Part shown: positions 1-64,000 of the stretch, in pieces
How the letters are laid out: each line of letters starts with the position of its first letter
Position numbering within the stretch: the first letter of the stretch is position 1
Assembly (NCBI RefSeq): GCF_023205095.1
Contig: NZ_CP046242.1
Location: 2,469,001 to 2,533,000, forward strand
Direction of reading: 5' to 3'
Length of the DNA: 64,000 nucleotides
Source of the DNA: Bizionia sp. M204
Lineage (GTDB): Bacteria; Bacteroidota; Bacteroidia; Flavobacteriales; Flavobacteriaceae
The notes under the pieces: model-generated
What the model saw: the letters and a program-made list of their open reading frames with translations, nothing else
What the model was told of the DNA's origin: nothing
Database searches by the model: none
Made by a program: the position numbers and the translations under genes

Positions 1-26
1 TCTATGTCGTTGAAATTGTATTGCAT
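1..26 (-). CDS. leuS: Leucyl-tRNA synthetase, first codons only (partial)
   Basis: Only eight codons lie in the window, reading MQYNFNDI on the minus strand with the rest beyond the left edge. Flavobacterial leucyl-tRNA synthetases typically begin with a similar M-x-Y-x-F-N-x-I-E string, and a perfect -7 promoter motif lies about 27 bases upstream. The gene is divergent from ftsX. The name rests on a very short stretch plus promoter placement, so it is tentative. Confidence 0.5.
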
Positions 27-52
27 CTGTCTATTTTATGCTTATAAAGGCG

Positions 53-60
53 CAAATTTA
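53..60 (-). promoter_or_regulatory. -7 promoter element for the leftmost minus-strand gene
   Basis: Read on the minus strand this is TAAATTTG, a perfect match to the Bacteroidota -7 consensus TAnnTTTG. Its last base is 26 bases before the minus-strand ATG, giving a leader of about 20 bases. No good -33 TTTG is seen at the usual distance. Confidence 0.5.
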
Positions 61-152
61 AACTTATTATAACAATGTTGAAAGTTTAAACGTTGTAATC
101 CTTAAGGAATTGGATTTCTTTTATATTTTTACAGCATTAACGCATCGTATTT

Positions 153-1031
153 ATGAGTTCATCTTTTGAGAAGTATCAAAAACGCCGATTAATATCCTCG
201 TATTTTTCTGTAGTATTGAGTATAGGCTTGGTTTTATTCCTATTAGGCTTGTTGGGTATGCTGGTTTTAAATGCCAAAAAAGTATCTGATCATTTTAAGG
301 AACAGGTAGTAGTTACCATTTATTTAAAAGATTCTGCTAAAGAAGTTGAAACTAAACAGCTAGAAAAAAGCTTAGCGATGTCTGATTATGTAAAATCGAC
401 CGAATTTGTTTCAAAAGAACAAGCTGCCGAATCTATGAAAGCCGAAAACGGTGAAGACTTCATGGCTTTTTTAGGTTATAATCCACTTCAGAACTCCATT
501 GATGTTTATGTAAAAGCCGATTTTGTTACAGCGGAACAATTAGATGGCATTGCGCAAGAAGCGCTTACCAAAAGCTTTGTGGACGAAGTTCGTTATGATA
601 ATGACTTGGTGAATTTGATGAATGATAATGTGAAAAAAATAAGTTTTTGGATTTTAGTTATCAGTGGTTTATTTACCATTATTGCAGTTTTACTGATTAA
701 TAGCTCCATTCGTTTATCGGTTTATTCCAAACGCTTTACTATTAAAACCATGCAAATGGTTGGTGCTACCAAGCAATTTATTAGACGTCCATTTGTGTGG
801 AAAAGCGTACGTTTAGGTGTAATTGGAGCCGTTTTGGCCATGATTGGAATGGCTGTGGTTTTATATTATATTAATCAAACCTTTCCGGAATTAGAACTTT
901 TAAATAACCATATTTTATTAGGACTTTTATTTGCTGGTATTTTTGTGTTAGGTATTATTATTACTTGGATTAGCACGTTTATAGCTACGCAACGTTTCTT
1001 GAATTTAAAAACAGATCAGCTGTATTATTAA
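153..1031 (+). CDS. ftsX: Cell division protein FtsX (ABC permease-like)
   Basis: FtsX is the membrane partner of the ATPase FtsE. In characterised bacteria the complex sits at the division septum and controls peptidoglycan hydrolases. The 292-residue protein has the family layout: a first membrane segment at about residues 19-40, a large extracytoplasmic loop at about 45-160, then three further membrane segments near 163-186, 215-238 and 253-275. The cytoplasmic loop MQMVGATKQFIRRPF before the third segment is the conserved FtsX coupling region. ftsE is not adjacent, which is usual in Bacteroidota. The gene begins a same-strand run with the DUF3098 gene, uppP and truB. Confidence 0.93.
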   Translation: MSSSFEKYQKRRLISSYFSVVLSIGLVLFLLGLLGMLVLNAKKVSDHFKEQVVVTIYLKDSAKEVETKQLEKSLAMSDYVKSTEFVSKEQAAESMKAENGEDFMAFLGYNPLQNSIDVYVKADFVTAEQLDGIAQEALTKSFVDEVRYDNDLVNLMNDNVKKISFWILVISGLFTIIAVLLINSSIRLSVYSKRFTIKTMQMVGATKQFIRRPFVWKSVRLGVIGAVLAMIGMAVVLYYINQTFPELELLNNHILLGLLFAGIFVLGIIITWISTFIATQRFLNLKTDQLYY

Positions 1032-1091
1032 GGATTAGCTAGGATGTATTAATTTTAGAATCTCTTAACGCAAAAGTTTTAAATAAATCAG

Positions 1092-1202
1092 TTACTTTGC
1101 ATGTGCCGACAAATGGGTTCGGCGGATTAAAGCATATTGCATATGTAGCAATACATGATGTTATTATTTTTACAGAATTTACTTCGGAACCTAAAAATTC
1201 TG
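1092..1202 (+). promoter_or_regulatory. Candidate promoter and structured leader before the DUF3098 gene
   Basis: TTACTTTG at 1092-1099 is one mismatch from the -7 consensus. It is followed by three inverted repeats: GCCGA/TCGGC (1105-1109/1119-1123), TATTGC/GCAATA (1135-1140/1148-1153) and CAGAATTT/AAATTCTG (1173-1180/1195-1202). The last stem ends 17 bases before the ATG at 1220. The spacing suggests a folded 5' leader or a small RNA. It matches no RNA family that I recognise. Confidence 0.35.
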
Positions 1203-1219
1203 AAGATTAATTAAAAATT

Positions 1220-1474
1220 ATGGGCGAACAAAAACGTAAGGCAGACACACAAACCGAATTTGTATTCGGAAGGAAAAATTATAAATTCATGATAATTGGT
1301 CTAGCCGTAATTGGTTTAGGTTTCATTCTAATGTCAGGTGGTGGTAGCGATGACCCTAATGTTTTTAATCCAGAAATATTTAATTTTCGACGCATTCGTT
1401 TAGCGCCAACGTTAGTTTTACTTGGTTTTGCTATAGAAGTTTACGCTATTTTACTGAATCCGAATAAAAAATAA
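1220..1474 (+). CDS. DUF3098 family small membrane protein
   Basis: An 84-residue protein with two predicted membrane helices, at about residues 24-40 and 63-79, joined by a loop containing a Gly/Ser/Asp-rich SGGGSDDPNVFNP stretch. The N-terminus is basic and polar and is probably cytoplasmic. It matches the short DUF3098 family found in Bacteroidota, whose function is unknown. Its place between ftsX and uppP suggests a link to envelope biogenesis, but that is inference from neighbourhood alone. Confidence 0.8.
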   Translation: MGEQKRKADTQTEFVFGRKNYKFMIIGLAVIGLGFILMSGGGSDDPNVFNPEIFNFRRIRLAPTLVLLGFAIEVYAILLNPNKK

Positions 1475-1511
1475 GTTCGTTTACTTTCTTCGGCTACTAC
1501 GTCATTTTTAA

Positions 1512-1519
1512 TATTTTTG
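1512..1519 (+). promoter_or_regulatory. -7 promoter element directly before uppP
   Basis: TATTTTTG is a perfect TAnnTTTG match. Only four bases separate it from the uppP ATG at 1524. If the start site lies at the usual 4-7 bases downstream, the transcript would begin at or next to the start codon, which would make the mRNA leaderless. Confidence 0.5.
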
Positions 1520-1523
1520 CCCA

Positions 1524-2318
1524 ATGGATATAACCGATTCTATTATTTTAGGTGTTATACAAGGTCTCACCGAGTTTCTACCTGTTTCTTCTAGTGGTCA
1601 TTTAGAACTTGGAAAAGCCATTTTGGGCGACCACTCTATTCCTAAAGAAAGTCTGCTTTTCACAGTGGTTTTACATTTTGCAACCGCATTGAGCACTATG
1701 GTTGTGTTTAGAAAAGATATTTGGCTCCTACTAAAAGGTGTTTTGAAATTTGAGTGGAATGACGACTTGCAATTTGTGTCTAAAATTGCATTGTCTATGA
1801 TTCCTGCCGTTATTGTAGGTCTCTTTTTTGAAGAACAATTAGAAAGTCTTTTTGGAGGTAATATTATGCTAGTCGGCTTTATGCTTTTAGTAACAGCTGC
1901 CCTACTCTTTTTAGCTGATAAAGCCAAGGACACCCATAAAAAAGTAAGTTTTAAAAACGCCTTAATAATTGGAGTTTCACAGGCTATAGCCATGCTTCCT
2001 GGTATTTCACGTTCCGGAGCAACCATTTCTACTTCTGTATTATTGGGGAATGATAAAACACGAGCTGCTCGTTTTTCCTTCTTGATGGTTGTACCACTTA
2101 TTTTTGGGAAAATCGCTAAAGACCTTTTAAGCGGCGATTTAACTTACGAAGCATCTAATTTTACTTATTTAAGCGCTGGATTTATAGCCGCTTTTCTTGC
2201 AGGACTATTTGCTTGTACTTGGATGATTTCATTAGTAAAGAAAAGTAAACTATCCTATTTCGCTATGTATTGCGCCATTGTTGGTGTGATTGCAATTATT
2301 TATACACTCGTAAATTAA
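1524..2318 (+). CDS. uppP: Undecaprenyl-diphosphatase (BacA/UppP family)
   Basis: This integral membrane enzyme converts undecaprenyl diphosphate to undecaprenyl phosphate, recycling the lipid carrier for peptidoglycan and other surface glycans. The 264-residue length, polytopic hydrophobic profile and both signature motifs support the call: LPVSSSGHLEL at about residues 19-29 and PGISRSGATIS at about 157-167. These hold the catalytic Glu/Ser and Arg residues of the family. The truB start codon follows after one base, so the two genes are probably co-transcribed and translationally coupled. The start agrees with the conserved family N-terminus. Confidence 0.96.
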   Translation: MDITDSIILGVIQGLTEFLPVSSSGHLELGKAILGDHSIPKESLLFTVVLHFATALSTMVVFRKDIWLLLKGVLKFEWNDDLQFVSKIALSMIPAVIVGLFFEEQLESLFGGNIMLVGFMLLVTAALLFLADKAKDTHKKVSFKNALIIGVSQAIAMLPGISRSGATISTSVLLGNDKTRAARFSFLMVVPLIFGKIAKDLLSGDLTYEASNFTYLSAGFIAAFLAGLFACTWMISLVKKSKLSYFAMYCAIVGVIAIIYTLVN

Positions 2319-2319
2319 C

Positions 2320-3015
2320 ATGAAAACTACTGAAGATTTCCAAGCTGGACAAGTACTATTAATAGACAAACCTTTACATTGGACTTCTTTTCAAGTGGTT
2401 AATAAATTACGTTGGGAAATTCGGCATGCTTTCAATATTAAAAAAATTAAAGTGGGTCATGCGGGTACTTTAGATCCATTAGCAACTGGATTACTCATTA
2501 TTTGTACGGGAAAAATGACCAAGCAAATAAATACATTCCAAGGTCAAGATAAAGAATACACAGGAACAATTGTTTTGGGTAGTACAACACCTTCATACGA
2601 TTTGGAGACCGAAATAGATGCCACATTCCCAACTGCACATCTAACGGAAACCGCTATTCATGAGGCCACCAAACAATTTATTGGCAATATAGATCAATTT
2701 CCGCCCGTTTTTTCTGCTATTAAAAAAGAAGGTAAACGCTTATATGAATTTGCGCGTGCTGGTGAATCCGTAGAAATTAGTTCACGACGCATTCAAATAT
2801 CTGCCTTTGAGATTACTAAAATTGATGGTTTAAACATTGAGTTCCGTGTTGTTTGTAGCAAAGGCACTTACATTCGTTCTTTAGCACACGATTTTGGCAA
2901 AGCCTTAAATTCTGGAGCCCATTTATCTGTATTACGACGCACTAAAATTGGCAATTTTCATGTGGATAACGCACTGTTACCTGAAGCCTTTATAGAAAGC
3001 TTAACAACTAAATAG
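2320..3015 (+). CDS. truB: tRNA pseudouridine(55) synthase TruB
   Basis: TruB isomerises U55 to pseudouridine in the T-loop of tRNAs. The 231-residue protein carries the family hallmark GHAGTLDPLATGLL at about residues 46-59, with Asp52 as the expected catalytic aspartate. A KxGKRLYExAR-like stretch follows at about 135-147 and a KGTYIRSLAHD motif near 185-195. The length fits the shorter TruB form without a long C-terminal PUA extension. It starts one base after the uppP stop codon, a uppP-truB order I associate with Flavobacteriia. Confidence 0.96.
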   Translation: MKTTEDFQAGQVLLIDKPLHWTSFQVVNKLRWEIRHAFNIKKIKVGHAGTLDPLATGLLIICTGKMTKQINTFQGQDKEYTGTIVLGSTTPSYDLETEIDATFPTAHLTETAIHEATKQFIGNIDQFPPVFSAIKKEGKRLYEFARAGESVEISSRRIQISAFEITKIDGLNIEFRVVCSKGTYIRSLAHDFGKALNSGAHLSVLRRTKIGNFHVDNALLPEAFIESLTTK

Positions 3016-3071
3016 CTTCTTTTTACGTATATTAACTTGATAATTCATCCTAAATAAGACATTTACAGCTA

Positions 3072-3797
3072 TTGTATTTTTCAGATAAACATAAAGCAGG
3101 TTTACTCTCTGGCTTAATTTCGGCAACGGTTTTAATGATGCTATTCGGTTTTCATATTACCCAACATGGCGAAAAATTAGCGGAAAGCTATTATGTTATG
3201 GAGCCAAAAACGGAAGCGGATTTAGAAGCTGAAGCCTTGGAAAAACTAGCCACAGAACAGACTGAAAAAGCAGAAACCAATAAAGCCTATAACGAAACTG
3301 AAAACTACAAGAAATTCGCACAGGCCTACCAACCTATTGCTCCTCCAAAAGATTATGAGTTTACTAGACCTGACTCACCCACGGAAGAAACAACACGTGA
3401 GAACACGACCGGAACAGGCTCAGGTTCTGAAATAAATGAAGATGTTATGTCCTCGTATAACGATGTAAATTCAGTGCTTAAACAACAGCAAAGCAGTCAA
3501 TCAGCACAATCGGTTAACAAAAAAAGTTCTATGCATTATTCATTAGTGAATAGAACGCATAAATATTTACCAACACCTATTTATTTATGTGATGATGGCG
3601 GGAAAGTTGTCGTAAATATTACAGTTGATAATAAAGGAGATGTTATAAAATCAACCATTAACACAGCCGCTTCAACAGACAATGATTGTTTACACGAACA
3701 CGCGCTAGAATATGCGAACGAGTCGCGTTTTAATGTGGATAATTCCAAAAAAACGCAACTCGGTTCTATTACTTTTTATTTTGAAGGTAAGAATTAA
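3072..3797 (+). CDS. TonB-like envelope protein
   Basis: A 241-residue protein that appears to start at TTG. There is one N-terminal membrane helix (about residues 9-27), then a long acidic, Glu/Gln/Ser-rich periplasmic spacer, then a compact C-terminal region (about 160-241). That region has the pattern VVVNITVDNKGDV seen in TonB C-terminal domains of Bacteroidota. TonB-type proteins pass energy from ExbBD to outer-membrane receptors. No exbB or exbD is adjacent, and the proline-rich spacer of classical TonB is replaced by an acidic one, so the partner is unclear. It converges on the thioredoxin-like gene with a 4-base overlap. Confidence 0.65.
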   Translation: MYFSDKHKAGLLSGLISATVLMMLFGFHITQHGEKLAESYYVMEPKTEADLEAEALEKLATEQTEKAETNKAYNETENYKKFAQAYQPIAPPKDYEFTRPDSPTEETTRENTTGTGSGSEINEDVMSSYNDVNSVLKQQQSSQSAQSVNKKSSMHYSLVNRTHKYLPTPIYLCDDGGKVVVNITVDNKGDVIKSTINTAASTDNDCLHEHALEYANESRFNVDNSKKTQLGSITFYFEGKN

Positions 3798-4414
3798 ACG
3801 CCTAGCATAGTTAGTAACTCGTCAATGGTACTTTGACCCTTATCTTTATTATACCAAACTTGTAAATCTTCTTTAATTTCCGGTGTAATCATACCGTGCT
3901 TTGCTTTATAATCAGCCACTAATTTCGTTGCAGCCGCTGGCCTGGGACCAAACGTATGTACCACTTCTAATGTTTCCGTTTCTACCATAATTAATTTAGG
4001 AACAGATTTTCCACCATTAGTTAAAAACTGATTCATCAAGTCCTCATTGGTATCTCGTAAAACTAATTTCAATGAAATGTTGTCTGATTGTTCAGCTAAT
4101 TTAGCCATAGGGGGAACTACGTGAGCAGCATCACCACACCAGCTTTCGGTGATTACAATCCATGTAACGTTGCCTTTAAAATTAGCCAAGCGTGATAACG
4201 AATTGTCCGTTAATTTTATAGTTTTATCCCACCGTTTCATGCGCTTATCATTAAGCTTGGTGTATTCTACCATATCTTCAGATTTGTCGTTGCCTGTAGT
4301 AGATTCACGCCCTACCAAATCCGTTACTAAATCGCGATAATCTGCATAAGTATAACTCGTTTTTAAACTCGCTTTTATAATATTTGAAATATTCGTATCG
4401 TTTATTGTTTCCAT
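3794..4414 (-). CDS. Thioredoxin-fold protein with WCGDA motif
   Basis: A 206-residue cytoplasmic-looking protein starting METINDTN. A longer reading to 4468 is possible, but the -7 promoter motif at 4441-4448 lies inside it, so I use the shorter start. The central region VTWIVITESWCGDAAHVV resembles a thioredoxin active site, but with CGDA in place of CxxC, so only one of the two redox cysteines remains. The later KSVPKLI gives the cis-proline region. The family is common in Bacteroidota and annotated simply as thioredoxin family. With one cysteine it is unlikely to be a standard disulfide reductase; its substrate is unknown. Confidence 0.75.
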   Translation of the reverse strand: METINDTNISNIIKASLKTSYTYADYRDLVTDLVGRESTTGNDKSEDMVEYTKLNDKRMKRWDKTIKLTDNSLSRLANFKGNVTWIVITESWCGDAAHVVPPMAKLAEQSDNISLKLVLRDTNEDLMNQFLTNGGKSVPKLIMVETETLEVVHTFGPRPAAATKLVADYKAKHGMITPEIKEDLQVWYNKDKGQSTIDELLTMLGV

Positions 4415-4440
4415 AATTTTTATCTCATTATATGATGGTG

Positions 4441-4448
4441 CAAAAATA
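4441..4448 (-). promoter_or_regulatory. -7 promoter element for the thioredoxin-like gene
   Basis: On the minus strand this reads TATTTTTG, a perfect match to TAnnTTTG. The predicted start site near 4435 lies about 20 bases before the ATG at 4414, and this decides between the two possible starts. Confidence 0.5.
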
Positions 4449-4577
4449 CCTTGCACCCAATTAATCATCGGTAACCATTATTACATAGCGCGCAAAAATA
4501 GTTGGATTTTTTTTCCTGATATATGATTAATGTCATATCTATGTCTATCTTTAATCTGAAAACTTACAATCTGCTGT

Positions 4578-5144
4578 ATGAAGACAAAACATAAATGTGC
4601 TTGGTGTGTTGGCGACGATTTATACGAAGCCTATCACGACAAGGAATGGGGCGTTCCCGTTTATGATGACGACACGTTTTTCGAGTTCCTAGTTCTTGAA
4701 ACCTTTCAGGCGGGATTGAGTTGGATTACCATTTTACGCAAACGCGAAAATTTTAAAAAAGCATTTGATCATTTCGATTATAAAAAAATAGCCAACTATA
4801 AGCAGTCTAAAATTGATAGTTTATTGCAAGATGCGGGAATAGTTCGGAATAAATTGAAAGTAAATGGAACCGTTACCAATGCGAAATTATTCATGGATAT
4901 TCAAAAGGAATTTGGAAGTTTTAGCAACTATATATGGAGGTTTGTTGATGGAAAACCGATAACCAATAACGTGAAGAACTATAAAGAAGCCCCAGCCACA
5001 ACTGCTATTTCTGATGCTATTAGTAAGGACTTAAAAAAACGTGGTTTTAAGTTTGTAGGATCAACCGTTATGTATGCGTTTATGCAAGCAACCGGTTTGG
5101 TAAATGATCATGAGGTAACCTGTTTTAGGTATGATGAAGTTTGA
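4578..5144 (+). CDS. tag: DNA-3-methyladenine glycosylase I
   Basis: Tag removes 3-methyladenine from alkylated DNA, starting base excision repair. The 188-residue protein is full length for the family. It keeps the zinc-binding set seen in E. coli Tag (Cys4, His17, His175, Cys179), here at C7, H20, H178 and C182, all offset by three. Conserved stretches CAWC near the start, HDKEWGVPVYDD (20-31) and ETFQAGLSWITIL (about 42-54) are also present; the last includes the catalytic Glu. It is divergent from the thioredoxin-like gene. No ada-type regulator is nearby. Confidence 0.95.
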   Translation: MKTKHKCAWCVGDDLYEAYHDKEWGVPVYDDDTFFEFLVLETFQAGLSWITILRKRENFKKAFDHFDYKKIANYKQSKIDSLLQDAGIVRNKLKVNGTVTNAKLFMDIQKEFGSFSNYIWRFVDGKPITNNVKNYKEAPATTAISDAISKDLKKRGFKFVGSTVMYAFMQATGLVNDHEVTCFRYDEV

Positions 5145-5160
5145 AACTAGCAACCAAAAA

Positions 5161-5787
5161 TTACTTCAAATATTCCAAGAACACATCTCTCGAAATATCT
5201 TCTGCACCTAATCGTTCCAGATGATTGGTATACACCTGGCAATCTATTAGTTGATAATGGGTATTTTGAATAAAGGTGATAAAGGCTACTTTACTGGCAT
5301 TGCTAACTTTAGCAAACATACTCTCGCCACAGAAAACACCATTTCCTAAATCGACACCATAAAACCCACCAACTAATTCACCTTCTTGCCAAACCTCAAC
5401 CGATTTGGCGTAGCCAGCCTTATGTAATTCATTATATGCCATTATCATACTTTCTGTAATCCAAGTTCCTGCTTGACCGTTCCGTTTGGCTATAGAGCAT
5501 TCGGTAATGACTTGATTAAAATTTTGATTGATAGACACGGTAAAATCGGCATTTCGCAATACCTGTTTCATACTTTTTGACACTTTTAAGTTTTCTGGAA
5601 ATAACACAAAACGTGGATCTGGTGACCACCATAAAATTGGCTGACTGCCCTCAAACCAAGGAAAAATCCCCAATTGATAAGCAAGTAGTAATCGTGGCAC
5701 GGATAAATCGCCTCCAATGGCCAGTAAGCCGTCTTCATTTGCTTGTGAAACGGGTGGAAACCATAAATCTTGATTTAGAAATTGCAT
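5161..5787 (-). CDS. aat: Leucyl/phenylalanyl-tRNA--protein transferase
   Basis: Aat adds Leu or Phe from aminoacyl-tRNA to proteins with N-terminal Lys or Arg, marking them for ClpAP degradation in the N-degron pathway. The 208-residue protein has the family landmarks FPPVSQANEDGLLAIGGDLS (10-29), LGIFPWFEG and WWSPDPRFVLFPE. Later come a GTWITESM region, GGFYGVDLG and GESMF. It ends 16 bases from the convergent tag stop codon. The upstream region holds a 7-bp perfect inverted repeat. Confidence 0.95.
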   Translation of the reverse strand: MQFLNQDLWFPPVSQANEDGLLAIGGDLSVPRLLLAYQLGIFPWFEGSQPILWWSPDPRFVLFPENLKVSKSMKQVLRNADFTVSINQNFNQVITECSIAKRNGQAGTWITESMIMAYNELHKAGYAKSVEVWQEGELVGGFYGVDLGNGVFCGESMFAKVSNASKVAFITFIQNTHYQLIDCQVYTNHLERLGAEDISRDVFLEYLK

Positions 5788-5818
5788 AAAGAAATAATAA
5801 TAAACTATCTAGTTGACT

Positions 5819-5838
5819 GTTCGCGCCTAATCGCGAAC
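5819..5838. repeat. Perfect inverted repeat GTTCGCG-N6-CGCGAAC
   Basis: Two 7-base arms (5819-5825 and 5832-5838) pair perfectly around a 6-base spacer. The arms are GC-rich against an AT-rich background. The element lies 32 bases before the aat start and could be a protein-binding operator or an RNA hairpin in the aat leader. No neighbouring regulator suggests which. Confidence 0.4.
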
Positions 5839-5935
5839 TATTTTGAACTTTTCATTAGACTTCCACTGCACTCAACCTGACATGCATAAGCGTAATCAAA
5901 ATTTATATTCAAAATGAACTCATGAATTGTAAAAA

Positions 5936-5970
5936 ACAAAAACCTCAACATTAAAAAACATTGAGGTTTA
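5936..5970 (-). terminator. Rho-independent terminator after the DUF3127 gene
   Basis: On the minus strand AAACCTCAA pairs with TTGAGGTTT (arms 5961-5969 and 5940-5948) and is followed by a T-rich tract. It lies about 25 bases after the DUF3127 stop codon. Confidence 0.65.
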
Positions 5971-5992
5971 TTATACGTCATTTTACCGGAAA

Positions 5993-6370
5993 TTAGAAAG
6001 GTAAATCGTCGTTATCTTCTTCGTTTAAATCGTCTGCAGGTGCAAAAGCTTGTGCTGGTGGTACTGGTGGCATTTCTGGGTTTGAGGCATCTGCTTGAGC
6101 TGCTTCAATACGCCATCCTTGAATAGAGTTGAAATACTTGGTTTCACCTTGTGGGTTTACCCATTCGCGACCGCGTAAATTAATACTGATTTTAACTTGT
6201 TGTCCAGCTTGAAAACTATTTAATAAATCCGTTTTATCTTGAACAAATTCTACCATAATATGTTGTGGGTACTGCTCTTCTGTTGTAACGACTACTTCTC
6301 TTTTTCTAAAGCCATTACTCCCAAACGTTTGCGTTTCTCCAATAACTTTAATTCTTCCTTGTACTTCCAT
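5993..6370 (-). CDS. DUF3127 protein, OB-fold-like with SSB-type tail
   Basis: A 125-residue protein of the DUF3127 family. The first 90 or so residues are strand-rich and begin MEVQGRIKVIG, with a later KVISINLRGREW-like stretch, a pattern resembling a small OB fold. A Pro/Ala-rich linker follows, then an acidic C-terminus ending EEDNDDLPF. The SSB encoded at 28932-29393 in this window ends MPEDDLPF, so the two proteins share an identical DDLPF tip. In SSB the acidic tip recruits replication and repair partners. I infer a nucleic-acid-binding protein that may use the same partners. The family has no assigned function that I know of. Confidence 0.75.
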   Translation of the reverse strand: MEVQGRIKVIGETQTFGSNGFRKREVVVTTEEQYPQHIMVEFVQDKTDLLNSFQAGQQVKISINLRGREWVNPQGETKYFNSIQGWRIEAAQADASNPEMPPVPPAQAFAPADDLNEEDNDDLPF

Positions 6371-6389
6371 TGTAATTTAATTTTCTGTG

Positions 6390-7259
6390 TTATGATAATA
6401 ATATTTTCCAGGCACTATCTAAATCGCCGAAGCTTAAATAGTTTTTTGCCAATTTATGTTTTTTTCTATGATTTGCTTCTTTAATATTAGGGTGATGTTC
6501 ACTTACAGCTTCCAAAAACTCCTGAACGGCTTCTGGTGTTGGTAAACTTTCTACATTTCCTAACATGCCTAATTCATTTCCTGTTAAAATCATGCTGTTT
6601 TTTACATGGTCTGGCATTTGATCCACACCAATTCCTAACGTTGATAATGGTTTTGGAATTTCAAAAAAACCGTTTTTGGCACGACTGTAGTAACTACCAC
6701 CAGCTCTTGCAACTAAATCTAGTTTTTCCTGATTAATTTGATCGTTTTCGTCTAAAATGTCTTCTTCCAAATGAAGTTTTACAACCTCACAAATAATTAA
6801 ATTTCCAGCGCCTCCTTCGGTACCTAAATGTATCACATCATTCACCTTACATTCTAATTGAACCGGAGATTCAGCAACACGAAATGGTTTTACCAAATCC
6901 GATTTTAGCATACTAAAACCTGCCTTTTCAAACTCATTTACTCCTAAAGGATATTCCGTACTGCTTAATGACGTTTGATGCACCATTTCAAAACTCACCA
7001 CATTAATAACCACTTCTTTAGTAGCTAAAATATTTTCCAAGGTATGCTTCGTCGTATTATCACGAACACGTCGTGCTGGTGAAAAAATTAGAATTGGTGG
7101 ATTAGCACTAAATACATTAAAGAAACTAAAAGGCGCCAAATTTGGGTTTCCATCGGCATCAACGGTACTAGCAAACGCAATAGGCCTTGGAGCCACAGCA
7201 CTTAACAGATAACCGTGTAACTTGCCTGTTGATAATTCTTTAGGTTCGTATGAAATCAT
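6390..7259 (-). CDS. Flavin reductase family protein (FMN-binding split barrel)
   Basis: A 289-residue protein starting MISYEPKEL. A GTG seven codons upstream is rejected because it lies within the -7 promoter element. The N-terminal 190 residues match the flavin reductase-like / flavoredoxin split barrel: GYLLSAVAPRPIAFASTVD, then NLAPFSFFNVFSANPPI, which contact FMN in this family. Members bind FMN and reduce flavins or small substrates with NAD(P)H. The C-terminal 90 residues add a helical extension seen in Bacteroidota homologues. The physiological substrate cannot be told from context. The gene is 19 bases upstream of, and in line with, the DUF3127 gene. Confidence 0.85.
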   Translation of the reverse strand: MISYEPKELSTGKLHGYLLSAVAPRPIAFASTVDADGNPNLAPFSFFNVFSANPPILIFSPARRVRDNTTKHTLENILATKEVVINVVSFEMVHQTSLSSTEYPLGVNEFEKAGFSMLKSDLVKPFRVAESPVQLECKVNDVIHLGTEGGAGNLIICEVVKLHLEEDILDENDQINQEKLDLVARAGGSYYSRAKNGFFEIPKPLSTLGIGVDQMPDHVKNSMILTGNELGMLGNVESLPTPEAVQEFLEAVSEHHPNIKEANHRKKHKLAKNYLSFGDLDSAWKILLS

Positions 7260-7279
7260 GAAAACTTTATTATTTTGCA

Positions 7280-7287
7280 CAAATGTA
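7280..7287 (-). promoter_or_regulatory. -7 promoter element for the flavin reductase gene
   Basis: TACATTTG on the minus strand is a perfect TAnnTTTG match. It places the start site near 7274, upstream of the ATG at 7259, and rules out the GTG at 7280 as start codon. Confidence 0.5.
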
Positions 7288-7380
7288 ATTAATCTAATAA
7301 CGAACTAAAAACGATTTGGTTATCATCTCACACAATATTATCAACAGATTTCCATTATATTAACATTCCAAAATAAACCT

Positions 7381-8550
7381 ATGCTTTTTTCTAAATACCG
7401 AAATCTAACACGCTACATCATTGTTGCAGCAAGTTTTGTTATTATATCCTTGATTTTGTGGAATACCTTTGTGTTTTTTCAGCATTTTAAAGAGGAACAA
7501 CGTCAGAAGATGGACATTTGGGCATTAGCCCAAACAGAATTTCAAAAAAACATGTTGGAAGATGATGTAAATCCGATGGTTTCTCGCGTTTTAATAAGTA
7601 AAAATGACAACCAGATAGTTGTTATTAATGCTGAAGGAGCTATTGGACTGACCAATAATGTTGAAGAAAGATATTTGAAAAATGATGCCAGCACTAAAAG
7701 GCTTATCGCAAATTTAGAGGCTGAAAACAAACCTATTGAGCTTTCCTACATTGATCCTAAAACGAACCAAAAAATAAATGATGGCTATTTATATTACGGC
7801 AACTCACCTTTAATAAATAAACTAAAATATTATCCACTTGCCTTATTACTGATTATTATATTATTTGGTGCAGTTGCCTACTTTTTTTACCGCAGTACAA
7901 AAATTGCCACACAAAACAAATTATGGTCTGGTATGGCCAAAGAAACAGCGCATCAAATAGGTACGCCATTATCATCTTTAATTGGCTGGACAGAAATACT
8001 TAAAACCGAACAGGTAAATCCGGAATACATTCTAGAAATAGAAAAAGATATTAGTCGCCTGCAAACTATAACGGAACGTTTTAGTAAAATAGGCTCCTTA
8101 CCAAAACTTGAAAAAGCGGATATTGTTGCAGAAACATTAGAGTCTTATGACTATCTAAAAACGCGTTCTTCTAAACTTATTGAATTTGAAATTTCAGTTC
8201 CCGAAAACCCTATTTACGTTAAATTAAACAAACAGCTTTTTAGTTGGACTATTGAAAATTTGGTAAAAAATGCCATCGACGCCATGCGTGGAAAAGGAAA
8301 ATTAGTTATTACTATTACGCAATTAGAAGATAATGTAAAAATAACCATTACAGATACCGGAAAAGGACTAATTAGAAATCAATTTAACCGTATATTTGAC
8401 CCTGGATTTACAACCAAAAAACGCGGTTGGGGATTAGGCTTATCATTAGCCAAGCGCATTATTGAAGAATTCCATAACGGTAAAATTTATGTGCTTGAAT
8501 CTGAAATTGACAAAGGAACCAGTATGCAAATTCTTTTAAAAACAACGTAA
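7381..8550 (+). CDS. Membrane sensor histidine kinase
   Basis: A 389-residue kinase with two membrane helices (about 11-34 and 152-170) enclosing a 115-residue periplasmic sensor domain that I do not recognise. The cytoplasmic part has the phospho-acceptor helix KETAHQIGTPLSSL with His191, in the Bacteroidota HQ-x-GTPL form. The ATPase domain keeps the N box NLVKNAIDAM, the G1 box DTGKGL and the glycine-rich RGWGLGLSLAKRI. No response regulator gene is adjacent, so it is an orphan kinase here. The next gene starts two bases after its stop codon. Signal and target are unknown. Confidence 0.9.
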   Translation: MLFSKYRNLTRYIIVAASFVIISLILWNTFVFFQHFKEEQRQKMDIWALAQTEFQKNMLEDDVNPMVSRVLISKNDNQIVVINAEGAIGLTNNVEERYLKNDASTKRLIANLEAENKPIELSYIDPKTNQKINDGYLYYGNSPLINKLKYYPLALLLIIILFGAVAYFFYRSTKIATQNKLWSGMAKETAHQIGTPLSSLIGWTEILKTEQVNPEYILEIEKDISRLQTITERFSKIGSLPKLEKADIVAETLESYDYLKTRSSKLIEFEISVPENPIYVKLNKQLFSWTIENLVKNAIDAMRGKGKLVITITQLEDNVKITITDTGKGLIRNQFNRIFDPGFTTKKRGWGLGLSLAKRIIEEFHNGKIYVLESEIDKGTSMQILLKTT

Positions 8551-8552
8551 CT

Positions 8553-8900
8553 ATGGACAATCGATTTATAACTATTAAGGAAGTTGCAATTAATAATAAT
8601 TGTCCAGAATGCTATAATACCAATGGTTTACATTTTACGTTTAAGCAGAAATTTGTGGAAACATCCTTTTATAAATCCTTAACCACTGAAACAGCACATG
8701 AACTTTTCTGTAAAACCTGTGAAACAACTATCTATCCTGTAAATTGGACCGATGATATTGATCGTGTTTTTGATTATCACAAACGTGCTTTTGTACCTAA
8801 AAAAGCGTCCTTTAAATTAAAGAAATCAGCGTGGATTGGTATTGGCGTCTTAATCGGAATTATAGTCGTTGGTATTGGCGCAACCGTATTCTTAAGTTAG
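8553..8900 (+). CDS. Small membrane protein with cysteine pairs (zinc ribbon-like)
   Basis: A 115-residue protein. Residues 1-60 contain two CxxC pairs, CPEC near residue 18 and CKTC near 51, spaced as in a zinc ribbon. A single strongly hydrophobic helix (about 92-114) follows, rich in Gly and Ile, and ends the protein. A tail-anchored protein with a cytosolic metal-binding head is the simplest reading. It is tightly linked to the upstream sensor kinase (two-base gap), which suggests joint expression, but no function is known. It converges on the HIT gene with a two-base gap. Confidence 0.7.
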   Translation: MDNRFITIKEVAINNNCPECYNTNGLHFTFKQKFVETSFYKSLTTETAHELFCKTCETTIYPVNWTDDIDRVFDYHKRAFVPKKASFKLKKSAWIGIGVLIGIIVVGIGATVFLS

Positions 8901-8902
8901 AT

Positions 8903-9292
8903 TTATAGATACGAGCGAATAGCTTTTGCTACGTTCTCAAAATCCTGTTCTGTTAATTTCTCTTTTGAAATAAAGCGAGCATCTTCCATAGTATTTAGCG
9001 GAATTAAATGCACATGAGCATGCGGAACTTCCAAACCAATAACCGTTAAACCAACACGTTTACAAGGCACAGCTTTTTCAATTGCTAATGCAATTTGTCT
9101 GGAAAACTCCAATAAACCATGATAGGTAACTTCATCTAAATCAAACAACTTATCCACTTCCTGCTTTGGGATACATAGTGTGTGTCCTTTTGCATTTGGG
9201 TTAATGTCCAAAAAGGCGAAATAATCGTCAGTTTCCGCAATTTTATAACACGGAACGTCGCCATTAATTATTTTTGTGAATAGGGTTGCCAT
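8903..9292 (-). CDS. HIT family nucleotide-binding protein
   Basis: A 129-residue histidine triad protein, the usual size. The family hydrolyses adenosine phosphoramidates and related nucleotide conjugates. The active-site run HAHVHLIPL near residues 94-102 provides the H-x-H-x-H triad, with the middle His of HVH as the expected nucleophile. The N-terminal TLFTKIINGDVPCYKI and the FLDINPNAKGHTL stretch are typical of the Hint/HinT branch. It lies downstream of greA on the same strand but after a terminator, so it is probably expressed separately. Confidence 0.93.
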   Translation of the reverse strand: MATLFTKIINGDVPCYKIAETDDYFAFLDINPNAKGHTLCIPKQEVDKLFDLDEVTYHGLLEFSRQIALAIEKAVPCKRVGLTVIGLEVPHAHVHLIPLNTMEDARFISKEKLTEQDFENVAKAIRSYL

Positions 9293-9321
9293 AGTTTGCT
9301 ATTAGTATACCTGTAAATATA

Positions 9322-9350
9322 AAAAGATTCCCGCTTTAAGGGAATCTTTT
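9322..9350 (-). terminator. Rho-independent terminator after greA
   Basis: AAAAGATTCCC pairs with GGGAATCTTTT around a 7-base loop, with a T-rich tract on the minus strand after the stem. It lies 57 bases after the greA stop codon. The stem is symmetrical and could also act on the other strand. Confidence 0.75.
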
Positions 9351-9406
9351 CAAGAATAATTTCGTGTTTACTTTTTCCTATTTACCAATATAGGCCTTTG
9401 AATTTG

Positions 9407-9880
9407 TTATCTAGAAATTTCTAAAATATCAAACTTCATAACACCATTTGGCACTTGTACTTCGGCTACTTCGCCAACGGATTTTCCTAAAAGGCCTTTT
9501 CCAATTGGTGAGTTAACAGATAACTTTCCGGAAGCTAAATCGGCTTCACCATCAGCAACCAAGGTATAGGTCATTTCCATTCCGTTAGTCTGATTTTTTA
9601 TTTTGACTTTAGAAAGTACCAATACTTTGGTATTATCCAATTGCGATTCATCAATAACTCTAGCGCCTGCCAAGGCACTTTCTAATTTGGATATTTTCAT
9701 CTCCAACATACCTTGTGCTTCTTTGGCTGCATCGTACTCGGCATTTTCACTTAAATCACCTTTGTCTCGCGCTTCAGCAATGGCTTGCGATGCTTTTGAA
9801 CGCTCTACATCTTTTAATTGGCGTAACTCTTCACGTAAACGCTTTAATCCTTCCGGTGTATAATAAGATACTTTACTCAT
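9407..9880 (-). CDS. greA: Transcription elongation factor GreA
   Basis: GreA rescues backtracked RNA polymerase by stimulating transcript cleavage. I place the start at MSKVSYYTPEGL, giving 157 residues, the usual family length; an in-frame upstream start would add 19 residues of non-conserved sequence. The N-terminal coiled coil contains LREELRQLKDVERSKASQAIAEARDKGDLSENAEYD, whose tip DLSENAEYD carries the acidic residues that reach into the polymerase channel. The C-terminal FKBP-like domain ends SVGEVAEVQVPNGVMKFDILEIS. A promoter and a terminator flank it, so it is probably monocistronic. Confidence 0.95.
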   Translation of the reverse strand: MSKVSYYTPEGLKRLREELRQLKDVERSKASQAIAEARDKGDLSENAEYDAAKEAQGMLEMKISKLESALAGARVIDESQLDNTKVLVLSKVKIKNQTNGMEMTYTLVADGEADLASGKLSVNSPIGKGLLGKSVGEVAEVQVPNGVMKFDILEISR

Positions 9881-9981
9881 AATTTCATGTTTTATAATAA
9901 TAAAAGATGCTGAAAACAAATGGACAACGAGCGCCAAATCTGTTCAGCATAAAAAAATCCCGCTTGCACGAGATATATATA

Positions 9982-9989
9982 CAAAGCTA
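9982..9989 (-). promoter_or_regulatory. -7 promoter element for greA
   Basis: On the minus strand this reads TAGCTTTG, a perfect TAnnTTTG match. It predicts a leader of about 95 bases before the greA ATG at 9880. Confidence 0.45.
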
Positions 9990-10143
9990 CACAATTTTTT
10001 TGATACCTGTAAGTTTACTTATTGTTATTACTATGATAAGTAGCTTACTTTTAATCGTTTTGAGTAGCAAAATGCAAGTTAGCTAAATATACGAAATTTT
10101 TAATACGTTTGGGTTTTTGTTGTAAATTGCCCTGAAAATATAA

Positions 10144-10599
10144 TTGGTTATGAAATATCTGTTTTTGCTTGTTTTTGCGTTTGTGGTTTTTACGTCTTGT
10201 AATAAAAATGATGATGATAACGTGCGCCAAAATGAATTTTTACCAAACTACACATTTGACACTGGTAATTTAATAAACACCAATTTACCGCAGTATAGCG
10301 ATATGGAATTCCCAAACAATTATGTGATATTAAACAATAATTACGGCATTAATGGTGTGGTGGTTTTTTATGCAGGTGGAAATAATTATAATGCTTTTGA
10401 ATTATCTGACCCAAATCACGCCATTCGCGATTGTTCGAAATTAACCGTTACAGGCGTTATTGCAACATGCAGTTGCGATGATGCAAACGCTTATGATATT
10501 TTAACGGGTCAACAACAAGAAGGCACAACAGGACAATACGGTTTAAAACGCTATTTTGTTGAAAAATCTGGGAATATTATTCGGGTTTATAATAATTAG
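10144..10599 (+). CDS. Small lipoprotein with degenerate Rieske-like core
   Basis: A 151-residue exported protein. The N-terminus has a hydrophobic signal ending in FTSCNKNDDD, a lipobox with the modified Cys near residue 19, and the Asp-rich start typical of surface-exposed lipoproteins in this phylum. The remainder reads like Bacteroidota Rieske-type lipoproteins: VVVFYAGGNNYNAFELSDPNH, then a C-S-C pair in ATCSCDDANAYDILTG, and an RYFVEKSGNIIRVYN end. The canonical CxH...CxxH cluster ligands are not present, so it probably binds no 2Fe-2S centre. I infer a structural relic of the Rieske fold; function unknown. A strong terminator follows. Confidence 0.6.
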   Translation: MVMKYLFLLVFAFVVFTSCNKNDDDNVRQNEFLPNYTFDTGNLINTNLPQYSDMEFPNNYVILNNNYGINGVVVFYAGGNNYNAFELSDPNHAIRDCSKLTVTGVIATCSCDDANAYDILTGQQQEGTTGQYGLKRYFVEKSGNIIRVYNN

Positions 10600-10634
10600 A
10601 CACCACGTATTTATCAAAATGACTTGCTAAAGCT

Positions 10635-10676
10635 AAAACTGCCTAAAAACGATAATTTGTTTTTAAGCAGTTTTTT
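10635..10676 (+). terminator. Bidirectional rho-independent terminator
   Basis: A 16-base arm AAAACTGCCTAAAAAC pairs with its partner at 10659-10674 with one mismatch, followed by a T run on the plus strand. On the minus strand the stem is followed by TTTTAGCTTT, so it can also end the TonB-dependent receptor transcript. Confidence 0.8.
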
Positions 10677-10709
10677 AATTTATGAGATTATTTTACACAC
10701 ATAATCTTC

Positions 10710-12956
10710 TTAAAACTTCAAGGTCATTCCCAATAAAAAATTAGTAGTTGCTTGTGGATAAAAACCAGCTCCTTCAATAGTTGATACTTGTGGTGGATTA
10801 GACCATGTGTCATCATAGGTATAATAATATCCGTTAGATGCATACTTAACATTAAATAGGTTGTTAACCAATCCTGAAAACAAAATTGACTTTAAAAATG
10901 GTTTAGTGTTTTCATCTCTTCGGAAAGACATTTCATAATTAACACTAAAATCATTTACAAAATAACTATCTAATTTGGAGGCTGCAGCCTCGGTATTACT
11001 CATAAATTGCTCGCCAACATACTTACTTAAAAGTGTTAACTGTAAATTAGTAATCGGTTGAAATGTTAATGCATTAGAAGCAATCCATTCTGGTGAAAAG
11101 GAAATATCCGTTTTACCAAAATTTACCAAACTACCGTCAAACTCTGTAATCGTTTCCTTGTTTTTATTGGAACTCCATGTTACACTTGGTTGCAAACGCC
11201 ATTTTTCTGCTATTTGAAGGGCTGCTTCCACCTCTAACCCCAATCGGTGACTATCACCGCTATTGGTACGAATTGGGTTTCCAGACTGATCAATATTTCC
11301 TGTTAAAACTAATTGCTCGTTATATAACATGTAATAGGCATTTACATTAAACCGGAACTTTTCATTATTATGTCGCCAACCTAATTCAAAATCATTTAAT
11401 TGTTCTGGTTTTACGTCTGCGTTGTTTTCAAAATCATCACGACTTGGTTCACGATTTGCCCGAGCATATGAGAAATACATACTGTTTTCTGCATTCAAAT
11501 TATAGTTAATTCCCGCTTTAGGATTAAAAAAGGCGTAATTTTCATCGACATTAAAAACATTTCGATCCGAATCAATTCCATTCACCTCATAATCCACTAA
11601 ACGCATTTGTAAATCGGCAAACAAACTGATTTTATCATTTAGTTTAAAAGTACCTTTTCCGAAGAAATTGATATCTGTTTTTAAACCTTTATTATCATAA
11701 TAACGATCTTTATTCATGCTATTACTGGCAAATTGTGCCCAAATAATTTCACCAAAATGCCCACCATCATAATAACTGTATGAGCCTCCAAAAAGCACAT
11801 CTAACTGATTATTTTTATAGTTGGCATTCGCATTTACTACAAAGAAATCATTATCCAACCAACGTCGTCTTACCAAATCCGTTTCCGAAATCGTATCTGT
11901 TACAATTATAATCTCATTTAAACCATAATCGGCAAACTCGGCATCTTCTTTATATTGCTCAAAATAACCTCGTCCAGCCGTATAATTCAAAGCCATATTG
12001 GTGGACCAATTATTATCAATACGCTGATTCCAATGCAGTTGATAATGGTCCTGTTGATAATTATCCACTTCATTTTCGTAAAACTGGGTATTGCCATTTT
12101 CATCAGTATACTCACCAGCTGTATTATAGGTTCGGTCATTGTTCAATTTGTCTTTATCTTCCAAACCATTCCAAGACTGATAGGTTATTTCCTTACCCGA
12201 AAATGTTATGGCTTTTATTAAAGTATTTGTCGATTTATAAGATCCTTGAAGGAAATAAGATTTCAAATTAGAAGTCGCACGATCTATATAACCATCCGAT
12301 TTAATATTTGATAGACGTCCCGCAAATTCTATATGGTCATTCAGCAAGCCTGTGCTAAATTTCAAGGTGTGTTTTCGGGTATTAAAACTACCGAAAGAAT
12401 TGGCAAATTCCCCATAAGCTTCTTGGGAAACGGCGTCTGTTAGCACATTAACACTGGCACCAAAAGCACCAGATCCATTTGTGGATGTTCCTACACCACG
12501 TTGCAATTGTAAACTCTCAACCGATGAGGCGAAATCGTTTAAATTCACCCAAAAGGTTCCTAATGATTCAGCATCATTATACGGGATTCCATTAATAGTT
12601 ACGTTTGTAGATTGCGCATTTATACCACGCACGCGAATGCCTGTATAACCAACGCCTGCTCCTGCATCTGAAGTGGTAACCACAGACGGTAGAAAGTTTA
12701 ATAGAATAGGAATATCCTGCCCCAAATTCCGCTTTTCAATAGCTTCCTTAGAAAGATTGGAATGTGTAATTGGCGAGTCCGCTTTTACACGAACCGAGCG
12801 CACTAAAACTTCATCAAGTGTTTCTAGTTTTGTGGAATCCTGCGGTTTTTCTTGTGAAAAAACACCAAGAGAAGTCGTTAAAAAAATGGAAAGCACACTT
12901 GCTTTTTGAAAATGATGCCAGCGAAAAACTGACGCGTTGTTGAATAAAAATTTCAT
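10710..12956 (-). CDS. TonB-dependent outer-membrane receptor, thiamine-regulated
   Basis: A 748-residue receptor with an N-terminal signal peptide ending near FLTTSLGVFSQ. The plug domain follows (about 50-170) with LDEVLVRSVRV, GYTGIRVRGINAQSTNVTINGIP and LQRGVGTSTNGSGAFGASVNV. The remainder is a 22-strand-type barrel ending in the aromatic FLLGMTLKF. Such receptors import scarce nutrients using TonB energy. A TPP riboswitch lies in its leader (13062-13134), so the substrate is most likely thiamine or a phosphorylated or precursor form. This matches TPP-riboswitch-controlled receptors known in Bacteroidota. There is no carboxypeptidase-like N-terminal extension and no SusD partner. Confidence 0.9.
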   Translation of the reverse strand: MKFLFNNASVFRWHHFQKASVLSIFLTTSLGVFSQEKPQDSTKLETLDEVLVRSVRVKADSPITHSNLSKEAIEKRNLGQDIPILLNFLPSVVTTSDAGAGVGYTGIRVRGINAQSTNVTINGIPYNDAESLGTFWVNLNDFASSVESLQLQRGVGTSTNGSGAFGASVNVLTDAVSQEAYGEFANSFGSFNTRKHTLKFSTGLLNDHIEFAGRLSNIKSDGYIDRATSNLKSYFLQGSYKSTNTLIKAITFSGKEITYQSWNGLEDKDKLNNDRTYNTAGEYTDENGNTQFYENEVDNYQQDHYQLHWNQRIDNNWSTNMALNYTAGRGYFEQYKEDAEFADYGLNEIIIVTDTISETDLVRRRWLDNDFFVVNANANYKNNQLDVLFGGSYSYYDGGHFGEIIWAQFASNSMNKDRYYDNKGLKTDINFFGKGTFKLNDKISLFADLQMRLVDYEVNGIDSDRNVFNVDENYAFFNPKAGINYNLNAENSMYFSYARANREPSRDDFENNADVKPEQLNDFELGWRHNNEKFRFNVNAYYMLYNEQLVLTGNIDQSGNPIRTNSGDSHRLGLEVEAALQIAEKWRLQPSVTWSSNKNKETITEFDGSLVNFGKTDISFSPEWIASNALTFQPITNLQLTLLSKYVGEQFMSNTEAAASKLDSYFVNDFSVNYEMSFRRDENTKPFLKSILFSGLVNNLFNVKYASNGYYYTYDDTWSNPPQVSTIEGAGFYPQATTNFLLGMTLKF

Positions 12957-13061
12957 CCGATAAAAATAAATTTAGCGAATAAAAAGAGGTAATTATTCTG
13001 ATTAAAAATTAGTTTTTTTGTTGCCATGCGCAATCACGCACAACATTACAAAATTGTTGTT

Positions 13062-13134
13062 ATTTTCCTAAACAGCATTACCTGTTCTAGGTTCAATGGG
13101 TATGATCTCAGCCGTTATTGGGCACCCCTTTATG
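13062..13134 (-). ncRNA. TPP riboswitch (THI element)
   Basis: Read on the minus strand the element contains GGGGTGCC, then GGCTGAGATCATACCC, then TTGAACCT, then ACAGGTAATGCTG and TTTAGGAAA, in the order and spacing of the conserved THI-box core. These segments form the pyrimidine- and pyrophosphate-binding helices of the TPP aptamer. It sits between the promoter at 13144-13173 and the receptor ATG at 12956. No clear terminator stem with a T run follows the aptamer, so control may act on translation initiation. The receptor is the only gene downstream of it. Confidence 0.95.
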
Positions 13135-13143
13135 AGAACGCTG

Positions 13144-13173
13144 CAAAGGTAGTTAACAATGTATAATTAGCAA
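13144..13173 (-). promoter_or_regulatory. Promoter for the riboswitch-receptor transcript
   Basis: The minus strand carries a -33 TTG (13171-13173), a 19-base spacer and TACCTTTG (13144-13151), a perfect -7 match at the consensus spacing. The predicted start near 13138 lies just upstream of the TPP aptamer. Confidence 0.7.
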
Positions 13174-13195
13174 GTAATAATGAGAAATTATTAAT

Positions 13196-13600
13196 TTAAA
13201 CTTCCGGTGGTTTCCTATTTGCCTTTTTATCAGCTTGTTTTTTCTTGTTGGAAAGACGTTTGAGTTTCACTGCTCTTGGAACCTTGGTTGGTCTGCGCTT
13301 TTTTGGCACAATCAACCCTTGCTTTATTAACTCTAAAAAGCGTTTAATAACCAAGTCCTTATTTTTATGTTGACTGCGGCTATCGTCACTAGATAGTATT
13401 AATATTCCTTCCGTTGTTAACCGATTATCTAACTTTTTAAGAAGACGGGCTTTTTGGTTTTCTGAAAATACTTGTGAATTTGGCAAATCCCAACTCAATA
13501 CCACTTTAGAGGATGTTTTGTTTACATGCTGACCACCAGCACCCGAACTTCTAATCGCTTTAAATGATAATTCCGTTATAAGAAATGCTGCATCAAACAT
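13196..13600 (-). CDS. arfB: Alternative ribosome-rescue factor ArfB (peptidyl-tRNA hydrolase)
   Basis: ArfB enters the A site of ribosomes stalled on truncated mRNA and hydrolyses the peptidyl-tRNA. The 134-residue protein has the release-factor catalytic motif GGQ at about residues 22-24, in the context SSGAGGQHVNKTSSKV. Its C-terminal tail is strongly basic (VKLKRLSNKKKQADKKANRK) and in ArfB binds the empty mRNA channel. The long codon-recognition domains of RF1/RF2 are missing, as expected. It is the last gene of a tightly packed operon, one base after the DUF4301 stop codon, though its role seems unrelated to its neighbours. Confidence 0.93.
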   Translation of the reverse strand: MFDAAFLITELSFKAIRSSGAGGQHVNKTSSKVVLSWDLPNSQVFSENQKARLLKKLDNRLTTEGILILSSDDSRSQHKNKDLVIKRFLELIKQGLIVPKKRRPTKVPRAVKLKRLSNKKKQADKKANRKPPEV

Positions 13601-13601
13601 A

Positions 13602-15158
13602 TTATTTTAGCTGATGTGGTGACTTTAATAAATCGTTTACTGTTTTAACTGGATTGAAGGTAATGAGTGGCACTTCAACAAAAATTGTATTCCAATTGGC
13701 CATGCTTCCATTCCATAAACCTGGCAACTCCAAAGCTTTTAAATCCTTTCCTAATCGTGTTTTTTTGGTAATAAAAGCGGCTCTATGATCTATAAACTGG
13801 GTGAGATCAAATTTATTTCCTTTGTAATCTTTAACACCACAAACCAAATCGACAGGATTAAAATGTGTGGCATTTTTTAAAATACTTTTTTGATGTTTAT
13901 TCTTTTGATTTATTTGAGCCGACTCTACAATTTGAAGTGAAATAGTTCCACTTTCATCTTTAACCCAAAAGGGCCCACCTCCAGGTTCACCTTCATTTTT
14001 AACCATACCACAAACACGAATTGGTCGGTTTAATTTACTCTGAAGATATTCTATTTGAAACTTTTCTGCATATTTTTCAAATTCAGTAGAAATTTTTACC
14101 TGCATTTTTTTTGTTAAAAACCGTGCGATTTCAATGATTGTTTCGTGGGACAATTCGCCTTTATCAATTAATTTTAAATACTGAAATGCCTGCTGTTGAA
14201 TTTCCATCAGAATCCCAGCCAATATCTTTTTATTCTTGGCTACTTCATTTTTATACTTATAAACAACCACATTATCAATGTTTTTAATAAAGATAATATC
14301 GGCATTCAAATCGTTTAGATTTTCAATTAACGCACCATGTCCTGATGGACGAAATAACAAATCGCCGTTCTCTAATCTGAAAGGCTCATCTTTAGGTGTA
14401 ACAGCAATTGTATCGGTTGATTCTTTTTGATACGAGAATGAAATATCGAATTGAGAATTGGTTTTACGTTCTACTTTATCTTCTATTCTTGAAAACTCAT
14501 TACTAAATTTATCCTTATGACTTTCTGAAATGGTAAAATGCAATTTTGCTTGCTTATTGCAACACGCATACAATGCAGATTCAAATAAATGTTCCTCAAA
14601 AGCTGTAGAAATAATTTGGTTTTTATATTCGTGAAACGGTAATAATCCTTTTGGTGAATTGCCATAATTTAAACCGTCCTCGTCTAACATAGCTTTTACA
14701 AATAATTGCGAGCGGTAACTAACATCTAAATCGGCGTAGTTTGGATAGGTTTTATTTAACAACTCCAAGACTTCAAAATAGAATGGAAATTTTTCTAAAC
14801 CAACAAAGAAAATATGTAAACTTTTATCATCGCGCGTATTCAAATACGAATTAATAGTTTGTTCAGCTGGATCATATTCTTCCAAAAACTGAAACAGAAA
14901 TTTAAACATTCGAGTTGCTGCTCCTGATGCGGGAACAAATTTTACAATATCAAATTGGTCTTTATTTTCATCAAAAAATACCACAAGGTTTTCAACTTCC
15001 GAATTATTTAGGCGTAAAATACCATCTCCAACTGTTGCGGCTGCCACCAAATTTGAAAATGGCAAACCGGAAACGAAGGTTTCAAGCTGTTTGTTGACAC
15101 CTTCCACAGTTAAACCCTTTGACTCTATTTGTTTTATGTCCTTTTCAGAAAAAGTCAT
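13602..15158 (-). CDS. DUF4301 family protein, nucleotidyltransferase-like
   Basis: A 518-residue cytoplasmic protein of the DUF4301 family, with no known function. Two stretches resemble sugar-nucleotide pyrophosphorylases: VPASGAATRMFKF at 75-87, like the LAGGxGTRL nucleotide-binding loop, and FRPSGHGALIENL near 269-281 followed by FIKNIDN at 290-296, like the GHGxL and NxDN substrate segments. The C-terminal third has ICxCGMVKNEGEPGGGPFWVKD-like Gly-rich sequence. The start codon overlaps the upstream kinase stop codon (ATGA), so translation is coupled. I infer a GT-A-fold nucleotidyltransferase-like enzyme. The thiamine-linked operon may point to its pathway, but this is unproven. Confidence 0.75.
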   Translation of the reverse strand: MTFSEKDIKQIESKGLTVEGVNKQLETFVSGLPFSNLVAAATVGDGILRLNNSEVENLVVFFDENKDQFDIVKFVPASGAATRMFKFLFQFLEEYDPAEQTINSYLNTRDDKSLHIFFVGLEKFPFYFEVLELLNKTYPNYADLDVSYRSQLFVKAMLDEDGLNYGNSPKGLLPFHEYKNQIISTAFEEHLFESALYACCNKQAKLHFTISESHKDKFSNEFSRIEDKVERKTNSQFDISFSYQKESTDTIAVTPKDEPFRLENGDLLFRPSGHGALIENLNDLNADIIFIKNIDNVVVYKYKNEVAKNKKILAGILMEIQQQAFQYLKLIDKGELSHETIIEIARFLTKKMQVKISTEFEKYAEKFQIEYLQSKLNRPIRVCGMVKNEGEPGGGPFWVKDESGTISLQIVESAQINQKNKHQKSILKNATHFNPVDLVCGVKDYKGNKFDLTQFIDHRAAFITKKTRLGKDLKALELPGLWNGSMANWNTIFVEVPLITFNPVKTVNDLLKSPHQLK

Positions 15159-15721
15159 ATCTTACTTTTTAATAATTCATTAATATGCTTTACGGCAACT
15201 TCAAAACGATTTGTTAGATTTCCACTTAGTAAAATATAGGGCTTTTGGTGAATTTCTAACGCCTTTTGAAACGCTTGAAACATCGTTTCTCTTTCATGCG
15301 GTTTATCGCGAATGCCATCGGGCTCCCATGGCAGATCAATATTAGTTAAAAAATAAAGATTATAGTAATTTTCTGTGGCAAATTTATTTAAGCGCTCTGA
15401 AGTAAAGTCCTGATAGTAAGATTCACTATATACTTTTGTTTCTAACAAGTCGGTATCACAAATTAGTAATTTATCTGCTTGCTTAGTCAATTTGTTTTCT
15501 AAAGCCATTTGGCCTTCCGCAATGGGCAATACATCATCTTGGGTTAATACCTCATGTAATTTTGCTTTATTTTCAGCATAAATCCTAGAAAATTCTGGAA
15601 CCCAAAGTGTATTAAAATGAGTCGCCAATTTTTTAGCAAGAATGGTTTTTCCTGTTGACTCAGGACCAAACAGGACAATTTTTATGCAATGACTCTCGTC
15701 TTGTTTAAGTGTTTCTTCCAT
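15155..15721 (-). CDS. NadR-like P-loop kinase, candidate thiamine kinase
   Basis: A 188-residue protein matching only the C-terminal ribosylnicotinamide-kinase domain of NadR. It has a P-loop GPESTGKT at 19-26, then WVPEFSRIYAE (about 40-50), a Walker-B-like LLICDTDLLET and DLPWEPDGIRD near 130-140. The DNA-binding and adenylyltransferase domains of NadR are absent. PnuC-type permeases rely on a kinase to trap the substrate. The pnuC-like gene overlaps this one by 40 bases, so the two probably act together. Because the next gene encodes a YkoF-like thiamine-binding protein, thiamine is a better guess than nicotinamide riboside, but the substrate is untested. Confidence 0.75.
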   Translation of the reverse strand: MEETLKQDESHCIKIVLFGPESTGKTILAKKLATHFNTLWVPEFSRIYAENKAKLHEVLTQDDVLPIAEGQMALENKLTKQADKLLICDTDLLETKVYSESYYQDFTSERLNKFATENYYNLYFLTNIDLPWEPDGIRDKPHERETMFQAFQKALEIHQKPYILLSGNLTNRFEVAVKHINELLKSKI

Positions 15722-16314
15722 GCTAAATAACCATAAATTGCTAATACTGTAAAACCTAAATACTGTAAACTTGTAAAGGTAAATCCTTTGTAAAAATATA
15801 AGGGGACTGAAATAAGATCACCTACAATCCAGAAAATCCAATTTTCAACTTTTCGTTTTGCCATGAGATACATTCCGGCAAAAAATATGGCAGTTGTAAG
15901 AATATCAACATACGACACCCAACTACTCCATTTATTAAAAATTTGATAAATAACAGCAACACAAATTACCGCTGCAACGGCAATTCCAATTGAAGTCTGT
16001 TTATCCCTTTTATTCCATGATGTAATTGGTGTTTCATGCGTATCATCTATTTTACGTGTCCAAATATACCAACCATAAATACTCATTATAAAATAGTAGG
16101 CGTTAATAATCATATCGCCTAATAGTGCCCATTTAAACAATAAATATACAAAGATACTTGTGCTAATAATACCGGTTGGAAACACAAAAATATGGTTCTG
16201 TTTAGAATACCAAACGGATAGAAACCCAAAAACAATCGCAATAATCTCAAGTACAATATCTAGAGTATCATAATCGCTGTACTGACCAAACAGGTAATCA
16301 AAAATGAGGCTCAT
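15682..16314 (-). CDS. pnuT: PnuC-family vitamin permease, probably thiamine (PnuT)
   Basis: A 210-residue polytopic membrane protein with about seven helices and the PnuC-family pattern: YYFIMSIYGWYIWTRK in the middle, then NWIFWIVGDLISVPLYFYKG and YLGFTVLAIYGYLAW. PnuC proteins carry nicotinamide riboside, whereas PnuT members in Bacteroidota carry thiamine by facilitated diffusion. Linkage to a YkoF-like binding protein (17-base overlap) and proximity to a TPP-riboswitch receptor favour thiamine. The NadR-like kinase downstream keeps nicotinamide riboside as the main alternative. The large overlap with the kinase gene indicates translational coupling. Confidence 0.8.
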   Translation of the reverse strand: MSLIFDYLFGQYSDYDTLDIVLEIIAIVFGFLSVWYSKQNHIFVFPTGIISTSIFVYLLFKWALLGDMIINAYYFIMSIYGWYIWTRKIDDTHETPITSWNKRDKQTSIGIAVAAVICVAVIYQIFNKWSSWVSYVDILTTAIFFAGMYLMAKRKVENWIFWIVGDLISVPLYFYKGFTFTSLQYLGFTVLAIYGYLAWKKHLNKTRVIA

Positions 16315-16558
16315 AATCTTGTCTATCTGATTTGACTATTTTCATGTGTAGCAAACCGCGTTCAATTAATTCAAAAGCTTCTTTTATTTCAACGGTTAAA
16401 AGTTTCATAACCGCATCATAATCGCCATAAACCTGCGTGCTTAATGGGTTTTCAAGGACTTTTAAATGAGATGCTCGTAATTTTTTTATAAAATGAATGA
16501 TGGCTGGTTCATAGTCATCATGCAACGGTGTTAAGGTTAATTCTACGGATATTTTCAT
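16298..16558 (-). CDS. YkoF/MTH1187-like thiamine-binding protein
   Basis: An 86-residue protein, MKISVELTLTPLHDDYEPAIIHFIKKL-type at its start, with a single ferredoxin-like alpha-beta unit of the thiamine/hydroxymethylpyrimidine-binding YkoF family (MTH1187/YkoF superfamily). Characterised relatives bind thiamine or HMP. Single-domain versions like this one dimerise or tetramerise. No signal peptide is seen, so it is cytoplasmic. It is the first gene of the operon leading to pnuT, the kinase, DUF4301 and arfB, and is the strongest local sign that the operon handles thiamine. Confidence 0.75.
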   Translation of the reverse strand: MKISVELTLTPLHDDYEPAIIHFIKKLRASHLKVLENPLSTQVYGDYDAVMKLLTVEIKEAFELIERGLLHMKIVKSDRQDYEPHF

Positions 16559-16567
16559 GTTTATTTG

Positions 16568-16579
16568 CCGCGAAAGCGG
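16568..16579 (-). repeat. Short GC hairpin before the YkoF-like gene
   Basis: The strand-symmetric arms CCGC and GCGG flank a 4-base loop (GAAA on plus, TTTC on minus). The stem is GC-only in AT-rich surroundings and lies nine bases before the ATG at 16558, in the leader of the YkoF-like gene. It could affect translation initiation. Confidence 0.35.
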
Positions 16580-16641
16580 TAATCTTTTTAATGTTTGTAC
16601 TTATTTTAAATTTAAAACCTTACAACCCGCTTGAGGCAACA

Positions 16642-17370
16642 TTAACAATCTTGAAGTTCTTCAAAAAAAGACTCATCATCTTCAAAAGCCGTTCCTATAA
16701 CTACTAAATCGGCTCCAGCTTGGTAGGCTTGTTTTAATTGTTTTAAATTTCGAATTCCGCCGCCCACAATTAAGGGAATGCTAATATTGGTTTTTACTTT
16801 TTCAATTATCTTCTTGGATACCGGTTGCAATGCACCACTCCCAGCTTCCAAATATATAAGTTTCATTCCAAGTAATTCGCCAGCTGTGGCTGTATCTGCT
16901 ATTAATTGGATGTTATTATTTTGTAATGGTGCTGTATTGGTTACACGTTGTACGGCTGTTTGTTTGCCATTTTCAATTAAGATATAACCGGTTGAAATAA
17001 TTTCTAAATTTGAATTTTTCAATTTCGAAATGGCTTGAACATGCTTACCAATTAAATAGTCTGGATTTCTACCTGAAATCAGTGATAAAAATAAGAGTGC
17101 ATCGGCTTGATTTGTTATTTGTCCTACATCACCAGGGAATAATAAAAGAGGTAATTGGGTGTGTTTTTTAATTTCTATTACCAAAGCTTCTGTTAATTGC
17201 GCTGCAACCACACTTCCACCAACAAAAATATGTGTGGCTCGAGACGCATTTACCTTTTCTATAAATTTAGCAACGGTATTTAAATCCATTTTATCAGGAT
17301 CGATTAAAACGGCTAATAATTTTTCACCTTTAGATGTAGCTTGTAAAATGTGATTATAAATAGTCTTCAT
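16642..17370 (-). CDS. Geranylgeranylglyceryl phosphate synthase family protein
   Basis: A 242-residue TIM-barrel enzyme of the PcrB/GGGPS family, which joins a polyprenyl diphosphate to glycerol 1-phosphate in an ether bond. Motifs include VLIDPDK (about 22-28), THIFVGGS (46-53), IYLEAGSG (170-177) and LIVGGGIR near 200, forming the phosphate- and G1P-binding sites. The enzyme makes the core ether lipid in archaea; Bacteroidota carry their own branch, with GGPP-using activity shown for some members. It overlaps the PPTase gene by one base, so expression is coupled. The cellular product here is unknown. Confidence 0.9.
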   Translation of the reverse strand: MKTIYNHILQATSKGEKLLAVLIDPDKMDLNTVAKFIEKVNASRATHIFVGGSVVAAQLTEALVIEIKKHTQLPLLLFPGDVGQITNQADALLFLSLISGRNPDYLIGKHVQAISKLKNSNLEIISTGYILIENGKQTAVQRVTNTAPLQNNNIQLIADTATAGELLGMKLIYLEAGSGALQPVSKKIIEKVKTNISIPLIVGGGIRNLKQLKQAYQAGADLVVIGTAFEDDESFFEELQDC

Positions 17371-18002
17371 TACTTAATTGGTAAGGCAAAAGCACAGGTA
17401 AAACCTTCAAATTCTAAAAAAGTAGTATCGAAACTATGTTTACTGTTATCATAATCTATCCAAGCGCGTGTTTCGGAATCTAATATTTCAAAAGGAATTA
17501 CCAGTGTATGCTGTAAAAAACTCAACCCAGGAGTAGCAAACAATTTATAAAGGGATTCTTTAATACACCAAATAACGGTTAGTTTCCGAATATAATCCTC
17601 GGCATCTTTTTGCAAATATTGACTTTCATAATCCATAAATTTATGCGCAATAACACCAATTTTGTCTCGTTGTTTTTCAATATCAATGCCTACTAAATGA
17701 TCACTAACCACCACTCCAGAAAATGTAAAGGAATGCGTAATAGAAATATATTTCCCGTCCTTTAAATGCGGCTTACCATTTTCATCGTAATACAAATCGG
17801 TATCGGTATAACCAAATTCGGCAAGCAAATGTCTAACACTTAAAAAACCACGTTGGTGCAGCTCACTTTTCATACTTAAAACGCGGCTTAAACTTTCGGG
17901 TTTTAAGGTAATTGGCTGAATTAAATCGTCATAAGATTCTTCTATCTTCCAGATTTTAACAGTAGTTTGTGAGTTGGGAATAAGGGTTTTATAAAGCGGC
18001 AT
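17370..18002 (-). CDS. 4'-phosphopantetheinyl transferase superfamily protein
   Basis: A 210-residue Sfp/AcpT-type enzyme that moves phosphopantetheine from CoA to a carrier protein serine. The metal and catalytic motifs are visible: VGIDIEKQRDK near residues 100-110 (Asp and Glu ligands) and WCIKESLYKLFATPG near 145-159 (W-x-x-KE-x-x-YK). An upstream ITHSFTF matches the conserved SxTHS region. The length fits the shorter group of the Sfp-type family. No polyketide or peptide synthetase gene is in the window, so fatty-acid acyl carrier protein or a distant pathway is the likely target. Confidence 0.9.
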   Translation of the reverse strand: MPLYKTLIPNSQTTVKIWKIEESYDDLIQPITLKPESLSRVLSMKSELHQRGFLSVRHLLAEFGYTDTDLYYDENGKPHLKDGKYISITHSFTFSGVVVSDHLVGIDIEKQRDKIGVIAHKFMDYESQYLQKDAEDYIRKLTVIWCIKESLYKLFATPGLSFLQHTLVIPFEILDSETRAWIDYDNSKHSFDTTFLEFEGFTCAFALPIK

Positions 18003-18025
18003 TTAATATTCTAAAAGTTATTAGT

Positions 18026-18054
18026 TATCTTTGCACTGCCTAAAGCAGCTTTAG
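18026..18054 (+). promoter_or_regulatory. ahcY promoter with adjacent palindrome
   Basis: TATCTTTG at 18026-18033 is a perfect -7 element. Seven bases on, CTAAAG-CAG-CTTTAG (18040-18054) forms a perfect inverted repeat at or just after the expected start site. The position suits an operator or a 5'-end RNA hairpin. The leader to the ahcY ATG is about 95 bases and shows no SAH or SAM riboswitch that I recognise. Confidence 0.5.
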
Positions 18055-18135
18055 TAAATGTGACAAGCGAATTTAACTATTTTAAGTCCTTTTGCCAAAG
18101 TTGTTAGGCTATAAAAACATTAAGAAAAAAATACT

Positions 18136-19452
18136 ATGACTACAAAAACAGTTGCTTACGTACCAAATAAGGTAAAAGATATGTCGCTTGCGGCTTGGGG
18201 AAGAAAAGAGATGGATTTAGCTGAAGCAGAAATGCCAGGATTAATGAGTCTACGTGAAGAATACAAAAATGAACAACCACTTAAAGGTGCACGTATTGCA
18301 GGTTGTCTGCACATGACGATCCAAACAGCAGTTTTAATAGAAACATTACAAGCTTTAGGCGCTGAAGTTACATGGAGTTCATGTAATATTTTCTCTACCC
18401 AAGATCAGGCAGCAGCAGCTATTGCGGCAGCAGGAACGGCTGTTTACGCCTGGAAAGATATGACCGAAGAAGAATTTGATTGGTGTATTGAACAAACCTT
18501 GTTTTTTGGTGAAGACAGAAAACCACTAAATATGATTTTAGATGATGGTGGCGATTTAACTAATATGGTTTTAGACAGGTACCCAGAATTGGCTGCGGGC
18601 ATTAATGGCCTTTCAGAAGAAACAACTACAGGTGTACACCGTTTATACGAACGTGTAAAAGCTGGAACATTACCCATGCCAGCTATAAATGTAAATGATT
18701 CGGTTACAAAATCGAAATTCGATAATAAATATGGCTGTAAAGAAAGTGCTGTAGATGCTGTACGTCGTGCAACAGATATTATGTTAGCAGGAAAGCGCGT
18801 AGTGGTATGTGGTTATGGCGATGTTGGTAAAGGTACCGCTGCCTCTTTTAAAGGTGCTGGAAGTATTGTAACCGTTACAGAAATCGATCCTATTTGTGCG
18901 CTTCAAGCTGCCATGGATGGTTTTGAAGTTAAGAAATTAGAAACTGTTGTTGGAAATGCCGATATTGTTATTACCACTACAGGAAATAAAGATATTGTTC
19001 GTGGTGAACATTTTGAAGCCATGAAAGACAAAACAATAGTTTGTAACATCGGACATTTTGATAACGAAATTGATATGGCTTGGTTAAACAAAAACCACGG
19101 TCATACCAAAGATGTTATTAAGCCACAAGTTGATAAATATACCGTAAACGGAAAGGACGTTATTATTTTAGCACAAGGACGCTTGGTAAATTTAGGTTGT
19201 GCAACTGGTCATCCAAGTTTTGTAATGAGTAACTCATTTACAAACCAGACTTTAGCACAAATTGAATTGTGGACAAATAAAGATGCTTATAAAAACGAGG
19301 TATATATGCTACCAAAACATTTAGATGAGAAAGTAGCTAAATTGCACCTTGAAAAAATTGGTGTAGAGCTTACCGAACTTAAAGACGATCAAGCCAAGTA
19401 TATTGGTGTAGCTGTTGAAGGTCCTTATAAGCCAGAATACTACAGATACTAG
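18136..19452 (+). CDS. ahcY: Adenosylhomocysteinase
   Basis: AhcY splits S-adenosylhomocysteine into adenosine and homocysteine, clearing the product inhibitor of methyltransferases and feeding the methionine cycle. The 438-residue protein is full length. Substrate-binding motifs include [17 protein letters not shown] (about 54-70) and [17 protein letters not shown]. The NAD-binding Rossmann loop [13 protein letters not shown] lies near 220-232 and the C-terminus ends KPEYYRY, the conserved tail that reaches the neighbouring subunit. It stands alone with its own promoter and terminator. Confidence 0.97.
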
Positions 19453-19507
19453 AAAAAGACCGCTTGCGATTCTAGAACATAGACCGCTTCGCTTTTAGAT
19501 ATTATAT

Positions 19508-19541
19508 AAAATCCCAAGCAGTCATGTTTGGGATTTTTTTT
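19508..19541 (+). terminator. Rho-independent terminator after ahcY
   Basis: AATCCCAA and TTGGGATT arms enclose a 10-base loop and are followed by an uninterrupted T run of eight. It lies 55 bases after the ahcY stop codon. Confidence 0.85.
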
Positions 19542-19750
19542 GGGCAATTGCCACTTCGCTAAAAGCTACGTAGCACCACGCCTTCCACTGTATCTTTTTA
19601 TCGTACCTCAAAAAAGGATGCCGTTACAAATGCATAGCATTCACGATTTCTTATTTATTAAAGTAGAAATGCAAGAGTAATCCTTATCGCAAAAAGCAAC
19701 TAAACCATAGCTTTTAAATACGTAACTTCGTTTTGTAAAACACTATATCC

Positions 19751-20212
19751 ATGAGCTCAAAAAAACTATATGAATTAATAAACAAGTTAGAAAACCACAT
19801 AAATCAGCATGACGTTGCTAATCCAAAAATTTCAAAAGCAACTGTTGGCTGGCACATAGACCATAGCTGCAAAGTAATTAATCAAGTTGTTTTAACATTA
19901 CAATCATCAGATCCGGCTTTATATAAAAATGATTTCAGCTTTTTAGGAAAGCTTTTTTTTACATTAGGGTTTTTCCCGAGAGGAAAGGCAAAGGCACCAA
20001 AAAACGTTAAACCACCTGAAACTATTTCACAAAAAGACCTTATAAAACAATTGCAAGAAGCACGAACAAATATTGACATCATTCCTGATTTAGATAAAAA
20101 CGCCTTTTTTAAGCATCCGCTTTTTGGGGACGTAAACAAAAAAAGAATTTATCGATTTTTAGAATTACATACCAATCATCATGTGAAGATTATACGTGAT
20201 ATTCTAAAATAA
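19751..20212 (+). CDS. DUF1569 family protein (DinB-like helical bundle)
   Basis: A 153-residue cytoplasmic protein of the DUF1569 family. The pattern fits a DinB/YfiT-type four-helix bundle with metal-binding histidines: GWHIDHSCKVINQV (about 28-41), an internal FFKHPLFGDV (about 118-127) and a C-terminal ELHTNHHVKIIRDIL. Histidines in the first and last helices would make a divalent-metal site. Function is unknown; relatives are thiol transferases or metal-dependent hydrolases, so any enzymatic role is inference. The gene is isolated between ahcY and the L27/L21 operon. Confidence 0.75.
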   Translation: MSSKKLYELINKLENHINQHDVANPKISKATVGWHIDHSCKVINQVVLTLQSSDPALYKNDFSFLGKLFFTLGFFPRGKAKAPKNVKPPETISQKDLIKQLQEARTNIDIIPDLDKNAFFKHPLFGDVNKKRIYRFLELHTNHHVKIIRDILK

Positions 20213-20232
20213 TCCTAAATTAAATACATTGT

Positions 20233-20271
20233 TAAAAAACAAAAACCCTTTCTGTTTCCAGAAAAGGTTTT
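20233..20271 (-). terminator. Terminator of the rplU-rpmA operon
   Basis: On the minus strand AACCTTTTCTG pairs with CAGAAAGGGTT around a GAAA-type loop, followed by TTTTTGTTTTTT. It lies 25 bases after the rpmA stop codon. Confidence 0.85.
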
Positions 20272-20295
20272 ATATGTTTTAAAGAAATTGTTTAA

Positions 20296-20556
20296 TTAAG
20301 CCTCGAAAGGTTCAATAGAAACATAAGATTTGTTGTCTTTTTTCTTTGTAAATTTAACAAGTCCGTCCACTTTAGCGTGTAACGTGTGGTCTTTTCCACC
20401 ATACACATTTTCACCTGGGTGATGTGTATTACCTCTTTGTCTTACGATGATATTTCCAGCAACAGCAGCTTGTCCACCAAAAATCTTAACGCCTAAACGT
20501 TTTGATTCTGATTCTCTACCATTCTTCGAACTACCAACTCCTTTTTTATGAGCCAT
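20296..20556 (-). CDS. rpmA: Ribosomal protein bL27
   Basis: The 86-residue L27 begins [24 protein letters not shown], the exact family start with the flexible N-terminus that reaches the peptidyl transferase centre. There is no N-terminal extension requiring processing, unlike Firmicutes. [22 protein letters not shown] follows. It lies 35 bases after rplU on the same strand, the near-universal L21-L27 pairing. Confidence 0.98.
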
Positions 20557-20591
20557 TGTCTTAAGGTTTTATTTTATTAATAATAACGAAA

Positions 20592-21290
20592 TTATTTCTC
20601 AATTCCGCCGTCTAATCTGTCTTGTAATTCTTTAAGTTCATCCCACTTACCTTCAGCAGCTAAAGCCGCTTGTTTTGGCCAAGTGTCAGTCACAATGTGA
20701 GCTAATCTTGAACTTGCATCTGTTAACACAGTGCTTAATGCTTCAGGTGTTGCCTTTGCAATTTTAGCAAAAGTTTCAAATCCTGCATTTACCAAAGCTT
20801 CAGCAGCTTTTGGTCCAGCACCTTCAATTTTCTTTAAATCGTCTGCTTTAGCAGTTGATTTTTTAGGAGCTGCTTTTGTAGCCTCTTCCTTTTTAGCTGG
20901 TGCAGCTTTTTCAGCTTTCACTGTTTTCTCTGCTTTAGCTGGTTTTGCTTTTTCGGTTTTTTCAGCTTTTTTGCCTCCCGACGCTGCAATGCTCTCAATT
21001 ACGATTTCCGTTAAAGATTGTCTGTGTCCGTTTTTTACACGGTAACCTTTACGTCTTTTCTTTTTGAAAACAATAACTTTATCACCTTTAAGGTGCTTTA
21101 ATACTTTTGCTCCTACTAGAGCTCCGGTTATAGCTGGGGCGCCTACAGTTATATTGTCACCATCTGCAATTAAAAGAACGTTATCGAAAGAAACTTCCTT
21201 ACCTTCTTCTGTTGCTAAACGATTAACAAAAACTCTTTGGTCTTTTTCAACTTTAAATTGATGCCCTGCTATCTCTACAATTGCGTACAT
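20592..21290 (-). CDS. rplU: Ribosomal protein bL21 with helix-hairpin-helix tail
   Basis: Residues 1-103 are a complete L21, ending GYRVKNGHRQSLTEIVIESI. The protein then continues to 232 residues. An Ala/Lys-rich low-complexity linker (about 108-150) is followed by a small helical domain starting DDLKKIEGAGPKAAEALVNAG, a helix-hairpin-helix pattern, and a tail rich in charged helices. E. coli L21 is 103 residues, so the added 129 residues more than double it. Similar tails occur in other flavobacterial L21 proteins. HhH units often bind nucleic acid, so the tail may contact rRNA or act off the ribosome; this is inference. Confidence 0.95.
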   Translation of the reverse strand: MYAIVEIAGHQFKVEKDQRVFVNRLATEEGKEVSFDNVLLIADGDNITVGAPAITGALVGAKVLKHLKGDKVIVFKKKRRKGYRVKNGHRQSLTEIVIESIAASGGKKAEKTEKAKPAKAEKTVKAEKAAPAKKEEATKAAPKKSTAKADDLKKIEGAGPKAAEALVNAGFETFAKIAKATPEALSTVLTDASSRLAHIVTDTWPKQAALAAEGKWDELKELQDRLDGGIEK

Positions 21291-21348
21291 AGCGTAACGT
21301 TTTTATTAAATTAGTTTATTAATCTGCTAACCTCACGGAAAGCGGATG

Positions 21349-21379
21349 CAAATATACTGCTAAATAATTAAACTACAAA
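21349..21379 (-). promoter_or_regulatory. Consensus promoter for rplU-rpmA
   Basis: The minus strand shows TTTG (21376-21379), exactly 19 bases, then TATATTTG (21349-21356). This is a full match to the Bacteroidota promoter TTTG-N19-TAnnTTTG and the best in the window. The predicted leader is about 52 bases. Confidence 0.85.
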
Positions 21380-21392
21380 CGTTTTGTTTAAA

Positions 21393-21836
21393 TTACGAAA
21401 TATTCCAGCTTTTTTTGAAATACTGCATCACCGTAAATGCCGAAATTACGGTTGTGGCCACACCCATTATGCCAACAACAAAGGTCATAACACCAACACT
21501 AACTGGCGCGCCAAAGTCTATAAAAGACAAAACTTGTGATACAAAATCGCTATTAATTTCGGTTATGTAAAGTAAAAAGAAAAATGTAAAAACAACAGTA
21601 GCAACAAAACCTGTTATTAAACCTGCTACAAAGCCATTAGAGTATGTGAATTTATCGCCTTGCTCCAGTTTATAATAACGAACGGTTTCAAAAATCCCGA
21701 AAGCCGTAATAACCGCATTTAAAAAACTAAAAACCGGATTTGTATGTTTATCTATTAGTGCTAGAATTAAAAAGTAAGCAATTAATACAGCACTGGTAAT
21801 AAGGCCAAACCTTACTGGTAAGATTACGTTTTTCAT
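21393..21836 (-). CDS. DUF4199 domain membrane protein
   Basis: A 147-residue integral membrane protein with four predicted helices (about 8-28, 38-55, 68-92 and 112-138). It fits the DUF4199 family, common in Bacteroidota and often annotated only as a membrane protein. The GFVAGLITGFVATVVF segment is typical. Function is unknown, and it has no partner gene. It is divergent from the M16 peptidase pair, with 175 bases between. Confidence 0.75.
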   Translation of the reverse strand: MKNVILPVRFGLITSAVLIAYFLILALIDKHTNPVFSFLNAVITAFGIFETVRYYKLEQGDKFTYSNGFVAGLITGFVATVVFTFFFLLYITEINSDFVSQVLSFIDFGAPVSVGVMTFVVGIMGVATTVISAFTVMQYFKKSWNIS

Positions 21837-21938
21837 ATATCAATATTTTTTCGGTTCTTAAATTTCGTGAAAATTTATGGCAAATAATAATTTGTTTATG
21901 TTTTTTTATCTAAGGTTATAAAAGCAATAAGTATTTCT

Positions 21939-21946
21939 TATTTTTG
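21939..21946 (+). promoter_or_regulatory. -7 promoter element for the M16 peptidase pair
   Basis: TATTTTTG is a perfect TAnnTTTG match. The predicted start near 21952 gives a leader of about 60 bases to the ATG at 22012. Confidence 0.45.
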
Positions 21947-22011
21947 AAACATTGTAACATATTGAATACATAACAGACATATTACATGTCATTTAACAAA
22001 AACAAAAACAC

Positions 22012-23334
22012 ATGAAAAAAGGATTATTAACTTTTTCTGCATGTTTGCTAGCCATTATTACTAGTGTTGCACAAGAAGTGAAATTTGAAGAATTTGATTT
22101 AGATAATGGATTACACGTTATTCTGCATCAAGACAATACCGCACCTGTAGTTTCTACTTCGGTGATGTATGACGTAGGCGGAAAAGATGGAGACAGAAGC
22201 CGTACTGGATTTGCTCACTTTTTTGAGCATTTATTATTTGAAGGCTCTGAAAATATTGGTCGTGGTGAATTCATGAAAATTATTCCAGCTAATGGTGGAA
22301 CGTTTAATGCCAATACATCACAAGACAGAACCTATTATTATGAAATATTTCCTTCTAACAAATTAGAATTGGGCCTATGGTTAGAATCTGAACGTATGCT
22401 ACACCCTGTTATTGATCAAGTTGGTGTGGACACACAAAATGAGGTTGTAAAGGAAGAAAGACGTCAAAGTTTTGACAACAGACCTTACGGACAAATTTTA
22501 AATACTATTGGCGAAAACTTATTTGTGTTACATCCATACAAAGATTCCAATATTGGCGAGATGGCCCATTTAGATGCAGCTACTCTTGAAGAGTTTATGG
22601 CGTTTTTTGATAAATATTACGTTCCTAATAATGCCGTTTTAGTTGTTGCTGGAGATATTGATATTGCCAAAACCAAAGGATTAGTAAAAGATTATTTTGG
22701 AGCCGTAAAAAAAGGTCCAGACGTTGTACGTAACTTCCCGACTGAAGCACCAATTACTAAAACTGTTAAAGCTACTACATACGACAAGAACATTCAAACA
22801 CCAGCAATTATTGCAGCGTATAGAGGCCCAGGAATGGCTACTAAAGACGCACGTGTATTGGATATGATTTCGTCATATTTAAGTGGTGGTAAGAGTTCGG
22901 TATTATATAAAAAATTAGTAGATGAGCAAAAACAAGCATTAACTGTTCAAGCCATAAACCTTCCTCAAGTTGACTATAATATTTTTGCGTTATTCGCTTT
23001 ACCATTAGGTGACCAAGTAACTATTCAAACTTTATTATCGGAAATGGATGAGGAAATTGTAAAAATTCAAAATGAATTAATTTCAGAACGCGATTATCAA
23101 AAACTTCAAAATCAGTTTGAAAATCAGTTTGTAAATTCTAACTCTAGTATTTCTGGAATTGCTAATTCATTAGCTACTTATTATTTATTATATGGTGATG
23201 TAAACTTAATTAATAATGAAATAGACATTTACCGTTCTATTACTAGAGAAGATATCCAAAACGTTGCTAAAAAGTACTTAAATCCAAACCAACGCGTAGA
23301 AATAGATTACTTACCAAAAAAAGACGATCAATAA
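22012..23334 (+). CDS. M16 family zinc peptidase, catalytic subunit
   Basis: A 440-residue exported peptidase with a signal peptide ending near ITSVAQ. The inverted zinc-binding motif HxxEH is intact: HFFEH at 69-73, with a downstream Glu in NEVVKEERRQ (about 145-154) as third ligand. The usual two M16 domains follow. M16B enzymes work as a pair, one catalytic and one non-catalytic half closing over small peptides. The next gene, one base downstream, supplies the second half. The likely place of action is the periplasm or the outer-membrane periplasmic face; the substrate is unknown. Confidence 0.93.
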   Translation: MKKGLLTFSACLLAIITSVAQEVKFEEFDLDNGLHVILHQDNTAPVVSTSVMYDVGGKDGDRSRTGFAHFFEHLLFEGSENIGRGEFMKIIPANGGTFNANTSQDRTYYYEIFPSNKLELGLWLESERMLHPVIDQVGVDTQNEVVKEERRQSFDNRPYGQILNTIGENLFVLHPYKDSNIGEMAHLDAATLEEFMAFFDKYYVPNNAVLVVAGDIDIAKTKGLVKDYFGAVKKGPDVVRNFPTEAPITKTVKATTYDKNIQTPAIIAAYRGPGMATKDARVLDMISSYLSGGKSSVLYKKLVDEQKQALTVQAINLPQVDYNIFALFALPLGDQVTIQTLLSEMDEEIVKIQNELISERDYQKLQNQFENQFVNSNSSISGIANSLATYYLLYGDVNLINNEIDIYRSITREDIQNVAKKYLNPNQRVEIDYLPKKDDQ

Positions 23335-23335
23335 G

Positions 23336-25399
23336 ATGAATACATATACTATAAAAATGAAACTATCTGCTTTTGTTGTCCTGTTCTTTATCGCTCTAAG
23401 CGTTTCAGCTCAAATAGACCGATCTAAACAACCAAAAGCTGGACCAGCTCCAAAAATTACTTTAGAGGAACCTGGCGAATTTGAATTGAAAAACGGCTTA
23501 AAAGTTTTAGTTGTTGAAAACCATAAATTACCACGTGTTTCCTATTCATTACGAATAGATAACAGCCCCATTTTTGAAGGTGATATTGCTGGTGTAACTA
23601 GCGTATTAGGCTCTATGTTAGGAAATGGAACAACATCCATTCCAAAAGATGCCTTTAATGAAGAAATTGACTTTTTAGGTGCTAGTCTTAATTTAGGTTT
23701 TGGAAGCGGTTTTGCTAGTTCATTAACGCAATATTCAGAACGTATTATGGAATTAATGGCAGATGCTGTTATTAATCCATTATTAACAGAAGAAGAGTTT
23801 GAAGCGGAAAAAACAAAGCTGATTGAAAACTTAAAAAATAGCGATAAAAACCCGGATGCTATTGCAGGTCGTGTTGGTAGTGCATTATCTTACGGAAAAC
23901 TACATCCTTATGGCGAGTTTACAACCGAAGAAACAATTAAAAACATTACGTTTGATAATATTAAAGCCTATTACCAACAGTACATGAATCCTGACAACGC
24001 CTATTTAGTTGTTATTGGTGATGTTGATTTTAGAACCGTTGAGAAACAAGTAAAGAAATACTTTAAAGATTGGGAAACAGATGCTAGTGTATCCACTACA
24101 ATTCCAAAAACAGCAGAAAGCTTACCAGTTCCTCAAATCAATTTTATTGATGTTCCTGGTGCAACACAGTCTAATATTTCTGTTACCAACAATGTTTCAT
24201 TAAAAATGAGTGACTCTGATTATTTCTCGGCCTTAATTGCAAATGAAATACTTGGTGGTGGTGGCGAAGGTTATTTATTTTTAAACCTTCGTGAAAAGCA
24301 CGGTTACACCTATGGTTCGTATTCCAGATTAGGTGCTAATCGCTATGGCATGTCTCGTTTTAGTACAACTGCCAAAGTTAGAAATACAGTTACAGATAGT
24401 GCCGTTGTGGAAACGCTTAAAGAAATTAAACGTATTAATAATGAACCTGTAGATGCAGAGGTATTGCGTAACGTAAAAGCTAAATACACTGGAAACTTTG
24501 TAATGGCTCTTGAACGTCCAGAAACTATTGCAAGTTATGCCTTGAATATTAAGTTAAACAACTTACCAAAAGATTTTTACGAAACGTATCTTCAAAAGAT
24601 AAACGATGTAACTATTGAAGATGTACAAACAGCAGCAAAAAAATATATGCGACCTGAAAATGCGCGTGTTATTGTCGTTGGAAACGGAAGTGAAGTTCTT
24701 GAAAACCTTGAAAAAGTAGGCTTACCAATTCGCTATTATGATAAGTATGCGGATTTAACTACAAAACCAGAATACGAAATCGAAATGCCTGCGGACATGA
24801 ATGCCAATAAAGTGCTTAACGCCTATATTGACGCTATTGGTGGCAAAGCAAATTTAGATAAGGTTAACTCGGTTTACATTACAGCTGAAGCAGAATTACA
24901 ACCAGGTGTGGTAATTAATTTAGAAATGAAGAAAACCATAAAGAACCAATCATTACAACAAATAAGCGTTATGGGGCAAACGCAAAAACAAGTTTTAGAT
25001 GGTACAGCTGGTTATTCGTTTGCGCAAGGTCAACGTAAAGATATGACGGAAGCCGAAGTTAAAGAAGCCCAGGTCGAGTCGTCTCCATTCCCTGAAGTAA
25101 ACTATCTTAATGGTGGTGTTACTTTAGAGAAAATTGAAAAAATAGAAGGTGAAAATGCCTATAAAATTAAAGTTGACGAAAAAACTTCAGTGTATTACAG
25201 TGTTGAAACTGGCTTAAAAATCAAAGAAATAGAGGCTTCAGAAATGGGCCAATCTGCCACTTTCTTTAGTAACTATAAAGATGTGTCAGGTGTTAAATTT
25301 CCTTTTAAAATTTCGCAAACAATGGGTCCAAGAACAATTGACTTTATTGTATCAGAAATTAAAGTAAATGAAGATGTTTCAGATGCCGATTTCGAATAA
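23336..25399 (+). CDS. M16 family non-catalytic partner with extra C-terminal domain
   Basis: A 687-residue exported protein (signal peptide ending near ALSVSAQ; an in-frame start at 23357 would give a more typical signal). Residues 40-470 form two M16-type domains, but the HxxEH position reads VLGSMLGNGT, so zinc ligands are lost. The substrate-binding region LREKHGYTYGSYSRLGANR (about 316-334) with its Arg/Tyr residues is kept. This fits the non-catalytic half of an M16B heterodimer. An added domain (about 485-687), strand-rich with YxYA-like repeats, resembles LolA/outer-membrane lipoprotein-sorting folds. The LolA likeness is tentative. Confidence 0.9.
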   Translation: MNTYTIKMKLSAFVVLFFIALSVSAQIDRSKQPKAGPAPKITLEEPGEFELKNGLKVLVVENHKLPRVSYSLRIDNSPIFEGDIAGVTSVLGSMLGNGTTSIPKDAFNEEIDFLGASLNLGFGSGFASSLTQYSERIMELMADAVINPLLTEEEFEAEKTKLIENLKNSDKNPDAIAGRVGSALSYGKLHPYGEFTTEETIKNITFDNIKAYYQQYMNPDNAYLVVIGDVDFRTVEKQVKKYFKDWETDASVSTTIPKTAESLPVPQINFIDVPGATQSNISVTNNVSLKMSDSDYFSALIANEILGGGGEGYLFLNLREKHGYTYGSYSRLGANRYGMSRFSTTAKVRNTVTDSAVVETLKEIKRINNEPVDAEVLRNVKAKYTGNFVMALERPETIASYALNIKLNNLPKDFYETYLQKINDVTIEDVQTAAKKYMRPENARVIVVGNGSEVLENLEKVGLPIRYYDKYADLTTKPEYEIEMPADMNANKVLNAYIDAIGGKANLDKVNSVYITAEAELQPGVVINLEMKKTIKNQSLQQISVMGQTQKQVLDGTAGYSFAQGQRKDMTEAEVKEAQVESSPFPEVNYLNGGVTLEKIEKIEGENAYKIKVDEKTSVYYSVETGLKIKEIEASEMGQSATFFSNYKDVSGVKFPFKISQTMGPRTIDFIVSEIKVNEDVSDADFE

Positions 25400-25422
25400 T
25401 TAAACATTAAACATTATATTTT

Positions 25423-25458
25423 AAAAGCCTGGAGGACACTTCGGGCTTTTATTTTTTT
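25423..25458 (+). terminator. Terminator of the M16 operon
   Basis: AAAAGCC and GGGCTTTT enclose a 13-base loop and lead into ATTTTTTT. It overlaps the last codons of the convergent EamA transporter gene and follows the M16 stop by about 25 bases. Confidence 0.7.
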
Positions 25459-26327
25459 CGCTTATGAGATAAATACACACCTAGTAAAACAATAAGCGAA
25501 CCTAAACCTTGCCATAAACTAAAGCCTTCACCATCCAAAACACCCCAAACCAATGCAATAATAGGCATCAAATAAGTGACTGAAGACGCAAAAACTGGCG
25601 TAGACATTTGAACCAGTTTATTAAATAGCACTTTTGCCAAAGCCGTCCCAAAAAAGGATAAAATGATGACATAAACCAATGCCATTTTTAAATTTGGATT
25701 GGATAAAGTTTCCGTGGTGAAAAAATCTGCAAAAAATAAAGTTATTAAAGCAGGAATAGTAATAACCGCATAATTTCCGGCTGCAATAGCTAAGGGTTTC
25801 ACATCTTGTAAATAGCGTTTAATAATATTCACATTAGCCGCATACATTACTGTTGAAATTATAACAAAACCAGCATATAAATAGTTTTGTTCCGGATTTA
25901 GCTCGGCACCTTTTAAAATAAGGATAGCCGTTCCAACAAACCCAATTATCACACCTAAAATTTGACGCTTGGTTGATGCTATTTTAAAAACAGCAAACCC
26001 TAATAAAATAGTATTCAATGGCACCAATGAATTTAAAATAGATGCTACAGCACTATCAATTTCAGTTTCTGCAATTGCGAATAGAAAAGCGGGGAAAAAA
26101 GATCCTAAAAAACCCGATGCACCAATCCATTTCCATTGGCGTTTATCAATGGTTTTAAGCTTATTAAAACCTACAGCAAGCAAGAAAATTCCTGTAATTA
26201 TGGTTCTAACAGCACCTAATTGATACGGTGTAAGTCCTAAAAGTGATTTTTTAATGAGAATAAATGATGTACCCCAAATCACGGAAAGCACGACTAAATA
26301 TAACCACTTACTACTAATTTGCTTCAT
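25449..26327 (-). CDS. EamA/DMT family transporter
   Basis: A 292-residue membrane protein with ten predicted helices arranged as two EamA repeats (about 5-135 and 148-288). Features include VIWGTSFILIKKSL near the start, LGAVRTIITGIFLL, and a second-half GTALAKVLFNKLV. The family moves metabolites, often exporting amino acids or nucleobases; the substrate cannot be told from sequence. I use the start at 26327 (MKQISSKWLYL) because the longer reading adds a poor polar extension that runs into the divergent promoter region. It is divergent from the HMA lipoprotein. Confidence 0.88.
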   Translation of the reverse strand: MKQISSKWLYLVVLSVIWGTSFILIKKSLLGLTPYQLGAVRTIITGIFLLAVGFNKLKTIDKRQWKWIGASGFLGSFFPAFLFAIAETEIDSAVASILNSLVPLNTILLGFAVFKIASTKRQILGVIIGFVGTAILILKGAELNPEQNYLYAGFVIISTVMYAANVNIIKRYLQDVKPLAIAAGNYAVITIPALITLFFADFFTTETLSNPNLKMALVYVIILSFFGTALAKVLFNKLVQMSTPVFASSVTYLMPIIALVWGVLDGEGFSLWQGLGSLIVLLGVYLSHKRKK

Positions 26328-26386
26328 ACAAAAACGGTTCAAGGCACAAAATTCCAATTTTAAATGCAATAAATGGCAATATTTAG

Positions 26387-26394
26387 TAATTTTG
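26387..26394 (+). promoter_or_regulatory. -7 promoter element for the HMA lipoprotein gene
   Basis: TAATTTTG matches TAnnTTTG perfectly. The expected start near 26400 lies upstream of the ATG at 26418 and downstream of an alternative ATG at 26373, so it fixes the shorter coding region. Confidence 0.5.
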
Positions 26395-26417
26395 TAATGA
26401 ACTTAATTACAATTAAA

Positions 26418-26948
26418 ATGAAAACGTTAAAAAATATAGTGACACTTGTTGTACTAGCTTTAGTATTTGCAAGTTGTAAAAATGAAACAGCACCAGAAGT
26501 GGTAACGGTTGAAACAGAAACTACCGAAGTAGCTGTGGCCGAATTAGATCCAAATGCGACATACGCAAAAGCAGAATTTACTATAGAAGGGATGACGTGT
26601 GCTATGGGTTGTGCAAAAACGATTGAAAAGAAAATGGCTAAAATGGACGGTGTAAAATCGGCTAAAGTTGATTTTGATACACGTTTAGCAATGGTAGAAT
26701 ACGATGAGGCTAAAGTTAATGCTATGTCTTTAGAAGAAGTTGTAAAGAAAGCTGGTGATGTATATTCTGTAAAAGATATGAAAACTGTTGATAGTTTTGA
26801 TTCTGAAGCTACACCAGATGCTGCTGACAAAAAAGCTTGCGATAAAGATTGTAAAAAAGCATGTTGTGCAGATAAAACAGAAGCCGAAAAAACAGCTTGT
26901 GCTGAAGACTGTAAAATGGCATGTTGTGCAGATAAAGCGAAGGCTTAA
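26418..26948 (+). CDS. HMA-domain lipoprotein with cysteine-rich tail
   Basis: A 176-residue lipoprotein: the signal ends VFASCKNE, with the lipobox Cys near residue 20. A heavy-metal-associated domain runs about 53-120 with GMTCAMGC, where C61 and C65 are separated by three residues, not the usual two of CxxC. The last 40 residues hold eight Cys in two copies of a 15-residue unit, KACDKDCKKACCADK and TACAEDCKMACCADK. The whole suggests a periplasmic or surface metal-binding protein, perhaps for copper or zinc. No metal transporter is next to it; the efflux operon is 23 kb away. Confidence 0.85.
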   Translation: MKTLKNIVTLVVLALVFASCKNETAPEVVTVETETTEVAVAELDPNATYAKAEFTIEGMTCAMGCAKTIEKKMAKMDGVKSAKVDFDTRLAMVEYDEAKVNAMSLEEVVKKAGDVYSVKDMKTVDSFDSEATPDAADKKACDKDCKKACCADKTEAEKTACAEDCKMACCADKAKA

Positions 26949-26966
26949 TTACAATTTTATAATATC

Positions 26967-26996
26967 AAAAAGCCACTCAAATGAGTGGCTTTTTTT
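26967..26996 (+). terminator. Bidirectional terminator between HMA lipoprotein gene and gldD
   Basis: Arms AAAAAGCCACTCA and TGAGTGGCTTTTT pair perfectly over 13 bases with a two-base core and T runs on both strands. It ends both convergent transcripts. Confidence 0.9.
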
Positions 26997-27579
26997 ATTT
27001 CCAGGTTACGGTTTCCATAATATGTTGGATATCCTTTTGCAAATATTTTGCTGCAGGTAAAATAGAATCGAAATTAGGTTTTGCATAAAAATATAAGGAT
27101 CCTGTTAAAAAATGACTGGTACTGTCCGTTACATAAAACTGGGATTGTGATGCTGCATTACCGCCAACTTCATAAAACATGCCGTAAACCTTTCGCTCTT
27201 TATTCTCGTAAAGTTGCTCCGCAATCTCATCTGCCTTTACGGTATGCTCTTGTGTAAATCCTTGCGCATCTTTAAGCAAGGTTAATAACCGTTCTTTATT
27301 ATTGTTAATTGGTTTATAGGTTAAATAAATGGTGCCCTTTAATGCAGGATACATTAAATCTATTCCATAGCTACCAGAATCATTTCCAATAGTTCTTGCC
27401 TTAATTTCCGCGGCTAATTCATTTTTTTCAAAAGTAAACGGAAAACCGGCTTCTAACCTTTTATAGTCAGCTTTAGGATATTCCAATCGTAAATGTGCTG
27501 CAGGCTTTGGCAAGGTATCATTACCACATGCGCTTATAGTTATTGCTAGAATTATGATTATAACACTTTTAAACTTCAT
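26995..27579 (-). CDS. gldD: Gliding motility lipoprotein GldD
   Basis: A 194-residue lipoprotein with signal ending TISACGND and the GldD pattern LPKPAAHLRLEYPKADYKRL right after it. GldD is needed for gliding and chitin use in Flavobacterium johnsoniae and is linked to the stability of the gliding and type IX secretion machinery. Central RTIGNDSGSYGIDLMYPALKGTIYLTY and C-terminal GSLYFYAKPNFDSILPAAKYLQKDI are family typical. It lies 25 bases after gldE in the conserved mutY-ssb-gldE-gldD order. Confidence 0.94.
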   Translation of the reverse strand: MKFKSVIIIILAITISACGNDTLPKPAAHLRLEYPKADYKRLEAGFPFTFEKNELAAEIKARTIGNDSGSYGIDLMYPALKGTIYLTYKPINNNKERLLTLLKDAQGFTQEHTVKADEIAEQLYENKERKVYGMFYEVGGNAASQSQFYVTDSTSHFLTGSLYFYAKPNFDSILPAAKYLQKDIQHIMETVTWK

Positions 27580-27604
27580 TTGTTTTAAATTAAATAAGAT
27601 AAAT

Positions 27605-28909
27605 TTAAGGAATAGTTACCTTTACACGAGTAATCCGTTTTTTATCTAAAGCTTCTATTATAAAAACGTAATTTCCGAAATATATTTTACTGCCCTGTTT
27701 GGGAAAACTTTTTGAGAATTCTAAAATAAAGCCAGCCAAGGTTTCCGCTTCCCCTTTTTCGTCTTCAAATAAGCTGTTATCTTCAACTTTTACAATTTTA
27801 TAAAAATCCTTTAAAGCTGTTTTACCTTCAAAAACATAATTATTATTATCTAGTTTGGAGTAAATTAAGTCTTCATCATCAAACTCATCGCTAATATCAC
27901 CCACAATTTCCTCAATAATATCTTCTAAAGAAATTAATCCCGAGGTGCCACCATATTCATCAACTACAACAGCCAAGTGCACTTTCTTTTCTTGAAATTC
28001 CACCATTAAATCGTCCAACTTTTTATTTTCTGGAACAAAAAATGGCTCCCGTAACAAGCTGGTCCAATCAAATTGCTTTCGGTCTAAAAATGGTAATAAA
28101 TCTTTTACATAGAGAATCCCTTTTATTTTATCAATATTTTCCTCAAAAACAGGGATTCGGGAATAACCATTACTCACAATTTCTGGAATAATTTCTAAAT
28201 ATTTCTGGTTGACATTTAATGCAAAAATATCAATACGTGGTCTCATAACCTGCTTGGTATCTGTATTCCCGAAGGATACAATACCTTTTAAAATTTTGTG
28301 TTCTTCTTTGGTGGTATCTGCCTCGCTTGTTAAATCCAAGGCTTGCGATAGTTGATCTACACTTAAATTAGATTTCTGCTTACCTAATTTACTGTGAATT
28401 CCTAACGTGATACTGCGCATTGGCAAGCTCAATGGTGAAAAAATTACATCTAAAACTCGTAATGGATAAGCCATAAAAATGGCGAATTTCATTCGGTTTC
28501 TACTTGCGTAAATTTTCGGTAAAATTTCACCAAATAGTAAAATTAAAAAAGTGATAACAACCACTTCTACCAAAAACTTTACAATCGGTATTTGAATGCT
28601 TTTAAAGATAAATTGCCCCAAATAGGCAAAGAGAATTACTATACCAATATTAATGAAGTTGTTGGCCACCAAAATAGTTGCCAACAGTTTTTTAGGACGC
28701 TCCAATAGCTTAACAATAATATTGACAGCTGTTGTGTTTGTTTGCGATTCGTCTTCAATATCGGTTCTGGTTAATGAAAACAATGCTACTTCTGCTCCTG
28801 AAATTAAGGCGGAACAAAGCAATAACACAAATAGGAGTGCTATTCCTAAAAATATGGAATAATCAACGGAGATAATTAACGATAAAAAACTGGGAGGTTC
28901 TAGGTCCAA
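27605..28909 (-). CDS. gldE: Gliding-associated CNNM/CBS membrane protein GldE
   Basis: A 434-residue protein starting at TTG (MDLEPPSFLSLI), 22 bases after ssb. It has an N-terminal DUF21/CNNM membrane domain with about four helices (15-180), a pair of CBS domains (about 205-330) with SRIPVFEENIDKIKGILYVKDLLP and VHLAVVVDEYGGTSGLISLEDIIEEIVG, and a CorC/HlyC C-terminal domain (about 345-434). CNNM proteins are linked to divalent metal transport. GldE in F. johnsoniae is thought to support GldD when overexpressed. Gene order with gldD supports the name. Confidence 0.92.
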   Translation of the reverse strand: MDLEPPSFLSLIISVDYSIFLGIALLFVLLLCSALISGAEVALFSLTRTDIEDESQTNTTAVNIIVKLLERPKKLLATILVANNFINIGIVILFAYLGQFIFKSIQIPIVKFLVEVVVITFLILLFGEILPKIYASRNRMKFAIFMAYPLRVLDVIFSPLSLPMRSITLGIHSKLGKQKSNLSVDQLSQALDLTSEADTTKEEHKILKGIVSFGNTDTKQVMRPRIDIFALNVNQKYLEIIPEIVSNGYSRIPVFEENIDKIKGILYVKDLLPFLDRKQFDWTSLLREPFFVPENKKLDDLMVEFQEKKVHLAVVVDEYGGTSGLISLEDIIEEIVGDISDEFDDEDLIYSKLDNNNYVFEGKTALKDFYKIVKVEDNSLFEDEKGEAETLAGFILEFSKSFPKQGSKIYFGNYVFIIEALDKKRITRVKVTIP

Positions 28910-28931
28910 TGATAGTTGGTTTTAATGACGT

Positions 28932-29393
28932 TTAAAATGGCAAATCGTCTTCCGGCATATCTACTTCCGGCTTGGGAGTAATAGGCTCTTGACGTGGTTG
29001 TGCACTTTGTGTTTGTTGTTGTTGTGGCTGACTGGATGGCGAACTTCCACTTTCGCCTTTGGTTGTTAAAAACGTAAAATCTGTACATTGTATTTCAGTA
29101 GAGTACCGATCATTTCCTGTATCATCTTGCCATTTTCTTGTTTTTATACGACCTTCAATATATACTTTATCGCCTTTGCTTAAATATTTTTCGCAAACTT
29201 CAGCGGCTTTATTTCTAACTACAATATTGTGCCATTCGGTGTTTGTTACACGTTCATTGGTTTGTTTACTGGTATACGTCTCGTTTGTAGCCAACGGAAA
29301 ACGGCCAATACAGCCACCACCTTCAAAGTAATGCATCTTTACTTCATCTCCCAAATGCCCAATTAGCATAACTTTATTTAATGTTCCTGACAT
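28932..29393 (-). CDS. ssb: Single-stranded DNA-binding protein
   Basis: A 153-residue SSB. Residues 1-110 form the OB fold: NKVMLIGHLGDEVKMHYF, EWHNIVVRNKAAEVCEKYLSKGDKVYIEGRIKTRKW and DRYSTEIQCTDFTFL. A Gln/Ser/Pro-rich linker follows and the protein ends MPEDDLPF, the acidic tip that docks replication and repair proteins. Bacteroidota use LPF where E. coli has IPF. The same DDLPF end appears on the DUF3127 protein at 5993-6370. It is placed between mutY and gldE, with its own promoter. Confidence 0.96.
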   Translation of the reverse strand: MSGTLNKVMLIGHLGDEVKMHYFEGGGCIGRFPLATNETYTSKQTNERVTNTEWHNIVVRNKAAEVCEKYLSKGDKVYIEGRIKTRKWQDDTGNDRYSTEIQCTDFTFLTTKGESGSSPSSQPQQQQTQSAQPRQEPITPKPEVDMPEDDLPF

Positions 29394-29411
29394 GATTCTT
29401 TATTTATTTGG

Positions 29412-29419
29412 CAAAATTA
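29412..29419 (-). promoter_or_regulatory. -7 promoter element for ssb
   Basis: TAATTTTG on the minus strand is a perfect TAnnTTTG match, giving a leader of about 12 bases to the ssb ATG at 29393. Confidence 0.45.
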
Positions 29420-29467
29420 CGCTTTTGCTATTCATAAACTTAAATTTAGTAAAAAAATATGAGCTCC

Positions 29468-30508
29468 CTAAATTTCAGATTGAAAATTGAAAACATCAAT
29501 AAAGTTTTTAATCAAAATAGGAACGGCATAGTTTTCAATTTCTGAAATGGGAATACCTATTTTTGGCAAATTGGTAGTTTGTATAATCCAAAACTTGGTA
29601 TGTAAATGCTGATGTGACAATTTATGAATAATATCAACCGGATTATATAAGGTTACTTTCACAACCGAATCATCCGGATTTAATTGCTGTAAAAAATCGG
29701 CTTCATCTAAACTATGTTTAGATTCTAATAGCGGAAATTGATAGAGATTTTGCCAGATGCCTTTTCCTTTTCGCTTTTCTAGTATCGTATACCCACCATC
29801 CGTTACATAAACCAAAAAATTAAAGAACTTGTTTTTAGGTTTGTTGTTTTTAATTTTAACAGGCAGGACGTTTACCTCGTTTTCCCTAAACGCCACACAA
29901 CTTTCTCTTAAAGGACAAACCGAACAGTCCGGACTACTAGGTTTGCATTGTATGGCGCCAAATTCCATGATGGCTTGATTAAAATTGGCTGGGTTTTTAG
30001 CATCAATAAGATCCATTGCCAAGGCTTTAAACACCTTGTTACCTTGCGTACTATTAATAGGAGTATGTATTCCATAAAATCTGGCAAGCACACGATATAC
30101 ATTACCGTCTACAACAGCAGCCACCTCATTAAAACAAAAGGAGGCAATGGCACTGGCTGTATAATCGCCAACTCCTTTTAGTTTTAGTAAATCCTTATAG
30201 GTATTAGGGAAATTTCCATGTAACTCATAAGCCACATACTTGGCTGTAGCATGTAAATTTCTAGCTCGTGAATAGTAACCCAATCCTTGCCAAAGTTTTA
30301 AAACAGCCTCTTCATGAGCATTTGCAAGATTGAAAACTGTAGGATATTGCGACACAAAGGCTTCGTAATAAGGCAGACCTTGCTTGATTTGGGTTTGTTG
30401 CAAAATAATTTCGGATAACCATATATAGTATGGGTTCTTGGTATTTCGCCACGGCAAATCACGCTTATTTATTGAATACCAATTTGTTAAAGTTTTTGTA
30501 AAATGCAT
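29468..30508 (-). CDS. mutY: A/G-specific adenine glycosylase MutY
   Basis: MutY removes adenine mispaired with 8-oxoguanine. The 346-residue protein has the catalytic Glu33 in WLSEIILQQTQI, the helix-hairpin-helix LKGVGDYTASAIASF with the downstream VDGNVYRV carrying the conserved Asp, and a 4Fe-4S ligand set CKPSSPDCSVCPLRESC. The C-terminal third (about 225-346) is the NUDIX-like domain that reads 8-oxoG. Length matches E. coli MutY (350). It is first in the mutY-ssb-gldE-gldD row. Confidence 0.96.
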   Translation of the reverse strand: MHFTKTLTNWYSINKRDLPWRNTKNPYYIWLSEIILQQTQIKQGLPYYEAFVSQYPTVFNLANAHEEAVLKLWQGLGYYSRARNLHATAKYVAYELHGNFPNTYKDLLKLKGVGDYTASAIASFCFNEVAAVVDGNVYRVLARFYGIHTPINSTQGNKVFKALAMDLIDAKNPANFNQAIMEFGAIQCKPSSPDCSVCPLRESCVAFRENEVNVLPVKIKNNKPKNKFFNFLVYVTDGGYTILEKRKGKGIWQNLYQFPLLESKHSLDEADFLQQLNPDDSVVKVTLYNPVDIIHKLSHQHLHTKFWIIQTTNLPKIGIPISEIENYAVPILIKNFIDVFNFQSEI

Positions 30509-30527
30509 TGAAGTAGGTTGCTAACGG

Positions 30528-30535
30528 CAAAAGTA
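30528..30535 (-). promoter_or_regulatory. -7 promoter element for mutY
   Basis: TACTTTTG on the minus strand matches TAnnTTTG perfectly and predicts a leader of about 13 bases before the ATG at 30508. Confidence 0.45.
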
Positions 30536-30568
30536 AAGGTTTATATTCTTAAATTTTAATGAATTAGG

Positions 30569-30601
30569 TTTGAAATATTGAATTTTAAATTCCTATATTT
30601 G
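30569..30601 (+). promoter_or_regulatory. Promoter for the HU gene
   Basis: TTTG at 30569-30572, a 21-base spacer and TATATTTG at 30594-30601 match the Bacteroidota promoter apart from a spacer two bases longer than consensus. The leader is about 36 bases. Confidence 0.6.
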
Positions 30602-30642
30602 CATCCCTTATTAGATTAATAGCAAACAATAAAATAATTAAC

Positions 30643-30933
30643 ATGACAAAAGCTGATTTAGTAGCAAAAATTTCTGAAAAATTAGGAATTGAAAAAGGCG
30701 ATGTACAGGCAACTGTTGAAACATTTATGGAGGAAGTGAAAACTTCATTAGAGAGTGGAGATAACGTTTATTTAAGAGGATTTGGTAGCTTTATTATTAA
30801 AACTAGAGCTGAAAAAACTGGAAGAAATATATCTAAAAATACAACTATCAAAATACCTGCTCATAATATTCCTGCATTTAAACCTGCAAAAGTATTTGTA
30901 GAAGGTGTTAAAACGAATGTTGACGTCAAGTAA
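30643..30933 (+). CDS. HU family DNA-binding protein
   Basis: A 96-residue histone-like protein with the HU/IHF pattern: an N-terminal helical dimerisation region (MTKADLVAKISEKLGIEKGDV) and the beta arm core VYLRGFGSFIIKTRAEKTGRNISKNTTIKIPAHNIPAFKPAK. The GRNP tip of the arm is here GRNIS, so the intercalating Pro is replaced by Ile. It probably bends and compacts DNA. It precedes the 30-residue basic protein gene and the RNase E/G gene. Confidence 0.93.
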   Translation: MTKADLVAKISEKLGIEKGDVQATVETFMEEVKTSLESGDNVYLRGFGSFIIKTRAEKTGRNISKNTTIKIPAHNIPAFKPAKVFVEGVKTNVDVK

Positions 30934-30967
30934 AAACATTAAATTATTAACTTAAAACAAGTAACTT

Positions 30968-31060
30968 ATGCCAAGTGGTAAAAAGAGAAAGAGACACAAG
31001 GTAGCAACGCATAAGCGTAAAAAAAGAAGACGCGCTAACCGTCACAAAAAGAAGAAGTAA
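30968..31060 (+). CDS. 30-residue basic protein, AURKAIP1/COX24 (mS38/bS22)-like
   Basis: A tiny open reading frame, M-P-S-G-K-K-R-K-R-H-K then VATHKRKKRRRANRHKKKK, with 19 Lys or Arg in 30 residues. The spacing of basic residues resembles the AURKAIP1/COX24 domain found in mitochondrial mS38 and in the actinobacterial small-subunit protein bS22. It lies 34 bases after the HU gene and is followed directly by a strong terminator, as expected for a real short gene. A ribosomal role is inferred from the likeness. Its size would hide it from ordinary gene calling. Confidence 0.8.
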   Translation: MPSGKKRKRHKVATHKRKKRRRANRHKKKK

Positions 31061-31064
31061 GCTT

Positions 31065-31091
31065 AAAAAGTAGTTATTTAACTACTTTTTT
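31065..31091 (+). terminator. Terminator after the 30-residue protein gene
   Basis: AAAAAGTAGTT and AACTACTTTTT pair over 11 bases with a 4-base loop and a T-rich end. It starts five bases after the stop codon and separates this gene from the RNase E/G leader. Confidence 0.85.
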
Positions 31092-31102
31092 GGTTTTTAC
31101 AA

Positions 31103-31305
31103 CAAAGAGTTCTTTGAAATTGAGTTTCGCTTTATATAAAGGTTTTATATATCGAGTTGCTCTTCGGATTTAAAAAAATCCTGTGAGATACCTTAACTAT
31201 ATTCCGTGTAAAAACGGATTATAGTTTGGGTGTTCTTTCTATTGTTTGTAATGAACAGTAGAAAAAATAGTATTAATCCATCTGTCATACCATTGGTATG
31301 GTAGA
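31103..31305 (+). promoter_or_regulatory. Highly structured leader before the RNase E/G gene
   Basis: The region between the terminator and the rng start has five inverted repeats in a row: CAAAG/CTTTG (31103-31116), the palindrome CTTTATATAAAG (31130-31141), GGATTT/AAATCC (31166-31181), a 13-base stem with one mismatch (31195-31207 with 31214-31226), and an 11-base stem with two G-U pairs and a 3-base loop (31281-31291 with 31295-31305). The last ends 14 bases before the ATG. E. coli RNase E controls its own mRNA through a folded leader, so the same may hold here. Confidence 0.5.
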
Positions 31306-31319
31306 TAAAAATTAACAAA

Positions 31320-32864
31320 ATGGATAAAGAATTAATTATTCGGTCTGGTTCAGACGCTGTTGATTTTGCCTTATTAAAAGATGGAAGACTAGTTGAATTA
31401 CAGAAAGATGAAGGCGGTAATAACTTTTCCGTTGGCGATGTGTTTATTGCCAAAATACGAAAAGCTGTTCCGGGTTTAAATGCTGCGTTTGTAAATGTAG
31501 GCTACGAAAAAGATGCCTTTTTACATTATCATGATTTAGGACCCAAACTCCCTTCCCTTTTAAAATTCACAAAACGTGTAAGCACAGGTAAACTAAAAGA
31601 CTATTCTTTAAAGAATTTCCCATTTGAAAAAGATATTGATAAAGACGGCAAAATTACGGACGTTTTAAAATCAAATCAATCTACATTAGTACAAATAGTA
31701 AAAGAGCCAATTTCCACTAAAGGACCACGGATTAGTTCCGAGTTATCCATAGCTGGCAGATACATTGTTTTGGTGCCTTTTTCTGATCGTATTTCTATTT
31801 CACAAAAGATAGAGGACAAAGAAGAAAAAGACCGCTTAAAACGCCTTGTAAAGAGTATTACTCCCCAAGGTTTTGGCGTTATTGTTCGTACAGTAGCAGA
31901 AGGCAAAAAAGTAGCAGAGCTAGATAAAGATTTACAAAATTTGCTTGGTCGTTGGACCGCAATGTGTAAAAAACTAGACAAAGCACACCACCCAAGTAAG
32001 GTACTTGGCGAATTGAATAAAGCTTCATCAATATTACGTGATATTTTTAACGATACGTTTACCAATATCCATGTAGATGATGAAGAACTTTACATTCAAA
32101 TTAAAGATTATGTGCAAGAAATTGCACCAAAAAAAGAATCAATTGTGAAATTATATCAATCCAATGTTCCCATTTTTGAGAAATTTGGTGTAGAAAGACA
32201 GATTAAAACATCCTTCGGGAAAACTGTTTCTATGTCCAAAGGCGCTTATTTGGTAATAGAACACACTGAAGCTTTACACGTTATTGATGTAAACAGTGGT
32301 AATCGTTCCAATAAAGCTAAAAATCAAGAGGATACAGCCTTGGAAGTTAATATGATATCTGCAACCGAAATTGCTAGACAACTTCGTTTACGTGATATGG
32401 GAGGCATTATCGTTATTGACTTCATTGATATGACGAAAGCAGAAAACAGAAAAACGCTTTACAATCATCTTCGTGATGAAATGAAAGATGACAGAGCGAA
32501 ACACAAAATACTACCACCAAGTAAATTTGGTTTAGTACAAATTACAAGACAACGCGTACGTCCAGAAATGAACATTAAAACGCGAGAGGAAAATCCGGAT
32601 TCCTTTAATGGAGCCGATGTTGAAGCACCAATAGGTATTGTGTCGAAAATTACTCACGATCTTGAACAATTATTAAAAAAAGACTATACAAAGGTGACCT
32701 TAAACACACATCCTTTTATAGCAGCCTTTTTAACCAAAGGTATTCCATCAATACGTTCAAAATGGTTTTTTGAACATAAAAAATGGGTCAAAATATTACC
32801 AAGAGATGCTTACACATACTTAGAGTACCACTTTTTTGATAAAGATGGTAAACAAATTAAATAA
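31320..32864 (+). CDS. rng: Ribonuclease E/G family endoribonuclease
   Basis: A 514-residue RNase E/G. An S1-type domain sits near residues 40-130. The catalytic DNase I-like core carries metal-binding D323 in HVIDVNSGN and D367 in GGIIVIDFIDM. It lacks the CPxCxG Zn-link that joins RNase E/G subunits: the position after ITRQRVRPEM continues NIKTREENPDSFNG with no cysteine. This absence appears typical for the phylum but means the dimer is held differently. There is no long C-terminal degradosome scaffold, so it resembles RNase G more than RNase E. Roles would be mRNA decay and rRNA processing. Confidence 0.93.
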   Translation: MDKELIIRSGSDAVDFALLKDGRLVELQKDEGGNNFSVGDVFIAKIRKAVPGLNAAFVNVGYEKDAFLHYHDLGPKLPSLLKFTKRVSTGKLKDYSLKNFPFEKDIDKDGKITDVLKSNQSTLVQIVKEPISTKGPRISSELSIAGRYIVLVPFSDRISISQKIEDKEEKDRLKRLVKSITPQGFGVIVRTVAEGKKVAELDKDLQNLLGRWTAMCKKLDKAHHPSKVLGELNKASSILRDIFNDTFTNIHVDDEELYIQIKDYVQEIAPKKESIVKLYQSNVPIFEKFGVERQIKTSFGKTVSMSKGAYLVIEHTEALHVIDVNSGNRSNKAKNQEDTALEVNMISATEIARQLRLRDMGGIIVIDFIDMTKAENRKTLYNHLRDEMKDDRAKHKILPPSKFGLVQITRQRVRPEMNIKTREENPDSFNGADVEAPIGIVSKITHDLEQLLKKDYTKVTLNTHPFIAAFLTKGIPSIRSKWFFEHKKWVKILPRDAYTYLEYHFFDKDGKQIK

Positions 32865-32868
32865 TAAC

Positions 32869-32899
32869 AAAGCTCCGAATTTTCTTCGGGGCTTTTTTT
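32869..32899 (+). terminator. Terminator after the RNase E/G gene
   Basis: AAAGCTCCGAA and TTCGGGGCTTT pair with one G-U, around a 5-base loop, followed by a T run. It begins four bases after the stop codon. Confidence 0.85.
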
Positions 32900-33088
32900 A
32901 TGCGCAAACTTTAGGTACACTTAAAATAAAAAGCTTTTCGTATGAATTTTAATACCAGATGATGGTTGCATATTTACTAGTTGCATTACGGACTATAGGA
33001 AGCTAAATTTCAGTTTTACGCTTTAATTAAAGACCCTTTTATAATCTATAGTAAAATGCAAAAAATTGACATTAAACACGAAGAAAAT

Positions 33089-33125
33089 AAAAAGCCTTGC
33101 TAAATTAATAGCAAGGCTTTTTTTT
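33089..33125 (-). terminator. Terminator of the T9SS adhesin operon
   Basis: AAAAAGCCTTGCTA and its perfect 14-base partner enclose a 6-base loop with T runs on both strands. It lies 22 bases after the OmpA-protein stop codon on the minus strand and could also stop readthrough from rng. The 189 bases between it and the rng terminator hold nothing I recognise. Confidence 0.85.
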
Positions 33126-33146
33126 ATAACTAATAATTAGTTTGCC

Positions 33147-35045
33147 TTATTCTTCAGAAGGATTTCCACTTACTATAATAAACTCTGAACGTCTATTTGT
33201 TTGATGTTCTGCTTCTGTACAATTAGATTTACAATCTACTTTAGGCTCATTTTCACCTTTTCCTACTCCAGAAATTCTGGAAGCATCTATACCTTTAGAG
33301 ATTACATATTGGACGGTAGATTTAGCACGTCTGTCTGATAATCTTTCATTGTATGAAGCTGGACCTCTATTATCTGTGTGAGATTCTGCCAAAATAATCA
33401 TATTTGGATATTTCTTCATAACAGATACTAATTTATCCAATTCAAATGCCCCTTGTTGTGTAATATTAGATTTATCAAAATCGAATAATATTGGATTCAA
33501 TACAACACGATCTAGCACAATAATTTTATCAATAGGATTTAAATTAAGGAGCAATAACGCTTCCTTATCCTTACTCCCTGCAAAGCTAATTGTATTACTT
33601 TCATAGCCTTCTAATACACCGGCAATTTCCAAAGTTTTATCGCAAGAAACAGTGTATTCTACTTTACCATTAGCATCTGATGTTTGCGTTGAAACCACAC
33701 GTCCTGCAGCATCTCTAATTTTAACAGAAACGCCCGCTAAAGGATTACTAGTATCATTATCTACTACGGTTGTAATTACATTTACATTACATGGTACTAG
33801 GCGTTTTATTGCATATATATCATCGCCACCTTTTCCTCCAGAACGATTAGAAGACACAAAGCCTTCTCCTGTTTCCTCGTTTACAGTGAACGCAAAGTCA
33901 TCTACATTACTGTTTACGGGAACACCTACGTTTACAGCTTCACCCGCTTCTGACATATAAAATACGTCTAAACCACCTAGTCCTAAGTGACCATCTGAAG
34001 AGAAGTATAATGTTCCGTTAGAACTTGAAAATGGGAATTTTTCGTTTCCTTCTGTATTTACTTTGTCTCCTAAATTTACTGGTTCTCCAACTGTACCGTC
34101 TTCATTTACTGGTGCTTTGTACAGGTCAAATAATCCAAGACCTCCTGGCATATCTGATTGGAAATATAACGTTTTGCCATCTGCACTTAAAGCAGGACTA
34201 TTTACATTGTAGCTAGAATTATTTAAAGAAAGCGACTCAACATTTCGCCATTTATCACCATCTCTATTTGCTTTGTATATATGTAGAACACTGAATTTTG
34301 TATTAGAGATTGAATCTTTTTCATATTCGCCTTCAAAGAAACTCTCACGCGCAAAATACATGGTATTTCCATCCGGACTAAATGTTACAGTCCCTTCATG
34401 GTATTTTGTATTAATATCTCCTTTTACGGGGTCAGCTTCTTGATATGTACCATCTGTAAGAATATTTGAAACGTAAACATCTAAAAATGGTTGGTCATTC
34501 CATCCGTAGTTACGTCTAGCATTATTTCTAGCTGTTGTAAAATACAATTGACTATTATAAACTGCGCCTCCAAAATCTGAATTTTCAGTATTAATTTCTA
34601 AATTTTGAATAGTATACTCTTTTGCTTTTTCCAATATTAATGGTAAATAATCAGGATTTGCTTTAAACGCTTTTGCACGGTCATCTCTTGGTTTTAATTG
34701 AGCAAAACGCGCCATTTGTGCATTGGCTTCTTGGTACTTTTCATTTGCTTTAAGCATTTGAGCGTATTTGTAAACCATTTCAGCATTATCTGATGATTCT
34801 AAAGCTTTGGCATACCAGCGTTCCGCTTCAACTGTATTGAAAATATTATAATTAGCTTCTCCTAATTGTGAATAGACATAGGTGTCTCCTTCGCCGTTTT
34901 CAACCAGTTTATTGTAACCTGCAATAGCTTGAACAAACTCGAATTTAGCAAAATGCTTATCAGCAGATTCCGTAGCTTTATTTTGAGCAGTCGCACTTAA
35001 ACTACTCATGACTATAAGTGCTATAAATATTTTAATGTTTTTCAT
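33147..35045 (-). CDS. OmpA family protein with propeller repeats (T9SS-associated)
   Basis: A 632-residue exported protein: signal peptide to about residue 20, TPR-like helices (about 22-130), PD40/WD40-like propeller repeats (about 165-410) with repeats such as TVTFSPDGNTMYFAR and SPALSADGKTLYFQSD, a carboxypeptidase-regulatory-like domain (about 418-500), and an OmpA peptidoglycan-binding domain (about 515-632) with LFDFDKSNITQQG and ESHTDNRGPASYNERLSDRRA. This build is common downstream of PorP/SprF genes. It probably anchors the secretion or adhesin complex to peptidoglycan, similar in layout to PorE-type proteins. Confidence 0.88.
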   Translation of the reverse strand: MKNIKIFIALIVMSSLSATAQNKATESADKHFAKFEFVQAIAGYNKLVENGEGDTYVYSQLGEANYNIFNTVEAERWYAKALESSDNAEMVYKYAQMLKANEKYQEANAQMARFAQLKPRDDRAKAFKANPDYLPLILEKAKEYTIQNLEINTENSDFGGAVYNSQLYFTTARNNARRNYGWNDQPFLDVYVSNILTDGTYQEADPVKGDINTKYHEGTVTFSPDGNTMYFARESFFEGEYEKDSISNTKFSVLHIYKANRDGDKWRNVESLSLNNSSYNVNSPALSADGKTLYFQSDMPGGLGLFDLYKAPVNEDGTVGEPVNLGDKVNTEGNEKFPFSSSNGTLYFSSDGHLGLGGLDVFYMSEAGEAVNVGVPVNSNVDDFAFTVNEETGEGFVSSNRSGGKGGDDIYAIKRLVPCNVNVITTVVDNDTSNPLAGVSVKIRDAAGRVVSTQTSDANGKVEYTVSCDKTLEIAGVLEGYESNTISFAGSKDKEALLLLNLNPIDKIIVLDRVVLNPILFDFDKSNITQQGAFELDKLVSVMKKYPNMIILAESHTDNRGPASYNERLSDRRAKSTVQYVISKGIDASRISGVGKGENEPKVDCKSNCTEAEHQTNRRSEFIIVSGNPSEE

Positions 35046-35063
35046 TATGTTTAGCTTAAGTGA

Positions 35064-35978
35064 TTAGAAATAACGTGGTGAACGCGATACTTTTTTGGTG
35101 AAACTGAAATCGAAGTTAATAAATATCTCATGTGATGATGATGTTGCATAACTTAAATCTGATTGCACACTATCATAAGCATAACCAATTCTTAAATTAG
35201 GAGATACCATAAAGTTAATCATTCCCGTAAAAGAATCCTCTAAACGATATCCTGCTCCAATTTCCACAATATTAAACATGAAAAGGTTTGCATTTACATC
35301 AAAACTGATAGGCGCATCAAACGCCATTTTCATCATACCGTGAGGTTTTAATGCGAAATTATCAGATAAATTAAATACATACCCTGCTCCAGCAAATAAG
35401 TGTTGTGTTTCAGATCCAACTTTAACACCGTTTGTAGCATCTAAATGCACGGAGTTAAGCATATTTGGCATAGAAACCGACACATAATATTTGTTTGGTT
35501 TGTAGAAATAAACACCGGCACCCACGTTTGGTGTGGCGCCATCCACATCTTCTTGAAGGAAGGGATCATTCATATCTATGACGTCCAAATCCACCAATCC
35601 AACTTTGTGAAAGGTTGCACCTGCTTTAACACCAAAGGCTAATTTGTTATCACCTCCTAATGGTAAGGTATATGAGAAATCAGCATAGACGTTATTTTCT
35701 CTAACTGGTCCAATTTCATCATTAATAAAGGATAAACCGAGACCTACGCGCTTTCCAACTGGCGCACTAATAGAGAGTGTTCCAGTATTAGGCGAACCTT
35801 CTAACCCAACCCATTGGCTTCTGTAAAGAGCACCAATAGCAATTCCTTCAAAGGAACCGGCATAAGCTGGGTTTATCACGTTCATATTATACATATACTG
35901 CGTGTACTGCGGGTCTTGTTGTGCATGCATAAAGGATGCTGACAATAAGAATACGAAAATTATATATAGTTTTTTCAT
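35064..35978 (-). CDS. PorP/SprF family type IX secretion outer-membrane protein
   Basis: A 304-residue outer-membrane barrel protein. I start at MKKLYIIFVFLLSASFMHAQ, which gives a proper signal peptide; a start at 36023 would add 15 polar residues and overlap the adhesin gene. The mature start QDPQYTQYMYNMNVINPAYAGS is the PorP/SprF signature. Known SprF-like proteins are needed to secrete or attach partner adhesins that carry a type B C-terminal domain, such as the upstream 2066-residue protein. It lies between that adhesin and the OmpA protein in one operon. Confidence 0.93.
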   Translation of the reverse strand: MKKLYIIFVFLLSASFMHAQQDPQYTQYMYNMNVINPAYAGSFEGIAIGALYRSQWVGLEGSPNTGTLSISAPVGKRVGLGLSFINDEIGPVRENNVYADFSYTLPLGGDNKLAFGVKAGATFHKVGLVDLDVIDMNDPFLQEDVDGATPNVGAGVYFYKPNKYYVSVSMPNMLNSVHLDATNGVKVGSETQHLFAGAGYVFNLSDNFALKPHGMMKMAFDAPISFDVNANLFMFNIVEIGAGYRLEDSFTGMINFMVSPNLRIGYAYDSVQSDLSYATSSSHEIFINFDFSFTKKVSRSPRYF

Positions 35979-36001
35979 TATTAAATTTTGGTTGCGTTCG
36001 T

Positions 36002-39000
36002 TTACTTGTTGATATATACCCATGATGATTTCACTTTACCATTTTGATATTTCATGATATAATAATAAGTTCCTACCGGTAATTCATCACCGTTATCGGC
36101 AACTCCTCTAAACTGGTCTGTATAAATTCCATTTTTATGGCTAAATACTTTAACACCATGACGGTTGAATATTTCTAAACTACTCACATCATAACCACTT
36201 AGATCAAACGTATCGTTTACGCCATCATCATTTGGTGTGATAACCTGCGGAATAACCTGCACCAAACATTCATCTGTAATAAATGTTACTTCAGATGATA
36301 CGGGACAAGGTCCAGTTGTAGTATACGCAATTGTATACGACGTGTTTGTTTCAGCATTTTGGACTTCTCCCGTTGTTACATTTATGGTTGCACCATCGTT
36401 TGGAATCGGGTTAAAAGTAAATGTACCTCCCGTATCTCCTAAAATACTTATAGTTGCTCCTTCGCATGATATTGCAACCACGCTAAATGAAGCGTCTTCT
36501 TCTGCCGGAATGGTTATTGTTTCCGATGCCGTTGTTGGACAAGTACCTACCGTGGTATATTCAACCGTATAACTACTTCCTGATACTACATTCATAATCT
36601 CACCTGAACCTGGGTCTATAGTTGCTCCATCTGTTGGTAAAGGATTAAATGTAAATGTTCCTCCTGTATCACCTGTTAGAACAGCGGTAGCACCATCACA
36701 ATTTACTGTCATTGTAAATGAAGCATCACCTCCTGGCAGCACTGTTACTGTTTGTGTTTCTGTTTCTGCACAAACTCCAGACGTTGAATATACTACTGTA
36801 TACGTAGTACCACCGGTACCATTCGAGATTTCTCCTGTGGTTGCATTTATAGTTGCACCATCCGTTGGTACTGGGTCGAAGGTAAATGTTCCTCCTGCGT
36901 CACCATCTATAGTTGCTACGGCTCCATCACAATTAGCAGTTAAGGTAAAGGATGCATCACCAACCGTTGGCAAGGTTATTGTTTCTGAAGTTGTTGCTTC
37001 ACAACTAACATCACCTACTGTATACTCTATGGTATAAGAAGATCCAGGAACACCATTTGTAATTTCACCGGTATTCATGTCTAATACCGCACCATCCGTT
37101 GGTACTGGATTAAATGTGAATACACCACCTGAATCACCAGTTACATTGGCTGTTGCACCTGTACACGATGTTGTCATTTCAAATGCTGCATCTGCTATTA
37201 ACGGAATACTTATTGTTTGCGTTGCTGTCTCTGGGCAGTCGCCTACTGTTGTGTATTCTACCGTGTAACTTGCACCTGCTACAACATTCGTAATTTCACC
37301 AGAAGCGGAATCAATGGTTGCACCATCGGTTGGCACTGGATTGAATGTGAATACACCTCCAGTATCTCCCGTTACAGTTGCTGTTGCACTTACGCAATCT
37401 GCTGAAAGCGTAAAAGATGGGTCGCTTGGTAATAATACGGTTACAGTTTCTGTTCTCGTAACAGGACAGGTTCCAGAAATAGTATATTCAACAGTATAGG
37501 TATTACCACTAACACCGTTAGAAATTTCACCTGTTGTACTGTCTATTGTTGCGCCATCTGCAGGTTCTGGATTAAAAACAAACGTACCTCCGCTATCACC
37601 ATCAATTGTAGTAATAGCACCGTCACATGTTGCGGTTAATGTGAAGGAAGGATCTCCTGCCGCTGGCAATGTTATAATTTCCGTAACAATAGCCGGACAA
37701 CCAGCCTCTCCTACTGTATATTGTACATTATAAGTTGTTCCAGAGGTACCATTAGTAATCTCTCCGGTTGTTGGGTCAATAATAGCGCCATCCGTAGGTT
37801 CTGGGTTGAAAGCAAATGTTCCACCTGTATCTCCAAGAATAGTAGCAGTTGCTCCCGTACAGTCTAAATCCATTTCAAATGTTCCATCAGCTGTAGAAAG
37901 GTTGGTGTAAGTAACCTCAACTTCATCTACAACAGTAGCTTGACCACCCGTACATAAATCATATGTTACTTCAAAGGTATAAGTTGAATTTTGAGTTGGA
38001 GACACTGTTACGGTGTCTTCTGTCCCAATTACATTTCCTGCAGGGTCTACCCATTGTAATGCGTAATTTGGAACTCCTGACGGTGAAAACCTCCAAGATT
38101 CTTCTTGCGTCACTGTCCAAACACCCGTATTTCTACCTGGAGGTGTTGTAGCAGCGGTATCATCAACATTTTGCAATCCAATAACAGCTCTACCACCGTT
38201 CCAAGACGTACAAGTTGGCTTGCTTAATACATGAATATCAATATTATTTGATGATTCGTGAAGTATGATTTGAGATGTAGAGGTGTTTGAATTACATTGG
38301 CTACCAAAATGACAAACAGCATTATAGTTTACAACAAACTGTCTATAAGGTGCAGAACCTAAGACTACATAATCTATACTACCACAAACCGAAGGGTCTA
38401 TATCATGACCTACGCCGAAAATATTTGCTTCTGTAATCGTTGCGTTTGTAGCATTTGGCAAAGTATCTCCAGCACCAAGTGCCCATCCATTAAATCCACC
38501 TGCATTCTCTACCTCAAAACTAATAACACCATTAGAGCCAATAATTACCTGGTCATAAACACCACCATAGAAACAGAAATCAAATCCAAGTTCTAAAACG
38601 TCAGACCATGTATCATCAACGTTTATACTTGTTGGTGTTGCGCCATCCACTGGAGGTGTTGGACAGGTATCAATAGCGTTTATTTCATAATTATTCGTGT
38701 CTTGACCATATAAATGGAAGTTTCCTGATAGTGTAACTTCTGGCGTATTACAATCTACACCCGTATCATCACCGGCAAAAACAATAGAGCACGGATTTGG
38801 TGGTGGTGGACATATAAACGCTAATGGGTTACTTATAACTGTACAGTTAGGATCGTTTGTATTAGCAACTGTAACAACTACATTTGTACCAGCTGTATAT
38901 GGACCAAAGTTTAAAATTCCTGTTTCTGTAACCACAACTGGAGCACTACCCTGATTATCAGTTAGTGTTAAGCTCGTTGCATCTCCTAAATCTGTAATAT

Positions 39001-42000
39001 CTACTTCTACTTCAAAAACAGGGTTATTAGGATCTGTTATACAATCACCATTCACCACATCAAAACGTACCGTTTGTGGTAAACATGTTTGGCAATACAC
39101 ATCAAAATCCCAAGGTGTATAACCACTAGTTGAACAACTTCCGGAACCATCTGATTGAATGATTACGGTTAAGGTAGGTCCAGAGGTTGTAAAGGTTAAA
39201 CCTGCTAAATTACCTGCGTTACCATATCCATTATAAAGTTCTGTACCATCCGAATCTAAAACAATTAATTCATCCCAAGTATTCTCAACCTGACCTGCGT
39301 TAAATTCTAATACTAACGGAAAACCTGTTGAACTTGCATAATTGAATTCGGTTGTATCATTTGCCGTGTAGCAATATGTTGTATTTAAAGGCACGCCAGA
39401 TTCACAATCTACAATTTGGTTTGGATCTGGTCTTGTTGTAAAACTATATTCAGTACAATCTGCTGCCGAACCATTATCATTATAGGGTGTAATAGTTACA
39501 TAAAAAGTTGTATCATAAGTTAACGTTCCTGGATCGTATGTTAAAACGTTACCAACATCAAAACTATCAAGGATATCAGTGCCTCCTGGAGTTGTGCCAA
39601 TCGATAAGAAATAACCTGTAACGATAATAGAAGCTTGACTCCATGTTAAATCTGCATTTTCATCTACATCAACAGATGCATTTGCAGGTGCTAATAATAC
39701 AGCATTACAATTAGGAACGGCTGTTGTATCAATACATGACACATCAAAATCCCATGGTGTTCTAGAGCCACTTTCACAACTTACAGAACCATCAGATTCA
39801 TAGAACATTACTAATGAGTCTCCTGTAGAGTTTATTGATAACCCTGCTAAATCACCTCCATTATTACCTTCAAAAATGACCGTTCCATCGGCTTCTTCTA
39901 TTCTAATATTATCACAACAAGATTCAATAGTTCCAGAGTTAAAGAACATATTTAAAGGGTTTCCATTTGAACTTTGGAAACTATATAACTCTATAAACGT
40001 GTTATTACCATTTTCATAACAGAAAACTGTATTAATTATTTCGGCATTCTCACAGTCTACAATTTGGAAAGGATCGTTTTTAACGGTAAAGCTTTCCTCT
40101 GTACAACCTGTTGCGTTTCCATTATCATTGTAAGGAATTATGGTTACATAATAAGTCGTTTCATACGTTAATGTTCCAGGGTCAAAGGTTAAAACATTTC
40201 CTACATCAACGCCATCTAAAACATCTGTTCCGCCTGGTGTAGTACCCATATTAATAATATAACCCGTAACAAAAACACTTGCTGGACTCCAAGTTAAATC
40301 GGCATTCTCATCTACACCAACCGCGCCGTTTAATGGAGCAGTCAGTTCAGCGTTACAATTTGGAACAACTGTAGTATCGACACAAGACACATCAAAATCC
40401 CATGGTGTTCTAGATCCACTTGCACAACTAACAGAACCATCAGCTTCGTAGAACATTACTAATCTATCTGTTATAGAAACAATAGATAATCCAGCTAAAT
40501 CGCCTCCATTATTGCCTTCAAAAATAACAGTTCCATTCCCGTCTTGTATTCTAATATTATCACAGCAAGATTCAATAGTTCCTGAATTAAAGAACATGTT
40601 TAAAGGACTTCCGTCTGAACTTTGGAAACTAAAAATTTCCTGAAACGCATTATTCCCATTTTCGTAACAGAAAACCGTGTTTAAAATTTGATTTGCTGCA
40701 CAATCAATAATCTGATTTGGATCTGGACGCACTGTAAAACTTTCCTCATTACAGTTTACCGCAGGTCCATTATCATTATAAGGCGTAATGGTTACATAAT
40801 ATGTTTGATCATAATCCAAGGTTCCTGGATCGTATGTTAAAACAGGACCTACATCCACATTATCTGCAATATCCGTTCCCCCAGGTGTAGTTCCCATAGT
40901 TACGGTATAACCCGTAACAAAAATGGTTGCAGGACTCCAGGTTAAATCCACATTTTCATTAACGCCAACTTCCCCATTTATTGGTGCTGTTAACGTAGCG
41001 TTACAATTTGGTATAGATGATGTATCAACACAGGCTACATCAAAATCCCAAGGATTGTTGGTACAGCTAATTCCGGAACCATCTGAAGTTACTCCTATTG
41101 TAATCGTATCGCCTGTTGATGTAAATATCAAACCGGCTAAATTCCCTCCGTTTCCGTAAGGAGTAGCTGCGTTTAAATTTGTAACACCGTCAGAATCTAA
41201 AACTATTAGTTCATCCCAGTTGTTTTCTGTACTACCAGAATTAAAAATCACCACTAAAGGCGAACCATCACTACTTACAAAACTAAATGTCGTTGTATCG
41301 TTATTTGTATAACAGAAAACCGTATTAATTGGAATTCCCGAACCACAATCTACCGGTGCATTTGGATCTGCTCCTGTTGTAAAAGATTGTACTGCACAAC
41401 CTGTTGCGTCACCATTAGCATTAAAAGGCGTAATCGTTACATAATAAGTTGTTGAGTATTCTAAATCTGGTAAAGCAAAAGAAGTTGAAAGACCAACGCC
41501 TTGAGACGTCACGACATCATCTCCGCCTGGCGTAGTTCCCACCGCTAGGGTATAACCAGAAGGAATACCTGTAGCAGGTTGCCAACTTAAATCGGCTGTT
41601 ATTGGAACTCCTGTTGCACCATTAGTTGGCGAAATTAAATTAGAACACGATGGTGGATCTACAACCACTTGTGATGCAGTAACATTATCTATATAGAAAT
41701 AATAATTTCCAGAAAAATAAGTATTTTCAAATCTTAATTTGATATCAGAACCTGTAGGCACATTTGCGGCCGGTAGAACAAAACTTATATTAGCACAGGT
41801 ATTTGCTGCCTGATGGTTAGAATCATCTATGGTACCCATATTGACCCATGTAGCTCCATTATTTGTGGAGTATTCCACATTGAGCTCTCCCCAACCAGGG
41901 TTAGTAGGATCGACAGCGGCTGACCAATCAACAATTTTATAATCAAAAGCTACTGTTAAATCTGTACCATTTGATTGACCAACTATATTAGGTGATATTA

Positions 42001-42202
42001 AATCATCTGTTAAGTTTTCTGGACTCAAATTGGCTCTTAAGGAAACAACACTACATGGTTGGAATACAGCTCCAGAGTAACCACTACCGGTCCATCCTGG
42101 AGGTAATGTAAGACCTGCATCGAAATTTTCAACTAATCCAATTTGGGAAAACCCACAAAAGGATATGATTCCAAAAAGAATTGAAAGGGTAATTTTTTTC
42201 AT
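36002..42202 (-). CDS. Giant repeat adhesin with T9SS type B C-terminal domain
   Basis: A 2066-residue secreted protein. Signal peptide 1-19; a cleaved-adhesin/MAM-like domain (about 22-180); four modules of about 207 residues, each an Fn3-like unit (DLTWSPA...GTTPGGTD) plus a CUB-like unit (LNTVFCYENG...FFNSGTIES), spanning 186-1036; a nidogen-like region near 1150-1370; seven tandem repeats of about 77 residues (1439-1982); and a gliding-motility-type C-terminal domain (1983-2066) with VITPNDDGVNDTFDL and GTYYYIMKY. The last domain targets it to the type IX secretion system. It is probably displayed on the surface, where it may bind glycans or other cells. Ligand unknown. Confidence 0.93.
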   Translation of the reverse strand: MKKITLSILFGIISFCGFSQIGLVENFDAGLTLPPGWTGSGYSGAVFQPCSVVSLRANLSPENLTDDLISPNIVGQSNGTDLTVAFDYKIVDWSAAVDPTNPGWGELNVEYSTNNGATWVNMGTIDDSNHQAANTCANISFVLPAANVPTGSDIKLRFENTYFSGNYYFYIDNVTASQVVVDPPSCSNLISPTNGATGVPITADLSWQPATGIPSGYTLAVGTTPGGDDVVTSQGVGLSTSFALPDLEYSTTYYVTITPFNANGDATGCAVQSFTTGADPNAPVDCGSGIPINTVFCYTNNDTTTFSFVSSDGSPLVVIFNSGSTENNWDELIVLDSDGVTNLNAATPYGNGGNLAGLIFTSTGDTITIGVTSDGSGISCTNNPWDFDVACVDTSSIPNCNATLTAPINGEVGVNENVDLTWSPATIFVTGYTVTMGTTPGGTDIADNVDVGPVLTYDPGTLDYDQTYYVTITPYNDNGPAVNCNEESFTVRPDPNQIIDCAANQILNTVFCYENGNNAFQEIFSFQSSDGSPLNMFFNSGTIESCCDNIRIQDGNGTVIFEGNNGGDLAGLSIVSITDRLVMFYEADGSVSCASGSRTPWDFDVSCVDTTVVPNCNAELTAPLNGAVGVDENADLTWSPASVFVTGYIINMGTTPGGTDVLDGVDVGNVLTFDPGTLTYETTYYVTIIPYNDNGNATGCTEESFTVKNDPFQIVDCENAEIINTVFCYENGNNTFIELYSFQSSNGNPLNMFFNSGTIESCCDNIRIEEADGTVIFEGNNGGDLAGLSINSTGDSLVMFYESDGSVSCESGSRTPWDFDVSCIDTTAVPNCNAVLLAPANASVDVDENADLTWSQASIIVTGYFLSIGTTPGGTDILDSFDVGNVLTYDPGTLTYDTTFYVTITPYNDNGSAADCTEYSFTTRPDPNQIVDCESGVPLNTTYCYTANDTTEFNYASSTGFPLVLEFNAGQVENTWDELIVLDSDGTELYNGYGNAGNLAGLTFTTSGPTLTVIIQSDGSGSCSTSGYTPWDFDVYCQTCLPQTVRFDVVNGDCITDPNNPVFEVEVDITDLGDATSLTLTDNQGSAPVVVTETGILNFGPYTAGTNVVVTVANTNDPNCTVISNPLAFICPPPPNPCSIVFAGDDTGVDCNTPEVTLSGNFHLYGQDTNNYEINAIDTCPTPPVDGATPTSINVDDTWSDVLELGFDFCFYGGVYDQVIIGSNGVISFEVENAGGFNGWALGAGDTLPNATNATITEANIFGVGHDIDPSVCGSIDYVVLGSAPYRQFVVNYNAVCHFGSQCNSNTSTSQIILHESSNNIDIHVLSKPTCTSWNGGRAVIGLQNVDDTAATTPPGRNTGVWTVTQEESWRFSPSGVPNYALQWVDPAGNVIGTEDTVTVSPTQNSTYTFEVTYDLCTGGQATVVDEVEVTYTNLSTADGTFEMDLDCTGATATILGDTGGTFAFNPEPTDGAIIDPTTGEITNGTSGTTYNVQYTVGEAGCPAIVTEIITLPAAGDPSFTLTATCDGAITTIDGDSGGTFVFNPEPADGATIDSTTGEISNGVSGNTYTVEYTISGTCPVTRTETVTVLLPSDPSFTLSADCVSATATVTGDTGGVFTFNPVPTDGATIDSASGEITNVVAGASYTVEYTTVGDCPETATQTISIPLIADAAFEMTTSCTGATANVTGDSGGVFTFNPVPTDGAVLDMNTGEITNGVPGSSYTIEYTVGDVSCEATTSETITLPTVGDASFTLTANCDGAVATIDGDAGGTFTFDPVPTDGATINATTGEISNGTGGTTYTVVYSTSGVCAETETQTVTVLPGGDASFTMTVNCDGATAVLTGDTGGTFTFNPLPTDGATIDPGSGEIMNVVSGSSYTVEYTTVGTCPTTASETITIPAEEDASFSVVAISCEGATISILGDTGGTFTFNPIPNDGATINVTTGEVQNAETNTSYTIAYTTTGPCPVSSEVTFITDECLVQVIPQVITPNDDGVNDTFDLSGYDVSSLEIFNRHGVKVFSHKNGIYTDQFRGVADNGDELPVGTYYYIMKYQNGKVKSSWVYINK
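36257..37888 (-). repeat. Seven tandem 77-residue coding repeats in the adhesin
   Basis: Seven units of 77-80 codons, each opening D-x-S-F-T-x and containing GDTGGTFTFNP, PTDGATID, TGEI and a SYTVEYT-like strand. Each has a pair of cysteines, one near residue 10 and one near 63. The copies differ at many positions, so this is an old expansion, but recombination between copies could still change length. Confidence 0.9.
39095..41647 (-). repeat. Four Fn3-CUB-like coding modules in the adhesin
   Basis: Four consecutive modules of about 207 codons. Modules 2 and 3 are the closest pair, including the same FFNSGTIESCCDNIRI stretch, while 1 and 4 share the variant with WDELIVLDSDG in the CUB-like part. 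The pattern suggests an ancestral outer pair with a later duplication inside. Confidence 0.85.
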
Positions 42203-42474
42203 TGTTTAAATCTAAGTTAGTTAATCAATTGATTATCAACTTACAAATTAAAAACATACTCTTAATAGTTCCAGTTTTGAGGGGAAAAACAGACTATGTC
42301 AACTAATTTATAGTGTTGATCATTTCATAATATAATTTCTAAAATTATAAAAAAACTATGGCAAGAAATATTTAACATAAGGTTAATAGATTAAATACTT
42401 ATTTTATCGGTGAATTGAAAAATACTTTAACGAAAAGCTGCAGTTCATCGATAATTTAACAGCTTTCTAAAAAT

Positions 42475-43512
42475 TTAAGGCGCTGGATTTGGAAATATTT
42501 CATGAACAGCTTGAATAGAAGCTAACAAGCTGTCGTTTAATTCCATGTTAATACTATCAATATTCTCTTTTAGTTGATCCATATTGGTAGCGCCAATAAT
42601 ATTACTGGTTATAAAAGGTTGTTGTGTTACAAATGCCAAAGACATTTGCGCTAAACTTATGCGATTATCTTCCGCTATCTTTAAATAGTGCTTGGTTGCT
42701 TCGGTTGCTTGGTTACTACTGTAGCGCGCAAACCTTGAAAAAAGCTTTAAGCGTGCATTATCAGCAGCTTGATTTTTAATATATTTCCCTGATAACACGC
42801 CAAATGCCATGGGGGAATAAGCTAATAAACCTATATTCTCACGAATCGCTATTTCTGCCATATCACCTTCAAAAACACGGTTTAACAAGGAATAGGCATT
42901 TTGGATGGTAATCATTCTTGGTAAATTATGTTTTTTAGATTCTTCTAAAAAACGCATGGTTCCCCAAGCTTTTTCATTCGAAATTCCAACATGTCTTATT
43001 TTTCCAGATTTAATAAGACCTTGAAGCGTGTGTAAGATTTCATTAAAATTATCTTGCCACTGGTCTTCTAAATGGTGCTTGTAATCTCGAATCCCAAATG
43101 TATTAGTTTGGCGTTCTGGCCAATGCAATTGGTATAAATCTATATAATCTGTTTGTAAGCGCTTTAAACTCTGATTAACACCATCTACTAAAGCTTCTGG
43201 GCTAAATCCATTGGTTCTAATATGTGCTGTATAATCGCCAGGGCCAGCAATTTTAGAAGCTAATACAATCTTATCCCGATTTCCCGTTTTTTGAAACCAA
43301 TTCCCAATGATACGTTCAGTTTCGGCATAGGTGCTTTGTTCCGCAGGAACTGGATATAGTTCGGCTGTATCAAAAAAATTAATTCCCTGATCCACCGCAT
43401 AATCCATTTGCTCATGTCCTTCGGCTTGGGTATTTTGATTTCCCCAAGTCATAGTACCTAAACAGAGTTTACTAACTTTTATATCGGTTTGTGGTAAGGT
43501 TGTGTATTTCAT
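42475..43512 (-). CDS. Aldo/keto reductase
   Basis: A 345-residue NADPH-dependent oxidoreductase of the Tas-like aldo/keto reductase group. Active-site residues are recognisable: FFDTAELYPVP (Asp and Tyr near 49-52), a Lys in KIVLASKIAG, and LYQLHWPERQ with the catalytic His. The C-terminal cofactor region reads FITSNIIGATNMDQLKENIDS. Members reduce aldehydes and ketones; E. coli Tas is the nearest relative by pattern. The substrate is unknown and no pathway gene lies nearby. Confidence 0.93.
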   Translation of the reverse strand: MKYTTLPQTDIKVSKLCLGTMTWGNQNTQAEGHEQMDYAVDQGINFFDTAELYPVPAEQSTYAETERIIGNWFQKTGNRDKIVLASKIAGPGDYTAHIRTNGFSPEALVDGVNQSLKRLQTDYIDLYQLHWPERQTNTFGIRDYKHHLEDQWQDNFNEILHTLQGLIKSGKIRHVGISNEKAWGTMRFLEESKKHNLPRMITIQNAYSLLNRVFEGDMAEIAIRENIGLLAYSPMAFGVLSGKYIKNQAADNARLKLFSRFARYSSNQATEATKHYLKIAEDNRISLAQMSLAFVTQQPFITSNIIGATNMDQLKENIDSINMELNDSLLASIQAVHEIFPNPAP

Positions 43513-43519
43513 CTTTAGT

Positions 43520-43535
43520 TCCTGTGAAAACAGGA
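43520..43535 (-). repeat. Hairpin with GAAA/TTTC loop before the aldo/keto reductase gene
   Basis: Arms TCCTGT (43520-43525) and ACAGGA (43530-43535) pair perfectly around a 4-base loop, GAAA on plus and TTTC on minus. The stem ends seven bases before the ATG at 43512, in the gene leader. The layout matches the hairpin before the YkoF-like gene. Confidence 0.4.
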
Positions 43536-43643
43536 GTCCTTTTTAATTAAACTTAATTTATTTGTCTATAAAAAACCTTTTAAAAATTTAAATGCTTATT
43601 AAGGCTTTCTTATTTTAGAGATTCCTGTATACGCAGAAATTGA

Positions 43644-44603
43644 TTATATATCATTCAATAATTTAGAAATTTCATCCAATTTAGGTGTTAGAATCACTTC
43701 AATACGTCTGTTTTTAGCTTTACCTTCTGCTGTTTCATTACTTGCTATTGGCGCATATTCACCTCGGCCAGCAGCCGTTAAATTCTCTGGATTTATAGTA
43801 GCATTTTCACGTAATATATTTACAATAGCCGTTGCACGTTTGGTTGATAAATCCCAGTTGCCACTTAACTGACCATTTCCACTATACGGCACATTATCCG
43901 TATGACCTTCAATTAAAATGGCAATTTCCGGATTATCTGCCAATACAGAACCCAATTGGTTTACAGCTTGTTTCCCCTGTGTTCCAACGGCCCAACTTCC
44001 AGATTGAAATAATAATTTGTTTTCCATGGACACATACACTTTACCACCGCGTTGCTCAACGGTTAAACCTTTGCCTTCAAAATCCGTTAAGGCACTAGAA
44101 ATAGCATCTTTTAAACGTTTCATATTGGCGTCTTTAGCAGCTATCATGCCTTCTAATTCTGCAACACGACTTGAGCGTTCTCCTAATTCTTTTTTCAACT
44201 TTTCTAAACGTGCATTTTCAGCAGCTAAAGCTTGTTCTTTAGCTTCCAATCTTGCTAATAATTCACGATTTTTTTTAGAGTTTTCAGCAATAGAAGCAGA
44301 ACTATTTGTTTCCAGAGCGTCATAAGATGATTTCAAAACATCAAATTTAGATTTTAATCCATCGTAATCTTGTTGCAGTTTATCGCGTTGCGCAACGGTT
44401 TCATTATATTTTTTTTGAAGTGTTTCCAATTCATTCAACGCTTTGTTCTTTGCCGACGTCAAATCGTTATTATCCGCAGATAATTTACTATTCTGCTTTT
44501 TAAGTGTATTGTATTTACTTTCTAAATCTTTATATACTTTTGGAGACACACATGCTGTTGATAAGGCAAGCAAAAGAACCGATGCTATTAAATAATGTTT
44601 CAT
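43644..44603 (-). CDS. OmpA family lipoprotein with coiled coil
   Basis: A 319-residue lipoprotein: signal ending ALSTACVSP with the lipobox Cys at 18, a long coiled coil (about 22-170) rich in Lys, Glu and Leu heptads, and an OmpA peptidoglycan-binding domain (about 190-312). The latter has LLFQSGSWAVGTQGKQAVNQLG, IEGHTDNVPYSG, LSTKRATAIVNIL and AKNRRIEVILTP. It should span from the outer membrane to peptidoglycan, with the coil setting the distance. No partner is clear from its neighbours. Confidence 0.9.
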   Translation of the reverse strand: MKHYLIASVLLLALSTACVSPKVYKDLESKYNTLKKQNSKLSADNNDLTSAKNKALNELETLQKKYNETVAQRDKLQQDYDGLKSKFDVLKSSYDALETNSSASIAENSKKNRELLARLEAKEQALAAENARLEKLKKELGERSSRVAELEGMIAAKDANMKRLKDAISSALTDFEGKGLTVEQRGGKVYVSMENKLLFQSGSWAVGTQGKQAVNQLGSVLADNPEIAILIEGHTDNVPYSGNGQLSGNWDLSTKRATAIVNILRENATINPENLTAAGRGEYAPIASNETAEGKAKNRRIEVILTPKLDEISKLLNDI

Positions 44604-44625
44604 ATGGTAATTTTTAAATTTGGGA

Positions 44626-45387
44626 TTATTTTTCTAATTCTAATAAAATTGGACAGTGATCACTATGAACGGCATCCGTAAGGATAACGGCTCTTTTTAT
44701 CTTTTCTTGTAAGGGTTCTGAAACCATAGCATAATCCAAACGCCAACCTTTGTTGTTTGCTCTGGAATTGGCACGATAACTCCACCAACTAAACACCTGT
44801 TTTTCAGGATGTAAATATCTGAATGAATCTATAAACCCGTTGTCTATAAAATTCCCCAACCATTCGCGTTCTTCTGGTAAAAATCCCGATACACCTTTCA
44901 TTTTTGGATTATGAATATCAATTTCTTCATGACAGATATTATAATCGCCACATATAACAAGGTTTGGAATTTCTTTCCTTAAATTATCAATGTAGTAATG
45001 AAACATATCCATATAATCAAACTTATGCTGTAAACGTGCGTCATTAGTTCCAGATGGCAAATACAAACTCATCACGGAAACACCATTAAAATCAGCTCGA
45101 ATATTCCGACCTTCAAAATCCATGGATTCTATTCCTGTTCCATATTCCACATGGTTTGGTTCGGTTTTACTTAATATAGCTACGCCACTATACCCTTTTT
45201 TTTGAGCCGAAAACCAATAGTGATAGGTATAACCAGCTTCTTCAAAAAGCTCCAAGTTTAATTGTTCTTTATTGGCTTTAATTTCTTGTAAACAGATAAC
45301 ATCTGGATCTGCAACAACTAACCAATCAATAAATCCTTTATTTAATGCGGCGCGAATACCGTTTACATTGTATGAAATAATCTTCAT
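44626..45387 (-). CDS. xth: Exodeoxyribonuclease III (AP endonuclease)
   Basis: A 253-residue Xth/ExoIII enzyme, cutting at abasic sites and trimming 3' ends in base excision repair. I start at MKIISYNVNGIRAA, the family N-terminus, three codons inside the longest reading. Motifs include VICLQEIKA with the metal-binding Glu near 37, YSGVAIL, LVICGDYNICHEEIDIHNPK with the Asp/Asn pair, FSWWSYRANSR and the final HSDHCPILLEL with the catalytic Asp-His pair. Confidence 0.95.
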   Translation of the reverse strand: MKIISYNVNGIRAALNKGFIDWLVVADPDVICLQEIKANKEQLNLELFEEAGYTYHYWFSAQKKGYSGVAILSKTEPNHVEYGTGIESMDFEGRNIRADFNGVSVMSLYLPSGTNDARLQHKFDYMDMFHYYIDNLRKEIPNLVICGDYNICHEEIDIHNPKMKGVSGFLPEEREWLGNFIDNGFIDSFRYLHPEKQVFSWWSYRANSRANNKGWRLDYAMVSEPLQEKIKRAVILTDAVHSDHCPILLELEK

Positions 45388-45560
45388 GAATCCCACTTTT
45401 TTTTAGCGCTAAAACTGCGCATTTATCGATGCTTTTAAAGGCATGCCGAATTAATTTCAGCTAAAATAAATAATGCGTTACTTTTACACTATTAATTTAA
45501 TGCCGATTTAACAAAATCAATCAACAAAATAAATTCCTGATTCCACAGTTTTAGAAGGAC

Positions 45561-48500
45561 ATGAAATACTGTTTTACCTGTTTCGTTTTTTTTATCTGCT
45601 TTTGTGCTTTTGCGCAGGAGACAGATTCTAATTACAAATCAATAACAGTTGCAGTTAATGATTCCATAGTTATTGATAGTGTGAGTATTAATTCCAGTTT
45701 CTTTTCACTTAAAAAATTAGATGCGTCGTTTATTGATGAATCTTACTATGAAGTGGATTTTACCAAAGCCATTCTCAAACTCAAAAAACCCATTGAAGCA
45801 GATTCCATAGTCATCAATTACCTGTCATATCCTGAATTCTTAACAAAAACGTACCGCCAACTAGACGAGACTGTTATTTTGGCAAATACCAACAAGCAGC
45901 AACAATTATATAAGTTAAGTCAGCCAAGTGAAAAATCATCCTTCAAACCTTTTGACGGCCTAACAACAACCGGTAGTATTTCTCGAGGTGTGGTAATTGG
46001 AAACAACCAAAATTCGGTTTTAAACAGTGAATTAGATTTACAAATTACAGGTAAGTTAAATGATAAAGTATCACTTCGTGCATCCATTCAAGATGCCAAT
46101 GTGCCACTTCAAGAATCGGGATATTCGCAACGCCTAGATGAGTTTGATCAGGTTTTTATTGAGTTGTTTAGTGATAATTGGAAAATTCGTGCTGGTGATG
46201 TTGATTTAGAAAACACCACGTCCTACTTTGGAAATTTCAGCAAGCGTGTTCAAGGTTTATCGGTAAACGCAAGATTAAATCATCCCGAATCTACCACCAA
46301 CCTGTTTGCGGCTGGCGCTTTGGTACGTGGCCAATTTACAACCAGTCAATTTAATGCACAAGAAGGCAATCAAGGTCCTTATAAGTTAAAAGGCCCGAAT
46401 GAAGAATTATACGTTTTAATCGTTTCTGGTAGTGAAACCGTTTATGTAAACGGGATTCCTTTGGAACGTGGCGAAAACAAAGATTATATTATTAATTATA
46501 ATGCTGGCGAAATTATATTTAATCCAACCTTCCCCATTACTTCGGAAATGCGGATTACGGTGGATTACCAGTTTAGCGAACGTAATTATTCGCGATTAGT
46601 AGTTTATGGTGGTGGTAATTATGACAGCAAAAAGCTAAAACTTGGCGTGTCTATTTACAGCGAAAATGATTCTAAAAATAGCCCGCTGCAACAGAATCTT
46701 TCAGAAGAACAAGTAGAGATTTTAGTCAATGCTGGTGATGATAAAAGTTTAATGGTAGCGCCATCCAGCTCACCAGAAGCTTATAATGAAAACCGAATTT
46801 TATATAAAAAAGAAAGTATAAATGGTGTGGAGGCTTTTGTGTTTTCCAATAACCCAGACGACCAATTATTTAGCGTTCGGTTTACATTAGTTGGCGAAAA
46901 CCAAGGAAATTATATTATTGATAACGAATTTAATGGCGAACAAATAAACGCCATTTCCACCATCTACAAATACGTGGAACCCATTGCTGGTGAACCACAA
47001 GGAAATTTTGAACCTATTATTCAGTTGGTTGCGCCTACCAAATTACAATTAGCCATTGTTAATGGTAGTTTTATTCCAACTGACAAAACCAATGTCGCTT
47101 TTGAATTGGCAGGAAGCAAAAACGACCTCAACTTATTTTCAGATCTTGATAATAACGATAATGATGGTTTTGCTGGTAAAATAAAAGTAGACCAAGCCAT
47201 CATAAAAAAAGATAGTTTATGGAATTTAAATGCCATGGTGGACACAGATTATATTCAAGAAAATTTCCGTTCCATCCAACGTATTTACAATGCAGAATTT
47301 AATCGGGATTGGAATTTAGATCAAACAACCGGAAATCAAGCGGTCCAAGAACCAGGGAATCAGTTGTTTTTTAAAACAGGGTTGCGCACATTTCACGCTA
47401 AAAAAGGATTGGCAAGCTATCAATTTGAACATCTTAATTATGCCGATAATTTTAATGGAAATAGACATATTACCTTTGCCGATTTACGTTTATACAAATG
47501 GCATATACTTTCAAATTCCAGTTATTTAACAGCTAATTCTACAAATTCAACATCCAATTTTTTACGTTCTTTTAACCGTATTACCTATAGCTTAAATAAA
47601 GCTTGGGTTGGCACAAGATTAGCCATGGAGGACAATGAACAAAAAACTAAAATCACCAATGAGTATACTGCATTAAGTCAACGTTTTAAATCGTATGAAA
47701 TCTTTTCAGGAATTGGGGATAGCACCAAAATATTTGCCGAAATTGGTTATAAATACCGAGTGAATGATAGCGTTAGGAGCGGAAACTTACAAAAAGTGAA
47801 TACCTCAAACACCTTTTATATTGACTCCCGGATTATTCAAAATTCAAAAACCAATTTATCTATTTATGCCAATTACAGAACGTTAAAAGATGCTGAAAAA
47901 GAATCCAATGATGAAAACTCATTAAACTCCCGAATTATTTTCAGTCAGCGATTTTTTGAGCAACTTATTTATTGGAATACGGTTTTTGAAACGAATTCTG
48001 GAACGCTTCCGCAGCAGGAATTTACATACATTGAAGTGGAATCTGGACAAGGCGTTTACACGTGGATAGATTATAACAACAATGGCATTCAAGAATTAGA
48101 GGAGTTTGAAATCTCTCAATTCCCTGACGAGGCCGATTATATTCGGGTGCTTTTACCAAATCAAGTTTTTATAAAAACGCACCAAAATCGGTTGAGTCAA
48201 CTACTTACACTTAATCCACAACAATGGATTAACAGTGAAGGCGGTTTTAAAAAATTCCTCTCCCGATTTCACAATCAAACCTCGTATTTAGTAGATAGAA
48301 AAGAAAGACGCTCTGGTAGCGATTTTAATTTAAATCCGTTTGAAGGTAAAGAAGCAGATCAATTAGCGCTGCAACTAAATTTCAGAAATATTTTATTTTT
48401 CAATCGTGGCAAACAACGTTACACCACGTCTTACACCTACTTAAGTAACAAATCACAAAACACCTTGTCTTTTGGTTTTATTGAAAACGATTTACAGAGT

Positions 48501-49013
48501 CACAAGCTGCAATTTACACACAAATTTGCCACAAGTTGGTTGGCTAATTTAGAATCGAGCTTTAATAACAATGTAAGTATTAGCGAGAATTATGCGAGTA
48601 AAAATTTCGATATAAATGAATCTAACATCACCCCGAAAATCTCCTACCTATTAAATGATAACACACGTTTTGATGTGTTTTATCAATATACAAGCAAAGA
48701 AAATACCATTGGTAATTTTGAAACATTGAAGCAGCAAAAATATGGTGCAGCTTTCACTTTTGCCAATTATCAAAAAGCAGCTATTAGTGGTGAGTTTAAT
48801 TATTTTGACAATAATTTTTCTGGTAGTGTAAACACAGCCGTAGCTTACCAAATGATGGAAGGCTTACAACCTGGAAAAAATTATACGTGGAGTATTTTAG
48901 CACAAAAAAAACTGACTAGCTTTTTAGATTTGAACCTTACGTACTACGGCAGAAAAAGTGAAACAAGCAAAGTAATTCACACAGGAAACGTACAATTAAA
49001 GGCCTATTTTTAA
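45561..49013 (+). CDS. Large outer-membrane beta-barrel protein of unknown function
   Basis: A 1150-residue exported protein, signal ending CAFAQ near residue 20. I do not recognise a named family. Residues 130-260 read as barrel strands (SRGVVIGNNQNSVLNSELDLQI). A segment near 285-330 includes VYVNGIPLERG and DYIINYNAGEIIF, reminiscent of repeated strands in the type IX translocon protein SprA. The remainder is rich in alternating polar and aromatic strands. At about 835 a DYNNNGIQELEEFE loop looks like a calcium-binding EF-hand-type loop. It ends in LKAYF, an aromatic end suited to a barrel. It probably lies in the outer membrane; no partner gene is clear. Confidence 0.7.
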   Translation: MKYCFTCFVFFICFCAFAQETDSNYKSITVAVNDSIVIDSVSINSSFFSLKKLDASFIDESYYEVDFTKAILKLKKPIEADSIVINYLSYPEFLTKTYRQLDETVILANTNKQQQLYKLSQPSEKSSFKPFDGLTTTGSISRGVVIGNNQNSVLNSELDLQITGKLNDKVSLRASIQDANVPLQESGYSQRLDEFDQVFIELFSDNWKIRAGDVDLENTTSYFGNFSKRVQGLSVNARLNHPESTTNLFAAGALVRGQFTTSQFNAQEGNQGPYKLKGPNEELYVLIVSGSETVYVNGIPLERGENKDYIINYNAGEIIFNPTFPITSEMRITVDYQFSERNYSRLVVYGGGNYDSKKLKLGVSIYSENDSKNSPLQQNLSEEQVEILVNAGDDKSLMVAPSSSPEAYNENRILYKKESINGVEAFVFSNNPDDQLFSVRFTLVGENQGNYIIDNEFNGEQINAISTIYKYVEPIAGEPQGNFEPIIQLVAPTKLQLAIVNGSFIPTDKTNVAFELAGSKNDLNLFSDLDNNDNDGFAGKIKVDQAIIKKDSLWNLNAMVDTDYIQENFRSIQRIYNAEFNRDWNLDQTTGNQAVQEPGNQLFFKTGLRTFHAKKGLASYQFEHLNYADNFNGNRHITFADLRLYKWHILSNSSYLTANSTNSTSNFLRSFNRITYSLNKAWVGTRLAMEDNEQKTKITNEYTALSQRFKSYEIFSGIGDSTKIFAEIGYKYRVNDSVRSGNLQKVNTSNTFYIDSRIIQNSKTNLSIYANYRTLKDAEKESNDENSLNSRIIFSQRFFEQLIYWNTVFETNSGTLPQQEFTYIEVESGQGVYTWIDYNNNGIQELEEFEISQFPDEADYIRVLLPNQVFIKTHQNRLSQLLTLNPQQWINSEGGFKKFLSRFHNQTSYLVDRKERRSGSDFNLNPFEGKEADQLALQLNFRNILFFNRGKQRYTTSYTYLSNKSQNTLSFGFIENDLQSHKLQFTHKFATSWLANLESSFNNNVSISENYASKNFDINESNITPKISYLLNDNTRFDVFYQYTSKENTIGNFETLKQQKYGAAFTFANYQKAAISGEFNYFDNNFSGSVNTAVAYQMMEGLQPGKNYTWSILAQKKLTSFLDLNLTYYGRKSETSKVIHTGNVQLKAYF

Positions 49014-49053
49014 GTCTTGTAACAGTTGTTACACAATAGCTCAAAAAATTTCG

Positions 49054-49061
49054 TACTTTTG
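49054..49061 (+). promoter_or_regulatory. -7 promoter element for the metal-efflux operon
   Basis: TACTTTTG matches TAnnTTTG perfectly. Six bases separate it from the ATG at 49068, so transcription would start at or next to the start codon. It also favours this ATG over one at 49026, which lies upstream of the element. Confidence 0.5.
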
Positions 49062-49067
49062 TTTTGT

Positions 49068-49457
49068 ATGCAAAAACTTGTTGCCATATCATTTTCATTT
49101 TTAGTTCTTTTTCAGAGCTTTAATATTTCTTTTGAAGATTTCTCGCGTTTTCGCGTCTTGCTAGATCATGCAGAATATCATCAAGAGCAGTATGGCGATT
49201 CATTTTTTGAATTTTTGGCAGAACATTATGGTGATGCCACATTCCATCCAGCAAGCTCTCACAAAGAGCATGAAGATTTACCATTCAAAGAACATCATCA
49301 AGCTTGTGTTCATAGCGCCATGGTTTTTACTTTAAATATTCAAGATTACCTCATTTCTCACGAGCCTTTTGTGGAAATCCCTATTAATTCGCATTACCAA
49401 GAATCCATTTCTTTATTTGAAAAACAAGCCGTTTTTCAACCACCCAAATTAGCATAA
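49068..49457 (+). CDS. Small His-rich exported protein, first gene of the efflux operon
   Basis: A 129-residue protein with an N-terminal hydrophobic segment (about 5-20), probably a signal peptide or anchor. The remainder holds about 11 histidines, clustered in HAEYH, SSHKEHED and KEHHQACVH, plus one Cys. It ends FQPPKLA. I do not recognise a named family. It lies 71 bases before the RND pump gene on the same strand. A periplasmic metal-binding role in efflux is inferred from histidine content and position. Confidence 0.6.
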   Translation: MQKLVAISFSFLVLFQSFNISFEDFSRFRVLLDHAEYHQEQYGDSFFEFLAEHYGDATFHPASSHKEHEDLPFKEHHQACVHSAMVFTLNIQDYLISHEPFVEIPINSHYQESISLFEKQAVFQPPKLA

Positions 49458-49528
49458 TTCCGTTTTATCTTTTTTTAATCACTAGCAATCCTGCTTTGGA
49501 TAGCTAGCAACTTTATTTAAAATGAATT

Positions 49529-52500
49529 ATGTTAGAAAATATCATAAAATTCAGCTTAAAAAATAAGCTGATAATCCTATTGGGAGCTGCTGCAATCATT
49601 GGTTTTGGTGTGGTTTCGTTAACCCAAATATCAATTGGCGCCGTTCCAGACATTACCAATAACCAAGTACAGGTTATTACCACATCCCGAAATTTATCAA
49701 CCCAAGATGTGGAACAATTTATTACCTATCCTGTAGAGCTTGAAATGGCCAATTTACCTGGTGTTCAAGAAATTCGTTCCGTTTCAAAATTCGGACTTTC
49801 AGTGGTTACCATTGTATTTGATGACGATTTAGGCACCTATTTACCGCGTCAACTGATTGCTGAAAAAATTAAATCAGCTTCCGAAAAAATCCCAGAAGGT
49901 TTTGGTTCACCGGAAATGGGTCCTATAACCACCGGTTTAGGTGAAATTTATCAATATATTTTAGATGTTAAACCTGAATTTAAAGACCAATACACCATTA
50001 CCGATTTACGAAGCATTCAGGATTGGGTGGTTAAACGTCAATTATCAGGGATTCCTGGCGTTGTAGAAGTTAATACTTGGGGTGGATTTTTAAAGCAATA
50101 TGAAGTTGCTATTAATCCGCAGAAATTAACCGCCATGCATATTTCCATTTCGTCTATTTATGAAGCTCTAGAAAAGAATAACAGTGTTGCTGGTGGTGGT
50201 TATATTGAAAAGACCAATAAAGCCTATTTCATTCGTGGCGAAGGCTTGGTGACGTCCTTAAAAGACATTGAAAACATTGTCGTAAAAAATGATGGCACAC
50301 CAGTTTACATTAAAGATGTAGCGAAGGTTGGTTTTGGTCATGCTACCAGATTTGGTGCTATTACAGGAAATGGGGAAGGCGAAAAAGTACTTGGCCAAAT
50401 AATGATGCTGAAAGGCGGAAATTCTAAAAAAATTATTGATGCCGTAAAGGAACGTGTAGCCAGTATTCAAAAAACACTTCCTGAAGGTGTTTATATTAAT
50501 GGTTTTCTGGAGCGTAGTGAGCTCATAGATAAAACAACGTTTACCGTTGCCGAAAACTTAATTCTCGGATCACTAATTGTCATTTTTGTGGTGGTATTGC
50601 TTCTAGGAAATTGGCGATCTGGATTAGTGGTGGCTTCGGTTATTCCGTTGAGTTTACTCTTTGCCATTTCACTCATGAATATTTTTGGCGTGGATGCCAA
50701 TTTAATGAGTTTAGGCGCTATTGATTTCGGTATCATCATTGATGGAGCCGTTATTATCGTGGAGTTTATTGCCTTTCAAATTACAGCTCAAAGTGCCAAG
50801 TTGAAAACGGTTACCAAAGAAGCTATTGATAGTATTACTTTAAAAAGTGCATCAAAAATGATGAATTCGGCCATATTCGGACAGCTCATTATTCTTATCG
50901 TTTTTATTCCAATTCTATCTTTAAGTGGTATTGAAGGCAAAATGTTTAAACCTATGGCTATGACCTTTAGTTTTGCTTTAATAGGCGCCATGATTTTATG
51001 TCTAACCTATGTACCTGTCGTTTCTTCGCTCTTTTTAAAACCAACCAATCCATCACCAAAAAACATTTCGGTTAGACTTATGAATAGCCTGACACGTTGG
51101 TATGAGCCAATTATAAATTGGGCTTTACATAGCAAGCGCGTCGTTATTGGTTTTGCTGTTGTACTCCTTATAGTAAGTATTGGCGTTTTTAATAAAATGG
51201 GTGGCGAATTTGTTCCCACTTTAGATGAAGGTGATTTTGTTATTCAACCGGTTTTAAAAACGGGAACATCTTTGGGTAAAACCATAGAGATAACCACTAA
51301 AATTGAAAGCATTCTTCTCGAAAATTTTCCTGAAGTAGACCAAGTTGTAAGTCGTATTGGTGCCGCCGAAGTTCCTACGGATCCCATGTCCATGGAACAA
51401 AGTGATGTTATTATTAAATTACATCCGAAAAAGACTTGGGTTTCTGCTTCCAGTAAAGACGAATTAGCGCAAAAATTTAAAGAAGCATTAGCTATTATTC
51501 CTAACATGGAAATCGAGTTTACGCAGCCTATTGAAATGCGTTTTAATGAGCTAATCACTGGTGTGCGTGCCGATGTGGCTATTAAAATTTTTGGAGACGA
51601 TTTATCCATACTTGCCACCAAAGCCGAAGCCATAAAAACAGCCATTAGTGATGTGGAAGGTGCTTCTGATATTATTGTAGAAAAGGTAGAAGGTTTACCA
51701 CAAATGAGCGTGAATTATAACCGTTTTAAAATAGCGCGTTATGGTCTCAATATTGCCGATTTAAATCAAATTGTTTCCATGGGATTTGCTGGTGATGTCG
51801 TCGGACAAGTTTTTGAAGGTGAAAAACGTTTTGATTTGGCCATTCGACTCGATGAAAAGAGCCGTCAGAACTTAAGCGACTTACAGAATTTGTATGTGGA
51901 TATCCCTTCAGGTGGAAAAATTCCCTTAAGCGAGTTAGCCGATATTTCTTACACAACTGGACCAGCACAAATTTCCAGAGATGATACCAAACGACGCATT
52001 GTAATTGGTGTAAATGTTAGAAATAGAGATTTACAATCCGTTGTAAATGATATTCAAGCGCGTATTGCCTCAGATATTCAGTTACCAGTAGGATATAGTA
52101 TAACGTATGGTGGTCAGTTTGAAAACCTACAAAGTGCAAAAGACCGATTATTGGTGGCCGTTCCTGTAGCGCTTGTTCTTATATTTATACTGCTCTATTT
52201 CGCTTTTAATTCTGTAAAAGATGCCTTGATGGTTTATTCCGCCATTCCATTGGCAGCCGTTGGTGGTGTTCTGCTATTATGGTTACGCGATTTACCGTTT
52301 AGTATTTCCGCTGGTGTTGGTTTTATAGCATTATTTGGTATTGCTGTTTTAAACGGTATTGTCCTTATTGAACATTTTAAAGAATTAAAATCTCAAGGTG
52401 TTACAGATATTGAAATACGTATAAAACGTGGAACAACGGAACGTTTACGTCCTGTTTTGCTTACCGCATCAGCAGCAGCTTTGGGTTTCTTACCTATGGC

Positions 52501-53833
52501 TATTTCTACCAATGCAGGAGCCGAAGTACAACGTCCTTTAGCCACAGTTGTTATTGGTGGTTTAGTAACAGCTACTATTCTAACCCTAGTAGTTCTCCCT
52601 GTTTTATACGCTTGGATTGAAGAAAAGAAAACACTAAAAATGAAGAAAAATCATATAACAACGCTAATCATTCTGTTCATTTCGTGGACCGGTTTTGCAC
52701 AACAGAAACCACTAAACATTCAAGAAACTTATGAATTAGCTCTGAAAACCAATGCACAAATTAAAGCATCAGGTCTTCAAGCAGATGAAGTCGATGCGCG
52801 TATTTCAAGTGCCTTCGACTTTGATAAAACGGCTATTTATTATAGCTATGATCAAAGTAATTTAGGCGCAAATAATGAGCCGCTGAATGTGTTTGGTGTA
52901 TCGCAAGATTTTTTATTTCCTACCCGGTATTTTGCCGAAAAACGCTTTAATCAAGCAGCTTATAGCTTAAAAATTTCTGAAAACAACATCCAACGTTTAC
53001 AACTTAAACGTGATGTGTATGCTAGTTTTTATGAATTAAGTTACGCTAAAAATAAAGCGAAAACCTATGAATATTTAGATAGCTTGTACACCAAATTTGC
53101 TGAAAATGCGAAAAGGCGTTTTGAATTAGGTGAAACTAATTATTTGGAAATGCTAACTGCTGAATCCAAAGAAAAACAAATGGAAACGCGATTCCTTCAG
53201 GCGCAGCAAGAAGTTTTAGTGCAAATGGAACAACTAAAAAAAGTGGTTCAAATGGATACATTACAAATCGTTAGTGAACCACTAGAAAAATTGACATTAA
53301 CAGCACTCTCAGTTTCTGAAGATAATCCTGGATTGCTTTATTTTGAAGAATCTAAAAATTACTTTCAAGCTTTAAAAAATAAAGAAAAGCAGGCTTTATT
53401 ACCTGATATTTCGGCCGAGTATTTCGTTGGCTCCAACAGTGGTTTAAACTCCAATATTCAAGGGTATCAAATAGGATTAAAGATTCCGTTATTTTTCTCT
53501 GGAAATGCTGCACGCATTAAGGCGTCTAAAATTGCTGAAGGCGTGGTAAACATGCAGGAGGTCGATTATAAAATTAAACTTCAAGGTGAGTACCAACGCC
53601 TTTTAGCGCAATTGGAACAGCATCAAGCTGCTATTTCATATTATGAAACTCAAGGCAGTAATTTGCAGGAAGAAATTATAAAAACGGCCAACCGAACCTT
53701 TAAAGAAGGTGAAATCGATTTCTTTCAGTACATCCAAAGTATTGAAACCGCCAAAGACATGGAGTTGGAATACTTAAACAATTTAAACAGTTACAATCAA
53801 ACTATAATCAAGTTAAATCATTTAACTTTATAA
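49529..53833 (+). CDS. Heavy-metal RND efflux pump fused to a TolC-like channel
   Basis: A 1434-residue two-part protein. Residues 1-1037 are a complete CusA/CzcA-type RND pump with twelve membrane helices. Helix 4 reads DFGIIIDGAVIIVE with D399, D405 and E412, the acidic relay of the Co/Zn/Cd-type (CzcA-like) pumps and not of Cu/Ag pumps. Residues 1038-1434 are a full TolC-family outer-membrane channel beginning with Met and a signal-peptide-like MKKNHITTLIILFISWTGFAQ. The RND C-terminus is cytoplasmic, so this segment could re-enter the membrane and be cleaved, freeing the channel. Such fusions are known as long CusA-type proteins in Flavobacteriaceae. Confidence 0.9.
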   Translation: MLENIIKFSLKNKLIILLGAAAIIGFGVVSLTQISIGAVPDITNNQVQVITTSRNLSTQDVEQFITYPVELEMANLPGVQEIRSVSKFGLSVVTIVFDDDLGTYLPRQLIAEKIKSASEKIPEGFGSPEMGPITTGLGEIYQYILDVKPEFKDQYTITDLRSIQDWVVKRQLSGIPGVVEVNTWGGFLKQYEVAINPQKLTAMHISISSIYEALEKNNSVAGGGYIEKTNKAYFIRGEGLVTSLKDIENIVVKNDGTPVYIKDVAKVGFGHATRFGAITGNGEGEKVLGQIMMLKGGNSKKIIDAVKERVASIQKTLPEGVYINGFLERSELIDKTTFTVAENLILGSLIVIFVVVLLLGNWRSGLVVASVIPLSLLFAISLMNIFGVDANLMSLGAIDFGIIIDGAVIIVEFIAFQITAQSAKLKTVTKEAIDSITLKSASKMMNSAIFGQLIILIVFIPILSLSGIEGKMFKPMAMTFSFALIGAMILCLTYVPVVSSLFLKPTNPSPKNISVRLMNSLTRWYEPIINWALHSKRVVIGFAVVLLIVSIGVFNKMGGEFVPTLDEGDFVIQPVLKTGTSLGKTIEITTKIESILLENFPEVDQVVSRIGAAEVPTDPMSMEQSDVIIKLHPKKTWVSASSKDELAQKFKEALAIIPNMEIEFTQPIEMRFNELITGVRADVAIKIFGDDLSILATKAEAIKTAISDVEGASDIIVEKVEGLPQMSVNYNRFKIARYGLNIADLNQIVSMGFAGDVVGQVFEGEKRFDLAIRLDEKSRQNLSDLQNLYVDIPSGGKIPLSELADISYTTGPAQISRDDTKRRIVIGVNVRNRDLQSVVNDIQARIASDIQLPVGYSITYGGQFENLQSAKDRLLVAVPVALVLIFILLYFAFNSVKDALMVYSAIPLAAVGGVLLLWLRDLPFSISAGVGFIALFGIAVLNGIVLIEHFKELKSQGVTDIEIRIKRGTTERLRPVLLTASAAALGFLPMAISTNAGAEVQRPLATVVIGGLVTATILTLVVLPVLYAWIEEKKTLKMKKNHITTLIILFISWTGFAQQKPLNIQETYELALKTNAQIKASGLQADEVDARISSAFDFDKTAIYYSYDQSNLGANNEPLNVFGVSQDFLFPTRYFAEKRFNQAAYSLKISENNIQRLQLKRDVYASFYELSYAKNKAKTYEYLDSLYTKFAENAKRRFELGETNYLEMLTAESKEKQMETRFLQAQQEVLVQMEQLKKVVQMDTLQIVSEPLEKLTLTALSVSEDNPGLLYFEESKNYFQALKNKEKQALLPDISAEYFVGSNSGLNSNIQGYQIGLKIPLFFSGNAARIKASKIAEGVVNMQEVDYKIKLQGEYQRLLAQLEQHQAAISYYETQGSNLQEEIIKTANRTFKEGEIDFFQYIQSIETAKDMELEYLNNLNSYNQTIIKLNHLTL

Positions 53834-53838
53834 TATTA

Positions 53839-54990
53839 ATGAACATGAAACATATATATATACTACTTTTTTCCGTACTATTTATAGCTTGCGGCAATAG
53901 CGAGAAGGATTCCACAGACATTATAGAATCCGTTTCTCATGAGGACGAAATAAAACTTTCAGAAGCCCAATTTAATAGCGAATCCATGGTATTGGGAACG
54001 TTATCTGAACGCACATTTGATGAAACCGTAACTATAAATGGAACTATTGATGTACCACCTCATAATAAATCACGAGTCACCACGTATATGGCTGGCTATA
54101 TTGTTAAAACACCTTTATTGGTAGGCGATCAGGTTAAAAAAGGGCAACTTTTGGTAACATTGGAAAACACGGAGTACATTGAGCTACAACAGCAGTTTTT
54201 AGAAATCGCCGAACAGTTAAACTATTTGAAAAATGAATATACGCGTCAGAAAACACTATTCGATGAAAATATTACTTCGGAAAAAAACTATTTAAAGGCT
54301 GAAAGTATGTACAAAAGCAATTTAGCTTTTTACAATGGAATAGAAAAAAAGTTACAGATGTTGAACATCAATCCGAGATCCGTTTTAGCCGGAAATATGT
54401 CGTCCACTATCAATATTTACGCTCCAATAAGTGGCCATGTAACCAAAGTAAATGTCAGCAATGGCACCTTTGTTTCGGCAAGCGATGAAATCATGGAAAT
54501 TGTAGATGTAGATCATATTCATTTAGAACTTTCGGTATTTGAAAAGGATATTATGAAAATAAAGAAAGGTCAGGAAATCACCTTTACTATTCCCGAAGCC
54601 TCGGAAAAAACCTATAATGCGGATGTCCACTTGGTTGGAACTACTATAGATGATGCAACTAGACGTGTTCAAGTTCATGGACACATCGATGATGTGGAAG
54701 GAAACTTTATAATTGGTATGTTTGTGGAAGCTCAAATTCATATCAATGAAGTAAGCGCTTTGGCCTTGCCACATGAAGCGGTCATCCAGTTAAATGACAA
54801 TTATTATGTACTGGTTTTAGAAGAAAAAACAACAAATGGTTATGTCTTTGAAAAAACAGAGGTACAAATAGGTAAGCAAACCGAGGATTTTATGGAGATT
54901 TTAAATCCTGAAACCCTATTAGAGAAACAAATAATAACGCACGGAACCTCTATGCTTCTCAATGAAAGCGAAGGTGGACACAGTCATTAA
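53839..54990 (+). CDS. RND efflux periplasmic adaptor (CusB/CzcB-like lipoprotein)
   Basis: A 383-residue membrane-fusion protein with a lipoprotein signal (FIACGNS; start at 53839 or two codons later at 53845). The lipoyl/barrel-sandwich halves read VTTYMAGYIVKTPLLVGDQVKKGQLLVTLEN and INIYAPISGHVTKVNVSNGTFVS. An alpha-hairpin of about 50 residues lies between them (EYIELQQQFLEIAEQLNYL), followed by the beta-barrel domain. It would join the RND pump to the channel. The gene starts five bases after the pump stop codon. A His pair near the C-terminus (GGHSH) may bind metal. Confidence 0.93.
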   Translation: MNMKHIYILLFSVLFIACGNSEKDSTDIIESVSHEDEIKLSEAQFNSESMVLGTLSERTFDETVTINGTIDVPPHNKSRVTTYMAGYIVKTPLLVGDQVKKGQLLVTLENTEYIELQQQFLEIAEQLNYLKNEYTRQKTLFDENITSEKNYLKAESMYKSNLAFYNGIEKKLQMLNINPRSVLAGNMSSTINIYAPISGHVTKVNVSNGTFVSASDEIMEIVDVDHIHLELSVFEKDIMKIKKGQEITFTIPEASEKTYNADVHLVGTTIDDATRRVQVHGHIDDVEGNFIIGMFVEAQIHINEVSALALPHEAVIQLNDNYYVLVLEEKTTNGYVFEKTEVQIGKQTEDFMEILNPETLLEKQIITHGTSMLLNESEGGHSH

Positions 54991-55000
54991 TTAAAACACT

Positions 55001-56965
55001 ATGGCAGATAAACACAACCATCAGCATACCCAAGCTATTTTTGGCAAAAACACGGAATTATACTTTTCAATGTTGTCCGGTTTGTTTCTGGCAATTGGAT
55101 TTAGCTTGGATACATGGGCTAATTTAGAAACCTATTTACATCTAATTTGTTATATAATATCTTACGGTTTTGGTGGCTATTTCATTACGCAAGAAGCTTT
55201 TCAAAAAATTGGCAAAGGTCTTTTTGAAATTGATTTTCTAATGATTGTCGCAGCTATAGGTGCTGCTTATATTGGAAGTTGGGCAGAAGGTTCGCTTTTA
55301 TTATTCCTATTTAGTTTAGGACATGCTCTCGAGCATTACGCCATGAACAAAGCCGAAAAATCTATAAAGGCTTTAGGAAATTTATCAGCGAAAACCGCTT
55401 TGTTAAAGAATAGAAATTCATTAAAAGAAATTCCCATTGAAGATTTAGAAGTAGGCGATATTATTGTGGTACAACCACATACTAAAATTGCAGCCGATGG
55501 CGTTATCATTAAAGGCATCAGTAGCATAAATCAAGCGCCAATTACTGGCGAAAGTATGCCCGTTGATAAAAGTCCCTTTCCTAAAGATCAAGAAATACCT
55601 AACTTTTCTGATATTGATAAAAGTCACATCGTTTTTTCTGGAACCATAAATGGGGATAGCGCCTTAGAAGTTCGCGTGCTAAAACTAACAAAGGATTCTA
55701 CTGTTTCTCGACTCATTAGTTTGGTGAATGATGTAGAAACGCAGAAATCACCAACCCAAAGACGCACAAAAAAATTCGAAAAAATATATGTGCCAATCGT
55801 TATTCTTTTAGTGACTGTTTTATGTTTTGCATTTTTAGTAATTGATGAATCTTTTGAAACCAGTTTATATCGTGCCATTACGGTATTGGTAGCTGCCAGT
55901 CCTTGTGCTTTAGCCATTTCAACACCAAGTGCCGTTTTAAGTGGTATTGCACGCGCGGCCCAACGAGGCGTTTTAATAAAAGGTGGTAAAGCATTGGAGG
56001 ATTTAGGAAGTGTTACAACCATTGCTTTTGATAAAACGGGGACATTAACCCAAGGTAAGCCGAGTTTAAAACAGGTGGTTGCTTTTAATGATTTTGACAA
56101 AAAAGAATTGCTACAATTACTTTATGAAGTGGAACGCTTGAGTAATCATCCATTAGCAAAAGCCATTGCAAAAGCTATAAAAGAACAAGAGCAATTAGAA
56201 GCTGCTAATTTAGCATCCAATATTAGTGCTATTCAAGGGAAAGGTATTGAAGCCCTTTATAAAAACGAACCAGTTTACATTGGTAATACCCGTTTAATGA
56301 CCGATCAGCAATTTACCATTCCTAAAGCCGTTGAAACGCAATTTAATCAACAGTTGGAAGCTGGCGAAACCGTGATGCTTGTTGGTTATCAAAATCAGAT
56401 CATTGGTTTAGTAAGTGTTATGGATGTTCCAAGAAAAACGGCAGCAAACACCCTACTTCGGCTTAAAAAAATTGGCATTAAAAATATGATTATGCTTACT
56501 GGTGATCATGAAAGTGTTGGAAAAGCCATTGCCAAACAAATTGGTTTGACTGAAAGTCGCGGTAATTTATTGCCTGAAGATAAGGTAGATGCCATGCGTT
56601 TATTAATAGAACGCGATGGGAAAGTCGCCATGGTTGGCGATGGTGTAAACGACGCACCCGCTATGGCATTAAGTACAGTAAGTATTGCTATGGGAGCAGC
56701 CGGAAGCGATGTCGCTCTAGAAACAGCTGATGTGGCTTTAATGTCCGACAAATTAGAAATGTTACCCTTTGCTATTGGATTAAGTCGTGCGTCCAAGCGG
56801 ATTATAAATCAAAATATCTTTATCAGTTTGGGTGTGGTTGCCATCTTGGTGCCAGTTACCATATTAGGACTAACAAATATTGGACTTGCGGTATTATTTC
56901 ATGAAGGCTCTACGGTTGTGGTTGTGATAAATGCCTTGCGTTTGTTGGCTTATAAGGAGGATTAG
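55001..56965 (+). CDS. P1B-4-type heavy-metal ATPase
   Basis: A 654-residue metal-exporting P-type ATPase. The catalytic DKTGT has D344. The membrane metal site has SPC (S300-P301-C302) in place of CPC, and a late helix has HEGST starting at H634; together these define the P1B-4 group, linked to cobalt, iron or zinc. It has six predicted membrane helices and no N-terminal HMA domain, only a short His-rich start (KHNHQHTQ). TGES, GDGVNDAPA and HP (SNHPLAKAIA) loops are complete. It lies ten bases after the adaptor gene, so one operon exports metal across both membranes. Confidence 0.93.
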   Translation: MADKHNHQHTQAIFGKNTELYFSMLSGLFLAIGFSLDTWANLETYLHLICYIISYGFGGYFITQEAFQKIGKGLFEIDFLMIVAAIGAAYIGSWAEGSLLLFLFSLGHALEHYAMNKAEKSIKALGNLSAKTALLKNRNSLKEIPIEDLEVGDIIVVQPHTKIAADGVIIKGISSINQAPITGESMPVDKSPFPKDQEIPNFSDIDKSHIVFSGTINGDSALEVRVLKLTKDSTVSRLISLVNDVETQKSPTQRRTKKFEKIYVPIVILLVTVLCFAFLVIDESFETSLYRAITVLVAASPCALAISTPSAVLSGIARAAQRGVLIKGGKALEDLGSVTTIAFDKTGTLTQGKPSLKQVVAFNDFDKKELLQLLYEVERLSNHPLAKAIAKAIKEQEQLEAANLASNISAIQGKGIEALYKNEPVYIGNTRLMTDQQFTIPKAVETQFNQQLEAGETVMLVGYQNQIIGLVSVMDVPRKTAANTLLRLKKIGIKNMIMLTGDHESVGKAIAKQIGLTESRGNLLPEDKVDAMRLLIERDGKVAMVGDGVNDAPAMALSTVSIAMGAAGSDVALETADVALMSDKLEMLPFAIGLSRASKRIINQNIFISLGVVAILVPVTILGLTNIGLAVLFHEGSTVVVVINALRLLAYKED

Positions 56966-57002
56966 CAGGTTTATTCACAAATATTAAACTAATGTGAAAT
57001 GA

Positions 57003-57033
57003 AAAACCCCAAGCAAATAATTACTTGGGATTT
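57003..57033 (-). terminator. Terminator between the ATPase gene and glyS
   Basis: CCCAAG and CTTGGG arms enclose a 10-base loop. On the minus strand the stem is followed by GGGGTTTTTC, so it fits glyS termination. A second stem (ACACCTG/CAGGTGT, 57048-57067) lies closer to the glyS stop codon. Confidence 0.6.
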
Positions 57034-57070
57034 CTAATATCAAATAGACACCTGTTTTTACAGGTGTTGG

Positions 57071-58612
57071 TTACATTTTCATTAACCACTCTTTCACATC
57101 CACTTCTTTTTTAATAATATCGCGTAAATCGGAAATCTTAACGCGACTTTGCTCCATAGTGTCCCGATGACGAATAGTTACCGTTTGGTCCTCCAACGTG
57201 TCATGGTCTACTGTAATACAAAATGGAGTACCGTTGGCATCTTGACGTCTGTAGCGGCGTCCTACAGCATCTTTTTCGTCATAATCCATATTGAAATCCC
57301 ATTTCAAATCATCAAAAATCTGACGGGCTATTTCTGGTAAACCATCTTTTTTAACCAATGGTAAAATAGCAGCTTTTACTGGTGCTAAAACGGCTGGCAA
57401 TTTCAATACGGTTCTGGTTGTATTGTTGTCTAATTCTTCTTCTTCCAACGCATTGGAGAAAACAGCTAAAAACATACGATCTAAACCAATGGATGTTTCC
57501 AAAACATACGGGGTATAACTCGCATTATCTTCATGGTCAAAATACTGTAATTTTTTACCTGAAAATTCTTCGTGTTGTTTTAAATCGAAATCCGTACGAG
57601 AATGAATACCTTCCAATTCTTTAAATCCGAATGGGAATTTAAACTCAATATCTGTAGCAGCATCTGCGTAATGGGCTAATTTTTCATGATCGTGGAAACG
57701 GTAGTTGTCGGCTCCCATACCTAATGACAAATGCCATTTCATACGTGTTTCTTTCCAGTACTCAAACCATTCCATTTGTGTTCCTGGCTTAATGAAAAAT
57801 TGCATTTCCATTTGTTCAAATTCACGCATTCTAAAAATAAATTGCCTTGCTACAATTTCATTTCTAAACGCTTTTCCAGTTTGGGCAATTCCAAACGGAA
57901 TTTTCATACGACCCGATTTTTGAACATTTAAAAAGTTGACAAAAATTCCTTGCGCCGTTTCAGGACGTAAATATAAATCCATAGCATGTTCTGCCGATGC
58001 ACCAAGTTTAGTTCCAAACATCAGATTAAATTGCTTAACGTCTGTCCAGTTTTTAGAACCTGTAAGTGGATCCGCAATTTCCAATTCTTCAATTAGTGCT
58101 TTAACATCTACTAAATCTTCAGCTTCTAAAGACTTCCCCATTCGCGTTAAAATGGTCTGAATCTTTTCAAAATAACCAACTACTCTTGGATTGGTACTTA
58201 TAAATTCTTCTTTATTAAAAGCCTCACCAAAGCGTTTTTCAGCTTTTGCAACTTCTTTATCTATTTTTGATTCAATTTTTGCGCAATAATCTTCAATTAA
58301 AACATCGGCACGATAGCGTTTTTTAGAATCTTTGTTATCTATTAACGGATCATTAAACGCATCTACGTGTCCAGAGGCTTTCCATGTGGTTGGATGCATA
58401 AAAATGGAGGCGTCTATACCTACAATATTATCATGCATTTGTACCATGGCTTTCCACCAGTATTCGCGGATGTTCTTTTTAAGTTCTGCGCCATTTTGTG
58501 CGTAATCGTATACTGCACTTAGTCCGTCGTAGATTTCACTACTTTGGAATACGTAACCATACTCTTTTGCGTGAGAGATTACTTTCTTGAATTGATCGTC
58601 ATTGTTTGCCAT
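57071..58612 (-). CDS. glyS: Glycyl-tRNA synthetase (alpha2 type)
   Basis: A 513-residue class II synthetase of the homodimeric type found in eukaryotes, archaea and some bacteria, as in Bacteroidota, in contrast to the alpha2beta2 form of most other bacteria. The N-terminal FQSSEIYDGLSAVYDYAQNGAELKKNIREYWW and motif 2 FGIAQTGKAFRNEIVARQFIFRMREFEQMEMQFF are clear. The C-terminal anticodon-binding domain runs from about 400 (VLAPVKAAILPLVKKD) to the end. The -7 box is only four bases from the ATG, so the mRNA may be leaderless. Confidence 0.96.
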   Translation of the reverse strand: MANNDDQFKKVISHAKEYGYVFQSSEIYDGLSAVYDYAQNGAELKKNIREYWWKAMVQMHDNIVGIDASIFMHPTTWKASGHVDAFNDPLIDNKDSKKRYRADVLIEDYCAKIESKIDKEVAKAEKRFGEAFNKEEFISTNPRVVGYFEKIQTILTRMGKSLEAEDLVDVKALIEELEIADPLTGSKNWTDVKQFNLMFGTKLGASAEHAMDLYLRPETAQGIFVNFLNVQKSGRMKIPFGIAQTGKAFRNEIVARQFIFRMREFEQMEMQFFIKPGTQMEWFEYWKETRMKWHLSLGMGADNYRFHDHEKLAHYADAATDIEFKFPFGFKELEGIHSRTDFDLKQHEEFSGKKLQYFDHEDNASYTPYVLETSIGLDRMFLAVFSNALEEEELDNNTTRTVLKLPAVLAPVKAAILPLVKKDGLPEIARQIFDDLKWDFNMDYDEKDAVGRRYRRQDANGTPFCITVDHDTLEDQTVTIRHRDTMEQSRVKISDLRDIIKKEVDVKEWLMKM

Positions 58613-58616
58613 AGTG

Positions 58617-58624
58617 CAAAAATA
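58617..58624 (-). promoter_or_regulatory. -7 promoter element for glyS
   Basis: TATTTTTG on the minus strand matches TAnnTTTG perfectly, with four bases before the glyS ATG at 58612. It directly follows the terminator stem of the upstream gene, and the T-rich tract serves both. Confidence 0.45.
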
Positions 58625-58625
58625 G

Positions 58626-58654
58626 AAAACCGCTTCAACTAAATGAGCGGTTTT
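58626..58654 (-). terminator. Terminator after the coiled-coil protein gene
   Basis: AAAACCGCT and AGCGGTTTT pair perfectly around an 11-base loop, followed on the minus strand by TTCTATTTTT. It lies 22 bases after the stop codon of the 58676-59560 gene and abuts the glyS promoter. Confidence 0.75.
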
Positions 58655-58675
58655 ATGAAAAAAATAATAGGTTAA

Positions 58676-59560
58676 TTAATTTAGTTTAATTTTTGAAGAA
58701 CCAAGCACTTTATTATCATGAAAAACGGAAATTAAATAATCCCCTTTTTTTAGTGACTTTTCTTGATTAACATTAATTTTAGCACAAACAGCAATGTCAT
58801 CATTCATATAATTTATAGCCGTTCTTCCGCTGTACGCAAGTATTTCTTGTCCAAATTCCATGACACCTCTACTAGACACAATAGTATTATCTGGGCCAAT
58901 AATTTGAACATACAATTCTTTATTTCCTTTGGATGAAAATTCGTTTTTTAATACCGTAAAGCAAACTTCCATATTATCAGCTTGACGTGCTTTGGTCGTT
59001 TCTACGTTATATTCCAATGGACTGGTAATTATAGCTTTAACTTTTAGGTTATCGAGCGTTAGAGTTGAAATTCTATCAACAAAAGCCGTAAGTTCTAAAT
59101 TTTGTTCTGTTAATGCTGCTATAGCTACCTGACTAGACTCCAATTTTAAGCTATTGGTTTTAGAAGCTTCATTTAAGGCTTCATTTTTATCTAAAAGGCG
59201 TGCAATTTTATTGAATAGTATTTTGCGCTCTTCAATGAGTGTAGCAATATCATCTTTATACTTTGTAATTAAAGGATAATCCGTTTTTACCAAGTTCAAA
59301 GAATCTAAAGTTGTTTCCAATTTAGATTTTGAAAGCTGCAACTGTGCTGTTAACTCGTTATTATCAACACGCTGAAAGTCGTGAAGTTTCATCATATTAG
59401 ACAACTCACTCTGAACAAGTTTAATTTCTTGTTCCATGAATTCCTCTTGACTTTTTAATGTGTTGTAACTCGTTAAACCATACGACCCTAATACAACAAT
59501 GGCTATTACCAACGATCCAATAATTAATTTGTAGTTAAATAATTGAGGGTTAACTATCAT
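58676..59560 (-). CDS. Coiled-coil membrane-anchored protein of unknown function
   Basis: A 294-residue protein. A single membrane helix at about residues 12-30 follows a short cytoplasmic start. Residues 33-170 form a long coiled coil with LKS/EEF/LVQSEL heptads. The C-terminal 120 residues are strand-rich (VKAIITSPLEYNVETTKA, VCFTVLKNEFSSKGNKELYVQIIGPDN and DYLISVFHDNKVLGSSKIKLN), like an Ig-type fold. I do not recognise a family with a known role. It probably has the coil and fold in the periplasm. Homologues are known to me only as hypothetical flavobacterial proteins. Confidence 0.65.
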   Translation of the reverse strand: MIVNPQLFNYKLIIGSLVIAIVVLGSYGLTSYNTLKSQEEFMEQEIKLVQSELSNMMKLHDFQRVDNNELTAQLQLSKSKLETTLDSLNLVKTDYPLITKYKDDIATLIEERKILFNKIARLLDKNEALNEASKTNSLKLESSQVAIAALTEQNLELTAFVDRISTLTLDNLKVKAIITSPLEYNVETTKARQADNMEVCFTVLKNEFSSKGNKELYVQIIGPDNTIVSSRGVMEFGQEILAYSGRTAINYMNDDIAVCAKINVNQEKSLKKGDYLISVFHDNKVLGSSKIKLN

Positions 59561-59715
59561 CTTAATTAAATTATGGGAGCAAATCTAAAATTAAAGATTG
59601 AAAATCAACTTTTTAATCGATAAACAGAAAATAAACTTGTTAAAGTTCTTGTTTAAGTAACAAATTGTTATGCCTTGATAAAACATTGTAATATATTTAG
59701 AATTAAATAATTAGT

Positions 59716-60393
59716 TTGTTTCATTCATTACTCGCTTTATTCTTTCCTAAAGTTTGTTATAGTTGCAATGGTTTGTTGCACGATAATGAACAATATGCTT
59801 GTACAGCTTGTAGGCACGATTTTCCAGTTACCAATTTTCATTTTAATCGGGATGATACCGTATTAAAGGTTTTCTATGGCCGCTTACCCATTGAAACTGC
59901 TACGGCCCTATTGCGTTTTGAAAAGAAAGGAATTACCCAAAATTTACTTCACAACTTAAAATATAAAGGTTTTGAGGAAATAGGCGTTTTTTTAGGAGGC
60001 TGGCTTGGAGGTGAACTTCAAAGCCTTGCTGAATACCAAAATATTGATATAGTCATTCCGGTTCCATTACATAAAAACAAACTTCGGAAACGCGGTTATA
60101 ATCAAGTCGCTAAATTTGGTCAGGAATTAGCTAAAAGTTTACACGCAGAGTACGTGGATGATGTTCTCGTAAAAGTTTCCAACACGAGCTCGCAGGTTAC
60201 TAAAAACAGATTAACGCGTTGGTTAAATAATGTAGAGGTTTTTAACGTTATAAATGCTCATAAAATTCAAAACAAACACATACTTTTGGTAGACGACATT
60301 ATAACCACAGGTGCCACCATGGAGGCTTGTGGAACTGTGTTATTAAAAAATGCGCAAGTTCGAATTAGCATTGCTACCATGGCAATAGCATAA
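59716..60393 (+). CDS. ComF family phosphoribosyltransferase-like protein
   Basis: A 225-residue ComF protein starting at TTG. The N-terminus has a zinc-binding set, CYSCNG and CTACRHDFP, and the C-terminal half has a type I phosphoribosyltransferase loop HILLVDDIITTGATMEACG near 195-213 with the upstream KRGYNQVAKFGQELAKSL. ComF in competent bacteria takes part in DNA uptake as a late competence protein. In Bacteroidota the function is not established. No other competence gene is nearby. The start fits the family's FP-x-V-C pattern. Confidence 0.9.
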   Translation: MFHSLLALFFPKVCYSCNGLLHDNEQYACTACRHDFPVTNFHFNRDDTVLKVFYGRLPIETATALLRFEKKGITQNLLHNLKYKGFEEIGVFLGGWLGGELQSLAEYQNIDIVIPVPLHKNKLRKRGYNQVAKFGQELAKSLHAEYVDDVLVKVSNTSSQVTKNRLTRWLNNVEVFNVINAHKIQNKHILLVDDIITTGATMEACGTVLLKNAQVRISIATMAIA

Positions 60394-60449
60394 TGGATGT
60401 TTCGTTAATGATAAATATGTTGTTTATTTGCAAATAAAGAAAAGTAGGT

Positions 60450-62060
60450 ATGCGTCAAGCGTTTTCTCAAATAATAATAGTTGTTTTAGTCGCTTTAGTA
60501 ATTGCTAGTTGTGCCAATCGCGGTACTCCAAGTGGTGGCATAAAGGATATAATACCACCAAAAATTACCAAATCAGAACCTGAAAATTACACGACCAATT
60601 TCACAGGGAATGAAATAAAGATTTATTTCGACGAGTATGTCAAAATTAAAAATGTTTCCAAACAGCTTATTATTTCGCCTCCAATGGATCCTGCACCAGA
60701 TATTATTCCGCTTTCTAGTGCTAGCAAGTATATAAAAATTACTATTAAAGATACATTAGCGCCAAATACAACTTACGCGTTTAACTTTGGAAATAGTATT
60801 GTAGATAACAATGAAGAAAATCCATATCCATTTTATAAATACGTGTTTTCAACAGGTAATTACATTGATTCACTTTCTGTAAAAGGAATTATTGTAGATG
60901 CTACTTTAAGAAAACCTGACGATTATATCTCGGTCATGTTATACGAAGCAGATTCTACTTTTACAGACTCTATCATTTTCAAGCAAAACCCAAGATACGT
61001 TACCAACACACTAGATAGTGCCACGACTTTTTCTCTGGAAAACTTAAAAGCCGGTAAATACAAACTGATAGCACTAAAAGATAATAACCAAGATTATAAA
61101 TTTCAGCCTCAAACAGACAAAATAGCTTTTCATGAAGAATTTATAAACGTTCCTGTGGATTCCACGACGGCCTTTACTTTAAAATTATTTTCAGAAGATT
61201 TAGAACCAAAAATTATAAGACCTCGTTTAGTTTCTGGCGAAAAAATTGTTTTCCCTTATGAAGGCGATTATGAAAACATGCAAATTAAAACGATTGAAAC
61301 CGTCCCTAATAATTTTGAATCTCGTATTACTAAAGATGCAAAAGCCGATTCTTTATATTACTGGTATAAACCACGACTACAAGCAGATTCACTTCAACTT
61401 AATGTTAGCAATTTAAATTACAATCAAAATTTTAATGTAAAAATAAGCGAGCAGAAACGGGACACCATGAATATTCAAGTCGAACCAAAAAGCCTTTTAA
61501 ATTTTAATGATGAGTTTAAAATCACCAATGTTGTTCCTTTTACCAAATTTGAAAAAAGCAAAGTAACCATTTTGGATAAAGATTCGATTGCGGTTGATTA
61601 TAACGTCAAGTTAGATTCGTTAACCAATAGCTATATTTTAAATTTTGAGAAAAAAGAAAGTGAAAAATACCAAATTCAATTATTGCCGGAGGCTATAACG
61701 GACTTTTTTGATAATAAAAACGATACATTAAACTATCAATTAAACACAAAAACGTATTCAGATTATGGGAATGCTCGTGTAATTTTACAAAACGCTACTT
61801 ACCCTATTATTGCACAAATTACTGATGATAAAGGCGAAGTTATAGCCGAACAATATAGTGAAAAACCCGAGCCTATTGATTTTAGACATTTAAAACCGGG
61901 TATTTTCTATTTACGTGTTATTTATGATACCAATAAGAATAAAAAATACGATACTGGAAACTACCTTAAAAATACACAACCAGAACGCGTTAGCTATTAT
62001 AAAGACAAACTAGATATTCGTTCCAATTTCGATAATATCTACACGTTTACATTATTTTAA
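60450..62060 (+). CDS. Ig-like domain-containing lipoprotein
   Basis: A 536-residue lipoprotein (signal ending VIASCANRG, lipobox Cys near residue 21). Residues 30-135 form a bacterial Ig-like domain: GGIKDIIPPKITKSEPEN, EIKIYFDEYVKIKNVSKQLIISPP and TTYAFNFGNSIVDNNEENP. The remainder repeats strand-rich segments and a C-terminal carboxypeptidase-regulatory-like domain ending FYLRVIYDTNKNKKYDTGNYL. The family is widespread in Bacteroidota as Ig-like lipoproteins, with no known function. It converges on the amidase gene with a 14-base overlap. Confidence 0.85.
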   Translation: MRQAFSQIIIVVLVALVIASCANRGTPSGGIKDIIPPKITKSEPENYTTNFTGNEIKIYFDEYVKIKNVSKQLIISPPMDPAPDIIPLSSASKYIKITIKDTLAPNTTYAFNFGNSIVDNNEENPYPFYKYVFSTGNYIDSLSVKGIIVDATLRKPDDYISVMLYEADSTFTDSIIFKQNPRYVTNTLDSATTFSLENLKAGKYKLIALKDNNQDYKFQPQTDKIAFHEEFINVPVDSTTAFTLKLFSEDLEPKIIRPRLVSGEKIVFPYEGDYENMQIKTIETVPNNFESRITKDAKADSLYYWYKPRLQADSLQLNVSNLNYNQNFNVKISEQKRDTMNIQVEPKSLLNFNDEFKITNVVPFTKFEKSKVTILDKDSIAVDYNVKLDSLTNSYILNFEKKESEKYQIQLLPEAITDFFDNKNDTLNYQLNTKTYSDYGNARVILQNATYPIIAQITDDKGEVIAEQYSEKPEPIDFRHLKPGIFYLRVIYDTNKNKKYDTGNYLKNTQPERVSYYKDKLDIRSNFDNIYTFTLF

Positions 62061-62826
62061 ATTGATCCCTATCGTTTAGGAATTTCAATTTATTTCTATA
62101 ACGATTAATGTGGGTTTTATCTAAAGTTATAACCTCAATATGATCCTTATGAGGTCTGATAGGTGTAATATTATTTCCTAACACGTCATACACTGCTGAA
62201 TGGCCTGAATATTCATTTTGGGCGTCATCCTCACCAATCCTATTTACTCCAATACAGTAACACATGTTTTCTATAGCACGTGCTTTTAATAAAGCATCCC
62301 AAGCAGCAACACGTGGTTTTGGCCAATTTGCCACATAAATTAAAGCATCGTAATCCGTTGTATTTCTAGCCCAAACGGGAAAGCGTAAATCATAACAAAT
62401 TTGTAAGCAAATATTCCAATCTTTATAATTCACAATAACTTTTTCTTGCCCAGCCGTAAACACCTTGTCCTCGCCAACTAGGGTAAATGAATGACGTTTA
62501 TCATAGGTTGTAATAGCACCATCAGGAAATGCAAAAACCATCCGATTATAAAATTTGTTGTTTTCTTCAATAACAAGACTTCCGGTAATGGCAGCTCCCG
62601 ATTCCGCCGCTTGCTTCTGCATCCATCTTACGGATTTTCCATCCATACTTTCAGCAACTGCTTGTGCGTTCATGGTGAATCCTGTGGTAAACATTTCCGG
62701 AAGCACAATTACATCCACGGGTTGTTTAATACGTTGGATTTTTGTTTCAAAATGTCCTCTATTTGCTTTCGGATCTTCCCAAACTAAATGTGTTTGGATA
62801 ATGGCTAGGTTCAATTCGTTACACAT
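62047..62826 (-). CDS. Nitrilase-family amidohydrolase (omega-amidase-like)
   Basis: A 259-residue carbon-nitrogen hydrolase. The Glu-Lys-Cys triad is visible: DVIVLPEMFTTGF (Glu near 43), YDKRHSF (Lys near 107-110) and LQICYDLRFPVW (Cys near 143). The pattern is close to omega-amidases (YafV/Nit2-like) that hydrolyse 2-oxoglutaramate or 2-oxosuccinamate to remove transamination by-products. The aminotransferase gene downstream in the window may make such a product, which is a common pairing. It converges on the Ig-like lipoprotein and is followed three bases after its start by the upstream gene's stop codon. Confidence 0.88.
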   Translation of the reverse strand: MCNELNLAIIQTHLVWEDPKANRGHFETKIQRIKQPVDVIVLPEMFTTGFTMNAQAVAESMDGKSVRWMQKQAAESGAAITGSLVIEENNKFYNRMVFAFPDGAITTYDKRHSFTLVGEDKVFTAGQEKVIVNYKDWNICLQICYDLRFPVWARNTTDYDALIYVANWPKPRVAAWDALLKARAIENMCYCIGVNRIGEDDAQNEYSGHSAVYDVLGNNITPIRPHKDHIEVITLDKTHINRYRNKLKFLNDRDQFKIM

Positions 62827-62829
62827 GTA

Positions 62830-63339
62830 TTATAGTTTATTTAATGCCTTATCAGCTTTTTTCATTTGATTAGACAACTTATTTAATCTTTTTGTCCATT
62901 TTGCTTCCTCGTTAGGCGATAAATCTCCCTTCTTGCGAAGTCTATTATATTTTTTTTGAGCAGTATCTAAATTATTTTTAGCTTTTATATAATTCTTACG
63001 CGCTTTGGCTTCTGCCTTTAACTTTTTATCTAAAGCTTTGGCTTGTTTTTCAGCCTTTCTAGCTTCTTTCTGGACCTTTTCAGCCCGACTCCTAGCTTCT
63101 TTTAAAGCTCTTTGCTGTGAAGCTACTTCGGCTTCAGTCTCTAATTTTTTATTTAATTTTGTTACAATGTGGTCTTTTTCTTCAGCCGAAATTTTATCGG
63201 TCACCTCTTTTCCTTGATGATAAAACGTGTTTCCTTTTACTTCATATTTTTTTCCAGAATCTGTAATTATCTCATGTTTTGTCCAACAAGCACTTGCGCC
63301 AATCAACACAACCAAACACCATGTTTTTAAATATTTCAT
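62830..63339 (-). CDS. Small lipoprotein with basic coiled coil
   Basis: A 169-residue protein with a signal ending GASACWTK, lipobox Cys near residue 18. The short following region (DSGKKYEVKGNTFYHQGKEVTD) is strand-rich. From residue 55 to the end is a Lys/Ala/Glu-rich coiled coil, with a strongly basic mean charge. The function is unknown. It may extend into the periplasm to contact peptidoglycan or nucleic acid, which is speculation. It lies between the amidase gene and the aminotransferase gene on the same strand. Confidence 0.7.
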   Translation of the reverse strand: MKYLKTWCLVVLIGASACWTKHEIITDSGKKYEVKGNTFYHQGKEVTDKISAEEKDHIVTKLNKKLETEAEVASQQRALKEARSRAEKVQKEARKAEKQAKALDKKLKAEAKARKNYIKAKNNLDTAQKKYNRLRKKGDLSPNEEAKWTKRLNKLSNQMKKADKALNKL

Positions 63340-63423
63340 AACTTCTAATTTTTACATTAAAGGTTACACAATTTATGTTCAGTTTTACATTTCGAGTTAC
63401 TTATTTATAAATAGTTTAACATA

Positions 63424-64000
63424 TCATAATTTGTTTAAAATATCAGCTGCTTTTTTAAGAGTTTCGTCGGTTTTTGCAAAACAAAATCGCAGCACTTTAT
63501 CATCTTTATTTTCCAAATTAAAAACGGATAACGGAATGGATGCTAAACCGTTTTCGACTGTTAATTTTTTGGCAAAGTCCACATCATGTTCATTCGTAAT
63601 TTCAGCATAACCAAGCACCTGAAAATACGTTCCTTGAGCAGGTTTAAACCTAAAATTAGAATCCGCAATGAGATTTAAAAAATAGTCGCGTTTTTCCTGA
63701 TAGAAATCGGCTAATTGCAAATAATGATTGGGTTCTTTTAAATAATCTGCCAATCCTTTTTGCATGGCGCTATTTACAGAAAAAACATTAAACTGATGCA
63801 CTTTTTGAAATTCTTCCATCAATTGTTTTGGCGCACAGCAATACCCCATTTTCCAACCTGTATTGTGAAATGTTTTCCCAAACGAAGCCACAATAAAACT
63901 GCGCTGTTTTAAACCTGAAAACAAACAGACACTTTGGTGTTTTAAACCATCAAAAATCATATGCTCATACACCTCATCACTCAGTATCAAAATATTAGTG
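63424..64000 (-). CDS. PLP-dependent aminotransferase, C-terminal part (truncated by window)
   Basis: The C-terminal 192 residues of a class I/II aminotransferase whose 5' end lies beyond the right edge. The frame is open to position 63999. PLP-binding residues are visible: ILSDEVYEHM (Asp-Glu-Val-Tyr), the Schiff-base Lys in SFGKTFHNTGWKMGY, and an Arg in LRFCFAK near the C-terminus that binds carboxylate. The pattern is of the methionine/kynurenine aminotransferase (YbdL-like) group. With the omega-amidase-like gene downstream, it may act in transamination of methionine or glutamine with by-product removal. Confidence 0.9.
   Translation of the reverse strand, partial: TNILILSDEVYEHMIFDGLKHQSVCLFSGLKQRSFIVASFGKTFHNTGWKMGYCCAPKQLMEEFQKVHQFNVFSVNSAMQKGLADYLKEPNHYLQLADFYQEKRDYFLNLIADSNFRFKPAQGTYFQVLGYAEITNEHDVDFAKKLTVENGLASIPLSVFNLENKDDKVLRFCFAKTDETLKKAADILNKL

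Follow-up and report, generated by a model that had tools for sequence, protein, structure and literature searches.

Which substrate does a NadR-like P-loop kinase act on when its gene overlaps that of a PnuC-family permease and lies upstream of a TPP riboswitch and a TonB-dependent receptor? The question is raised by a locus in a 64,000-nucleotide stretch of DNA from Bizionia sp. M204 (the whole stretch is referred to here as the window). A first-pass annotation of the window had inferred that the kinase acts on thiamine and not on nicotinamide riboside, and that the locus forms an uptake-and-trap route. Comparative genomics supported this core inference. We consider it very likely that the kinase converts thiamine to TMP and that the locus serves to take up vitamin B1 and trap it; both substrate and product are inferred, with no biochemistry behind them. 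This reading rests on a metabolic gap, on co-distribution with TPK, ThiC and ThiL, and on the presence of TPK in the kinase's place in one relative. A NadR-like thiamine kinase is not named in the open-access literature that we searched; an earlier prediction in subscription journals is not excluded.

Organization and conservation of the locus

The features of the locus, all on the minus strand, are as follows.

10710..12956, minus strand: TonB-dependent outer-membrane receptor, candidate OMthi, 748 aa (PF00593 and PF07715 above the Pfam cut-off)
13047..13139, minus strand: TPP riboswitch aptamer, most of P3 missing (RF00059, 38.9 bits, model positions 1-105)
13144..13173, minus strand: Bacteroidota-type promoter, TTG-N19-TAnnTTTG (read in the sequence)
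13196..13600, minus strand: ArfB-type peptidyl-tRNA hydrolase (NF006718, 132.7 bits, cut-off 100)
13602..15158, minus strand: DUF4301 protein, 518 aa (PF14134, 732 bits)
15155..15721, minus strand: NadR-RNK-like single-domain P-loop kinase, candidate thiamine kinase, 188 aa (AAA_28, 133 bits)
15682..16314, minus strand: PnuC-family permease, 210 aa, probably PnuT-like (thiamine) (PF04973, NMN_transporter, 177 bits)
16298..16558, minus strand: YkoF/MTH1187-like thiamine-binding protein, 86 aa (Thiamine_BP, 26.5 bits)

Recomputed open reading frames confirmed the frames, strand and overlaps given by the first-pass annotation: the YkoF-like and permease genes share 17 bases, the permease and kinase genes 40, and the kinase and DUF4301 genes 4. 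Its placement of a TPP riboswitch and promoter before the receptor gene also held. It was incomplete in leaving unmentioned the DUF4301 and ArfB genes, which lie between the kinase and the riboswitch. The DUF4301 gene adjoins the kinase gene in 98 of 115 loci from the same family and is fused to it in a single protein in some relatives; a sequence search of DUF4301 against solved structures returned no match. The ArfB gene is likely a bystander and was not found in six small-genome loci. In six small genomes the riboswitch follows the kinase match by 12-52 bases.

The riboswitch is weak but credible. It falls below the Rfam gathering score (38.9 versus 54.3 bits), yet its match had an E value of 3e-5 in 4.4 kb and spanned the model end to end, with the CUGAGA and ACCC..UGAACCU cores both intact. 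It was also the sole RF00059 match in the genome at E ≤ 0.001, in a genome-wide search run with stricter filters. A match at this threshold occurred in 111 of 120 family genomes, 38 of which had one above the gathering score. Directly before the riboswitch, at 13173-13144, is the motif that we take to be a Bacteroidota promoter; scanning the leader for a sigma-70 promoter and a terminator yielded nothing above chance. The gene downstream of the riboswitch is the receptor and not the permease-kinase operon, ahead of which RF00059 found no riboswitch of its own in either the window or the genome search.

This arrangement is shown to be conserved. Across the 115 family kinase loci, the permease gene is directly upstream of the kinase gene in 111 and the YkoF-like gene adjoins upstream in 83; in 101, the kinase strand carries a receptor gene further downstream. 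A same-strand riboswitch occurs within 15 kb downstream in 86 loci; the remaining 29 had none within that distance, some being truncated by contig edges. Outside the family, Infernal searches of fetched stretches found a same-strand TPP riboswitch in 7 of 18 single-domain kinase loci and none in 11. None was found in the four NadR-type loci scanned, and the contrast is too slight to carry weight by itself. Homologue neighborhoods, which the first-pass annotation had proposed as a check, thus contain an adjoining permease and mostly also the YkoF-like gene and a TPP riboswitch together with a receptor; NAD genes were not scanned around every homologue.

Thiamine genes and the distribution of the kinase

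A second proposed check concerned TPK and de novo thiamine genes. Searches of the window's genome found no thiamine pyrophosphokinase (TPK; PF04263, 0 candidates), ThiC, ThiE/TenI or ThiK, and one ThiL. The kinase is therefore the only evident source of TMP in this genome.

We extended these searches to 120 genomes of the family, which is Flavobacteriaceae as judged by named members; none of the genomic counts reported here are corrected for shared descent. The kinase was found in 115 genomes, TPK in 8 and ThiK (TIGR02721, above cut-off) in none. ThiL was above its cut-off in 118 and ThiC was missing from 95, so that in most of these relatives no known enzyme supplies ThiL's substrate. Each of the 93 genomes that lack both TPK and ThiC encodes the kinase, including all 80 that also lack ThiE/TenI above cut-off; ThiL was above cut-off in 78 of these 80. 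Every genome with a PnuC-family permease carries the kinase or TPK (118/118), and neither was present in the two genomes without the permease. The metabolic gap and this co-distribution are shown.

Two kinase-less relatives are informative. One (G016) has the order TPP riboswitch, receptor, permease, TPK, with the TPK gene overlapping the permease gene; TPK at the kinase's place is thus shown in one relative. The other (G100) retains permease, DUF4301 and ArfB genes with no kinase match in between, and has TPK elsewhere in its genome.

In a sample of 296 genomes from across the phylum, a strong kinase match was found in 75, all with ThiL above cut-off. TPK was found in 148, only 79 of which had ThiL above cut-off. 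In family f4, six of the nine genomes with the kinase encode ThiL on the kinase strand, 4-8 kb further downstream; we did not count it as an operon member, since the only annotated f4 locus (L220) has minus-strand genes in between.

Relationship of the encoded proteins to known systems

AAA_28 was the only Pfam family above cut-off in the 188-aa kinase, which has no adenylyltransferase domain and no match to PF04263, the TPK catalytic domain. Its AlphaFold model (pLDDT 89.7) predicts a NadR RNK-like P-loop kinase fold: the best PDB match was a NadR structure, 8x7f (TM-score 0.84 on the query, E 9.5e-10), and thymidylate and deoxynucleoside kinases were also among its fold neighbors. With the NadR RNK domain (1lw7, 8x7f, 6gye, 9x6f; PMC7221760) it shares the fold, the Walker A, E-x-x-R, D-T and W-x-x-D-x-x-R motifs, and an adjoining PnuC-family permease. 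Unlike NadR, it lacks the adenylyltransferase domain, differs at residues 75, 94-96 and 100, and has a distribution that follows thiamine rather than NAD genes.

In a tree, the single-domain kinases form their own group, with moderate support, next to the phylum's NadR-type proteins. Same-phylum NadR-type kinases encoded beside PnuC fall outside this group and differ in motif. Among four longer relatives, CTP_transf_like was above cut-off in L224 and L239, and barely above it in L237; L238 gave no match. The first-pass claim that the kinase has lost NadR's adenylyltransferase and regulator domains is not shown, as the tree of the single-domain group leaves the ancestral state undetermined.

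The NadR motif D-T-x-x-x-T-T (residues 89-95) ends in a T94-T95 pair that is present in 8 of 10 NadR-like rows and in none of 144 single-domain rows. Taken singly, T94 occurs in 8 and T95 in all 10 of the NadR-like rows; the single-domain rows have T95 without T94 in 90 of 115 family members and T94 without T95 in 10 of 29 others. K96 is found in 121/144 single-domain versus 0/10 NadR-like rows, and E75 in 141/144 versus 2/10. These differences around residues 75 and 94-100 are no proof of substrate.

The permease tree placed the window's permease within a 48-row clade that contains no NadR-linked PnuC; the sole TPK-linked permease included fell outside this clade, and nine kinase-linked permeases from families f3, f5 and f9 were placed near NadR-linked PnuC. 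The tree leaves the substrate undecided, and thiamine transport and its direction are inferred.

Pfam and fold show the YkoF-like protein to be a member of the Thiamine_BP/MTH1187 family; thiamine binding is inferred. Its PF01910 score is marginal (cut-off 24.9 bits), and NCBIfam TIGR00106 gave only 15.3 bits (cut-off 54.7). However, 12 of the 14 members of its alignment matched PF01910 at E ≤ 0.01, and the structures nearest its AlphaFold model are of the MTH1187/TM0486 type. Fold matches 1-14 are all of this type. It thus resembles MTH1187/YkoF proteins in fold and Pfam family, with a weak sequence match. YkoF is encoded in a YkoEDC (ABC/ECF) context; the window's gene instead overlaps a PnuC-family permease gene.

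The locus most resembles the thiamine uptake genes OMthi-pnuT-tnr3 of Bacteroides thetaiotaomicron (PMC5613172), with which it appears to share a TPP-controlled TonB receptor, a PnuT-like permease, an adjoining phosphorylating enzyme and the logic of trapping. There the enzyme is a TPK (tnr3), whereas the window encodes an unrelated NadR-like kinase together with the YkoF-like gene; a further difference is that the searches found no riboswitch ahead of the window's permease-kinase operon. The reaction presumed for the window's kinase is that of ThiK (YcfN), the thiamine kinase of E. coli, which makes TMP from thiamine for ThiL to act on. ThiK belongs to a different protein superfamily from the NadR-like kinase.

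Proposed route and rival readings

In the route that we propose, the TPP-controlled receptor would carry thiamine across the outer membrane and the PnuT-like permease would let it reach equilibrium on the two sides of the inner membrane. In the cytoplasm, the YkoF-like protein would probably bind thiamine and pass it to the kinase, which would phosphorylate it to TMP and so trap it in the cell. ThiL, encoded elsewhere, would convert TMP to TPP, which would then shut the receptor's riboswitch; the riboswitch's action and the binder's role are inferred.

Phosphorylation of thiamine by another, unrecognized protein remains possible. A second alternative, unlikely but not excluded, is that the kinase phosphorylates nicotinamide riboside, that the permease is a true PnuC and that the riboswitch is nearby only by chance. 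In its favor, NadR proteins are the closest solved structures, NCBIfam calls the window's permease PnuC above cut-off, and the f3, f5 and f9 permeases group as described. Against it, kinase presence follows TPK, ThiC and ThiL and not NadA (45/48 NadA-positive and 70/72 NadA-negative genomes have the kinase), NadA is present in the window's own genome, and the T94-T95 pair is absent from every single-domain row. Moreover, G263 has both a bifunctional NadR beside PnuC (L239) and a single-domain kinase (L219), and G168 likewise has both types (L240 and L211), judged by length and tree.

It is very unlikely that the kinase pyrophosphorylates thiamine in one step, yielding TPP without TMP. TPK does occupy the corresponding place beside the permease in G016, but in fold the kinase is closest to NadR and thymidylate kinases, and the phylum-wide presence of ThiL (75/75 kinase versus 79/148 TPK genomes) is as expected for a TMP product. 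Least credible is a thiamine precursor or other nucleoside-like substrate brought in by the permease (HMP, hydroxyethylthiazole or a deoxynucleoside): thymidylate and deoxynucleoside kinases are fold neighbors, but no ThiE, needed to couple HMP with thiazole, was found in the window's genome, and the retained ThiL would then be left without a supply of TMP.

A bolder version of the thiamine-kinase reading, likely when its parts are taken jointly, is that these proteins form an unassigned thiamine kinase family, either descended from the NadR RNK domain or sister to it, and marked by E75 and K-[VI]-[WY] at 96-98. In several families of the phylum, other than those that carry TPK (e.g. sister family f2; f16, f23), it would take the place of TPK, supporting a two-step TPP route with ThiL, and the overlapping binder, permease and kinase genes would point to hand-over of thiamine at entry. 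If true, the kinase fills the TMP gap and accounts for the activation of imported vitamin B1 in many Flavobacteria; Flavobacteriaceae are reported to be dominant in some coastal waters (PMC8552899). Proteins that match only general models in these searches would also gain a function, and vitamin B1 dependence would become better predictable from genomes.

TPK-bearing relatives are natural controls for this reading. Some genomes speak against the thiamine-kinase assignment. Five family genomes carry both kinase and TPK (G003, G051, G061, G071 and G117), although in G051 the reading frame of the kinase is interrupted near residue 153, possibly through an assembly error. Phylum-wide, kinase match and TPK coincide in 15 genomes, one with a bifunctional NadR and 14 from a single genus, g120; these 14 also count against the assignment, since every kinase-bearing g120 genome in the sample has TPK as well, with the kinase fused to DUF4301.

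Organization and conservation of the proposed thiamine locus

The locus reads as follows in minus-strand gene order, from PPTase (first) to the receptor (last):

17370-18002 (-) PPTase
16642-17370 (-) GGGPS
16298-16558 (-) YkoF-like gene
15682-16314 (-) PnuC-family permease
15155-15721 (-) NadR-like kinase
13602-15158 (-) DUF4301 (PF14134, unknown function)
13196-13600 (-) ArfB
13047-13139 (-) TPP riboswitch, between ArfB and the receptor
10710-12956 (-) TonB-dependent receptor

The first-pass annotation had reported overlaps of 17, 40 and 4 bases, which held exactly; it had omitted DUF4301, whose gene overlaps that of the kinase by 4 bases, and ArfB. The riboswitch scores 38.9 bits versus the Rfam gathering score of 54.3; it lacks most of P3, keeps both conserved cores intact and is the sole match found in its own genome in a search with stricter filters.

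Conservation was assessed in 120 Flavobacteriaceae genomes (the genome of the window, one congener and 118 from other genera). The kinase is present in 115, and neighbors were scored at all 115 loci by tblastn using the window's proteins as queries. The permease gene lies directly 5' of the kinase at 111 loci, a YkoF-like gene upstream at 83, DUF4301 directly 3' at 98, and a same-strand receptor downstream at 101; a same-strand riboswitch follows within 15 kb at 86/115. Fourteen loci have neither receptor nor riboswitch, seven of them ≤3.4 kb from a contig end. DUF4301 and ArfB were not found at the locus in six small genomes (G004, G052, G065, G067, G081 and G095), where the riboswitch begins 12-52 bases past the kinase match, indicating that the lasting unit is permease-kinase-riboswitch-receptor.

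A second set, the best 80 loci of at least 575 confirmed relatives, taken from named genomes, agrees with the family sample: permease 80/80, YkoF-like 61/80, receptor 71/80 and riboswitch core pattern 61/80. Judged by title, most of its genomes are Flavobacteriaceae, including Bizionia (nearest, 77% identity), Gelidibacter and Winogradskyella, and one is titled Chlorobiota; the set is not independent, because it partly overlaps the 120-genome sample.

Thiamine metabolism with and without the kinase

The window's own genome (99.88% complete) encodes ThiL and NadA; ThiC, ThiE/TenI, TPK and ThiK were not found in it. Therefore, any TPP would have to be made from thiamine or thiamine phosphates taken up from outside, and a thiamine kinase would be needed to feed ThiL. 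Across the 120 family genomes, ThiL was over cut-off in 118, PnuC-family proteins were present in 118, NadA in 48, ThiC in 25 and TPK in 8; ThiE/TenI was over cut-off in 37 (60 at E ≤ 0.001) and ThiK in none, with sub-threshold matches in 13. The kinase occurs in all 93 genomes without TPK and ThiC, and in 80/80 that also lack ThiE/TenI over cut-off, 78 of which have ThiL over cut-off. Its association with need gave Fisher p = 0.0004 over the 120 genomes, uncorrected for kinship.

Every permease-bearing genome (118/118) has the kinase or TPK; the two permease-less genomes, G020 and G079, have neither. These two (ThiC only), G002 and G100 (TPK and ThiC) and G016 (TPK) are the five without the kinase. 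In G016 the order is riboswitch (60.5 bits), receptor, permease, TPK, with TPK overlapping the permease by ~11 bases; in Bacteroides, the pnuT partner is likewise TPK (tnr3) (PMC5613172). In G100, permease, DUF4301 and ArfB are consecutive, with no kinase match between permease and DUF4301/ArfB at E ≤ 1, and TPK lies elsewhere. Kinase and TPK occur together in five family genomes, namely G003, G051, G061, G071 and G117. G051 has a break in its kinase frame near residue 153; of the YkoF-like gene in G061 only a 17-residue match is left, and no riboswitch was found near the kinase there.

We also searched 296 Bacteroidota genomes, each ≥90% complete, with a kinase profile, obtaining 75 strong matches (E ≤ 1.2e-13) and 79 at 1e-3. 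The strong matches include further NadR-type proteins, classified only at examined loci. TPK is present in 148 genomes, and a kinase match and TPK coincide in 15: one has a bifunctional NadR (locus L224) and 14 belong to genus g120, all 14 with kinase and DUF4301 fused in one frame (e.g. L172). TPK without any kinase match is seen in three further g120 genomes, sister family f2 has TPK in 6/6 sampled genomes and the kinase in 0/6, and 88 genomes outside g120 have neither. ThiL was over cut-off in 223/296; among the 73 below it, strong kinase matches are absent and TPK is present in 69. This pattern fits the prediction for a TMP-making kinase.

Outside the family we examined 36 matches from 34 genomes (two gave two each) plus one g120 kinase locus. 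The permease adjoins 21/29 single-domain kinases without the NadR motif; L212 and L221 are kinase-riboswitch-receptor loci with no permease nearby. Infernal detected a riboswitch in 7/18 single-domain loci (L212, L214, L221, L223, L227, L229 and L241), in g120 locus L244 (34.1 bits) and in 0/4 NadR-type loci, and none in single-domain loci L208, L209, L211, L213, L217, L220, L222, L225, L226, L228 and L232. The remaining loci were scanned by core pattern only, which misses some. At L241:7077-8570, in a genome outside the family, a single-domain-type kinase and an aldose 1-epimerase domain (Pfam PF01263) are encoded in a single frame.

Distinction from NadR and the proposed route

One alternative is that the kinase is a NadR kinase. 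Its AlphaFold model (pLDDT 89.7) is nearest NadR, then thymidylate kinases, and NadR-type proteins do adjoin PnuC in the same phylum: Pfam identifies L224, L239 and, only just, L237, and protein length together with tree position identifies L238 and L240. Both kinds coexist in G263 (L219 with L239) and G168 (L211 with L240). In a 73-row tree (33 rows from the family, the window's among them, 3 PDB chains and 37 other rows), the single-domain group has moderate support (88/68) and contains no NadR-type row; L235 and L236, which are single-domain but carry the NadR motif and lack a permease, group with NadR. Residues were compared between 144 single-domain and 10 NadR-like rows (L235 and L236 counted as NadR-like, L244 excluded): E75 occurs in 141/144 versus 2/10, K96 in 121/144 versus 0/10, and the T94-T95 pair in 0/144 versus 8/10, T95 alone being common in the family. 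On the tree, the residues and the genomes with both kinds, the window's kinase is probably not a NadR kinase, its substrate being inferred. In a permease tree, the window's protein falls in a 48-row clade (100/100) without NadR-linked PnuC; nine kinase-linked permeases (families f3, f5 and f9) lie near NadR-linked ones, and the sole TPK-linked permease included in this tree lies outside the clade.

In the thiamine kinase reading, thiamine would be taken up at the locus, pass the permease by facilitated diffusion (as in the title of Jaehme 2018 on PnuT, cited in PMC7221760) and be trapped by the kinase as TMP, which ThiL would convert to TPP. The uptake, facilitated diffusion and trapping proposed in the first-pass annotation remain the best explanation, with the kinase substrate inferred. 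The reaction and uptake logic are already known. Within the literature that could be searched, the assignment of this enzyme family to the thiamine kinase step, and a TPK standing in the kinase's place in a relative, both appear to be new.

Accessory proteins, permeases and riboswitches

The window's YkoF-like protein has a marginal Pfam match; among 14 aligned members, 12 match Thiamine_BP, 4 match Ykof and 8 weakly match the NCBIfam MTH1187 model, the window's copy falling well under cut-off. The top 14 chains for its model (pLDDT 86.3) are SP2199, MJ1052, TM0486, a DUF77 protein, YBL001c and MTH1187. At 32/115 family loci no copy was found next to the kinase, so the protein may be helpful without being essential.

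DUF4301 is fused behind the kinase in G314 as well as in the kinase-bearing g120 genomes and, judged from open-frame length, in G003 and G006; a sequence search found no PDB relative. Since six small-genome loci keep the kinase where DUF4301 was not found, a thiamine link and a separate role both remain conceivable.

Second PnuC-family copies lie directly behind a TPP riboswitch in G007 (C5:47714-48434), G011 (C15:1777-2492) and G053 (C8:25725-26442). In G022, no permease adjoins the kinase, and the only PnuC-family copy found (C18:31811-32489) is likewise directly behind a TPP riboswitch. Inferred from the coordinates of riboswitch and gene matches, these genes would further support thiamine transport by the family. 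At L078 (G017), the usual permease is absent beside the kinase, and the PnuC-family gene behind riboswitch and receptor is a different one (25% identity). Among family loci, permeases sharing the position and overlap of the window's copy form identity classes of ~43-51% and 55-72% to it, in separate tree branches; the permease might have been exchanged in place. By eye, riboswitches of family genomes score ~31-55 bits near kinase and receptor and ~65-80 bits beside ThiC, perhaps reflecting two subtypes in one family.
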